A DNA stretch of 41,563 nucleotides from Planctomycetota bacterium (GTDB lineage Bacteria; Planctomycetota; UBA1135; GCA-002686595). The stretch spans positions 1 through 41,563 of the forward strand of contig VGZE01000013.1 in assembly GCA_016872755.1 (NCBI GenBank), written 5' to 3'. Both the position numbers and the translations under genes were made by a program. Position 1 is the stretch's first letter; every line of letters begins with the position of its first letter. The notes below the pieces were generated by a model. That model was not told the origin of the DNA, did no database searches, and saw nothing but the letters and a program-made list of their open reading frames with translations. Below, piece after piece: positions 1 to 41,563 of the stretch.

Positions 1-103
1 GCGCGATCGGCGTGCCGGCGCGGATCGCGCCTCGGCGCGCGAGCGCCCGCAGCTCGGAATCGACGAGGACGTGGTCGTTCGCTTTCGACATCGGGCCGGG
101 CAT
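1..103 (-). CDS. Partial N-terminus, possibly dCTP deaminase (dcd-like)
   Basis: An open frame runs off the left edge, starting from ATG at 103, or from the in-frame ATG at 91, which I favour. Only about 30 residues are visible. They include [16 protein letters not shown] followed by AGTPIA. This resembles the start of the larger dCTP deaminase family, in which an 'L-x-x-x-x-I-R-x-L-x-x-x-G-A-I' helix precedes the PASLDLRLG motif, but that motif would lie outside the window. The gene would be divergent from sucC, with about 70 bases between them. The assignment rests on a short resemblance only. That a coding start is present is more secure than the function. Confidence 0.4.
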
Positions 104-154
104 TGTCGCGTTCCCATCCGGCAGCCGGCAATCGCGTCGCGCGCTCGGCGCTGC

Positions 155-160
155 TAGACT
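155..160 (+). promoter_or_regulatory. Candidate -10 element for sucC
   Basis: TAGACT lies 14 bases before the sucC ATG. No convincing -35 hexamer is visible 16-18 bases upstream. If used, it would give a leader of only about 8 bases. No Shine-Dalgarno sequence is seen before the ATG. Confidence 0.3.
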
Positions 161-174
161 CTCCGCCCGCTGCG

Positions 175-1341
<1,167 letters not shown>

Positions 1342-1375
1342 TCCGCCACGCTCACCTCTTCGAAATCCACTCCAC

Positions 1376-2275
1376 ATGGCGATCTGGGTCGACAAGCACA
1401 CGCGCGTCCTCTGCCAGGGCTTCACCGGCAAGACCGGCACCTTCCACAGCGAGCAGGCGATCGCGTATGGCACGCGCATGATCGGCGGCGTGACGCCCGG
1501 CAAGGGCGGCACGCAGCACCTGGGGCTGCCCGTCTTCGAGAACTGCAAGGACGCGCGCGCGGCGACCGGTTGCAACGCGACCGTGATCTACGTGCCGCCG
1601 AAGTTCGCCGCCGCGGCCATCCTCGAGGCTGCCGACGCGGGCATCGAGCTGATCGTGACGATCACCGAGGGCATTCCGGTGCTCGACATGGTGCGGGTGG
1701 CCGAGCGCCTCAAGGGCTCGCCGAGCCGGCTGATCGGGCCCAATTGTCCGGGCATCATCACGCCCGGCGCATGCAAGATCGGGATCATGCCCGGCTACAT
1801 CCACAAGGTCGGCCGAGTCGGCGTCGTGTCGCGCTCGGGCACGCTGACCTACGAAGCCGTGTGGCAGCTCACCAAGCGCGGCCTCGGGCAGTCGACCTGT
1901 GTCGGCATCGGCGGCGATCCGGTCAACGGCACGAACTTCATCGACGTGTTGAAGGCCTTCAACGCCGACGCGGACACCGACGCCGTGATCATGATCGGCG
2001 AGATCGGCGGCAATGCCGAGGAGCAGGCGGCCGACTACATCCGCCGCGAGATGAAGAAGCCGGTCGTCGCGTTCATCGCCGGCGTCACGGCGCCGCCGGG
2101 TCGCCGCATGGGCCACGCCGGCGCGATCATCTCGGGCGGCAAGGGCACGGCGGCCGACAAGATCGCCGCGCTCGAGGCGGCCGGCGTGTGGGTCACGCCC
2201 AGCCCGGCGCGCCTGGGCGAGACGATGGAGAAGCGGCTGGCCGAGTCGGGCCTGCTGGCCGGCGCGCGCGGATAG
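1376..2275 (+). CDS. sucD: Succinyl-CoA ligase, alpha subunit
   Basis: SucD binds CoA and carries the phosphohistidine that relays phosphate in succinyl-CoA synthetase. The 299-residue protein has the N-terminal Rossmann CoA-binding fold ([19 protein letters not shown]), the [10 protein letters not shown] loop and the active-site GHAGAII with His at about residue 247. Length and motifs are canonical. It lies 34 bases after sucC in the usual sucCD order. The intergenic stretch is pyrimidine-rich with no clear Shine-Dalgarno sequence. The following methyltransferase gene starts 7 bases after the stop. Confidence 0.97.
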
Positions 2276-2282
2276 TGCGCCG

Positions 2283-2966
2283 ATGACGGACTGGCTGCCG
2301 GTCCGCACCGCCGATGGCTCGTGGACGCTCGCGCATCCGCTCCACGGGGAAACCTGCCATTCGACGGCCGGCGCCTGGCAGCAGGCGCTCGAGCGCTATG
2401 CGCGGCCGTGTCGGCTGCGCGAGCGCGCGCTTTCCGGTGCTCGCGAACTGCGCCTGCTCGACATCGGCACCGGGCTGGGGCTCAACCTGGCCGCGGCACT
2501 GTCCGAGCTCGACGGCACCGGCTGCACGTTGATCGCCGAGAGCTTCGAGGCCGACGCGAGCGTGCTCGCTGCGATGCGCGAGTTGGTCGCGCGCGAGGGG
2601 AGCCTGGATCCGCGCGCGGAAGCCTGGCACGCGCGCGTTCGCGCCGCGCTGGACGGCGCTGACGATCCTGGGCTGCGCTTGCGGGTGAGGCTGGGTGATG
2701 CGCGCGCCTGCCTGCCGAACCTGGCACCCGACTGGCGCTGCGACGCCGTGTTCCTCGACCCGTTCTCACCGCGCCGGGACGCGGCGCTCTGGGAGCCGGG
2801 ATTCCTCGCCTGCGTCGCCGCACGCATGGCCGCCGAAGCCTGGTTGTCGACCTACACGGTCTCGCGCCCGGTAAGGCGCGCGTTGCAGGCCGCGGGGCTC
2901 GCGGTGCACGAGGGTCCGGCCGTGGGTCGCAAGCGGGCGGGAACCCTGGCTCGTTTCGAGGGTTAG
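2283..2966 (+). CDS. mnmD: tRNA 5-(aminomethyl)-2-thiouridine methyltransferase-like protein (MnmD / MnmC1 type)
   Basis: This is a 227-residue Rossmann methyltransferase of the DUF752 family, the N-terminal half of MnmC. It uses S-adenosylmethionine to finish the wobble modification mnm5(s2)U in some tRNAs. Motif I is LLDIGTGLGLN at about residues 58-68. The acidic catalytic-loop signature is AVFLDPFSP near residue 158, and the family C-terminus is LSTYTVSRPVRRALQ then GRKRAGTL. It has no MnmC2 oxidoreductase half, so it is the stand-alone MnmD form. It follows sucD by 7 bases and is probably co-transcribed with sucCD, with no obvious metabolic link. Confidence 0.8.
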   Translation: MTDWLPVRTADGSWTLAHPLHGETCHSTAGAWQQALERYARPCRLRERALSGARELRLLDIGTGLGLNLAAALSELDGTGCTLIAESFEADASVLAAMRELVAREGSLDPRAEAWHARVRAALDGADDPGLRLRVRLGDARACLPNLAPDWRCDAVFLDPFSPRRDAALWEPGFLACVAARMAAEAWLSTYTVSRPVRRALQAAGLAVHEGPAVGRKRAGTLARFEG

Positions 2967-2992
2967 GGTAGGAAGGAGCCCTTTGCAGGCCC

Positions 2993-2998
2993 TATAGT
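2993..2998 (+). promoter_or_regulatory. -10 element for the tatA transcription unit
   Basis: TATAGT is a 5/6 match to the sigma-70 -10 consensus in the gap after mnmD. The -35 region is weak (TAGGAA at 17-base spacing). It would give a leader of about 35-40 bases ending in the tatA Shine-Dalgarno sequence AGGA at 3031-3034, seven or eight bases before the ATG. Confidence 0.5.
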
Positions 2999-3041
2999 GG
3001 AGTCCAGCACCCGCCCACCCCGCGGGGCAAAGGAAATCCCG

Positions 3042-3236
3042 ATGCCATTCCTGGCCATGTTCAATACGTGGGAGGCGGTCGCGATCATCATCGTCGCGCT
3101 GCTCCTGTTCGGCGGAGCGAAACTGCCCGCGTTGGCGCGCTCGATGGGCGCCAGCGTCAACGAGTTCAAGAAGGGCCTGAAGGACGGCACCGAGGACGGC
3201 AAGAAGGCCGAGGCCCCGTCCAAGGACGCCACCTGA
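3042..3236 (+). CDS. tatA: Sec-independent protein translocase subunit TatA
   Basis: TatA multimers form the channel of the twin-arginine translocase, which exports folded, often cofactor-loaded, proteins. The 64-residue product has one N-terminal membrane helix (about residues 10-23, EAVAIIIVALLLFGG), the hinge FGGAKLPALARSMG, an amphipathic helix and a charged tail rich in Lys, Asp and Glu. I chose ATG 3042 because it has an AGGA Shine-Dalgarno sequence at good spacing and the family N-terminus starts there. An upstream in-frame start at 2997 would add 15 unrelated residues. tatC and tatB are not in the window. The M24 peptidase encoded at 26003-27304 is a likely Tat substrate. Confidence 0.92.
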   Translation: MPFLAMFNTWEAVAIIIVALLLFGGAKLPALARSMGASVNEFKKGLKDGTEDGKKAEAPSKDAT

Positions 3237-3279
3237 GCCCGGACGCCCCGGCGTCGGCGCGCGGCGCAACACGACTCCG

Positions 3280-3885
3280 ATGGAAGGACTATTGTTGTGT
3301 GGAGGCCGGTCCGTCCGCATGGGGCGCGACAAGGCCGAACTCGAGCACGAGGGCAGCAGCCTGCTCGCGCGCGGCCTGTCTTGTCTGAGCGCGGTCGCCG
3401 CCCCGGTCCGCCTGGCCTGCGGCCCCCGCGAGCGCTACATCGATTCCGGGCATGAGCGAGTGCTCGATGCCTGGCCGGACGGTGGGCCGCTCGCGGGCCT
3501 GCTCGCGGGCCTCGAGCGGGCGCGCGGCGATCTGGTGGCCGTGCTGGCGGTGGACATGCCGGACGTGCGCGCGGAACACTTCCTGGCCCTGGCCGAACTC
3601 GCCCGAAACGCGGATCTCGACGTCGCGCTGCTGACCGGCGCCCGCGGCGACGAACCGCTGTGCAGCGTCGTGCACCGGCGCGTGGCGCCGCTCGTGCGCG
3701 CGGCGCTGGAGCGCGGGGAGCGGCGCATGGTTGCATTCCACGGCGCCGGCGTCCGGGTCGGGCGCCTGGCCGCGGCCGGGCTGATTCGCGAAGGCGCGGA
3801 CGCCTGCCGCAATCTGAACACGCCGGCGGACTTCGCGGCCTGGTGCGGGAGCCGATCGTCCGCGGTGGAGGCCGGCGCGCGATGA
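3280..3885 (+). CDS. mobA: Molybdenum cofactor guanylyltransferase
   Basis: MobA joins GMP from GTP to molybdopterin, making the dinucleotide cofactor used by DMSO-reductase-family molybdoenzymes, many of them Tat-exported. The 201-residue protein begins with the nucleotidyltransferase signature LLCGGRSVRMGRDKAEL (residues 4-20; family form LAGGxSxRMGxDK, with Cys here in place of Ala). It also has the metal-binding AVDMPDV near residue 92 and the C-terminal NLNTPADF. It starts 43 bases after tatA. Its stop overlaps the next start as ATGA. The pairing with tatA is biologically sensible. No molybdoenzyme gene is in the window. Confidence 0.88.
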   Translation: MEGLLLCGGRSVRMGRDKAELEHEGSSLLARGLSCLSAVAAPVRLACGPRERYIDSGHERVLDAWPDGGPLAGLLAGLERARGDLVAVLAVDMPDVRAEHFLALAELARNADLDVALLTGARGDEPLCSVVHRRVAPLVRAALERGERRMVAFHGAGVRVGRLAAAGLIREGADACRNLNTPADFAAWCGSRSSAVEAGAR

Positions 3886-4868
3886 GCCGCACGCCGCCCG
3901 AACTCGCACGCCTGGTCGAGTTGGTGCATCCGGGCCTCGCGCGCATGCGCGACGTGTTGCGCCGTCAGGTCGCCGAGTCCTCGCCCGCGGTCAGCGACAT
4001 GACCGAGCACGTCGGGCGCTTCCAAGGCAAGCAGTTGCGCGGCGCGCTCGTGCTGCTGGTCGGCGAGGCCACCGGCAACACGACCGACGAGCACCCGTCC
4101 GTCGCCGCCATCGTCGAGCTGATCCACATGGCCACGCTCGTGCACGACGACATCCTCGACGGGGCCAAGGTGCGCCGGCGAGTCGCCTGCGTGAACGAGC
4201 GCTGGGACAATCAGGTCGCGGTGCTGCTCGGCGATTTCCTGTACGCCCGCGCGTTCTCGCTCTCCACCGACCTGTCGAGTCGGCTGTGCAGCAAGCTGCT
4301 GGCCGAAACCACGCGGCGCCTATGCGTCGGCGAGATCGACCAGAGCGCGCGGCGTTACGACTTCGAGTTGCCGCAGTCGACCTACGAGGCGATCTGCGCC
4401 GCCAAGACCGCCAGCCTGTACGCGGCCGCCTGCGAACTAGGGGCGCGCTACCCCGGCGGCAACGAGGAATTGGGCCGCGAGATGTCCGCCTTCGGGCACG
4501 AGATCGGGCTGGCCTTCCAGATCGTCGACGACTGCCTCGACGTGGCCGGTGACGAGGCCACGGTCGGCAAGAGCATCGGCACCGATGTCGAGGACGGCAA
4601 GGTCACGCTGCCGGTGCTGCGCACGTATGCGGTCGGCGACGAGCGGCTGCGCGCGGAAATCCGGCGCGTGTACACGCAGCCTGAACTGCAACAACGCGCA
4701 CGCGTGTTGCGCGAAGTCTGCGACCTCGGCCCGGGTCTCGAGTACGCGCACGAGCGCGCGCGCGAGCTGGTCGAGTCGGCCCGCGGCCGGCTGCACCGCC
4801 TGCCGCCGAGTTCCGCGCGCGATGCGCTCGACGGCATCGCCGCCTTCACCCTGCAGAGGAATTGGTGA
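3882..4868 (+). CDS. trans-Polyprenyl diphosphate synthase (IspB/HepT-like)
   Basis: This is a 328-residue all-helical prenyl elongating enzyme that adds isopentenyl diphosphate units to an allylic diphosphate. It has the first Asp-rich motif DDILD at 89-93, followed by basic KVRRR. The second motif is DDCLD at 216-220, and the family signature GTDVEDGKVTLPVL follows. The conserved GKxLRP stretch reads GKQLRG. Context next to cytochrome c maturation and molybdopterin genes suggests it makes a quinone side chain, as octaprenyl or heptaprenyl synthases do, but chain length cannot be read reliably. The start overlaps the mobA stop by 4 bases and the stop overlaps the resB GTG, so translation is probably coupled. 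Confidence 0.9.
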   Translation: MSRTPPELARLVELVHPGLARMRDVLRRQVAESSPAVSDMTEHVGRFQGKQLRGALVLLVGEATGNTTDEHPSVAAIVELIHMATLVHDDILDGAKVRRRVACVNERWDNQVAVLLGDFLYARAFSLSTDLSSRLCSKLLAETTRRLCVGEIDQSARRYDFELPQSTYEAICAAKTASLYAAACELGARYPGGNEELGREMSAFGHEIGLAFQIVDDCLDVAGDEATVGKSIGTDVEDGKVTLPVLRTYAVGDERLRAEIRRVYTQPELQQRARVLREVCDLGPGLEYAHERARELVESARGRLHRLPPSSARDALDGIAAFTLQRNW

Positions 4869-7384
4869 ATTCGAATCCATCCGCTTCGTCGCCGCCGGCC
4901 GCGCGCCCGTGGGTGTGGGGCTTCCTGACTTCGTCGCTGGTGATCACGCTGCTGGCCGTCGTCGGCCAGGTCGTGGGCACGGCGGGCGAACCGTACTACA
5001 AGGCGCTGGAGGCGGGTTGGGTGCACAAGGGGTGGAGCGGGCTCCTGGCGGCGCCCGGGCGCTACCTCGAGGATCCGGGTCTGCACGCGAAGGACTACGG
5101 GTTCATGTTCGCGGGACTGGTGTGGTGCGCACTGGTCTGGTTGCAGCGGGCGGCGATCCGGCGCTTCTTCCTGGCCATGCAGACCGGCGTCGCGCTGGTC
5201 GTGTTGTGCACGATCGGCGTGTCGATCGGCGTGCTCGTGCCGCAGATCGGGAACTTCGAGGACTCCGACCAGCGCGTGACGCAGGTCAACCGCGCCGAGG
5301 AGCTCGACAGCTTCCTCAACGCGCAGGGCGTCTTCCTCTACCACCTCCAGCACCTGTACGGCATCGGCGCGCCCAAGCGCGAGTTGCCGCCCGAGATCGT
5401 CGCCGGGCTCGATCGATTCGGCCAGTTGTATGGGCGCGAGGAGCGCGACAATCGCGAGAAGGCGATGCGCGAGTCCTTCGCGATGGAGGCCAAGGGCGTC
5501 GAGATCAGCGAGTTCATCGCCGATCACGAGGGCTGGCTGACGAGCGCGTTCGACCTCAGTACCGCGCTCAGCTTCAATCGCGCCTACAAGTCGTACTGGT
5601 TCGCGACGCTGTGCCTGCTGCTCGCCCTCGGCGTCGGCCTGAACCTGACGCGCTACTCGCCCAAGCACTGGTTCACGATTCACAAGGCCGGCTTCGCGAT
5701 CGTGCACATCGGTGTGCTCGTGATGCTCGGCGGCGGAATGCTGACGAAGATGATCGGCGATCGCGGCATCCTGCACATGGATCTGCGCGAGGGCCCGAAG
5801 GACACGTACGAGCGGCACTTCAATCGCACCAAGGAGGCGCGCATGCCGTTCTCGCTGCGCCTGGACCAGTTCGGGCGCAAGGACTGGCTGGCCCTGGAAG
5901 TGCACTTCAGCGAGGCGCGTTTCAAGTCGCGCCCGCCGCGCTACACCGTCTGGCCGGACCGGACGGTCGACCTCGATTTCACGGCTGCGGACGGGCAGTC
6001 CGAACCGCGTCCGCAGCTGCGGCTGCGCGTGAACGCGCTGCACGACCACGTCGACATCCGGCTGCCGAAGGTGATCGAGCAGTCGAAGGACGCCGAGTAC
6101 GGGTTGCCGCTGGTCGATCTGGAGATCCCCGACTTCGGGGACGAGCACCTGCTCAGTTCCTCGGTCACGCAGGCTCCCGAGGGCGGCCGACGGCGGCTCT
6201 ACCTGTCGCCGTTCCTGCCGAGTCAGGCCGTCTTCCACCCGCTCAACCTGTGGCGGCTGCGCGTCGCTCGCGAGCAGGATGCGATCAGCATGTTCCCGAC
6301 CGAGGAGGGCATGCTCGGCGTGCTGGAGGTCGAGATCGCAACCGCGCAGGGCGCCGAACCCGAGGTCGTGCCGATCCAGGTCGGTTCGACCTTCAAGACG
6401 CTCGGCGGCTACTCGATTCGCGTCGACGAGGCGACGCGCAACGCGACCTTCGAACGCGACGAGCAGGATCGCCCGTACCCGCGCGCCGACACGGGGCCGC
6501 TCGATGAGCAGCCGGATCGGCTGCGCGCGGTGTGGATCGAGATCCAGGCTCCGGATGGCAGGAGCGAGCGGCGCGCCGTGATCGAGGGGCTGAATGCCGT
6601 GGCGCTGGGCCTGCAGGACTCCTATCCGGTCTCGGCGGTCGTGACGCGGCTGCGCTGGAACGGTTGGAGTGCGCCGGGCGGTCCGCGCTACGTGCTCGCC
6701 TTCGGCGAACCGGCCGAAGGGGGGGCCGTGCGAGCACGACTGATCGACGAGCTCGGACGCTCGTTCCCGCTCGAGTTGGGCAAGGCGCTCCCGATGCCCG
6801 GTGAGGAACCGCTGGTGCTGCGGGGCCTCTTTGCACGCGGCGCGCTGTCCCCAGACCTGCGCGTGCTGCCCGACGAACCGCGCGCGGACGGCTGGGACGA
6901 CGATTTCTACTCGACGGCGCCGCGCGGCATCGAGCTCGAGGTGATCCGCGACCCGGACACGCCGCAAGAACGACGCGAAAGCGTGCGGATGGCCACGACC
7001 GAGGAGAACGGCAGCAACGTGTGGGCCTCGCCCGACGGGCACTTCGCGCTCTTGTTCGTCGAGAACAGCGAGATGATGCCGTTCGAGTGGCGCTCGGTGC
7101 TGTCGGTGCTCGAGCGCGACGGCGAGGGCCGCCCGTACGTGGTCGACCTCGGTCCGGAGCGCAAGCGCGAGATCCGCGTCAACGACTACTTCGAGTACCG
7201 CGGTTATCGCTTCTTCCAGACCAATGCCGACGCGCGCTTCCCGACCTATTCGGGAATCGGCGTCGTCTACGATCCGGGCATCCCCTGGGTACTAGGGGGC
7301 ATGTACACGATCATCGCCGGCATGGTGATCGCCTACATCCTGCGTCCGATCGTGCTGTCCCGCCGCAGCCAGGAGCCGACCTGA
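4865..7384 (+). CDS. resB: Cytochrome c biogenesis protein ResB/Ccs1
   Basis: ResB (Ccs1) partners CcsA in system II cytochrome c maturation, handling heme and apocytochrome at the outer face of the inner membrane. The 839-residue protein is larger than typical bacterial ResB. Membrane spans are near residues 17-38, 79-94 and 103-124, then about 240-260 and 270-292. A long, mostly soluble region of about 500 residues with several beta-rich segments follows, then a last span near 800-825 after NDYFEYRGYRFFQTN. I chose GTG 4865 because AGAGGA lies four bases upstream and the codon overlaps the previous stop; the TTG at 4862 is too close to that site. ccsA starts at the final base of its stop codon. 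Confidence 0.88.
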   Translation: MNSNPSASSPPAARPWVWGFLTSSLVITLLAVVGQVVGTAGEPYYKALEAGWVHKGWSGLLAAPGRYLEDPGLHAKDYGFMFAGLVWCALVWLQRAAIRRFFLAMQTGVALVVLCTIGVSIGVLVPQIGNFEDSDQRVTQVNRAEELDSFLNAQGVFLYHLQHLYGIGAPKRELPPEIVAGLDRFGQLYGREERDNREKAMRESFAMEAKGVEISEFIADHEGWLTSAFDLSTALSFNRAYKSYWFATLCLLLALGVGLNLTRYSPKHWFTIHKAGFAIVHIGVLVMLGGGMLTKMIGDRGILHMDLREGPKDTYERHFNRTKEARMPFSLRLDQFGRKDWLALEVHFSEARFKSRPPRYTVWPDRTVDLDFTAADGQSEPRPQLRLRVNALHDHVDIRLPKVIEQSKDAEYGLPLVDLEIPDFGDEHLLSSSVTQAPEGGRRRLYLSPFLPSQAVFHPLNLWRLRVAREQDAISMFPTEEGMLGVLEVEIATAQGAEPEVVPIQVGSTFKTLGGYSIRVDEATRNATFERDEQDRPYPRADTGPLDEQPDRLRAVWIEIQAPDGRSERRAVIEGLNAVALGLQDSYPVSAVVTRLRWNGWSAPGGPRYVLAFGEPAEGGAVRARLIDELGRSFPLELGKALPMPGEEPLVLRGLFARGALSPDLRVLPDEPRADGWDDDFYSTAPRGIELEVIRDPDTPQERRESVRMATTEENGSNVWASPDGHFALLFVENSEMMPFEWRSVLSVLERDGEGRPYVVDLGPERKREIRVNDYFEYRGYRFFQTNADARFPTYSGIGVVYDPGIPWVLGGMYTIIAGMVIAYILRPIVLSRRSQEPT

Positions 7385-8547
7385 TGGACAAGTTCTACGA
7401 GTACACCTTCGGTTTCCACCAACACGGGTTGGTGGCCTCGGATCGCTGGCTGCGCATTTCCGGCTGGCTGGTGTTGCTGTGCGCATGCGCGGCGCTCTTG
7501 TCGGCCTGGTTGCGGCTGCGCTCGTTGTCGCGCACACCAGCCGGGCCGGCTCCGTCGAATCCCGCGGCACGCGTGGCGGTGTTGGCGCTCTTCGCGTCGG
7601 TCGGCACGACCCTCGTTTCGATCTGGAACCGCGGCGTCGAGGTCAACCACTTCCCGGCGCAGAACATGTCCGAAGTGCTGGTCGTGTTCGGCTTCGCGAT
7701 GCTGGTCGCGATTGCCGTGCTGCACTTCGTGATGAAGCTGCGCGAGTCCGGCCAAGGCTGGGCCATTGCCGACGACGTGCTGCTCGCGCTCGTCGCGGGC
7801 TCGACGTTGCTCGTCAACTACGAGTCCGAGCACCTGCCCAACGCCCAGCGCGACCTTCCGCCGGCGCTGCAGTCGTACTGGTTCTCGCCGCACCTCGTCG
7901 CGCTGATCTTCTCGTATGCGTCGCTGGGCATCGCCGGGCTGATCTGCGCGGTGTACTTCTCGATGCGCTTCTGGCTCGGCGTGTTCCGCGGCGGCCGCAG
8001 CCTGTGGAGCCAGTTCCTCGTGTTCGGGCTGCTGTGGCTGGTGCCGTTCACGCAGCTGGTGACGATCCCCGTCTTCCTGGTGACCGGACTGTGCCTTTCG
8101 CTCGCGCGGCGCAAGCTGCCCGCCGCCGACGCATTCAAGTCGATCGAGCGCACGATGGAGCAGGTCTCCTACCGCGCCTTCGCGGTCGGCATCCCGTTCC
8201 TGACGGCCGGACTGTTCATGGGCGCGTTCTGGGCGCAGGAGGCCTGGGCCAACTACTGGGGCTGGGACAGCAAGGAGAACACCGCGCTGGTGACCTGGCT
8301 CGTGTACATCGCGTACCTGCACGTGCGGATGCTCGGCGGCTACCGCGGCGAAAAGGCGATGGCGGTCCTGTTGGGAGGCGCGCTGTCGGTGTTCACGACC
8401 TTCCAGCTCTTCGGCTACATGCCCGACACGCAGAAGAACTCGCTGCACAAGTACACCGACTTCAGCCTTCCGGCGCGCGAGGGTCAGCAGGGGCAGGCGC
8501 GCGTGGGCGGCGACGAGCAGGCGATGGTCACGCCGTCGCAGCGCTGA
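7384..8547 (+). CDS. ccsA: Cytochrome c biogenesis protein CcsA (heme exporter/ligase)
   Basis: CcsA carries heme across the inner membrane and presents it for covalent attachment to apocytochrome c, working with ResB. The 387-residue polytopic protein has the diagnostic tryptophan-rich WGWD motif at 292-295 in ANYWGWDSKENTALVTW. Candidate heme-ligand histidines lie nearby (about H170 in WFSPH and H313 in YIAYLH). About eight hydrophobic spans are visible. The ATG uses the last base of the resB stop (TGATG), indicating coupled translation. The C-terminal 40 residues are polar and Gln/Gly-rich. Confidence 0.93.
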   Translation: MDKFYEYTFGFHQHGLVASDRWLRISGWLVLLCACAALLSAWLRLRSLSRTPAGPAPSNPAARVAVLALFASVGTTLVSIWNRGVEVNHFPAQNMSEVLVVFGFAMLVAIAVLHFVMKLRESGQGWAIADDVLLALVAGSTLLVNYESEHLPNAQRDLPPALQSYWFSPHLVALIFSYASLGIAGLICAVYFSMRFWLGVFRGGRSLWSQFLVFGLLWLVPFTQLVTIPVFLVTGLCLSLARRKLPAADAFKSIERTMEQVSYRAFAVGIPFLTAGLFMGAFWAQEAWANYWGWDSKENTALVTWLVYIAYLHVRMLGGYRGEKAMAVLLGGALSVFTTFQLFGYMPDTQKNSLHKYTDFSLPAREGQQGQARVGGDEQAMVTPSQR

Positions 8548-8570
8548 GCGCGCTGCGACCGCCAGCGCGC
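8548..8570 (+). other. Perfect 8-bp hairpin between ccsA and folD
   Basis: GCGCGCTG at 8548-8555 pairs with CAGCGCGC at 8563-8570 around a 7-base loop. It fills the whole ccsA-folD gap and ends one base before the folD ATG. There is no T-tract, so a classical intrinsic terminator is unlikely. It could attenuate folD translation or simply mark a transcript boundary. Confidence 0.45.
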
Positions 8571-8571
8571 G

Positions 8572-9471
8572 ATGAGTCCCGCCCGCCTGATCGACGGCAA
8601 GCTGGCCGCGGCCGAGTTCCGCGCGCGCGTGCGCCGCGGCGTCGACGAGCTCGTTGCGCGCGGTCAGGCGGCTCCCGGACTGGCCGTCGTGCTCGTCGGT
8701 GACGACGCCGCCAGCCAGGTCTACGTGCGGAACAAGGACAAGGCCGCCCACGAGGCCGGCTTCCGCGTGCGCACGATCCGGCTGCCGGCGACGACGACGC
8801 AACGCGATCTGCTCGCGGGCGTCGCCGAGCTCAACCGCGACGAGAGCGTGCACGGGATCCTGGTGCAGTTGCCGCTGCCGCGCGGGCTCGACGAGTCCGC
8901 GGTCGTCGCGGCGCTCGATCCGGGCAAGGACGTGGACGGCCTTTGCGCGCGCAGCGTCGGAGCCCTGTGGTCCGGCGGCGCCGGCCTCGTGCCGTGCACG
9001 CCGCTGGGCTGCATGCACCTGCTCGAGCGTGCCGGCGTGGCGCTCGAGGGCGCGCGCGCGGTGGTGATCGGCCGTTCGCAGTTGGTCGGCAAGCCGCTCG
9101 CCGCGCTGCTGCTCGCGCGCAATGCGACCGTGACGATCGCGCACAGCCGCACGCGCGACCTGCCCGCTGTTTGCCGCGAGGCGGACGTGCTGATCGCGGC
9201 CGTCGGTCGGCCCGAGCTCGTGCGCGGCGCGTGGATCCGTCCGGGCGCGGCCGTCATCGACGTCGGGATCAACCGGTTGCCTGATGGGCGCCTGGCGGGG
9301 GACGTGGCCTACGCCGAAGCGTTGGAGGTGGCCGGCTGGCTGACTCCAGTTCCCGGCGGCGTCGGGCCGATGACGATCGCCATGCTGCTCGGCAATACGC
9401 TGCTCGCGGCCGCTCGCCGCGCGCTCGTGCCCGAGCGCGAGCTGGCTCCGTGGCGCTCGGAGACGGCCTGA
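8572..9471 (+). CDS. folD: Bifunctional methylenetetrahydrofolate dehydrogenase/cyclohydrolase
   Basis: FolD interconverts 5,10-methylene-THF, 5,10-methenyl-THF and 10-formyl-THF using NADP, in cytoplasmic one-carbon metabolism. The 299-residue protein has the active-site YVRNKDKA (Tyr51 and catalytic Lys55), [11 protein letters not shown], the cofactor-binding [16 protein letters not shown] and the C-terminal [16 protein letters not shown], all canonical. The start codon directly follows a strong GC hairpin and has no Shine-Dalgarno sequence. The rhomboid gene starts 2 bases after the stop. Confidence 0.96.
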
Positions 9472-9473
9472 CC

Positions 9474-10343
9474 ATGGGCGAGCGTTCGTATCGCGACTGG
9501 GGCGATCCGCCGCCGCCCGAGCCGGGCCCCGGCCTGGGCTTCCCGGGCCCGCCGCCGGCGACCAGGCGACTGCTGTGGGCGAATGTGCTCGTCTTCGCGC
9601 CGGCGTTCCTGCTCTGGCTGTTCGCGACGCCGGTCTACCAGCGCGTGCAGGAACTGCTCGGCCTCTCTCCGGGAGTCTGGCGCGAGTGGATCCCGTGGTT
9701 GCCGCTGTGGCAGCTGGTGAGCTACTCATTCCTGCACGCGATCACCGATCCGTTCCACCTGCTGTTCAATCTGCTCGGGTTGTACTTCTTCGGGTCGATG
9801 CTGGAGCGTCGGCTCGGGGCGCGCGCCTTTCAGCTGGTGTACTTCGGCGCGGTCGTGTGCGGAGCGCTGTGCTTCCTCGCAGCCGGGCTGGCGAGCGGGG
9901 ATACGTTGCCCGCAGTGGGGGCCTCGGGCGGCGTGCTGGGCGTGCTGATCGCGTGCGCGACGCTGGAACCGAACGCGCCGCTGCACCTGTTCCCGCTGCC
10001 CATGGCGATCCCGCTGCGCTGGGTCGCGATCTTCTATGCCGGCATCAACCTGTTCATGGCCGCGGTGGACGTGAAACTGGGCGGCGGCAGCGGAGTCGCC
10101 TACCTCGTGCACTTGGGCGGGATGGCCTTCGGTTGGGGGGCCGTCAAGTCGGGCCTGCTCGCATTCGACCCGCTGCAATGGTGGGGCGCGCGGCGACGCC
10201 GCGGCGAGCTCGAGTCGAGCCGGCGCGACGAGGAGCGTCTCGACCAGTTGCTCGAGCGGATCAACCGCGAGGGGATCGGCAAGCTTTCGGGGTCCGAACG
10301 CGAGTTCTTGAAGCGCATGTCCGGTCGCGCGCGGCGTCCGTAG
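9474..10343 (+). CDS. Rhomboid-family intramembrane serine protease with C-terminal helical domain
   Basis: This is a 289-residue polytopic membrane protein. The rhomboid signature is intact: the L/H-rich SFLHAITDPFHLLFNLLG (residues 86-103), catalytic Ser151 in VGASGGVLGV and catalytic His213 in LVHLGGMAFGW. A proline-rich cytosolic N-terminus (about 30 residues) precedes the first span. After the last span a charged tail ends in LLERINREGIGKLSGSEREF, typical of the small C-terminal domain found on many planctomycete and Bacteroidetes rhomboids. The likely role is cleavage of transmembrane proteins; substrates cannot be inferred. I chose ATG 9474, 2 bases after folD, over an upstream start inside folD. 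Confidence 0.9.
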   Translation: MGERSYRDWGDPPPPEPGPGLGFPGPPPATRRLLWANVLVFAPAFLLWLFATPVYQRVQELLGLSPGVWREWIPWLPLWQLVSYSFLHAITDPFHLLFNLLGLYFFGSMLERRLGARAFQLVYFGAVVCGALCFLAAGLASGDTLPAVGASGGVLGVLIACATLEPNAPLHLFPLPMAIPLRWVAIFYAGINLFMAAVDVKLGGGSGVAYLVHLGGMAFGWGAVKSGLLAFDPLQWWGARRRRGELESSRRDEERLDQLLERINREGIGKLSGSEREFLKRMSGRARRP

Positions 10344-10373
10344 CCCGTTCTTCGCGGCTTCGGCGCGCGGAGC

Positions 10374-10379
10374 TACACT
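10374..10379 (+). promoter_or_regulatory. Candidate -10 element for the 10421 gene
   Basis: TACACT (4/6 to consensus) lies in the 77-base gap after the rhomboid gene, with TTCGCG as a poor -35 at 17-base spacing (10351-10356). It would give a leader of about 35 bases. There is no Shine-Dalgarno sequence before the ATG at 10421. Confidence 0.35.
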
Positions 10380-10420
10380 CTCGGGCTCCGCTACGGTTCA
10401 CCCACGCCCGCGACTCCGCC

Positions 10421-11833
10421 ATGAACGCTTTCCTCGCGTCGTCCATCGCCCTGGCCCTGGGGCTGGCCCGCCCCGCCCCTGCTTCCGCGCAAGACCCCGC
10501 CGAAAGCGGACCGCCGCCCGAGGCCAAGACGATCAAGACCAGCTTCGAGCTGATTCCGGACATCGAGACCTACCAGCGGCCGAGCTGGTGCAACGACGCC
10601 GACTACACCTCCTGGCCGGAATGGGGCGTCGGCGCCGTGGGCGAGGCCAAGGACTTCATCAATCCGCGCATCGGCATCAAGAACCTGCGCTCGGCGGCCG
10701 CGCGCATCGAGATCGATGCCAATGGCGACGGCAAGGGCGATGTCGACGTGCCGCTGACGGGGAATATCTCCCCGGTGCACATCAGGTTCGGCCCGAAGGG
10801 AATGGAACGCGACCTCGGTCTCTTGACGGTGACCGGGATCGAGAAGGACCGCTACCAGGGTGTCGAGGTCGATCGTTCGATTCGGACCGAACGCGGACAG
10901 TTGTTCTTCGCGCCGGCCGGCAGCGTGACGGCCATGATCGAGAAGACGCCGATTCGGATCTTCGACGACAATTTCGACGGTGCCTATGGTTACGACCATC
11001 GCAATTCCTATTGGATGGCCTGGCGCTGGACAGGCCTGCGTTACGAGCACGATCCGGTCGAGGAACAACCGGAGATCGACTGTGTCACGGTGGGTGGCTC
11101 CAAGCGCGCGCGGCCGTGGAGCGACCAGATGCAGATCGACGGCAAGTGGTACCAGTTCAAGTGCGACGATTACGGCCGCACGTTGACCTACTGGCCGATT
11201 CAACCGGCCACGGGGACGCTCAAGCTGTCGTTCAAGGGCGCCACCAAGCCGGCCTTCGTCATCGTGCGCGGGGCCGACAAGGACAACGACAAGCTCTTCT
11301 TCGATCTGCTCGATGGCGGGTCGGCGGGGATTCAGGTGCCTGAAGGGCGCTACAAGCTGTTCTTCGGCATGCTGCGCCAGGGCAAGCGCCGCGAAGTGCA
11401 GAAGTGCCTGATCCTGCCCGCCAAGGACATGGACGCCGTCGACGTGGTGGCCGGCAAGACCGCGACGTTGGAACTCGGCGGTTCCCTCGGTTTCGATTTC
11501 GTCGCGACCGATGACGGCGATTCGGTCACGCTGATCGGAAAGACGGTCGGCGTGATCGGCGCGGCGGGCGAGCACTACGCGCGCATCTGGAACGCCGCCC
11601 CGCGCCCCGAGATGTCGGTGCGCAAAGCGGGCGGCAAGAAGGCCGATCTGAGCGAACGGACCGAGCTGGTGACCGACCAGGACAGCCTGAACAAGGGCTG
11701 GGAGTACACCTGGTTCCCGCTCGACAAGCGGATGCCGAAGAAGCTGACCGAGGAGAAGGCCGAAGTTCAGCTCTACGAGAAGAAGAACAAGCTGCTGGGC
11801 GAGATCGAGTCGATCTGGAGAGCCGCGCTGTGA
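10421..11833 (+). CDS. Secreted protein of unknown function
   Basis: I do not recognise this 470-residue protein. It begins with a Sec signal peptide (MNAFLASSIALALGLARPAPASAQ, cleavage probably after ASA near residue 23). The mature part is soluble, rich in aromatic and charged residues, with no further membrane span. A calcium-loop-like DANGDGKGDVD sits near residues 103-113. Several beta-rich modules with Gly turns follow (for example VPEGRYKLFFGML near residue 307 and TATLELGGSLGFDF near 347). The last 70 residues are Lys/Glu-rich. It lies upstream of serS, and its stop overlaps the serS GTG. A periplasmic or surface role is inferred only from the signal peptide. Confidence 0.85.
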   Translation: MNAFLASSIALALGLARPAPASAQDPAESGPPPEAKTIKTSFELIPDIETYQRPSWCNDADYTSWPEWGVGAVGEAKDFINPRIGIKNLRSAAARIEIDANGDGKGDVDVPLTGNISPVHIRFGPKGMERDLGLLTVTGIEKDRYQGVEVDRSIRTERGQLFFAPAGSVTAMIEKTPIRIFDDNFDGAYGYDHRNSYWMAWRWTGLRYEHDPVEEQPEIDCVTVGGSKRARPWSDQMQIDGKWYQFKCDDYGRTLTYWPIQPATGTLKLSFKGATKPAFVIVRGADKDNDKLFFDLLDGGSAGIQVPEGRYKLFFGMLRQGKRREVQKCLILPAKDMDAVDVVAGKTATLELGGSLGFDFVATDDGDSVTLIGKTVGVIGAAGEHYARIWNAAPRPEMSVRKAGGKKADLSERTELVTDQDSLNKGWEYTWFPLDKRMPKKLTEEKAEVQLYEKKNKLLGEIESIWRAAL

Positions 11834-13107
11834 TCGACTTGAAGTGGTTGCGCGAGGAGCCCGAGCTCTTCCGCGCCGGCGCGCGCAAGAAGCGCATTCC
11901 TTGTGACATCGACGGTTTGCTGGCGCTCGACGCGCGCGCGCGCGAGCTGCAGCGCACGGTCGAGGAACTGCGCGCGCGGCAGAACGCGCTGGGCAAGCAG
12001 GTCGCCAAGGCGACCGGCGACGAAAAGGCGCGGGTGCTCGCCGAGTTGTCCGAGTTGAAGGGCGCGCTCAAGGATTCGGAGGCCGGCTGGGAAGGCCTGA
12101 AGAAGGAGATCGACGCCGGTCTGCTGCGCATTCCGCAGCCCCCGGCGGCCGAGGTGCCCGAAGGCAAGGACGACACCGAGAACAAGGAGATCAAGCGCGT
12201 CGGCGAACCGACGCGTTTCGACTTCGAGCCGCGCGACCACGGCGCGCTGGCCGAGGCGCAGGGCTGGATCGACTTCGAGCGCGCCGCGCGCATCGCCGGA
12301 TCGCGCAACTACGTGTTGATCGGCGATCTCGCGTTGCTCGAGTTCGCGCTGATGCGCTTCGCGCTCGACCACATGGTCCGCAAGGGCTTCGTGCCGCTCT
12401 CGGTGCCGGTGCTCGTGCGCAGCCAGTGCATGGTCGGCACCGGCTATTTCCCCGGCGGCGAGGAGCAGGCCTATCGCTGCGACGAGCGCGACGACCTCGT
12501 GCTGGCGGGCACGGCCGAGGTCCCAGTCACCTCGTTCCATGCGGGGGAAACGCTGGCCGAGGCGGACCTGCCCAAGCGCTACGTCGCGCTCTCCTCCTGC
12601 TACCGGCGTGAGGCCGGCACCTACGGCAAGGACACGCGCGGCCTGTACCGCGTGCACCAGTTCCAGAAGGTGGAGCAGGTCGTCGTCGACGTGGCCGACG
12701 CCGAGCGCAGCCTCGCGCATCATCGCGAGATCCTGTCGAATGCCGAGGAGGTGCTGCAGGCGCTCGAGATCCCGTACCGCGTCGTCGACGTGTGCGGCGG
12801 GGACCTCGGGGCCGGGCAGGTCCAGAAGTTCGACATCGAGAGCTGGATGCCGTCGCGCAAGGGCTGGGGCGAGACGCACTCGGCCTCGCGCTTCCACGAG
12901 TACCAGGCACGGCGGCTGGAACTGCGCTATCGCGACGCGCAGGGCAAGGTGCGCCATTGCCACACGTTGAACAACACCGTGGCGGCGAGTGCGCGCCTCT
13001 TGATCTGCGTTCTCGAGAACCACCAGCAGGCCGACGGGCGCGTGCGCGTGCCGGCGCCGCTGCGGCCGTACCTGGGCGGGCGCGAGCGGATCGGGCGCGC
13101 GCTCTAG
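11830..13107 (+). CDS. serS: Seryl-tRNA synthetase
   Basis: This class II synthetase charges tRNA-Ser (and tRNA-Sec). The 425-residue protein has the N-terminal tRNA-binding coiled coil (about residues 25-105), the TAEVPVTSFHAGE serine-binding loop, motif 2 (SSCYRREAGTYGKDTRG, then LYRVHQFQKVE) and motif 3. Motif 3 reads LNNTVAASARLLICVLENHQ, where many bacteria have a Gly-Ser-Gly-type loop before the motif 3 arginine. The start is GTG, overlapping the previous stop by 4 bases. The TAG stop shares a CTAG palindrome with the stop of gspJ on the other strand, so no terminator fits between them. Confidence 0.95.
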   Translation: MIDLKWLREEPELFRAGARKKRIPCDIDGLLALDARARELQRTVEELRARQNALGKQVAKATGDEKARVLAELSELKGALKDSEAGWEGLKKEIDAGLLRIPQPPAAEVPEGKDDTENKEIKRVGEPTRFDFEPRDHGALAEAQGWIDFERAARIAGSRNYVLIGDLALLEFALMRFALDHMVRKGFVPLSVPVLVRSQCMVGTGYFPGGEEQAYRCDERDDLVLAGTAEVPVTSFHAGETLAEADLPKRYVALSSCYRREAGTYGKDTRGLYRVHQFQKVEQVVVDVADAERSLAHHREILSNAEEVLQALEIPYRVVDVCGGDLGAGQVQKFDIESWMPSRKGWGETHSASRFHEYQARRLELRYRDAQGKVRHCHTLNNTVAASARLLICVLENHQQADGRVRVPAPLRPYLGGRERIGRAL

Positions 13108-14048
13108 CCGCCGCCGAAGGGGTTGCCGCCGCCGCCGCTACCGCCTCCGAACGGATTGCCGCCACCGCTTGAACCACCACCGCCACCGCCGCCTGCACCG
13201 GGGCCGCCGAACGGAGAGCCGCCGCCGCCAGCGCTGGGATCGATCTGTGTCATCGGGATCGGGCCGCCGCCGCCCCCGACGGCCGGCTCGATCACTGGGA
13301 TCTTGGGCACGATCTCGACCGAGGCTGCTTCCAGCAGCATGTCAGGGAAGCGGTAGATGCGCCGGTACGTGACCACGCGCTGGTCTTCCTTGAAGTCCTT
13401 CAGTTGCTCGCGCGCAACACGCTTTTCGAGTTCGATCGTCAGCGCGATCTCGACTCGTTTGGGAAGTCCGGTGTGCTCGCTGTTCTGGTCGACGTTCCAA
13501 CCATCCACCGGCTCCTCGTCGGGCCCGTTCTCGGCGAAGCACTTGATGTCGAAGCCGAGCACGCGATTGCACAGGAACGTGTAGCGGCCGCCTTCGAAGG
13601 GCTTGTCGTCGACACCGAAGGACTCGCGCCGGAACAGCTCGAGGAAATCCTCCATGTCCGGTCGGCGGCGCAGCACGTAGCCGACTTCGTTCAGGTCGGC
13701 GTACAAGGGCCGTTCCTGGCGCTTGTCCTGTGTGAACACCAGGCTGTTGACGCCGGAGATGAGGTCGATTCGGTCGGCGTCGTTGCCGCCGACCGTGCGG
13801 TCGACCACGCGGATCCAGTACTGCTTGTCGCGGTTGAGAATCGAGATCGCGCGCAGGTCGCGCTCGACCATGTCGAGGATGGTCGGTCCGACCAGTTCGG
13901 TTTCCTGGATGTTGTGGATCGTATCGCGGCTGACGCGCGCCGATTGCAGGACCTGGCTGATCGCGACGAGCAGGCCCGACATGATCAGCAGCACGACCAT
14001 GATCTCGACCAGCGTGAAGCCGGAGCGCGGGGTGCGGGGGAGTCTCAT
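13104..14048 (-). CDS. gspJ: Pseudopilin, GspJ-like, with glycine-rich C-terminal tail
   Basis: This is a type II secretion minor pseudopilin of 314 residues. It has the prepilin leader MRLPRTPRSG, cleavage before Phe11, and FTLVEIMVVLLIM with Glu at mature position 5. The position as last of three minor-pilin genes and the large size fit GspJ, but sequence distance makes GspJ versus a generic minor pilin uncertain. After about residue 255 the protein changes to low-complexity glycine runs containing three [SN]PFGG motifs, unlike usual GspJ. The ATG is separated from the gspI-like stop by one base. The stop overlaps serS at CTAG. Confidence 0.75.
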   Translation of the reverse strand: MRLPRTPRSGFTLVEIMVVLLIMSGLLVAISQVLQSARVSRDTIHNIQETELVGPTILDMVERDLRAISILNRDKQYWIRVVDRTVGGNDADRIDLISGVNSLVFTQDKRQERPLYADLNEVGYVLRRRPDMEDFLELFRRESFGVDDKPFEGGRYTFLCNRVLGFDIKCFAENGPDEEPVDGWNVDQNSEHTGLPKRVEIALTIELEKRVAREQLKDFKEDQRVVTYRRIYRFPDMLLEAASVEIVPKIPVIEPAVGGGGGPIPMTQIDPSAGGGGSPFGGPGAGGGGGGGSSGGGNPFGGGSGGGGNPFGGG

Positions 14049-14049
14049 G

Positions 14050-14655
14050 TCACTTCTTGGGGGAACTGCCGGCGCCTTGGTTCGGTCCGATCGCGCCGCC
14101 CGCGGCGTTCGAGCCCGTGTTCGAGTCGGTCGCGGCTTCCTCGGTCTTGTGCACCTGCGCCCACGGCACCCAGCGCTCGAGCACGACCTCGCTCTTGAAG
14201 TTGGCGATCTGGCGGAAGGTGACGCGGACCTTGACGCGCTCGTACGGTTGCTCGGCCTCCTCGTCAGCGTCTTCTTTCTCGTCGCGTTCCTTCTCGAATT
14301 TGGCGCTCCAGGAGTCGTGCGGCGAGTTGGGATCCCGTTCGACGAACGTGTCGTCGCCCAGCATGACCTCCCAGCCGAAGTCGGGATAGCCTTGCTCGGC
14401 GAAGGAGTCGGCCAGCGTGGAGTCGGAATCGATCTCCTCGAGATAGATGCCGGACTCGATCTCGCCGAGCTTGAACAGACCGAGTTCGCGAGCGAGCTTG
14501 AGGTTGCGCGTCTGGACGGCCGTGATCTTGGCGGTGTTGAGCGCCTGCATGCACAGCGTCAGCGCCGCGCCGACGATCACGACGGTGACGGCCACCTCGG
14601 CCAGCGTGAAGCCGAGGCGCGCGTTCGTCCTTCGAGGGTGCAGGCGGGTGCGCAT
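14050..14655 (-). CDS. gspI: Pseudopilin, GspI-like
   Basis: This is a minor pseudopilin of 201 residues. The leader is basic (MRTRLHPRRTNARLG), followed by FTLAEVAVTVVIVGAALTLC with Glu5 of the mature protein. The 'ALNTAK...ARELGLFKLGEIESGIY' region resembles GspI, where a helix after the membrane segment carries conserved Leu and Ala. The middle is very acidic (KERDEKEDADEEAEQ) and the C-terminus is Gly/Ser-rich. I chose ATG 14655, which overlaps the gspH stop by one base (TGATG). A longer in-frame extension upstream has no pilin character. Predicted inner membrane, later part of the pseudopilus tip. Confidence 0.75.
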   Translation of the reverse strand: MRTRLHPRRTNARLGFTLAEVAVTVVIVGAALTLCMQALNTAKITAVQTRNLKLARELGLFKLGEIESGIYLEEIDSDSTLADSFAEQGYPDFGWEVMLGDDTFVERDPNSPHDSWSAKFEKERDEKEDADEEAEQPYERVKVRVTFRQIANFKSEVVLERWVPWAQVHKTEEAATDSNTGSNAAGGAIGPNQGAGSSPKK

Positions 14656-15272
14656 CAATTGAAGTCGTTGTCGTTGGCGGGTTCGCGGCTCCACAGACCG
14701 TCGTGGTACGTGATCAGGCCGGTCAGGCCCTGCACCTCGATCGTGGCCACCGTGCCCGTGGACTCCTGCTTCAGCACGATCCAATGCTCGGAGGTCGTGC
14801 CCAGCGGCGAGAAGATGACGTGCAACTCGCCATCCAGATAGGGCGTGCCGTCCAGCGTGACCGAGGACAAGTCGATCCCCGTGCCCAGCTTCGTCTCGTA
14901 GATCGCGACGCGTTCCTTGTGCTGCTCGGCGTCCTCGGCCGCGCCGGTCGATTCGTCGCCGCGCCGCGCATAGGCGGCCAGCTCGCCTTCGGCGTTGTAC
15001 GGCGTGCTGATCCAGTAGCGCTCCTCGTCGATCTGGTAGACCATCCAGAATTCCGCGTTGCGCGCGATCGCCTGCGCGCGCGCTTCGCGCAGGCGCTCGG
15101 CCAGCACGCGCACGTCAGCGATGAACTGCTCGCGCGGGAGCATGCGCTGGAACGAGAAGGTCGTCAGGCCGGCCAGCAACCCCAGGATCACGACCACGAC
15201 CATGATCTCGACGATCGTGAAGCCCGCGACTGCGCGGCACACGGAGCGGATCGGGCGTGGAGACGCGGACAT
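14655..15272 (-). CDS. gspH: Pseudopilin, GspH-like
   Basis: This 205-residue minor pseudopilin has the leader MSASPRPIRSVCRAVAG, then FTIVEIMVVVVILGLLAG with Glu5, followed by the helix LRVLAERLREARAQAIA-like segment and a beta domain ending in a Thr/Asp-rich tail. The 'LREARAQAIARNAEFWM' pattern is the GspH/FimT signature. The start ATG 15272 lies 14 bases after the gspG stop. Downstream it overlaps gspI by one base. It is expected to be processed by a prepilin peptidase, which is not in this window. Confidence 0.8.
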   Translation of the reverse strand: MSASPRPIRSVCRAVAGFTIVEIMVVVVILGLLAGLTTFSFQRMLPREQFIADVRVLAERLREARAQAIARNAEFWMVYQIDEERYWISTPYNAEGELAAYARRGDESTGAAEDAEQHKERVAIYETKLGTGIDLSSVTLDGTPYLDGELHVIFSPLGTTSEHWIVLKQESTGTVATIEVQGLTGLITYHDGLWSREPANDNDFN

Positions 15273-15286
15273 TGTTCTCGAGCGAT

Positions 15287-15739
15287 CTAGTATTCGCCGT
15301 TCCGGATCATCAAGTTGTCGACGTCGAGGTCGTCGCCTTCGCCCCCGGGCGAGCCGTCACGGCCGAGCGAACGGATGATCGGCTTCTTCTGGCCGCCGGA
15401 GGGCGGTTCGTAGATGTACTCGTTCTTCCACGGGTCGGTCGGCACCTTATCGGCGTTCAAGTAGGTGTCGCCGTTGGCGTCGGGCTGGACCAGCGCCTCG
15501 AGGGAATCCGGATAGCGCCCGCCGCTCTCCATGTAGTACACGGTGATTGCCTGCTCGATCGCATTGATGTCGCTCTTGAGCCTCGTCTTGTTGCCTGAGG
15601 ACAGGAACCTCGGCGCGTTTTGTATGACCAGGGTCGCCAACAACGCGACGATCACGATCACGACCATCAGCTCGGCCAGCGAGAAGCCGCGGCGCGCGCG
15701 GGCAGGAAGGGTAAGGACTCGAGTGGTAGGGAGTTTCAT
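15287..15739 (-). CDS. gspG: Major pseudopilin GspG
   Basis: GspG is the main subunit of the type II secretion pseudopilus. The 150-residue protein has a basic leader (MKLPTTRVLTLPARARRG), then FSLAELMVVIVIVALLATLV with Glu5. The class signature follows: a helix with IEQAITVYYMESGGRYPDSL, and the Pro/Trp-containing DPWKNEYIYEPP and SLGRDGSPGGEGDDLD, the calcium-site region of GspG. Length is typical. The ATG at 15739 sits 5 bases after the gspF stop. Confidence 0.92.
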   Translation of the reverse strand: MKLPTTRVLTLPARARRGFSLAELMVVIVIVALLATLVIQNAPRFLSSGNKTRLKSDINAIEQAITVYYMESGGRYPDSLEALVQPDANGDTYLNADKVPTDPWKNEYIYEPPSGGQKKPIIRSLGRDGSPGGEGDDLDVDNLMIRNGEY

Positions 15740-15744
15740 GGGAT

Positions 15745-17022
15745 TCAACCGACGTTGCTGAGCTGCAGGATCGGCAGGATGATCGAGTAGACGATGAAAC
15801 CGACGACGACTGCCAGGAAAACGATCATGATCGGCTCGAGGACGCTGGTCAGGCGCGCCGCCACGACCTCGATTTCCTCGTCGTAGGCGTCCGCGATGCG
15901 GTCGAGCATCTGCTCGAGCTCGCCCGACTTCTCGCCCACGGCCACCATATAGCCCACTACCGGCGGGAACACACCGGTGGCCTTGAGCGGCGTGGCGATG
16001 TCCGTGCCCTCGAGGATGCGCGTGCGGACGTGGTCGGTGGCCTCGGCGATGACCGCGTTGCCGACGACGTTGCGCGTGACCTCGAGGCTCTGCACGGCCG
16101 CGACGCCGCTGCCGAGCAGCGTCGAAAGCGTGCGCGTGAAGCGCGCCACCGAGGCCTTGCGGATCAGGTCGCCGACCAGCGGGACCTTGAGCTTGAAGCG
16201 ATCGATCGCGAGCCGGCCCTTGGGCGTGCGGTAGATGCGCTCGATCGTGAACGAGATCGCGGCGATGCCCAGGCAGCCGACCCACCAGTAGTCCTTGAAG
16301 CCGTTGCTGATCTCGATCAGGATCCGCGTCGGCAACGGGATGGTCTGGCGCATGTCCTCGAGCATGCCGGTGATCTTGGGCACGACGACCGTCATCAACA
16401 CGCCCACCACGACGACGCCCAGGCCGATCATCATGGCCGGGTAGGTCAGCGCCGAGATCACCTTGCGCTGCAGCGCTCGTTGCGCCTGCATGAACTCGGC
16501 CAGGCGCCGCAGCACCTGGTCGACCTTGCCGGTCGCCTCGCCGGCGCGAACCATGTTCACGTACAGTTCCGAGAAGTACGCCGGGTGCTCGGCCAGCGCA
16601 TCGCCCAGCGAAGCGCCCTGCGTGATGCGTTCGCGCAGCTCGCGGAACAAGGTCTCGTAACGGCGCGACTCGGCCTGTTCGATCACCGCTCGCAGCGCCT
16701 CGGCGAGCGGGATGCCGGCGCCGAGCAGCGTGCCGAGCTGGCGCGTCACCGCCGTGACCGTGTCGGCGTCCTTGCCGCTGGGTCCCTGCGGCGAGCTGCG
16801 CAGCTTCTTCAGCTGTCCGAGCCAGGAGGTCTTGGGCTTGCCGCGCGCGCCGTCAGGTCCGGCGACGCGTTGGCGCGTGCCGCCCTTGAGCTCGGAGAGC
16901 TCCGACACGAGCAGGTTCTCGCGCCGCAGCCGCGAACGCGCCTCGCGCGGCGTGTCGGCGTCGACCACGCCGACCTTCACGCCGCCGCCGGAGCCGTAGG
17001 CCTTGTATTCGTAGATCGGCAC
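15745..17022 (-). CDS. gspF: Type II secretion inner-membrane platform protein GspF
   Basis: GspF is the polytopic core of the secretion platform that couples the GspE ATPase to the pseudopilus. The 425-residue protein starts MPIYEYKAYGSGG and has two T2SSF repeats (about residues 93-216 and 297-419), three membrane spans and the conserved QLGTLLGAGIPLAEAL and TLSTLLGSGVAAVQSL repeat motifs. The start codon is GTG at 17022, fixed by the family N-terminus. It follows gspE after 48 bases, the widest gap in the operon. Confidence 0.93.
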   Translation of the reverse strand: MPIYEYKAYGSGGGVKVGVVDADTPREARSRLRRENLLVSELSELKGGTRQRVAGPDGARGKPKTSWLGQLKKLRSSPQGPSGKDADTVTAVTRQLGTLLGAGIPLAEALRAVIEQAESRRYETLFRELRERITQGASLGDALAEHPAYFSELYVNMVRAGEATGKVDQVLRRLAEFMQAQRALQRKVISALTYPAMMIGLGVVVVGVLMTVVVPKITGMLEDMRQTIPLPTRILIEISNGFKDYWWVGCLGIAAISFTIERIYRTPKGRLAIDRFKLKVPLVGDLIRKASVARFTRTLSTLLGSGVAAVQSLEVTRNVVGNAVIAEATDHVRTRILEGTDIATPLKATGVFPPVVGYMVAVGEKSGELEQMLDRIADAYDEEIEVVAARLTSVLEPIMIVFLAVVVGFIVYSIILPILQLSNVG

Positions 17023-17070
17023 GGTTCGAAACGGGTGAGCGGGTTCCTCGTCGGATGCGCGGCGGCGCGG

Positions 17071-18777
17071 TTACTGCATGTCCATCTGCGTGACGCGCAG
17101 CACCTCGTCGGGCGTCGAGAAGCGGTTGATGATCTTGTCGCAACCATCCATGCGCAGCGTGATCAGCCCGCGCTCGATCGCCGAGCGCTTCATCACCGAG
17201 GCGGTGGCGCCCTCCATGATCTGCGTGCGCAGCACCTCGTCGACGGGCATGAATTCGTAGATCGCGGTTCGTCCGGAGTAGCCCGAGCGGTAGCAATCGT
17301 CGCAGCCGCGCCCGATCGCGATCTTGTTGTCGAGCAGGTCGGGCGACAGATCGAGCTTTCTGATCTTGGCGCGCCACTCGTCGGTGATCGGCACGAGTTC
17401 CTTGCACTTCGGGCAGATCGTGCGCACCAGGCGCTGCGCGATCACCAGGATCAGCGAGCTGGCGACCAGGTACGGCTCGACGCCCTGGTCGACCATGCGC
17501 GTGACGGTGCTCGGCGCGTCGTTCGTGTGGACGGTCGAGAACACGAGGTGGCCCGTGAGTGCCGCGCGGATCGCGACCTCGGCCGTCTCGAGGTCGCGGA
17601 TTTCACCGACCATCATCACGTCGGGGTCCTGGCGCAGGAACGAGCGCAGCCCGTTCGCGAAGGTCAGGCCCTTCTTGACGTTGACCTGCACCTGGCTGAT
17701 GCCCGGCAGCGAGTACTCGCAAGGATCCTCGATCGTCAGCACGTTCTTCTCGCGCGTGTCGATCTCGGTCATCGCGCCGTACAGCGTCGTCGTCTTGCCC
17801 GAGCCGGTCGGACCGGTGACCAGGATGATGCCGTGGCTCCACGTGCAGTACTCGCGCAGCAGCGCCTTGTTCTTGTCGGTCAGGCCGATCTCGTCGAGCG
17901 AGTAGAGCTTGGCCGTCTTGTCGAGCAAGCGCATGACGATGCGCTCGCCCTGCGTGGTCGGAACCGAGCTGATGCGCACGTCGACCTCGCCGTCGCCGAT
18001 CTTGATCGTCGCGCGACCGTCCTGCGGCAGGCGGCGCTCGGCGATGTCCATCTTGCCCATGACCTTGACGCGGCTGATGATCGCCTCGAGCGCCTTGCGC
18101 GGCACCGAGTCCATGTCGTACAGGATGCCGTCGATCCGGAAGCGAACCTGCAGGCGGTCCTGGTAGGGGTGGAAGTGCACGTCGGACGCGCGCATCTTGA
18201 GCGCCTGGAACAGGATCGTGTTGACCAGCTTGATGATCGGCGCCTTGTTCGAGACGTCGAGCACGTCCTCGGCATCGTCGATCTCGTCCGCTAGGCCCGA
18301 GATGTCGCCGTCCTCGTTGACGTCGGCCAGCGCCTGGTCGACGCCGTCGGCCTTGTGACGGTAGGCGCGCGCGATCAGCTGCGTGATCTCGGCCTTGGGC
18401 GCCAGGACCGGCTCGAGCTGCCTCCCGAGCAGCGACGCGAGGTCGTCCATCGGCAGCGGATCGAGCGGCGAGCAGGTCGCAACCTGCAGCACGCCGCCGT
18501 CGCTCTCGCCGAGCGCGATCAGGTTGTAGTTGCGCGTGAATTGCACCGGGATCTGATTGACGAAGCCCGGTGGCACGGTCACGTCCTCCAGCCGGTCGCG
18601 GTACTCGTAGCCGAGGTAGCGCGCGTAGACGGGCAGCAGCTTGTCCTCCTCGAGGTACTCCTTCTGCAGGATCACGCGATCGAGCGGATCCCCGCTCTGT
18701 CCGGACAGGCGCCGGCACTCCTCGAGGCGCTCGCGGGAAAGCCCCGCGGCGATCAACAGATCGGGCAACGAGTTCAT
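17071..18777 (-). CDS. gspE: Type II secretion ATPase GspE
   Basis: GspE is the cytoplasmic hexameric ATPase powering pseudopilus assembly. The 568-residue protein has an N-terminal MshEN/GspE-N domain (about 1-150), then the catalytic core. Visible motifs are Walker A GPTGSGKTTT (322-331), the Asp box LTIEDPCEY (347-355), Walker B-like VMMVGEIRDLE (388-398) and the His box LTGHLVFSTVHTND (407-420). Zinc-binding Cys pairs are C455/C458 and C492/C495. The ATG overlaps the gspD TGA as ATGA, so translation is likely coupled. Residues 140-175 form an unusually acidic linker (VNEDGDISGLADEIDDAEDV). Confidence 0.95.
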   Translation of the reverse strand: MNSLPDLLIAAGLSRERLEECRRLSGQSGDPLDRVILQKEYLEEDKLLPVYARYLGYEYRDRLEDVTVPPGFVNQIPVQFTRNYNLIALGESDGGVLQVATCSPLDPLPMDDLASLLGRQLEPVLAPKAEITQLIARAYRHKADGVDQALADVNEDGDISGLADEIDDAEDVLDVSNKAPIIKLVNTILFQALKMRASDVHFHPYQDRLQVRFRIDGILYDMDSVPRKALEAIISRVKVMGKMDIAERRLPQDGRATIKIGDGEVDVRISSVPTTQGERIVMRLLDKTAKLYSLDEIGLTDKNKALLREYCTWSHGIILVTGPTGSGKTTTLYGAMTEIDTREKNVLTIEDPCEYSLPGISQVQVNVKKGLTFANGLRSFLRQDPDVMMVGEIRDLETAEVAIRAALTGHLVFSTVHTNDAPSTVTRMVDQGVEPYLVASSLILVIAQRLVRTICPKCKELVPITDEWRAKIRKLDLSPDLLDNKIAIGRGCDDCYRSGYSGRTAIYEFMPVDEVLRTQIMEGATASVMKRSAIERGLITLRMDGCDKIINRFSTPDEVLRVTQMDMQ

Positions 18778-21155
18778 GGCACCTGAGCGGGGACCGGCTT
18801 GACGGGTTCCGCCTGCGCGGGCGCCTGCTGCGCCGCGCGCAGCAACTCGGCCTGGCGGACGGCGTCGAGTCCCACCGCCTCGGAGGCGACCTCGCCGCTG
18901 CTCGGGCTGCGGTAGAGCGGGATCTCGAAGCCGCCGCCGAGATTGGCGCCGCCGCTGGTCGAGAACTTCGGGTCGACGATGTCCATGCGGTTCTTGCCCA
19001 TCACCTCGGCTGCCGCGAGCTTCTTGCGATAGGAGATTTCGGACAAGTCGGCGAAGTCCTCGTCCTTGAGGATGTGCGGGGTGACGAAGAAGTACAGCGT
19101 CGTGCGCTCGTTGCTGTCCGTGTCGCGGCGGAACAGTGGACCGATCAGCGGCAGGTCGCCCAGCCATGGCGTCGAGGCGCGCGTCTCGGACTGGTTGTCG
19201 GTGATGATGCCGCCGATCACCATCGTGTCGCCGTCGGGAACGTTTACCTCGGTCTCGATCTCGCGCGTGATGCGCGGCGGCGGGATCGCTCCGGAGAACG
19301 TGCCAATGAAGCTCGACACCTTGAGCTTCACGTTCAAGCGCAGGTAGCGCGATGCGCTGATCGACGGCGAGATGGTCAGCGTGATGCCGGCCTCCTGGTA
19401 GCCGTTGAAGGTCTCCTGAGTCGTCGTGCCGGCGCCCTGCGCGGTGATCGTGGTCGTCGGTTGCTCGTCGAGCGTGGTGACCACGGCCTTGCCGTTGTTG
19501 TTCACCAGCACCGACGGGATGTTCAGCACGTTCGTGTTCGTGCGCGACTGGAACAGCCGCAGCAGGAAGGGCAGCGAGAAATCGTCGCCGTCGATGATGC
19601 CGCCGGTCATGCCGTTCAGCACGCTGGGCACCTTCTGATCGGGAATCCCGTCGTTGTCGCTGTCGACGAACGAGGACAGCCCGAAGCTGGTCACGCCGAC
19701 CCCCCCGGTGCCGCCGGTCCCCGGGATGTCGGCGAAGCCGAGTTCGACGCCGATGTCGCGTGACTCGTCGCCCGTCAGCTCGATCAGCGCGGTCTCGATC
19801 AGCACCTGCGGTTGACGCTTGTCGAGTTGGCGGATCAGGTCGAGCACCTCTGCGTAGCGCGTCTTGCTGGCCGCGATCAACAGCGAGTTCGTCTCCGCGT
19901 CCGCGATCACCACCACTTCGTTGCCACGCGAACTGCTGCCGCTCGAGGCGGTGCCTGGCGCCCGGCCGCCCGACGTGCCGGAACTCTCGGTGACCCTGCT
20001 GGCGTCCTGCAGGAAGTCCTTCAGCACCTTCTGCAGATCGTCGGCCTTGACGTTCGACAGGTTGTAGATGTGGTAGTTGCGCTCGGGCTCGACCACGTCG
20101 ACGTCGAGGCGCGCGACGAGGTCCTTGATGCGCGGCATGTCCTCGGGCATCGCCATGATCAGCAGCGACGAGGTGCGGCTGTCGACGAGGATCTTGGCGT
20201 CGGTGGAGGCGCGCGCACCGGCCGGGCCGCCGCCTTCGGCGTTGACCGGGATGTTGCGGCGCAGATCCTGGTTGGCCTTGTTGCGCGCTTCGAGCAGCTG
20301 CTCGACGATGTCCGCGACGTCCTCGGGCGCGGCGAACTCGAGCTTGATCACGTCGAAGATCGGCTCGACGCCCTCGTCGATGCGCGAGGCCTGGTCGATC
20401 AGCAGCAGCAGCTTGACCTGGGCGGCGACACTCGAACCGAAGCCGGTCAGGATGATCGCGTTGGACTGGCCCGCGTTGATCATCGAGTCGTACTGCTGGT
20501 TCTGCGTCTGCACCGTGCGCAGCGAGTTCACCAGGTTGCGCACGTCGGTGTTAGGCAGGTGCACGACCGTGCGCACCAGCACGGCCGGCTGGTCCTCGTA
20601 CTGCGGCAGGTCCTCCTGCAGCACGTAGATCGGCTTGTTCAGGATCGAGCCTCCGCCGGTCTGCGGCCGGCCGGCCGTACCGCCCAGGCTGTGGATCACG
20701 ATCACCGACAAGTGCGGCGGCCCGACTTCGACGCAGGCGAAGTCGTTGATGAACATCATGATCTGGAAGAACGCGTAGAAGTCGCGCTTGGGGATGCGCT
20801 TGGTCCCGAACATGCGCACCTTGTTGTTGCGCAGCGGGTCGGCGGTCTCCTTCGAGTAGGTGAAGTTGCGCCCGGTCGCGTCCTGGCAGACCTTGACGAA
20901 GTCCTCCAGCGTCATGCCCTCCTCGCCGATCTCGGCGAAATTGAGCACGTAGGCGTCGCCTTCCTCCTGGATGGCGGGCACGGCGGCGCCGCTGCCCTGG
21001 TTGACGGCGGCCGTGTCCTGCGCCGGGGCCGCGGCGGCGTTGGCGGCTGGATTGTCCTGCCCCGGCGGGCGATTGGGACGCGGGGCCTGGGCCGCCGGCT
21101 CTGCAGGCACGAGGAGGAGCAGCGCGGCGAGGAAGGGCAGCTTGATAGCGCGCAT
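18774..21155 (-). CDS. gspD: Type II secretion outer-membrane secretin GspD
   Basis: GspD forms the outer-membrane channel of the type II system. The 793-residue precursor starts with a Sec signal (MRAIKLPFLAALLLLVPAEP). A Pro/Ala/Gln-rich linker and N-terminal periplasmic N-domains follow, including repeats with RNLVNSLRTVQTQ and ADIVEQLLEARNKA. The C-terminal secretin domain includes PQVLIETALIELTGD, RTNTNVLNIPSVLVNNNGKA, VNVPDGDTMVIGGII and TPWLGDLPLIGPLFRR. An inserted DSDNDGIPD loop at 498-506 resembles calcium-binding thrombospondin type-3 motifs. I chose ATG 21155 for its signal peptide. It is first in the D-E-F-G-H-I-J order. No GspC, GspN or pilotin gene is adjacent. Confidence 0.94.
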   Translation of the reverse strand: MRAIKLPFLAALLLLVPAEPAAQAPRPNRPPGQDNPAANAAAAPAQDTAAVNQGSGAAVPAIQEEGDAYVLNFAEIGEEGMTLEDFVKVCQDATGRNFTYSKETADPLRNNKVRMFGTKRIPKRDFYAFFQIMMFINDFACVEVGPPHLSVIVIHSLGGTAGRPQTGGGSILNKPIYVLQEDLPQYEDQPAVLVRTVVHLPNTDVRNLVNSLRTVQTQNQQYDSMINAGQSNAIILTGFGSSVAAQVKLLLLIDQASRIDEGVEPIFDVIKLEFAAPEDVADIVEQLLEARNKANQDLRRNIPVNAEGGGPAGARASTDAKILVDSRTSSLLIMAMPEDMPRIKDLVARLDVDVVEPERNYHIYNLSNVKADDLQKVLKDFLQDASRVTESSGTSGGRAPGTASSGSSSRGNEVVVIADAETNSLLIAASKTRYAEVLDLIRQLDKRQPQVLIETALIELTGDESRDIGVELGFADIPGTGGTGGVGVTSFGLSSFVDSDNDGIPDQKVPSVLNGMTGGIIDGDDFSLPFLLRLFQSRTNTNVLNIPSVLVNNNGKAVVTTLDEQPTTTITAQGAGTTTQETFNGYQEAGITLTISPSISASRYLRLNVKLKVSSFIGTFSGAIPPPRITREIETEVNVPDGDTMVIGGIITDNQSETRASTPWLGDLPLIGPLFRRDTDSNERTTLYFFVTPHILKDEDFADLSEISYRKKLAAAEVMGKNRMDIVDPKFSTSGGANLGGGFEIPLYRSPSSGEVASEAVGLDAVRQAELLRAAQQAPAQAEPVKPVPAQVP

Positions 21156-21187
21156 CGGCTTGTCGAATGGATTCCCGGTGTGCGGCG

Positions 21188-21206
21188 CACCCCGCTCAGG
21201 GGGGTG
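21188..21206 (-). other. Short inverted repeat in the gspD leader
   Basis: CACCCC at 21188-21193 pairs with GGGGTG at 21201-21206, with a 7-base loop. It lies about 33 bases upstream of the gspD ATG within the predicted leader. This is a weak element, recorded because it may form an mRNA hairpin near the translation start. Confidence 0.3.
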
Positions 21207-21247
21207 GCCGTGGAACGTGGCGTATGTCTTTGGGGCCGAAAGAGTTA

Positions 21248-21265
21248 GGCCGGGAGATCCCGGCC
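21248..21265 (-). promoter_or_regulatory. Palindrome in the gspD leader, candidate operator
   Basis: GGCCGGGA, two bases, then TCCCGGCC form a perfect 8-bp inverted repeat. It lies roughly 11-28 bases downstream of the expected gspD transcription start. The symmetry and position fit a repressor operator or a leader hairpin. There is no T-run, so it is not a typical terminator for either flanking gene. Confidence 0.4.
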
Positions 21266-21282
21266 CGGATCGAGCCGCGCGC

Positions 21283-21311
21283 ACTGTAGGGAGCCGCCGG
21301 GCGAGTGTCAA
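21283..21311 (-). promoter_or_regulatory. Sigma-70-type promoter of the gsp operon
   Basis: Read on the minus strand, a perfect -35 TTGACA (21311-21306) is followed by a 17-base spacer and a -10 TACAGT (21288-21283, 4/6). Transcription would begin near 21276, giving a gspD leader of about 120 bases. The 300-base gap 21156-21455/21476 otherwise holds the two inverted repeats and a weak -10 for the rightward EIIA gene. Confidence 0.6.
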
Positions 21312-21451
21312 ACCTCGCCGCAAGCGCCTCCGACACCGTGCCGGCACGCGTGCGATGGACGCACCTGCGTGAGGAATCTTCCGCGCGCGCAGGCGCCGGA
21401 TCACGCGCCTGCGAACGGGTCGCGCGCTGTTCGGGGCGCGTCGATCCGGGC

Positions 21452-21457
21452 TACGAT
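21452..21457 (+). promoter_or_regulatory. Candidate -10 element for the stand-alone EIIA gene
   Basis: TACGAT (4/6) overlaps an alternative ATG at 21456. If it is a true -10, transcription would start near 21464 and only ATG 21477 could be used. No convincing -35 is visible (TTCGGG at 16-base spacing). Confidence 0.3.
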
Positions 21458-21476
21458 GAGCGTCCGACTCGCGCAC

Positions 21477-21962
21477 ATGCAACTTTCCGCCCTGTTCACG
21501 CCTCAGGACTTCGTGATCGGGCTCGAAGCACCCGACAAGTGGGCCGCCATCGAGCGCCTCGTCGGATGCCTCGAAGCGACCGGGCGCCTGGCCCCCGGCA
21601 GCGCGGCGGAGACCGTGGCGGCCGTGATGGAGCGCGAGCGCTCGATGTCGACGGGCATGGAGCGCGGACTGGCGCTTCCCCACGCGTCGATCGAGGGATT
21701 GCCGCGCGTGATCGCGTGCATGGGGACGATCCACGATCCGCGCGGGCTGCCCTTCGAGAGCATCGATCGACGCCCGGCGCGCATCGTCGTCCTGCTGCTG
21801 GTGCCGCGCGCGCAGAAGCTGTTGCACATCCGCACGCTGGCCGAGATCGCGCGCCTCTTGTCGCGCGAATCGGTGCGCGATGCGCTGCTCGCCGCGCGCA
21901 GTGGCGAGGAAGCCTGGAATGCGCTGTTGGCCGGCGAGAGTTCGCGCTCGACGAGCGCCTGA
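21477..21962 (+). CDS. PTS EIIA domain protein (PtsN/FruA-IIA type)
   Basis: This 161-residue single-domain EIIA of the mannitol/fructose/nitrogen class is normally phosphorylated on histidine by HPr or NPr. The active-site signature is TGMERGLALPHASIEGL with His69. The start MQLSALFTPQ, then DKWAAIERLVGCL, matches the family N-terminus, so I prefer ATG 21477 over ATG 21456. No transporter EIIB/C, EI or HPr gene is in the window, so a regulatory (PtsN-like) role is more likely than sugar uptake. It is convergent with an antiporter that carries the same domain, 21 bases apart. Confidence 0.82.
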   Translation: MQLSALFTPQDFVIGLEAPDKWAAIERLVGCLEATGRLAPGSAAETVAAVMERERSMSTGMERGLALPHASIEGLPRVIACMGTIHDPRGLPFESIDRRPARIVVLLLVPRAQKLLHIRTLAEIARLLSRESVRDALLAARSGEEAWNALLAGESSRSTSA

Positions 21963-21983
21963 GCGCGGCTCCTGACCCGAGCC

Positions 21984-23684
21984 TCAGTGCGCCACGCGCT
22001 CGGCCTGCACGAGCGCGAGGAATTCGGTGTGCGTCCGCACCGCCAGCGCCCGGCTGCGCACATCGGGGCGCGCGAAGAAGCGCGCCAGGTCGGACAGGAT
22101 CTCCAGTTGCGCGCCGTCGTCCTCGAGCGGCGAGAGGATGACCATCACGATGCGCGCGCCCAGGCCGTCGGGCGCATCGAAGTCGATTCCCTCGCTCGAC
22201 AGCCCCAGTGCGACGATCGGAGCCTTCATGCCCGGCAGGCGCGCGTGCGGGACCGCGATCGCGCTGCCGATGCCGGTCGGCGCGGTCTGTTCGCGCTGCC
22301 AGACCGCCGCGCTGGCCGCGCGCGCGTCGATCGCGCCGGTCTCGGCCAGGGCCAGGCACAGCTCGCCGATCGCCTCGCGGCGCTCGCGCGCCTTCAGGCG
22401 CGGCACGAAGGCGCGCGCGGGCAGGAACTGCTGGAACTGGCGCGGCTTCTTGCGCGCGAGCACGCGGCGCATCAGCGGACCGCTCATCATCGACGTGACC
22501 AGGGCCATCACGACCAGCGCGACGAACATGCGCTCGTCGATCAGGCCGGCCTGGAATGCCAGCAGTCCCAGCACGATCTCCATCGCGCCGCGTGCGTTCA
22601 TGCCGAAGGCCACGGCCCAGCCCTCGCGGCGTTCCATGCCCGCCCAGCGCGCGCCGAGCAGGCAGCCGGCCAGCTTGCCGACGCACGCGATCGCCAGCAC
22701 GAGCGCGCACAGCAGCGGATCGAAGTTGCTCAGGAAGTCGACGCGCAGACCGATGCTGCCGAAGAACAGCGGCGCGAAGAAGAACGAGATGAACTGGTCG
22801 ATCGTCGAGCGCGTCTGGGCGCGCAGGTGCGACGAATCGCCCAGCGCCACGCCGACCAGGAACGAGCCGAAGATGGCGTGGATCCCGATCCACTCGGTGA
22901 AGGATGCGGCCAGCAGCGCGCTCGAGAGCGCCAGCGCGAGCACCCCGCCGGGGAAGCTCGTGTGCGCCTGCACCCAGGGCAGGATCTGGTGGAAGATCCA
23001 ACGACCGGCGGTCAGCATGAAGGCCGAGAAGCCGAGCGTGAGCGCGAGCGTGGCGGGGATGCCGAATGCACCGCTGCCCGCGGTGCCGAGCTGGCCCAGG
23101 ATCACGGCGAAGATCAGCCAACCGGCCAGGTCGTTGAAGACGGCCGCCGCGATCACGATCATCCCGACGTCGGTGCGATAGAGGTTGAGGTCCATCAACG
23201 TCTTCGCAATCACGGGCAGCGCGGTGATCGCGAGCGCGGTCGCGAAGAACAGCGCGAAGATCCCGCGGTCGGCGCCCGGCTGGGCGCCGAACAGGCTCGG
23301 CAGGAACCAGGCTCCGGCGAAGCCGATCAGGAACGGCACGACCATTCCGCACACGCCGACCGCCGCGGCGGCCCGCCCTTGGCGCCACAGCGCCGACAGA
23401 TCGACCTCCAGTCCGGCGACGAGCAGGAACAGCACCAGCGAGATGTTCGCCATCGCGTCGCGCGCGAAAGCGCTGCCGCCGGTCGGCGGGAACAGGAATG
23501 CCGAGGCCTCGGGCGCCAGTTTCCCCAACACGGTCGGGCCGAGCAGCAGGCCGGCCAGGATCTCGCCGAGAACGGCCGGCTGTCCCACGCGGCGCGCTAG
23601 TTCGCCCAGGCAGCGCGCCGCGAAAAGGATCACGCCGAGGCTGAGGCACAGGGCCGTGATGTCGTGCGGGGTGAGGCGGTCCAT
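21984..23684 (-). CDS. CPA2-family cation/proton antiporter fused to a C-terminal PTS EIIA domain
   Basis: The protein has 566 residues. Residues 1 to about 405 form a CPA2 (KefB/NapA-like) sodium or potassium/proton antiporter with about 12 hydrophobic spans. They include the ion-site pair Asn184-Asp185 in AAAVFNDLAGW, typical of electroneutral members, and GxHAIFGSFLVG-like GIHAIFGSFLVGVALG. Residues about 425-566 form an EIIA type-2 domain with the signature TGIGSAIAVPHARLPG and phospho-acceptor His480. EIIA phosphorylation could gate transport. It is encoded 3 bases after apaH and convergent with the stand-alone EIIA gene. The transported ion is not known from sequence. Confidence 0.88.
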   Translation of the reverse strand: MDRLTPHDITALCLSLGVILFAARCLGELARRVGQPAVLGEILAGLLLGPTVLGKLAPEASAFLFPPTGGSAFARDAMANISLVLFLLVAGLEVDLSALWRQGRAAAAVGVCGMVVPFLIGFAGAWFLPSLFGAQPGADRGIFALFFATALAITALPVIAKTLMDLNLYRTDVGMIVIAAAVFNDLAGWLIFAVILGQLGTAGSGAFGIPATLALTLGFSAFMLTAGRWIFHQILPWVQAHTSFPGGVLALALSSALLAASFTEWIGIHAIFGSFLVGVALGDSSHLRAQTRSTIDQFISFFFAPLFFGSIGLRVDFLSNFDPLLCALVLAIACVGKLAGCLLGARWAGMERREGWAVAFGMNARGAMEIVLGLLAFQAGLIDERMFVALVVMALVTSMMSGPLMRRVLARKKPRQFQQFLPARAFVPRLKARERREAIGELCLALAETGAIDARAASAAVWQREQTAPTGIGSAIAVPHARLPGMKAPIVALGLSSEGIDFDAPDGLGARIVMVILSPLEDDGAQLEILSDLARFFARPDVRSRALAVRTHTEFLALVQAERVAH

Positions 23685-23687
23685 GCG

Positions 23688-24410
23688 CTAGTCGCTCCCG
23701 ATCCGCGCCCAGGCGCGCCGCGCCGGCACGCTGACGATGCGGTCCTCGGTGGGGATCCAGGCCGAGAGCGCGCCGCCCCATACGCAACCGGAATCGAGTC
23801 CCAGCACGTCGGCCGTGCGCACGAGCCCGCGCGCGGCCCAGTGGCCGAACACGACGCGGCGCCCGCTGTGATCGGCGCTGCGGTAGTGCTCGTACCACGG
23901 CCGCTGCGGCGGCGGCGGCTCGGGATCGTCCAGCTCCGGGCGCTGGCCGCGCTCGTCGCAGAAGCGCGCGCGCGTCGCGAAATCGATGCGCGGGTCCTCG
24001 TCGAGCGGTCCCAAGCCGGCCAGTTCGCGCTGCGGGTCGCGCCAGGCCGGGTGCAGTGCGGCATGCACGCAGTACAGATCGGGTTCGCTGCGCAACAGCG
24101 GCTGGCGCGCGAGCCAAGCCAGCAGTTCGTCGCGGTCGGGCGCCGTCAACACCTCTTCGAGCGTGTCACCGGCGCGCAGCGCGCGCCGACCGGCGGCGAC
24201 CCGCAACAGGTGCAGATCGTGATTGCCCAGCACGCTGTGCGCGTCCAGCGTGCGCAGCAGGCGCAGCGCGCCGAGTGATTCGGGCCCGCGATTCACCAGA
24301 TCGCCGACCGGGCAGAGGCGATCCGCGGCCGGGTCGAAGCGCAGCACGGCGAGCAGCTGTTCGAGCTCGGCTCGACAGCCCTGGATGTCGCCGACATAGA
24401 TGCGTCGCAT
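23688..24410 (-). CDS. apaH: Symmetrical diadenosine tetraphosphatase (ApaH-type metallophosphatase)
   Basis: ApaH hydrolyses Ap4A to two ADP and can decap Np4-capped RNA. The 240-residue protein has the metallophosphatase motifs in order: GDIQGC (residues 8-13), GDLVNRGP, GNHD and YCVHAA, then a C-terminal VVFGHWAARG. The fold and the 'VGDIQGCRAELEQLL' start are typical of ApaH. A Pro-rich insert (DDPEPPPPQRP) lies near residue 173. ATG 24410 is preferred to an in-frame TTG three codons upstream. It precedes the antiporter gene in a two-gene unit and is divergent from the 24509 gene. Confidence 0.9.
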   Translation of the reverse strand: MRRIYVGDIQGCRAELEQLLAVLRFDPAADRLCPVGDLVNRGPESLGALRLLRTLDAHSVLGNHDLHLLRVAAGRRALRAGDTLEEVLTAPDRDELLAWLARQPLLRSEPDLYCVHAALHPAWRDPQRELAGLGPLDEDPRIDFATRARFCDERGQRPELDDPEPPPPQRPWYEHYRSADHSGRRVVFGHWAARGLVRTADVLGLDSGCVWGGALSAWIPTEDRIVSVPARRAWARIGSD

Positions 24411-24472
24411 CACAGGCAAGCTTAGGTAACGCGATGCGGGTAGCGGAAGCGCGACGAAGCACGGAATCGCAC

Positions 24473-24501
24473 TTGGAGCGCAGGCGTGCCCGACGCAGAA
24501 T
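24473..24501 (+). promoter_or_regulatory. Candidate promoter giving a leaderless mRNA for the 24509 gene
   Basis: TTGGAG (24473-24478), a 17-base spacer and CAGAAT (24496-24501) form a plausible -35/-10 pair. Only seven bases separate the -10 from the ATG, so transcription would start at or next to the start codon. Confidence 0.4.
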
Positions 24502-24508
24502 CCAGCGC

Positions 24509-25141
24509 ATGTCCGATTCCACGACCCACGCAGGAGTGCGCGAACTGCGCGTCCGCGGCCTGACCGTCTTCGTCGGCCTGGTCGTGCTCGGCCTGGCCTC
24601 GGGCGCGGGACTCTTCTATTGGGAAGCCGCGCGACTCACGCCGCCTTTGGAGTGGGAAGAAACCGACGCGCAGGCGCCGCCGGAGGCCCGGCTGCGCTAC
24701 TGGTTCCAGAAGTACGGTGCTCCTCAGTTGCACCGGGCGCTGATGGCAGGGCGACTGTCCGCGCAACGGCCCTGGCTCGCCACGCACGTGGTGCAACCGC
24801 GGCCGGAGGCCGGCACGCCCTATGCGCCCGAACTGTGGGGGATCGACCTGTCGAACGTGGGGCCCGAAATGGCCAGCGTCGACGGCATGCAGCTGTGCGT
24901 CGACCTGCCCGCGCCGCGCATGCTCGAACGCACCCGCGAGATCCCCGGCGAGATCGCGCGAAGGCTCCCGATTTCCGCCCCTGGCGAGCCCTTCGAGGCC
25001 GCCGCGGACGTGGCGCGCGAGCGCGCGCGGGCCTTCCTGAGTCCCGTCCTGACGGCGCTGTCGCGCAAATTGCCGGGCGTGACGCTAGAGGTGCGGATCG
25101 CCGCAGCGGGAGCGGCCTCGCTGCCCGCGGCGGGCCCCTAG
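24509..25141 (+). CDS. Hypothetical single-pass membrane protein
   Basis: I do not recognise this 210-residue protein. A short basic N-terminus is followed by one hydrophobic helix at about residues 17-38 (TVFVGLVVLGLASGAGLFYW), then a soluble domain expected outside the inner membrane. That domain has no Cys pair or obvious catalytic motif. It includes YWFQKYGAPQLHRALMAGRL and a helix-rich C-terminus ending in ARAFLSPVLTALSRKLPGV. It is divergent from apaH and is followed by the small basic gene's own promoter. The ATG at 24509 is preferred because long upstream in-frame sequence is antisense to apaH and has no protein character. Confidence 0.75.
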   Translation: MSDSTTHAGVRELRVRGLTVFVGLVVLGLASGAGLFYWEAARLTPPLEWEETDAQAPPEARLRYWFQKYGAPQLHRALMAGRLSAQRPWLATHVVQPRPEAGTPYAPELWGIDLSNVGPEMASVDGMQLCVDLPAPRMLERTREIPGEIARRLPISAPGEPFEAAADVARERARAFLSPVLTALSRKLPGVTLEVRIAAAGAASLPAAGP

Positions 25142-25156
25142 GCCCGCGTGCCGCGC

Positions 25157-25185
25157 TTGCCACGGCGGGCGCGCGCGGATACAAC
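25157..25185 (+). promoter_or_regulatory. Sigma-70-type promoter for the 38-residue basic protein gene
   Basis: TTGCCA (25157-25162, 5/6), an exact 17-base spacer and TACAAC (25180-25185, 4/6) form one of the best promoter matches in the window. It is placed just after the stop of the preceding gene. It would give a leader of about 75 bases that contains a tandem 11-base repeat. Confidence 0.6.
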
Positions 25186-25232
25186 ATTCGGCCTTCCAGG
25201 GCGTTCTGACGCCCGCGGATCCCCCCCGCAAG

Positions 25233-25266
25233 ACGAACACGAAGCGAGCACGAAGCGAGCACGAAC
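25233..25266 (+). repeat. Tandem 11-base repeat abutting a start codon
   Basis: Two exact copies of ACGAAGCGAGC (25239-25249 and 25250-25260) are flanked on both sides by ACGAAC. The right flank touches the ATG at 25267. The repeat occupies the position where a Shine-Dalgarno sequence would be and contains none. It could be a slippage product or a binding site in the leader RNA. Confidence 0.7.
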
Positions 25267-25383
25267 ATGGCCAAGGCGAAGATCAAGTCCGGAGGTCCGC
25301 TGCGCGGCAAGGGCCGCGTGCGCAAGATCGGGATGGGCTCCGGCCGGTACTGGATCAAGCAGAAGCGCGCCAAGCGCGGCTGA
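25267..25383 (+). CDS. Very basic 38-residue protein, possibly ribosome- or nucleic-acid-associated
   Basis: The frame starts at ATG 25267 and encodes a 38-residue protein with at least 14 Lys/Arg, several Gly, one Trp and one Tyr, and no acidic residue. Key segments are MAKAKIKSGGPLRGKGRVRK and IGMGSGRYWIKQKRAKRG. The composition resembles small ribosomal proteins such as bTHX, but I cannot align it to a named family. Evidence that it is real: its own good promoter upstream, a coherent non-random composition, a clean gap to both neighbours, and a hairpin over its stop. It precedes an Rrf2 regulator by 72 bases. Confidence 0.7.
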   Translation: MAKAKIKSGGPLRGKGRVRKIGMGSGRYWIKQKRAKRG

Positions 25384-25390
25384 TCCGCGC
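25374..25390 (+). terminator. Hairpin straddling the stop codon of the small basic gene
   Basis: GCGCGG (25374-25379), a 5-base loop and CCGCGC (25385-25390) make a perfect 6-bp GC stem. No T-run follows, so termination is uncertain. It could end or attenuate the short transcript before the Rrf2 gene. Confidence 0.3.
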
Positions 25391-25455
25391 GCCGCCCCGC
25401 CAGCCGTACGTTCACCCTTTACATCCGCCGGCGCCGCGGTTCTGCTGAGGGAAGC

Positions 25456-25977
25456 ATGATCTCCCGCGCATCCGTGTATGCGGTCCGCTCGCTGACCTTC
25501 CTGGCGCTGCAGCCGCGCGGGACCTACCACCTGGCTCGGGACATGGCCGAGCGATTGGGCATCCCCGCGCCGTTCCTCGCCAAGATCCTGCAACCGCTGG
25601 TCTCGCGCGGCCTGGTCGATAGCCAGCGCGGTCGCAGCGGCGGCTTCCGGCTCGCGCTCGATCCGGCCGAGATCACGCTGTTCCAGATCGTGGACGCGCA
25701 AGAGCACCTGGGCAAGGTGCGTCAGTGCATGCTCGGGCAGGCCGAGTGCACCGATGAGCGCGCCTGTCCGCTGCACACCTACTGGAAGCGCACCAGCGAC
25801 GAGTACATGGCGATCCTGGCCAGCACCTCGTTGCGAGACCTGTCGCATTTCACCGAGGTGAGCGAAGGCTGCGGCTACCCGATTCCGCTCGCGCTCATCG
25901 AGAGCGCGCGCAAGCCCGCGACGGCGAAGCCCGGCACGAAGGCCGCGGGCAAGCTGCCGGCACGACACAAGTCCTAG
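25456..25977 (+). CDS. Rrf2-family transcriptional regulator with IscR-like cysteines
   Basis: This is a 173-residue winged-helix regulator. The N-terminal HTH includes YHLARDMAERLGIPAPFLAK and the wing RGRSGGFRLALDP. Cys91, Cys98 and Cys104 plus His107 (in CMLGQAECTDERACPLH) match the spacing of iron-sulfur ligands in IscR-type Rrf2 proteins, so it probably senses Fe-S status, NO or redox. A Lys/Ala-rich tail of about 25 residues follows a further Cys in EGCGYP. The start has a GAGG-type Shine-Dalgarno sequence (GAGGGAAGC before ATG). No isc/suf genes adjoin; its targets are unknown. Autoregulation is common in the family but is not shown here. Confidence 0.88.
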   Translation: MISRASVYAVRSLTFLALQPRGTYHLARDMAERLGIPAPFLAKILQPLVSRGLVDSQRGRSGGFRLALDPAEITLFQIVDAQEHLGKVRQCMLGQAECTDERACPLHTYWKRTSDEYMAILASTSLRDLSHFTEVSEGCGYPIPLALIESARKPATAKPGTKAAGKLPARHKS

Positions 25978-26002
25978 CCGGGTCGGGCCGGCGCCGAAGC
26001 GC

Positions 26003-27304
26003 TCAGACGGGAGCCCGCATGTCCGTCGGCCAGGCTCCGAAATGGTCGGCGCCCGCGGCCTCGACGACCACGATGTCCTCGAGGCGGATCCCGAAGCGGT
26101 TGTACAGGTAGATGCCCGGCTCGTCGGACAAGGTCATGCCCGGCTCGAGCTCGATTTCGCTGCCGAGGTCGAAGTACGGATCCTCGTGACCCTCCAGGCC
26201 GATCCCGTGGCCGAGGCGGTGCGCGAAGGCCGAATAGCCGTCGCCGTAGCCGGCCCGCGTGATCACGTCGCGCGCGGCGCGATCGACCTCGCGGCAGCGC
26301 ACGCCGGGCCGGATCGCCTCGAAGGCGGCCTGTTGTGCGGTGCGCACGGTCCGCCACGCGCGCTCGAACTCGGGTGTGGGCGTGCCGAACGGTACCCAAC
26401 TGCGCGTCGTATCGCTCTGGTAGCCGTGCAGCGCGCCGCCGGTGTCGACCAGCACGACCTCGCCCGCTCCCAAGCGGGCCTGATCGTGGTCCCCGTGCGG
26501 GAATGCGGCGGCAGGTCCGATCAGCGCCAGCACCCAAACGTCCTTCAGCCCGAGCGCCTCCTGCGCCGCGCGCATGCGCGCGGCGACCTCGGCGCCGGTG
26601 ACACCCGGTTCCAGCGTCTGCGCGGCGGCAGCGATCGCGCGCTGCGTCAGCACGCTCGCGTGCCGCATCAGCGCGAGCTCGTGCGGGTCCTTGCGCGCGC
26701 GCGTGGCGAGCAGCACGTCGCGGGCCATGCGACAGTGTTCGCGGCCGTGCGCGGCGGCGAGTCCGTCGGCCGCGAACAGGCGCAGCTGGGGTTCGAAACC
26801 GACGCGCTCGACGCGCCGCTCGCGCAGGGCCGCGGCTGTCGGCGCGAACGCGTATTCGTGCTCCTGCCACTCGACGAGCAGCGGGTCGTGGATGCCGGCC
26901 GCCGCGAGCTTCAGGCGCGCCTTGGGTGCCTCGAACTGGGGACAGATCCAGAAGCTGCTGCCGTCCGCCAGCACGCTCAGCGCGAAGAGCCGCTCGGAGC
27001 GGCCCCAGGCGACTCCCGTCAGGTAGGTCAGCGTCGGGCCCGGCTCGCACACGAACGCGTCCAGGCCCAGCGCCGGCAGCAGCGCGGCCAACCGCGCTCG
27101 GCGCGCCGCGCGCTCCGGAGCGCTGATCGGTTCCGGCGCGCCGTCCGTGTCGCGGAGGTCGGCGAACAGCTCGGCGTCGCGGGCGCGCTGCTCCGGTGTG
27201 CGCTCGACGACCTGCGGTCGGACGGCGGTGCAACCGCACAGCGCCGCGGCGCCGACGAGGAAGTCGCGGCGATTTCCCGCACGTCCGGCAATCGATCGAC
27301 TCAA
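26003..27304 (-). CDS. M24-family (Xaa-Pro aminopeptidase-like) metallopeptidase, predicted Tat-exported lipoprotein
   Basis: This is a 433-residue creatinase/prolidase-fold peptidase. The N-terminus combines a twin-arginine motif (NRRDFLV, Arg12-Arg13) with a lipobox-like L-C-G-C ending at Cys25. An N-terminal creatinase domain covers about 60-190. The catalytic pita-bread domain has VLVDTGG and SDTTRSW (metal Asp pair), HRLGHGIGLEGHEDPYF (metal His) and DEPGIYLYNRFGIRLED (metal Glu). I infer a TTG start at 27304: AAGGAG lies 8 bases upstream, it overlaps the previous stop, and it places RR at the expected site. It would remove N-terminal residues before proline in the envelope. Confidence 0.85.
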   Translation of the reverse strand: MSRSIAGRAGNRRDFLVGAAALCGCTAVRPQVVERTPEQRARDAELFADLRDTDGAPEPISAPERAARRARLAALLPALGLDAFVCEPGPTLTYLTGVAWGRSERLFALSVLADGSSFWICPQFEAPKARLKLAAAGIHDPLLVEWQEHEYAFAPTAAALRERRVERVGFEPQLRLFAADGLAAAHGREHCRMARDVLLATRARKDPHELALMRHASVLTQRAIAAAAQTLEPGVTGAEVAARMRAAQEALGLKDVWVLALIGPAAAFPHGDHDQARLGAGEVVLVDTGGALHGYQSDTTRSWVPFGTPTPEFERAWRTVRTAQQAAFEAIRPGVRCREVDRAARDVITRAGYGDGYSAFAHRLGHGIGLEGHEDPYFDLGSEIELEPGMTLSDEPGIYLYNRFGIRLEDIVVVEAAGADHFGAWPTDMRAPV

Positions 27305-28551
27305 CGGGGGAGCTCCTTCATCAAGCGCTCGTAGACGCGCCGCGCAAGCATCGCATGTCCGGCCGGCGAGTAGTGGCCGGTGTCCTCCAGCAAGTACAGG
27401 CTCTGTGCCGCGTGCGGATAGTCGGCGCGGATCGTGTCGAGCCCGCGCTCGTTCTTGCCGAGCCCGCCCCGGTTGATCTCCTCGACCAGTTCGGGCATCG
27501 CCGCGTAGAACGCGTCGGTCGGATCGAGGTAGAGGATCGCCGCGGAGCCGTCCGCGCGCTTGGCTCCGGCGGCCCACGGCTGCCAGAACACGCCGGGTCG
27601 CCGGTCGTCGCGCACCATCAGCTGGATCAGCTGCGGCAGCATCAGCAGCACGAGCCGGCCGTTCTCGGCCTCGAGCGTCGTACGCACCCCTTGCAGACGC
27701 TTGGCGCAGTGATCCCACAGCCAGCGCACGGTCGGCGCATAGGGGTCGCTCTGGAAATTCCGATCGAGCTCCTTGGCCTGCTGCGCTTCCGCCGCCTGCG
27801 GGGAAGGAGGCTTGGGCATCCAGCGATCGATCACGTGGCGGCGCAGCAGGTCGTACGTCGCCGTGCGCAGCACGTGGCGCCGGAATGCGTAGTCGGCATC
27901 GTCGCTGGAGGGGTCCATCAGCACGACGTCGTGCGGCAGGCACGGCACGATCAACAGGTTCGGTTGCCACGGCCGAATCACGCGTTCGTACGTGCGCGCC
28001 ATCTGTTCGAACACGTAGCCCTGGACCGCGAAGTTCATCACGAGCACACGGCGCGCATCGCCGCGGCGCAGGAAGTCCTCCTGCAGCAGGCGCTCGAGCT
28101 GCTGGGACCAGATGTCGGCGAAGGCCACGGAGGTCCCATAGGTGTACGAGTTGCCGACCACCGCGACGCGGTACAGGTTCGGATCCTGGATCGGCCGACC
28201 GTCGGGGCCGTAGCTCGGCGGATCCCAGGCCACCGCTCGGTAGCCGGTGGTCGCAAGGGGCTCGCGCTCGGCGGCGTCCCAATCCAGCGGCGTCCAGCTC
28301 TCATGGCTGCGCGTCTCGGTCCGACCTTCCAGCAACGCGGGCTCGCGGTACTCGACCCAATTGATGTCCTCCGGCACCAGCAGGTCGCGCGACCAGCCGC
28401 GCTGATCGGGCAGCATGCGCCAGCCGAGGTAGTCGTCGCGCTCCTGCACCACGTAGGCGCCCCAGCCGAACTGCCGCAGCACGAGCTCCAGCACGACGAG
28501 CGCGACGACGCAGGCCGTCGTCCGCCAACCGATCCAGCGCAGTGGGTTCAT
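27301..28551 (-). CDS. Membrane-anchored SGNH/GDSL-type hydrolase (AlgX/AlgJ-like partner of MBOAT)
   Basis: This 416-residue protein has one N-terminal hydrophobic anchor (about 11-26) and a periplasmic SGNH fold. The nucleophile block reads VVGNSYTYG (Ser135, with Asn in place of the GDS Asp). A later Asn block is NFAVQGY, and the C-terminal DTGHYSPAGH gives Asp390/His393. The order next to an MBOAT acyltransferase is the usual pair for O-acetylation of exported polysaccharides, where the SGNH protein completes acyl transfer outside the membrane. The gene begins 9 bases after the MBOAT stop and overlaps the M24 gene by 4 bases. Transferase versus esterase activity cannot be decided. Confidence 0.8.
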   Translation of the reverse strand: MNPLRWIGWRTTACVVALVVLELVLRQFGWGAYVVQERDDYLGWRMLPDQRGWSRDLLVPEDINWVEYREPALLEGRTETRSHESWTPLDWDAAEREPLATTGYRAVAWDPPSYGPDGRPIQDPNLYRVAVVGNSYTYGTSVAFADIWSQQLERLLQEDFLRRGDARRVLVMNFAVQGYVFEQMARTYERVIRPWQPNLLIVPCLPHDVVLMDPSSDDADYAFRRHVLRTATYDLLRRHVIDRWMPKPPSPQAAEAQQAKELDRNFQSDPYAPTVRWLWDHCAKRLQGVRTTLEAENGRLVLLMLPQLIQLMVRDDRRPGVFWQPWAAGAKRADGSAAILYLDPTDAFYAAMPELVEEINRGGLGKNERGLDTIRADYPHAAQSLYLLEDTGHYSPAGHAMLARRVYERLMKELPR

Positions 28552-28560
28552 TGCGGGAGC

Positions 28561-30000
28561 TCAGAACTGGAAGTAGATGAACGGCGCGAGGCCAGGGGGA
28601 TGCAGGGCGAACAGCAACACGATGGCGGTCGCGAGCCCCAGGCCCTGGAGCCAGCTCGGAACCGCGTGGAAGAGCCGTTCGAGCCATGCTACGAAGCCTT
28701 CGGGCAGGCAGTGCGTGATCACGCCCAGCGCGAGGATCAACCACAGTTGCCAGGGCAGCACCGGCAGCGCCCGCGACCAGTCCGTGAACTGCGCACAGGC
28801 GGTCGTGAAGTCGCCGAGGCTGCGGCAACGGAAGAGGATCATCGAGAAGGCCACGACGTGGAACGCGAAGAGCGTCCCCAGCACGGTCGTGCGCAGACCC
28901 GGTTGGAATTTCCCGCCCGGGATCACGTGCTTGCGCAGCAGCCGCACCAGCACGAGCCACGCGCCGTGGTAGGCGCCCCACAGCACGTAGGTCCAGGCGG
29001 CACCGTGCCACAGACCGACCAGGGTCCAGGCGATGAACACGTTGCGGCAGCCGCGCCAGAAGCCGACGCGCGAGCCGCCCATCCAGACGTACACGTAGTC
29101 CTGGAACCACGTCGACATCGAGATGTGCCAGCGCGACCAGAACTCCTCGAGGCTCTTGCTCCTGAAGGGCGCGTCGAAGTTCTTCATCAACTCGAAGCCG
29201 AAGAGCCGCGCCGAGCCGATCGCGATGTCGGAGTAGCCCGCGAAGTCGCCGTACAGCTGCAGTGCATAGGCGTACGTGACGAGCAGCATGCCCCAGCCGC
29301 CGAGCTGTCCCAGCGTCTCCTGATCACGGAAGTGCGGGTCGACGATGTGAGTGCCGAGGATGTCGGCCATCAGCAGCTTCTTCAGCAGCCCGCGCAGGAT
29401 CTGGAAGAGGCCGGAGGACACGCGCGCGGCGTCGAAGAGCGGCGGGCGCTCGAGTTGCGGCAGGAAATCGCTGGCGCGCACGATCGGCCCCGCGACGAGC
29501 TGCGGGAAGAACGCCACGAACAGCGCGAAATCGAGCAGGCTGCGGCACGGCTTCAACGTGCCGCGATAGACATCGATCGTGTAGGAAAGCGTCTGGAACG
29601 TGTAGAAGCTGATGCCGGCCGGCACGGCGATGCCGAGCAACCACGGATCGAAGTGCAGGCCGAGCTTCGCGAACGCCGCCTGGAAACTCGTCGTGAAGAA
29701 GTCGTAGTACTTGTAGAACCCGAGCAGGCCGAGATTGCCGACCAGCGAAGCGGCCATCCACAGCCGCTTGCGGCGCGCGTCTCCCGCGGCGGCTCCGGCG
29801 GCGATACCCAGGCCGGCGCCGTAGTCGAGCGCGGTGCTCGCGAGCAGCAGCCACGTGAAGCGCCAATCGGCCCAGGAATAGAACAGCCAGCTCGCGATCA
29901 ACAGCAGCGCGTGGCGCAGGCTTCGCTTCTGCTTCAACGTCCAGAAGAGGACGTAGCAGACCCACAGCAGGATCACGTATTCGAAGCTGTTGAACAGCAT
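28561..30000 (-). CDS. MBOAT-family O-acyltransferase (AlgI-like)
   Basis: This 479-residue polytopic protein moves acyl groups, usually acetyl from acetyl-CoA, across the inner membrane to a periplasmic carrier or glycan. The invariant MBOAT His is H332 in LVGLWHGAAWTYVLWG, and a second conserved His is H292 in FWSRWHISMSTWF. The N-terminal MLFNSFEYVILLWVCYVLFW and FYKYYDFF segment are typical of AlgI/PatA-type members. About ten spans are visible. It sits between an S9 peptidase gene and the SGNH gene, and no polysaccharide polymerase or export gene is adjacent. Confidence 0.92.
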   Translation of the reverse strand: MLFNSFEYVILLWVCYVLFWTLKQKRSLRHALLLIASWLFYSWADWRFTWLLLASTALDYGAGLGIAAGAAAGDARRKRLWMAASLVGNLGLLGFYKYYDFFTTSFQAAFAKLGLHFDPWLLGIAVPAGISFYTFQTLSYTIDVYRGTLKPCRSLLDFALFVAFFPQLVAGPIVRASDFLPQLERPPLFDAARVSSGLFQILRGLLKKLLMADILGTHIVDPHFRDQETLGQLGGWGMLLVTYAYALQLYGDFAGYSDIAIGSARLFGFELMKNFDAPFRSKSLEEFWSRWHISMSTWFQDYVYVWMGGSRVGFWRGCRNVFIAWTLVGLWHGAAWTYVLWGAYHGAWLVLVRLLRKHVIPGGKFQPGLRTTVLGTLFAFHVVAFSMILFRCRSLGDFTTACAQFTDWSRALPVLPWQLWLILALGVITHCLPEGFVAWLERLFHAVPSWLQGLGLATAIVLLFALHPPGLAPFIYFQF

Positions 30001-30018
30001 GCGAGGGTCCGCCGCACT

Positions 30019-32499
30019 CTATCGGCTGCGGCGGCCCGCTTCCACGCTTCCATCGTGCAGGTGGCGGCGCAGAAAGGACTCGATGCGTTCGTATTGATCG
30101 AGCCAGTGCGGGCCGGAATCGTAGGCGTGGCCCTGGCTCGGGTAGACCATCAGCTCGAAGTCCTTGCCGAGCACGATCAGTCGTTCGACCAGTCGCAGCG
30201 TGTCCTGCGCGAACACGTTGTCGTCGCGCAGCCCGTGCAGCAGGAACAGCGGATCCGCCAGGCCGGCGGCGTGATCGATCGGTGATGCGGCCGCGTAGGC
30301 CTCCGGATGCGTGGAGGGCTTGCCCAGGCGCGGCTGCGTGTAGCTCGGTGTGTAGCCGCGCCAATCGGTGACCGAGCGCAGCGCCGCGCCCGCGCGCCAG
30401 CGACCGGGCTCCTTGAACAGCGCCATCAGCGTCAGGAAACCGCCATAGGAGCCGCCGTACAGCGCGACGCGCTCGCGGTCGAGCGCGCGCTCGGCGGCGA
30501 GGGCATCGAGCACGGCGTTTATGTCGGAGAGCTCCAGCTCGCCGAGCCGGCCGTGCACGTCCGTGCGGAACTTGTGGCCGTAGCCCTTGCTGCCGCGGTA
30601 GTCGACGTCCACGACGGCGTAGCCGAGCCGCGCGAGCCGCGCGTGGAACATCCAGTTGAGCGGGTACTCGGTCAGCGAGTCGGTGACGTTCTGCAGGTAG
30701 CCCGCGCCGTGGACGAAGACGACGCAAGGCGCGTCCCGGCGCCCGGCAAGCCAGACATTCGCCCACACGTTCGTGCCGTCGGCGGACCTGAACGAGCGGC
30801 GAGTCGGGAGCTGCCAGCGCGCGCGTGCGAAGCCCTCGGGCGCAGTCGCCGAGAGCCGGCGAACACCTCGCGCATCGCTGGCCCAGATCTCGGCAGTCGC
30901 GCCGGATGATTCGTGCAGGAAGGCAGTCACGGAGCCGTCGCGGCTCGCGCGCGCGTCGGTGTTGAATCCCGGGGGCTGCAGGATGCGCCGAGCCTCGGGC
31001 CCGATCACGTGCAACTCGTGCCGGCCCGGATCGGCAGTCGCGGCCTCGACGAGCAGGCCGCCTTCGCGCAGGGGAATCAGCCGATCGACCTCTCCGGCGA
31101 AGCCCGGGATCGCAAAGTCCGCGCTCGACTCGATGGACGCGCTGTCCGCGCGCTCGACGCCGGCGTACCAGATCCGCTCCCCCGGAGTGCTGCGCGCGTC
31201 CCACGCGAATTGATTCGCCGGGCCGCCCACCCAGCCGCCCGTGCAATCGCGCGGGCGCGACAACTCGCCCCAACCAGCGCGTCCGATCAACAGGTACTGC
31301 TGACACTTCCAATCCGGAGCCGTCCAGCGGAGCACGAGCTCATCACCCTCGGGGCTCCAGTCGACGACGCTGTACCAACCGGTATCGAACGGCTCACACA
31401 GCGCGACCTCGCGGCGTTGGCCGGTCGTCGTATCCCAGCAGTACATGCGCACGGCCGACGGGCCGTCCTCGGCGGTCTCGCGGCGGCCTTCTCGCACGCT
31501 GACGCGTTCGCTTAGGAAGTCCGGAATGGGAATCGGTCCGCTCAAACGGCTCTTGTCGCGCTGCAGCGCGAACACCCAACTGCCGTCGGGGGACAAGCGC
31601 TCGCCCTCGCGGTGCTCGAGCGAGTCATAGTCCAACAGCTCGACCGCGCGGCCCTCGTCGCGGAGCCAGACCTGAGCGGGTCGGGTCTCTTCGGGGGTCG
31701 CGCCGCGCACGATCGGTCCGACCGGGGAGAATGCGACGGCGAGGTCGCTGGACCATTGAAGCGCACTTGCCCGCGGACCGAGCGACAGGTTCTGACACTC
31801 CAGGTCCGCCGGCTCGAGCGCACGTGACTCCGCCAGGCGCGCGGCTCCCACTGCGAACAGGTCATCGCTGTCGTAGATCCGCAGACGCGTGGCCTCGGGG
31901 GCTTCAGGGTCGAAAATCACGCAATCCGCGGCGCCCTCGTCGTGCGGCGGCCATTCGAGCCGTTCGAGCGCGCCGAGCGTGCCGGCGAGCGCGTTGGCCG
32001 ACTCCGCGGCGGTCGTGCGCCGCTCGGGCAGCAGCTCGAAGCGCGTGCGTGCGAGCGGATCGATGCGCCACAGCCCGCTGCCGCGCGCGACATACAGCGC
32101 GCCGCCGCGGAGGTCGTAGGTCCAGGCCGACGGCTCGAGCTCGGCCGGCGCCGGTTGGGACGCGGGCTGGGACTCCGAACGCGGCGGGGGAGGCAACAGG
32201 GCCGCGAGCTCGATTCCGCAGCGCTCGCCGGCGCGCGGGCCGCCGGTTTCGAGCACGCGCAGCGTGCCTTCCTCCGGCGCGTAGATCGGGATCCCGGGCG
32301 ACCAACGCACGACGACGCTCGAGCCGTCGGCCGCAATCGCGAGCAGTTGAGGCCGCTTGTCGAGCAGTTCGGCGCCGCTGAAGATCGCCTGCAGGCTCGG
32401 CACGTCCGCGGGATCGACCGCGCGCCCCGGCGCGGCGCAGGCACCGGCCAGCGCGCACAGGGCCGCGCACGTGAGTCGACCGAAGAGGCCGGCGCGCAT
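30019..32499 (-). CDS. Prolyl oligopeptidase-family (S9) serine peptidase, probable lipoprotein
   Basis: This 826-residue protein has an N-terminal signal with a lipobox-like A-G-A-C (Cys21). A long beta-propeller-like region with many WSPEGDEL/FSPVG/DGSWVFAL blades (about 40-570) resembles dipeptidyl-peptidase IV. The C-terminal alpha/beta-hydrolase domain has catalytic Ser684 in LYGGSYGGFL, Asp759 in LHGLRDDNV and His791 in YPSQGHAYD. It would cleave short peptides, often after proline, in the envelope. The start ATG 32499 overlaps the GGDEF stop by one base; the MBOAT gene follows after 18 bases. The Glu-rich DPP-IV N-terminal anchor motif was not identified. Confidence 0.88.
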   Translation of the reverse strand: MRAGLFGRLTCAALCALAGACAAPGRAVDPADVPSLQAIFSGAELLDKRPQLLAIAADGSSVVVRWSPGIPIYAPEEGTLRVLETGGPRAGERCGIELAALLPPPPRSESQPASQPAPAELEPSAWTYDLRGGALYVARGSGLWRIDPLARTRFELLPERRTTAAESANALAGTLGALERLEWPPHDEGAADCVIFDPEAPEATRLRIYDSDDLFAVGAARLAESRALEPADLECQNLSLGPRASALQWSSDLAVAFSPVGPIVRGATPEETRPAQVWLRDEGRAVELLDYDSLEHREGERLSPDGSWVFALQRDKSRLSGPIPIPDFLSERVSVREGRRETAEDGPSAVRMYCWDTTTGQRREVALCEPFDTGWYSVVDWSPEGDELVLRWTAPDWKCQQYLLIGRAGWGELSRPRDCTGGWVGGPANQFAWDARSTPGERIWYAGVERADSASIESSADFAIPGFAGEVDRLIPLREGGLLVEAATADPGRHELHVIGPEARRILQPPGFNTDARASRDGSVTAFLHESSGATAEIWASDARGVRRLSATAPEGFARARWQLPTRRSFRSADGTNVWANVWLAGRRDAPCVVFVHGAGYLQNVTDSLTEYPLNWMFHARLARLGYAVVDVDYRGSKGYGHKFRTDVHGRLGELELSDINAVLDALAAERALDRERVALYGGSYGGFLTLMALFKEPGRWRAGAALRSVTDWRGYTPSYTQPRLGKPSTHPEAYAAASPIDHAAGLADPLFLLHGLRDDNVFAQDTLRLVERLIVLGKDFELMVYPSQGHAYDSGPHWLDQYERIESFLRRHLHDGSVEAGRRSR

Positions 32500-33815
32500 C
32501 AGGCGCGCACCCCGCCCGCGCTCGGCGCGCCGGCCGCCGGAAGCAGCGGTTCGGGCTCGGCGCCGTGCACGCACAGCGCGCTGCCCTGGCGCTTGGCGCG
32601 GTACATCGCCCCGTCCGCGAGCCGCAGCAGCTCGTCGGCATTCGCCGCGTGCCCGGGATGCAGCGCCAATCCCAGGCTGGCCGACACGCACAATTCCCGA
32701 CTCTCGAAGCGCACCGGAAGCCGGATCGCCTCGAGCACCTTGGTGGCGACCGCGCGCGCATCGTCCACTCCGGACAGGCGCGGCAGGAGCAGCGCGAATT
32801 CGTCTCCGCCCAGCCGCGCGATCGTGTCGCCCCGCCGCAGCACGCCGCGCAGGTTCTCCGCGACGCCCTTGAGCAGGGCGTCGCCGGCGCGATGGCCGTG
32901 CGCGTCGTTGATCAGCTTGAACCCGTCCAGATCGATGTACAGCACGCCCAGCCGCGACTGCTGGCGGCGCGCGTGCTCGAGCTCGAGCTGCAGGCGGTCC
33001 TGGAGCGTCACTCGGTTGGACAGGCCGGTCAGTTCGTCGTGGTAGGCCAGTCGGCGCATCGACTCGGCGTAGCGCACTCGTTCGCTGGCGTCGCGCAGCA
33101 CCAGCACCTCGCCGCGCAGGTTGCCGGCCGCGTCGCGAATCGGGGCGCGGCTGTGGTCGACCGGAAGCTCGCTCAGGCCCGCGCGGTTCAGCCAGTGCGT
33201 GGTTGCGAGCTTGTCGGGTGTGGCGGGCTGCTCTGCCGACGGTTCCCGCACGCGCAGCACGAGCACTTCCTCGAGCGGTCGGCCGACCAGCCGTTCGGCC
33301 GGGCTCGCCAGCAGCGCGGCCGCGCGCGGATTGGCGAAGGTGATCTTCCCGGCCGCATCGGTCGATATCACCGCGTCGTCGATGCTGTGCAACGTCGTGC
33401 GCGTGAACTCGCGCTCTTCGTGCAGCCGCTGTTCGATCGCCATGCGGCGCAGCGCGAGCTCACGCACGATCCACAGCGCGAAGGCGACCAGCACGCGATC
33501 GACCACCTCCTGCGCCGACAGCCCGAAGGCCTCGTGCACGCGCGTGTACCCGCTGCCGTAGCGCGCGCCGAGCAGCGGCAGGATCAGCAGGTTCAGCCCC
33601 TGCGCCAGCCAGTAGATCGAGAGCAGCGAGCGTTCCGCGCGCACCCACAGGCTGATCAGCAGCGGCACGACGTACACGATGCCCACCGCGAAATCGCCGC
33701 GCTCGCGCAGGTTGAGCAAGAGGTCGATCGCGAAGATCCCCAGGCACAGCGCGAGCGGAACCCAACGCCGCACCCAGGGACGGGCTTCGGTCGCCGGGAG
33801 GTTGGCTGCGCTCAC
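32499..33815 (-). CDS. Membrane-bound PAS-GGDEF diguanylate cyclase
   Basis: The product makes c-di-GMP from two GTP. From the GTG at 33815 it has 438 residues: about four N-terminal hydrophobic segments (16-35, 46-60, 64-82, 105-120), a PAS domain (about 138-248, HSIDDAVISTDAAGKITFAN) and a GGDEF domain (about 256-412). The active site LGGDEF is at about 335-340 with all residues intact. An inhibitory I-site RRGD lies exactly five residues before it, predicting product feedback. An upstream TTG at 33851 adds 12 residues; neither has a Shine-Dalgarno sequence, but a -10-like TACGGT lies 6 bases before the GTG. It is first in a five-gene unit. Confidence 0.88.
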   Translation of the reverse strand: MSAANLPATEARPWVRRWVPLALCLGIFAIDLLLNLRERGDFAVGIVYVVPLLISLWVRAERSLLSIYWLAQGLNLLILPLLGARYGSGYTRVHEAFGLSAQEVVDRVLVAFALWIVRELALRRMAIEQRLHEEREFTRTTLHSIDDAVISTDAAGKITFANPRAAALLASPAERLVGRPLEEVLVLRVREPSAEQPATPDKLATTHWLNRAGLSELPVDHSRAPIRDAAGNLRGEVLVLRDASERVRYAESMRRLAYHDELTGLSNRVTLQDRLQLELEHARRQQSRLGVLYIDLDGFKLINDAHGHRAGDALLKGVAENLRGVLRRGDTIARLGGDEFALLLPRLSGVDDARAVATKVLEAIRLPVRFESRELCVSASLGLALHPGHAANADELLRLADGAMYRAKRQGSALCVHGAEPEPLLPAAGAPSAGGVRA

Positions 33816-33903
33816 CCCGGCACCGTACGCCCCGATCGGAATGGTTTTCAAGGGCGGCAGCCGAGGTCAAGCGGCGCGGGCGGCCGGACCGATAGGCACC
33901 CGC

Positions 33904-34416
33904 ATGGCGTTTGCGCAAACATCGCTCAGCGGACTGGCTTGGCGCGCGGCGCGCGTCGGTCTGTGCGGCGGGCTGGCGTGGATGCTCCTGTTCCAGGTCT
34001 CGGTCGTGCGCGGCAGCTCGATGACTCCCGGCATTCGAGACGGCGACCGCATCCTGGTCGAGCCGTGGAGCTATTGGCTGACCGAGGTGGAGCGCGGCGA
34101 CGTCGTCGTGCTGCGCTATCCGCTCGATCCGCAGGTCGACTACATCAAGCGCGTGATCGGGCTGCCCGGCGACACCGTCGCCATCGTCGGCGGCCGGCTG
34201 TGGGTGAACGGCTCGCTCTACGACGAGCCGTATGCGATCGACGACGCGTTGGCCTGGCATGTCGAGCGCGTGCGGCCCGACCACTGTTTCGTGCTCGGCG
34301 ACAATCGCCCGCGCTCGGCGGACAGCCGTGACTTCGGTCAGGTGCCGCTCGATCTGCTGCGCGGACGCGTCGATCTGCGCGTGTGGCCCCTCGCGCGCGC
34401 CGGTCGGCTCGACTGA
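33904..34416 (+). CDS. lepB: Signal peptidase I
   Basis: This 170-residue type I signal peptidase cleaves Sec and Tat signal peptides at the outer face of the inner membrane. It has one N-terminal membrane helix (about 15-35) and the Ser/Lys dyad: Ser39 in RGSSMTPGI and Lys82 in YIKRVIGLPGD. The C-terminal VLGDNRPRSADSRDFG is also present. It is shorter than the E. coli enzyme, like many other bacterial forms. It is divergent from the GGDEF gene and 52 bases from its longest possible start. A GC hairpin follows its stop. A neat fit with the many exported proteins nearby, though that may be coincidence. Confidence 0.93.
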   Translation: MAFAQTSLSGLAWRAARVGLCGGLAWMLLFQVSVVRGSSMTPGIRDGDRILVEPWSYWLTEVERGDVVVLRYPLDPQVDYIKRVIGLPGDTVAIVGGRLWVNGSLYDEPYAIDDALAWHVERVRPDHCFVLGDNRPRSADSRDFGQVPLDLLRGRVDLRVWPLARAGRLD

Positions 34417-34419
34417 GCC

Positions 34420-34437
34420 GGGACGGGGCGGCGTCCC
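34420..34437 (+). other. Inverted repeat between lepB and the SDR gene
   Basis: GGGACG (34420-34425) and CGTCCC (34432-34437) form a perfect 6-bp repeat with a 6-base loop. The left arm covers the expected -35 position of the -10-like TACACT at 34443. No T-run is present. It may be an operator or a weak transcript end for lepB. Confidence 0.35.
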
Positions 34438-34442
34438 CGGAC

Positions 34443-34448
34443 TACACT
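34443..34448 (+). promoter_or_regulatory. Candidate -10 giving a leaderless SDR mRNA
   Basis: TACACT (4/6) ends six bases before the SDR ATG at 34455. Transcription would begin at or next to the start codon. The -35 position is occupied by the inverted repeat rather than a consensus hexamer. Confidence 0.4.
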
Positions 34449-34454
34449 GTCGCG

Positions 34455-35201
34455 ATGAGCACCGCTCCGCTCGCACAGGCCGATCGTCGACGCATCGCGC
34501 TGGTCACCGGCGGCGTGCGCGGCATCGGTTTGGCCTGCGCGCGCGAGCTGGCAGGGCGCGGCGACGAGGTCTGGATCGGCTGGCGCAGCTCGACCGAACG
34601 CGCCGCGGCCCTGCGCGCGGAATTCGGCGAACGACTGTTGCGCGCGGACCTGGCGCGCGAGGAACAGGCGGCCGGGCTGGCCGCGGAGCTCGAGCGCCGG
34701 CGCGGCGGGCTGGACGTGTGGGTGCATGCCGTCGGCGACTTCGAATCGGGTCCGCTGGAGGCGACCGACGCGGCCGCGCTGCAGCGACTCTTCGACAGCA
34801 ATGTGAGCAGCTTCCACACGGCCTGGCGCGCGCTGGCGCCGCTGCTGCGCGCGCGGCGCGGACGCGTGCTCGCGTTCGCGTGTCCCGGACTGGCCGGCTT
34901 GCGACCGCGCCGCCAGGCCGCCGCCTACGCGGCGGTCAAGAGCGCGCTGTGCGTGCTGGTGCGCTCGCTGGCCGTCGAGGAGGCCGCGCGCGGCGTGACG
35001 CTGCACCTGTTGTCGCCGGGCGTCGTGCCCCACGATGCGGCCCATCCGGACACGCTGGCGACCGAGCTGCAGCAGGCGATACCGCAGGGCCGGGTCGCGA
35101 CGCCCGAGGAGATCGCGCGCTGCGCGGCCTGGCTGGTTTCCGACGAAGCGCGGCATGCGACTGGCGGCGAGCTCGTCGTTTCGGGAGCATGGCAGTTGTG
35201 A
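34455..35201 (+). CDS. Short-chain dehydrogenase/reductase-like protein with altered active site
   Basis: This 248-residue classical-length SDR has the N-terminal cofactor motif TGGVRGIG (residues 19-26), YAAVK (Tyr-xxx-Lys) and a C-terminal ATGGELVVSGAWQL, typical of FabG/PTR-like enzymes. Two catalytic-framework positions deviate: the NNAG strand reads VHAVGD, and the serine expected 13 residues before Tyr is Gly (ACPGLAGLRPRRQAAAY). The structural Asn in FDSNVSSF remains. It may be a low-activity reductase, act on an unusual substrate, or bind NAD(P)H without catalysis. The stop shares a base with the following sulfatase start (TGATG). Confidence 0.82.
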   Translation: MSTAPLAQADRRRIALVTGGVRGIGLACARELAGRGDEVWIGWRSSTERAAALRAEFGERLLRADLAREEQAAGLAAELERRRGGLDVWVHAVGDFESGPLEATDAAALQRLFDSNVSSFHTAWRALAPLLRARRGRVLAFACPGLAGLRPRRQAAAYAAVKSALCVLVRSLAVEEAARGVTLHLLSPGVVPHDAAHPDTLATELQQAIPQGRVATPEEIARCAAWLVSDEARHATGGELVVSGAWQL

Positions 35202-37024
35202 TGATCTTCTCGAGAATCGGGATGCGCGCGGCTCATCTGGCGCTGTTCTGCGCCTGCGTGGTGTTCGTGTGCGGCTGCGGCGAGTCGCGCGATCCGGCGC
35301 CGCGCGCCAAGTCGGTCCTGCTCGTCACCTTGGACACGACACGCCGCGATGCGCTCGGCGTGTATCGGGATCTGGCCAGCAACGGCGCGCCGCGCGCGGC
35401 GATCAGCCCGAACCTGGATGCGCTGGCGCGCCAGTCCGTGATCTTCACGCGCTGCAGCACGACGGCTCCGCTGACCTTGCCGGCCCACGCCTCGATGTTG
35501 ACCGGGCTGTACCCGGTGCGGCACACCGTGCACATCAACTCGATGCAGGCCGTGCCGCAATCGGCCACGACGCTGGCCGAGGAGCTCCAGCGCGCCGGTT
35601 TCGAGACGGCGGCCTTCGTCGGCGCGGTGGTGCTCGATCGAGCCTTCGGGCTCGCGCAGGGGTTCCAGACCTACACGAGCCCGGTTGCGCCCAAGGTGCA
35701 GGAAGCTCTCAGCTACGGTGAGCGGCCGGCGAGCGAGGTCACGCACGATGCGCTGGAGTGGTTCAAGGGCCGCGACCGCACGCGTCCGTTCTTCGCGTGG
35801 CTGCACTACTACGACCCGCACCTGCCCTACGAGCCGCCTCCGCAGTTCCGCGAGCAGGCCGGGAAGAACTCCTACCACGGCGAGGTCGCCTACGTGGACC
35901 ACGAGCTGCAGCGCGTGTTCGCGTTGCTCGAGGAGCAGGGCCTGTGGGACGAGCTGCTCGTGATCGTGACCTCCGACCACGGCGACAGCCTCGGGCAGCA
36001 CAACGAGGATACGCACGGTCCGCTGGCCTACGAGACGACGATCGCCGTGCCGCTGCTGGTGCGCTGGCCCGACGGACGGCTGGCCGGGACGCAGGACGCA
36101 ACCCTCACCAGCGTCGTCGACGTCTATCCGACCGTGCTCGAAGCGCTCGACCTGCCGCTGCGCGGGTCGATCGACGGGATCAGCTTGTGGGAACCCGCGC
36201 GGGCCGGGCGCGACGGCGTGTACATGGAGGCCTTGTACGGTTACCACGCCTTCCGCTGGAGCCAGCTGCTTGGCTGGCGCGACGAGCAGGGCAAGTACCT
36301 GCACAGCGCGCGGCCCGAGTACTACGACGTCGACGCGGATTTCGACGAGGTGCACGATCTGCTCGCGCAGCGACCGGCCGAGGCCGAGCGCGCCAGGAAG
36401 CGCTTGCAGCAGTTGTTCAAGCTCGACCGGCTGTCCGTCGGGGAGGCCGACAAGGTCGATGGCTCGATGCTGGCGAAGGTGGCCATGCTGGGCTACGTCG
36501 GAACGGGATCGATGGGCAACCTGATCACGGGCACCGACGCGAATCCGCTCGAGACCGGAGATCGGCCGGCGCCGGCCGACTGCATGCCGCGCTATGTGAA
36601 GGCGACGCTGGCGCAGTCGTACCTGTACGCGAACAACGGCGCGATGGCCTTGCCGCTCTTGGAGGCCGTTCTGGCCGGTGAACCGAAGAACCCCAATGCG
36701 CTGTTCATGTACTCGTCGGCGCTGATCCAGACACGTCTGCACGAGCGCGCCTTGGCCGCCGTGGAGTCGGCCTTGAAGTGGGGGGAGCCCTGGTACGGAC
36801 TGCACCGGAACAAGGGCATGTGCCTCGAGCAACTCGGTCGGATCGAAGAAGCGATCGTCGAGTACAAGCGCGCTCTGGAGCTGGAGCCGGATTTGACTGT
36901 GGTCTGGCTGCGCCTGTCGGAAATCGCGCGCAAGGCCGGCGACGAGGCCGAGGCCAAGCGCTGCTACGACCGCGCCGTCGAGCTCGGGCTGCCGACCGAG
37001 GGTGCCGACGCGCCGCCGCGCTAG
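35201..37024 (+). CDS. Sulfatase-superfamily (alkaline phosphatase fold) lipoprotein with TPR tail
   Basis: This 607-residue protein starts with a signal ending in lipobox V-C-G-C (Cys26 from ATG 35201; ATG 35222 is an alternative start). Residues about 35-350 form the sulfatase fold: LLVTLDTTRRDALG (metal Asp), TAPLTLPAHASMLTG at the nucleophile, and VTSDHGDSLGQHNEDTHG. Where sulfatases have C/S-x-P-S-R, this has T-L-P-A-H. Formylglycine formation is therefore not possible, and Thr92 may be the nucleophile, as in phosphodiesterases or phosphoethanolamine transferases. Residues about 455-600 form TPR repeats (YGLHRNKGMCLEQLGRIEEA). The substrate is unknown. Confidence 0.85.
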   Translation: MIFSRIGMRAAHLALFCACVVFVCGCGESRDPAPRAKSVLLVTLDTTRRDALGVYRDLASNGAPRAAISPNLDALARQSVIFTRCSTTAPLTLPAHASMLTGLYPVRHTVHINSMQAVPQSATTLAEELQRAGFETAAFVGAVVLDRAFGLAQGFQTYTSPVAPKVQEALSYGERPASEVTHDALEWFKGRDRTRPFFAWLHYYDPHLPYEPPPQFREQAGKNSYHGEVAYVDHELQRVFALLEEQGLWDELLVIVTSDHGDSLGQHNEDTHGPLAYETTIAVPLLVRWPDGRLAGTQDATLTSVVDVYPTVLEALDLPLRGSIDGISLWEPARAGRDGVYMEALYGYHAFRWSQLLGWRDEQGKYLHSARPEYYDVDADFDEVHDLLAQRPAEAERARKRLQQLFKLDRLSVGEADKVDGSMLAKVAMLGYVGTGSMGNLITGTDANPLETGDRPAPADCMPRYVKATLAQSYLYANNGAMALPLLEAVLAGEPKNPNALFMYSSALIQTRLHERALAAVESALKWGEPWYGLHRNKGMCLEQLGRIEEAIVEYKRALELEPDLTVVWLRLSEIARKAGDEAEAKRCYDRAVELGLPTEGADAPPR

Positions 37025-37034
37025 CCCGACCCGT

Positions 37035-37874
37035 CTAGGGTGCGACCGCCGCGGCCGGGCGCGCGATGCGCGTGCGCAACTCGCCGATCGCGTCGATCGC
37101 GCACACGACCGTGTCGCCATCGACGAGCGGCCCGACACCCGCCGGCGTGCCCATCAAGATCAGATCTCCGGCATGCAGTGTCAGGTGGCGCGAGAGCCAC
37201 TCGATCGCATGCGGGACGTCGACCACGAGGTCGCGTGTCGAAGCGCGCTGCCGCGCTTCGCTGCCGCCATCGGCATGCTCGACGCGGCAACTGAGCTCGA
37301 GCGCGGCCCAGTCCGCGTCCGCGCGCGGCACGAAGCACGGCCCGAGCGGACAGAACCCGTCCATGTTCTTCGCGCGCAACCACGGGTGCTTGAGCTCGCG
37401 GTCCTGACCCTGCAGCGTGCGCGCGGTCAGGTCGTTGGCGACCGTGTACCCGGCGACGTGCTCGAGTGCGTGCTCCAGCGGGATGTCCGCGCCGCCGCGG
37501 CCGATGACCACGGCCAGCTCGACCTCGTGATCGACGCGCTGCGTGTACCACGGGCGCACGCGAACCGTTTGCCCGGAACCGATCACCGTCTCGGGCAGCT
37601 TGCAGAAGAACAGCGGTTGCTCCGGGACCGCTTCATTGAACTCCGCCGCGTGCTCGCGAAAGTTCTTGCCCAGTGCGAGGATCTTGCCCGGTCGCGTGGC
37701 CAGCGGTGGCGCCAGCGGGAGCGCGCGCGGATCCGCGACGCGCTCAGGCCCGCCCTCGAGCGCGCGCAGCGCGTGCGCGCGCCAGGTTTCGATGTCGCGC
37801 GGCAGTCCGCGCAGCTCGTGGAAGACACCGTGCCGTTCGACCACATCGCCGCGCTCGGTTCGATAGATGCGCAT
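37035..37874 (-). CDS. Fumarylacetoacetate hydrolase (FAH) family protein
   Basis: This 279-residue FAHD1-type enzyme, typically a metal-dependent hydrolase or decarboxylase of acylpyruvates, homoprotocatechuate-pathway products or similar beta-keto acids. It has the metal triad Glu117 and Glu119 in VDHEVELAVVIG and Asp148 in VANDLTAR. Lys169 in AKNMDGFCPLGP and the C-terminal GDLILMGTPAGVG are also present. The N-terminal 60 residues are a typical short lead domain. A perfect GGAGG lies 8 bases before ATG 37874. It is downstream of the 37889 gene, probably co-transcribed, and convergent with the sulfatase gene (10-base gap). Exact substrate unknown. Confidence 0.9.
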   Translation of the reverse strand: MRIYRTERGDVVERHGVFHELRGLPRDIETWRAHALRALEGGPERVADPRALPLAPPLATRPGKILALGKNFREHAAEFNEAVPEQPLFFCKLPETVIGSGQTVRVRPWYTQRVDHEVELAVVIGRGGADIPLEHALEHVAGYTVANDLTARTLQGQDRELKHPWLRAKNMDGFCPLGPCFVPRADADWAALELSCRVEHADGGSEARQRASTRDLVVDVPHAIEWLSRHLTLHAGDLILMGTPAGVGPLVDGDTVVCAIDAIGELRTRIARPAAAVAP

Positions 37875-37888
37875 GCTCGGGTCCTCCG

Positions 37889-39625
37889 CTAGCGCGGTCG
37901 CGCGTAGGAAAGGGTCAGCAGTGCGTACGACGTCGCCAAGACCGGATTGCCTTCCCACCAGCGCGGGCTGTTGTCGTTCTTCCAACTGCCGTCCTGACGC
38001 TGCAGCGAGCTCATGCGCCCCGCCAGCTCCGCGCGCCAGGCGTGCACGGCGCCGGCGCGATCGGTCAGCGTGTCCGCGCCGTACAGGTCCAGTGCGCGCG
38101 CCATCGAGTGGAAGTAGTAGAACAGACCCTGGTAGGGCGCGGCCGGGTCCGTGCCGCCGTCGAAGCCCGGATTCACGTCCAGCGTGTAGTTGTCCGACAG
38201 CCACTTCCAGGCCGCCTGCACGCGCGGATCCTCCTTGGCTACGCCCGCGAACAGGTAGCAGCGCAACAGCGCGTAGGTCATCGAACCGTAGGAGCGCGGC
38301 ACCTTGGTGCCGTCGGCGAGCTCGATGAAGCCGGCCTTGCTCTCGCCCGGCGCGTAGCCGGCCCCGCCGTCGTCGCCGCTCTTGATCGTCGCGCCGCCCT
38401 CGCGGATCGCGAGGTCGTTGCTCTCGGAACGATTCTGGCAGCGCTGCAGGAACAGGAGCGCCTTCTGGAAGGCCGGATCCTTCTGATCCAACCCGCTCGC
38501 GGCCAGGGCCTCCAGGGCCATGGAGAGATTCGAGAGGTCGGGCCGCTCGTCGCCGCCGTACCCGATGCCGCCGTAGTAGCGATCGCCCTCGCTGTAGCCT
38601 GAACCCTCGTCGGATTGCAGCGATTTGAGGAAGCTCTGCGCCTCGGCGATCAGCGCGCGATCCTCGGGCCGCGCCGCGGCGGCGATCGCCATCACCATCG
38701 CGCTGGTCACGTAGTTCGCCATGCCGCCCTCGCGGATGCGGCCGGAACGATACTCGGCCGTCAGCCAATCCAGACCCGCGCGCAGCGCCGCCTCGACCGC
38801 CGGATCGCGCGGCTGCGGCAGGCGCGCGAGCGCGGTCAGCGCCATCGCGGTGACGCCCACATCGGGCTTGCCATCGCGACCGAAGCGCCCCGGCAGTCCC
38901 GGCAGCATCTGCGTGAGCAGGTAGCGCGCACCGCGCTCGAGCGCGGCGCCGACCTTGACGTGATCGGCCGGCCCGAAGGCGGGCAGCGGCTCGGCCGCGC
39001 GCGGCGCGCTGGGTTGCTCGCTGCGCTTGAGCACGCGCCAACTCGCGTTCAAGGCCAGCACCGCCTGCGCGGTCGCGATCATGGGGCCCGCGGGGCCGTC
39101 CCAGGACTTGTCGGACTTGCGACTGGTCAGCCACTGCGTGGACTGCGCGCGCGCGGCCGCAGCATCGGCCGGATCGACCGGCGGTTGATAGCGGACCTCG
39201 GCCATGCGCGGCGACAGGAAGGCCAGCGCGCGCTGCAGCGTGTCGGTCGCGGTGCCCTCGGGCAACGCGGTCAACGCGGCCACGGCCATCGCGGTGGTGT
39301 CGGGGATGCGCTCGCGCGGCGTGTCGGGATCGGCGATCGAGCCGTCGGTGCGCTGCTTGCCCTGCACGAAGGCGACCGCGCGGGCGATGAACGGGCCGTC
39401 GCTGGGCACGTACTGTCGCGGGCTCTGCGCGAAGGCGCGCAGCGCGAGCGCCGTGGCCTCGATCCCGCCATAGGAACCCGTTGCGAGCTCGAAGCGCGTG
39501 CGCATCCAGTGCAGCGACGGGTCGATCTCGTCGGCCACCTTGGCTGCGTCCTGTGCGCGTGGGGTGGCGGCGAGCAACAAGAGACCGAGTGCGGACAACA
39601 GCAGGCTGAGGCGGGATCGTCGCAT
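37889..39625 (-). CDS. Secreted prenyltransferase/squalene-oxidase repeat (alpha/alpha-toroid) protein
   Basis: This 578-residue protein has a clear Sec signal (MRRSRLSLLLSALGLLLLAA, cleavage near residue 24-26). The mature part is a series of cyclase-type repeats: YGGIEATALALRAF, TDGSIADPDTP, DTTAMAVAALTAL, and KSWDGPAGPMIATAQAVLAL. The final QDGSWKNDNSPRWWEGN then VLATSYALLTL is a good QW-type repeat. The family resembles squalene-hopene cyclases and complement-like toroids but lacks an evident DxDD cyclase motif, so a binding or scaffolding role is more likely than terpene cyclisation. It is 14 bases upstream of the FAH gene. Such proteins are common in Planctomycetota. Confidence 0.82.
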   Translation of the reverse strand: MRRSRLSLLLSALGLLLLAATPRAQDAAKVADEIDPSLHWMRTRFELATGSYGGIEATALALRAFAQSPRQYVPSDGPFIARAVAFVQGKQRTDGSIADPDTPRERIPDTTAMAVAALTALPEGTATDTLQRALAFLSPRMAEVRYQPPVDPADAAAARAQSTQWLTSRKSDKSWDGPAGPMIATAQAVLALNASWRVLKRSEQPSAPRAAEPLPAFGPADHVKVGAALERGARYLLTQMLPGLPGRFGRDGKPDVGVTAMALTALARLPQPRDPAVEAALRAGLDWLTAEYRSGRIREGGMANYVTSAMVMAIAAAARPEDRALIAEAQSFLKSLQSDEGSGYSEGDRYYGGIGYGGDERPDLSNLSMALEALAASGLDQKDPAFQKALLFLQRCQNRSESNDLAIREGGATIKSGDDGGAGYAPGESKAGFIELADGTKVPRSYGSMTYALLRCYLFAGVAKEDPRVQAAWKWLSDNYTLDVNPGFDGGTDPAAPYQGLFYYFHSMARALDLYGADTLTDRAGAVHAWRAELAGRMSSLQRQDGSWKNDNSPRWWEGNPVLATSYALLTLSYARPR

Positions 39626-39632
39626 GGATTCA

Positions 39633-39661
39633 ATTAACGTCCGCCGCCGGGGCGGGTTCAA
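39633..39661 (-). promoter_or_regulatory. Candidate promoter for the squalene-repeat gene, near-leaderless
   Basis: On the minus strand TTGAAC (39661-39656), a 17-base spacer and GTTAAT (39638-39633) form a plausible sigma-70 pair. Only seven bases separate the -10 from the ATG at 39625. It is closely back-to-back with the rightward element at 39674. Confidence 0.4.
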
Positions 39662-39673
39662 GCGCGCCGCGGC

Positions 39674-39679
39674 TAGGCT
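39674..39679 (+). promoter_or_regulatory. Candidate -10 for the glycosyltransferase gene
   Basis: TAGGCT ends 8 bases before ATG 39688, with no consensus -35 upstream. It is recorded because the same spacing recurs at other transcription-unit starts in this window. Confidence 0.3.
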
Positions 39680-39687
39680 GTTCGGCC

Positions 39688-40368
39688 ATGGCGCGACGCT
39701 GCCTCGTATTCGCCAAGGAACCCGTGCCAGGGGCGGTCAAGACGCGCCTGTGCCCGCCGCTGTCGCCAGAGCAGGCCGCCCGGTTCCACGCCGCCGTGCT
39801 CGACGACCTGCTCGAACGACTGGGCGCGGCCCCGGGAATCGACCTCCGCCTGCTGCTGTGGCCGCCCGAGGCGGTCGAGCGCGGTCGCCGGCGCTGGCGC
39901 GTCGATGTGCAGGCGCAACGGGGCGCCGATCTGGCCGAGCGGCTCGATGCCGCCTTGGGCGAGCATGCGCCGGCCGTGCTGGTCGGCAGCGATCTGCCGC
40001 TGCTCGACGCCGAGCACGTATTCGAGGGGCACGCACGGCTCGCACGCGGCGCCGATCTGGTGCTCGCGCCCGATGGCGGCGGGGGCTTCGGCCTGGTCGG
40101 GCTGGCGCGGCCCTGCCCGGGCCTGTTCGCGTCGGTTCCGATGTCCGCGCCGAATACCTTCGAGGCGACGCTCGGGCGCGCGCGCGCGCATGCGCTGCGC
40201 TTCGAGCTGCTGCCCGCGCTGCCCGATGTCGACACGCACGCGGACCTGTGCGCGTTGGTCGAGCCCCTTGCGCGCGCCACCGACTTGCATGCACCACGCA
40301 CGCGAGCACTCGTACGCGACGTGCTGGCGCAGCATCCGTGCACGGACGCCGCGGCGCGCGAGCGCTAG
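39688..40368 (+). CDS. TIGR04282-type glycosyltransferase/nucleotidyltransferase-fold protein (DUF2064)
   Basis: The 226-residue GT-A-like protein carries the family N-terminus FAKEPVPGAVKTRLCPPL (residues 8-25), the metal-site GSDLPLL near residue 109-115, and a glycine stretch PDGGGGFGLVG. Members of this family are often annotated as 'glycosyltransferase' from their fold; the actual substrate is generally unknown. It is divergent from the squalene-repeat gene. Its TAG stop shares CTAG with the lpxB stop on the opposite strand. Arg/Ala-rich C-terminus without further motifs. Confidence 0.85.
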   Translation: MARRCLVFAKEPVPGAVKTRLCPPLSPEQAARFHAAVLDDLLERLGAAPGIDLRLLLWPPEAVERGRRRWRVDVQAQRGADLAERLDAALGEHAPAVLVGSDLPLLDAEHVFEGHARLARGADLVLAPDGGGGFGLVGLARPCPGLFASVPMSAPNTFEATLGRARAHALRFELLPALPDVDTHADLCALVEPLARATDLHAPRTRALVRDVLAQHPCTDAAARER

Positions 40369-41563
40369 CCCGGCGTGCCCAGCTCGGCCAAGGTCCAGCG
40401 CGCGGCGCGCTCCGCCGCACCGGGCGGACCGAGACGCAGAGCGGCGAGATCGAGGCCGTCGCGCAGGCGCGCGCGCGGTTCGCGCTCGGCGATCCACTGG
40501 TAGAGCTCGTGCTCGACCTGTTGCGCGGGGCCGTCGTCGGCGAAGACATGCTCCGGCAGCAGCGCGCGGTTCGCGAGCAGGTTCGGCAGCGCGATGAACG
40601 GGGCGTCGAGCAGCAGCGGTCGCAGGCGCTGCTCGTAGGCGTGCGCGAGCCGGTAGATCACGACGGTGGGCAGGCGCTGGTGCAAGAGGTCGAGCAGCAC
40701 GGTACCGGAGACCGAGAAGGCCGCGCGGCAAGTCGCCAGACCCTCGTGCAGCGGTTGCTCGGCGAGCTCGGCCCAGGCGCCGCAGCCGGAGGCCGCCAGC
40801 AGGCCCTGCACGAGCTCGCGTCGCTCGGGGCGCTCCTGGAAGAGGCTGACTCGCAGGTCCGGCACGCGCGCGCGCAGCGCGGCGACGCGCTCCAACATCC
40901 ACGGCAGGCAGCGCTCGATCACGCCGGCGCGCGTGCCGGCCAGGAGTGCCAACCGCGGCGGGCGCGCGAGCGGCTCGACGGGGCAGGGCTTGACGCGCGG
41001 CAGCGCGTCCCACAGCGGGTGCCCGACCCAGGTGGCGCGGATGCCGACGCGCCCGAACCAGGCCGGCTCGAACGCGAACAGGCACAGGCAGTGATCGACC
41101 GCGGCACGGTACCGCGCGGCGCGCCACGGTGCCCAGCCCCAGTACTGCGGCGCGACCAAATGCACGACACGTGCGCCGGCGCGCCGCGCGATTCGCGCGA
41201 GCGGCACGTGCAAGGCGGGGGAATCGACCGGCAGGAACAGGTCGGCCGGGCGCGCGCGCAGTTCGGCCGCGAAGCGGGTGGCGAGTCCGAGGTAGTACGG
41301 CGCTCGGCTCGCGACTCCCGACAGACCCATCGCCGCCTGCGCGACGGGATCGGCGATGCGCTCGCAATCGAGCGCGTCGAAGCCGGTCGAGCCGAGCACG
41401 CGCACGCGCGGCGGCGGCGCTCCGATCCGCGCGAGTTCCGCGCGCAGGGCCGCCAGCCACAACCGCGCATGGATCTCGCCGGAAGCCTCGGCGCAGGACA
41501 GCACCAGCTCGAGCGGGCGCGCGAGCAGGAGCGGCGCGGGCGCGACGATCGCCGGGGCCCGCG
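40365..41563 (-). CDS. lpxB: Lipid-A-disaccharide synthase, 5' end at or beyond window edge
   Basis: LpxB (GT19) condenses UDP-2,3-diacylglucosamine with lipid X to give lipid A disaccharide at the inner-membrane cytoplasmic face. Visible signatures are LVLSCAEASGEIHARL (family S-x-G-E-x-S-G-D), the LFLPVDSPALHVPLARIA strand, HLVAPQYWGWAPWRA, FEPAWFGRVGIRATWVGHPLWD and VSGTVLLDLLHQRLPTVVIY. The frame stays open to the window edge. A GTG at 41504 would cut the first beta-strand (LELVLS), so the real start is likely upstream, at or beyond 41563. Presence of lpxB supports a lipid-A-bearing outer membrane. Confidence 0.9.
   Translation of the reverse strand, partial: RAPAIVAPAPLLLARPLELVLSCAEASGEIHARLWLAALRAELARIGAPPPRVRVLGSTGFDALDCERIADPVAQAAMGLSGVASRAPYYLGLATRFAAELRARPADLFLPVDSPALHVPLARIARRAGARVVHLVAPQYWGWAPWRAARYRAAVDHCLCLFAFEPAWFGRVGIRATWVGHPLWDALPRVKPCPVEPLARPPRLALLAGTRAGVIERCLPWMLERVAALRARVPDLRVSLFQERPERRELVQGLLAASGCGAWAELAEQPLHEGLATCRAAFSVSGTVLLDLLHQRLPTVVIYRLAHAYEQRLRPLLLDAPFIALPNLLANRALLPEHVFADDGPAQQVEHELYQWIAEREPRARLRDGLDLAALRLGPPGAAERAARWTLAELGTPG

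Follow-up and report, generated by a model that had tools for sequence, protein, structure and literature searches.

Gene content and organization of the locus

The window analyzed here, a 41,563-nt stretch of a Planctomycetota genome (4.0 Mb in 389 contigs), carries on its minus strand, at 26003–33851, a run of five packed genes. The first encodes a PAS-GGDEF protein (32499–33851; Pfam GGDEF, 2.1e-45; PAS_4, 9.5e-10), followed by an S9 peptidase that is a probable lipoprotein (30019–32499; Peptidase_S9, 3.6e-47), an MBOAT acyltransferase ending in FIYFQF (28561–30000; MBOAT, 1.9e-27), an SGNH acyltransferase/hydrolase with an N-terminal membrane anchor (27301–28551), and an M24 prolidase-type peptidase with a Tat signal and a lipobox-like Cys (26003–27304; Peptidase_M24, 3.1e-56). 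All five are genuine genes. Their order agrees with that proposed in the initial annotation and is borne out by the open reading frames read from the sequence; domain matches concur for four of them, while the SGNH assignment draws on its relatives, its invariant residues, its GNSYTYG and DxxH motifs, and the fold match of its structural model.

The junctions likewise read as they had been described: the GGDEF and S9 genes overlap by 1 base (TGATG), spacers of 18 and 9 bases separate S9 from MBOAT and MBOAT from SGNH, and SGNH overlaps M24 by 4 bases (TTGA). M24 starts with TTG, as does the GGDEF gene (at 33851, with an alternative GTG at 33816). A promoter scan, which is insensitive for Planctomycetota, recognized no sigma-70-like promoter inside the run. 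Together, the tight junctions and the lack of recognizable internal promoters suggest that the five genes are co-transcribed, and hence co-regulated whatever their origin; we infer this co-transcription, as we do the activities and substrates proposed below.

Upstream, the block is bounded by a divergent signal peptidase I gene (lepB; 33898–34416, plus strand, start approximate), named from its own sequence, and it is closed by a convergent gene for an Rrf2 regulator (25456–25977, plus strand; Pfam Rrf2, 4.9e-31). Homologs of lepB, 53–65% identical, adjoin S9 or GGDEF in most relatives, and rrf2 holds the same position in the sister species (G001). Elsewhere on the contig, the minus strand at 13104–17022 holds a cluster for type II secretion or a type IV pilus, encoding an inner-membrane protein of the T2SSF type and two prepilin-like proteins that carry N-methylation motifs.

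An S9–M24 peptidase pair and its counterpart in the sister species

We surveyed 81 genomes of the family for the S9 peptidase, taking E<1e-115 as the mark of a strong ortholog, and recovered such an ortholog in 19 other genomes. An M24 ortholog lies directly downstream in 18 of these 19, which span about nine genera, with a spacing mostly within a few tens of bases and the pair mostly divergent from lepB; the pair also occurs in G043 and G047, members of another family of the order. MBOAT or SGNH genes were found between S9 and M24 at none of the 18 other loci. The catalytic Ser-Asp-His triad of S9 in its alpha/beta-hydrolase domain (S684/D759/H791), as expected of the prolyl oligopeptidase family, is kept in all 19 sequences and the metal ligands of M24 (D287/D298/H366/E395/E409) in all 18. 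The lipobox-like Cys of S9 (in LAGAC) and the twin-arginine motif and Cys of M24 recur in most orthologs with a readable start, and the Tat signal of M24 also scores above the cut-off of NCBIfam TIGR01409 (18.9 bits against 16.7). The placement of both peptidases at the envelope, put forward at the outset, is supported, and both are probably exported lipoproteins. Because M24 directly follows S9 across genera and the export signals recur, we regard the two as an old two-gene unit that is probably exported. A literature search returned nothing relevant to this pair.

The solved structures nearest to the S9 catalytic domain are bacterial DPP IV (8.5e-34) and then an acylamino-acid-releasing enzyme. 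The protein has no DPPIV_N match in Pfam, which does not assign its N-terminal part, and it bears a GGSYGG motif that we take to be compatible with acylaminoacyl-peptidase types as well. M24 matches Creatinase_N (PF01321, 7e-10) beside PF00557, and its nearest solved structure is a proline dipeptidase (1e-62), a lead only as far as proline specificity is concerned. Most likely, the S9 enzyme would trim peptides that are exported or come from the environment, and the Xaa-Pro dipeptides so released could plausibly then be split outside the cytoplasm by the M24 enzyme, which is of prolidase type; export through Tat would fit an enzyme that acquires its metal before export. A TatA-family gene (PF02416) is present at 2997–3236 on the plus strand of the same contig, about 23 kb from the gene for this predicted Tat substrate.

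Contig L106 of the sister species G001 carries lepB, divergent from GGDEF–S9–M24, and then rrf2, at about 62–83% identity to the block described here. No MBOAT–SGNH genes intervene between S9 and M24 there, the spacer being 11 bases, and since the same block is thus present without them, this is an empty site. Compared with it, the run retains the S9 stop, with MBOAT starting just after, and M24 starts flush with the end of SGNH; the bases following the S9 stop (TAGAGTGCGGCG against TAGAGTCGCGCGGCG) seem to be left over from the earlier spacer. Composition gives no indication that the MBOAT–SGNH genes were imported recently, and we dropped it as an argument for a foreign origin, their GC3 (0.92 and 0.90) being equal to that of the neighbors. 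In the MBOAT tree, the nine loci that carry this subfamily form one clade (100/100), within which neither the branching nor a donor lineage is resolved. By these comparisons, the run is an MBOAT–SGNH cassette seated between the two genes of a conserved, putatively exported peptidase pair, and insertion of the cassette in this lineage would be a shorter account than its loss in all others.

The MBOAT–SGNH acyltransferase pair

Close relatives of the MBOAT (64–55% identity) were recovered at eight other loci, in five other family genomes and on three further named contigs, and none of these eight has S9 or M24 nearby. The C-terminal tail of the protein, APFIYFQF, fits FXYXXF, the motif by which PatA-type MBOATs shuttle acyl groups, and FxYxxF tails with small variations end those relatives whose C-terminus was read. 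Its catalytic WHG motif, with H332, lies within LWHGAAW. DltB is a solved relative (8e-34); we nevertheless set aside an identification as DltB itself, the score against NCBIfam TIGR04091 being 182.6 bits where the cut-off is 375.

The SGNH protein is more divergent: it has no Pfam match of its own, two of its relatives give weak matches to Lipase_GDSL_2, and its profile retrieved nothing significant among PDB sequences. Residues S135, D390, and H393 are invariant among the relatives. The AlphaFold model (pTM 0.77, with residues 51–106 after the anchor poorly modeled) matches SGNH enzymes with probability 1.00 in a fold search, including Neisseria gonorrhoeae PatB (7tlv, E 2.3e-4). With an N-terminal helix at residues 9–27 as its anchor, the protein is predicted to be extracytoplasmic. 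An SGNH gene adjoins MBOAT in all nine loci, the run included, and this adjacency together with the C-terminal FXYXXF supports the original suggestion that the two form a true envelope-acylation pair.

In PatA, the Tyr of the C-terminal FXYXXF is auto-acetylated, and the group is handed to the SGNH partner PatB and then to peptidoglycan, a shuttle that its authors extended to other MBOAT–SGNH pairs (PMC12148441). By analogy, acyl-CoA or acyl-ACP in the cytoplasm would serve as donor, with the MBOAT of the run placing the donor's acyl group on the Tyr in the terminal FIYFQF; from there the Ser of the anchored SGNH protein would accept the group, for transfer by that protein to an envelope polymer. 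At the G029 locus (L036, 9590–18929), MBOAT–SGNH comes immediately after a gene for an acyl carrier protein, and a convergent gene downstream encodes an AMP-ligase/ACP/ketosynthase protein; an ACP-borne acyl donor is possible in some relatives because of these flanking genes. Comparison of neighbors across the MBOAT–SGNH loci yielded no common third partner. The neighbors vary from otsA/otsB-GH15 and ABC genes (two loci) to sulfatases (G061) and large lipoprotein-like genes (two OFTM loci).

MBOAT paralogs reach up to 10 per family member. The genome carrying the run has two further MBOAT genes, on contigs C25 and C102 (L152 and L151); the latter product also ends in FIYFQF, and its gene follows one for a membrane-anchored protein, a possible SGNH partner. 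We considered whether the PilZ and MBOAT genes of C102 form an exopolysaccharide cluster and rejected this, as other genes intervene over about 7 kb.

The GGDEF gene and the interpretation of the block

The GGDEF protein has an N-terminal hydrophobic region and retains both its active-site motif, RRGDTIARLGGDEF (RLGGDEF), and an RxxD I-site; none of the NCBIfam equivalog models reaches its cut-off for this protein. Its ortholog in G001 is 73% identical and occupies the same place. In about ten genomes the ortholog lies elsewhere than at lepB, and at L128–L135 (G082, G104, G067, G066, and others) it lies well away from lepB and runs divergently from a gene whose product, of ~780 residues, is highly conserved. 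Searches of Pfam and NCBIfam recognized no c-di-GMP receptor domain among the five genes of the run, and the three PilZ genes of the genome are all on other contigs. We read the GGDEF protein as an older neighbor of lepB that probably makes c-di-GMP.

Taken together, the run very probably brings together three modules that are conserved separately, namely the GGDEF gene, the S9–M24 pair, and the MBOAT–SGNH cassette in the S9/M24 gap, which would occupy a variable pocket between lepB and the rrf2/metallophosphoesterase genes. A challenge to this reading comes from Pla86 (G017; L034, 6495–14634) and G093 (L107, 4220–12696), where lepB is divergent from otsA–otsB/GH15–GGDEF–MBOAT–SGNH and the peptidases are missing. 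In three genera, then, GGDEF neighbors MBOAT–SGNH beside lepB; two of these lack the peptidases there, and in those two GGDEF stands directly upstream of MBOAT, while in the run it stands one gene further upstream. This arrangement lends a little comparative support, the only such support for any part of the regulatory idea in the initial annotation, to a link between GGDEF and acylation, and it could be taken to mean that GGDEF and MBOAT–SGNH are a real c-di-GMP/acylation module at lepB, with S9–M24 as an unrelated passenger. We think this unlikely: GGDEF occurs on the lepB side with no MBOAT nearby in G001, G025, G015, G061, and G062; it is missing from six of the eight other MBOAT–SGNH loci; and no PilZ or other receptor was recognized nearby. 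The GGDEF tree, poorly resolved and with long branches, does not group the run and G001 with Pla86 and G093, and on this account we dropped the claim that the GGDEF copies beside lepB share one origin; the GGDEF and MBOAT trees fit common descent and parallel arrival of GGDEF–MBOAT–SGNH at lepB alike. Similarly doubtful is the fuller proposal that several genera carry a c-di-GMP-linked MBOAT–SGNH module beside lepB (in Pla86 and G093, and interrupted by S9 in the run) and that this module acylates an envelope polymer upon a PAS-sensed signal. As a separate observation, the otsA and otsB/GH15 fusion genes that run with GGDEF–MBOAT–SGNH, divergent from lepB, in Pla86 and G093 hint at a trehalose-metabolism link there.

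A second possibility is that GGDEF–S9–MBOAT–SGNH–M24, divergent from lepB, is the ancestral order and that other lineages lost different parts of it. That the lepB locus holds MBOAT–SGNH in three genera and S9–M24 in most others fits such a history, which would, however, call for repeated clean loss of exactly MBOAT–SGNH from the S9/M24 gap in about nine genera, the sister species among them, and the tree does not resolve the position of this MBOAT among the nine loci; we rate it as decidedly improbable.

The initial annotation proposed that the five genes form one functional system, in which c-di-GMP would control surface-glycan acylation and proline-directed peptide processing. Five same-direction genes packed with overlaps, and the failure to find a strong internal promoter in the run, are what such a system might look like. 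Nevertheless, its own proposed check, conservation of the five-gene order, failed: the five genes are never together in any other genome searched, and the peptidases adjoin this MBOAT–SGNH pair only in the run (0 of 8 and 0 of 18 loci elsewhere). At this site G001 is without the two acyltransferase genes, and none of the five genes has a recognized c-di-GMP receptor. We accordingly reject the single system as very improbable, and a link between the peptidases and acylation finds no support. Least probable of all is an assembly artefact wrongly joining MBOAT–SGNH into the S9–M24 gap, which the 389 contigs and the so far unique arrangement might invite, but against which stand an insertion flush with gene ends, the retained S9 stop, the translatable 4-base overlap with the M24 start, and the GC3 match of MBOAT and SGNH to their neighbors.

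Under the composite reading, a plausible operon-based story is undone by comparison, the tight packing here reflecting a cassette between the partners of an older unit. The locus is ordinary, and what is new about it is where an acyltransferase pair of known type is found, next to a diguanylate cyclase gene and a conserved pair of peptidases. Two by-products are of some value: the conserved S9–M24 pair of probably exported lipoprotein peptidases, and a divergent SGNH protein partnering a PatA-type MBOAT in Planctomycetota.

Set against known systems, the first protein of the run resembles PAS-GGDEF diguanylate cyclases in combining PAS with a GGDEF domain that has the catalytic motif and I-site, but it falls below the cut-off of every equivalog model. 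The peptidases recall bacterial DPP IV and prolidase, to which the S9 catalytic domain and M24, respectively, are nearest, and differ from them in that both carry export/lipoprotein signals and the S9 N-terminus is unmatched in Pfam. With DltB/DltD teichoic-acid D-alanylation the run shares an MBOAT whose nearest solved sequences are DltB, and in G029 an ACP gene before MBOAT; unlike that system, the run has the shuttle motif as part of the MBOAT itself, not on DltX, and the block has no DltA/DltC. Relative to the PatA/PatB-type pairs of peptidoglycan, alginate, and cellulose O-acetylation, the SGNH sequence escapes detection by Pfam, and polymer-synthesis genes were not recognized among the genes scanned in the window; yet, like those pairs, the run combines an MBOAT bearing the WHG His and a C-terminal FXYXXF with an adjacent membrane-anchored SGNH protein that has the Ser and DxxH and counts PatB among its fold matches.
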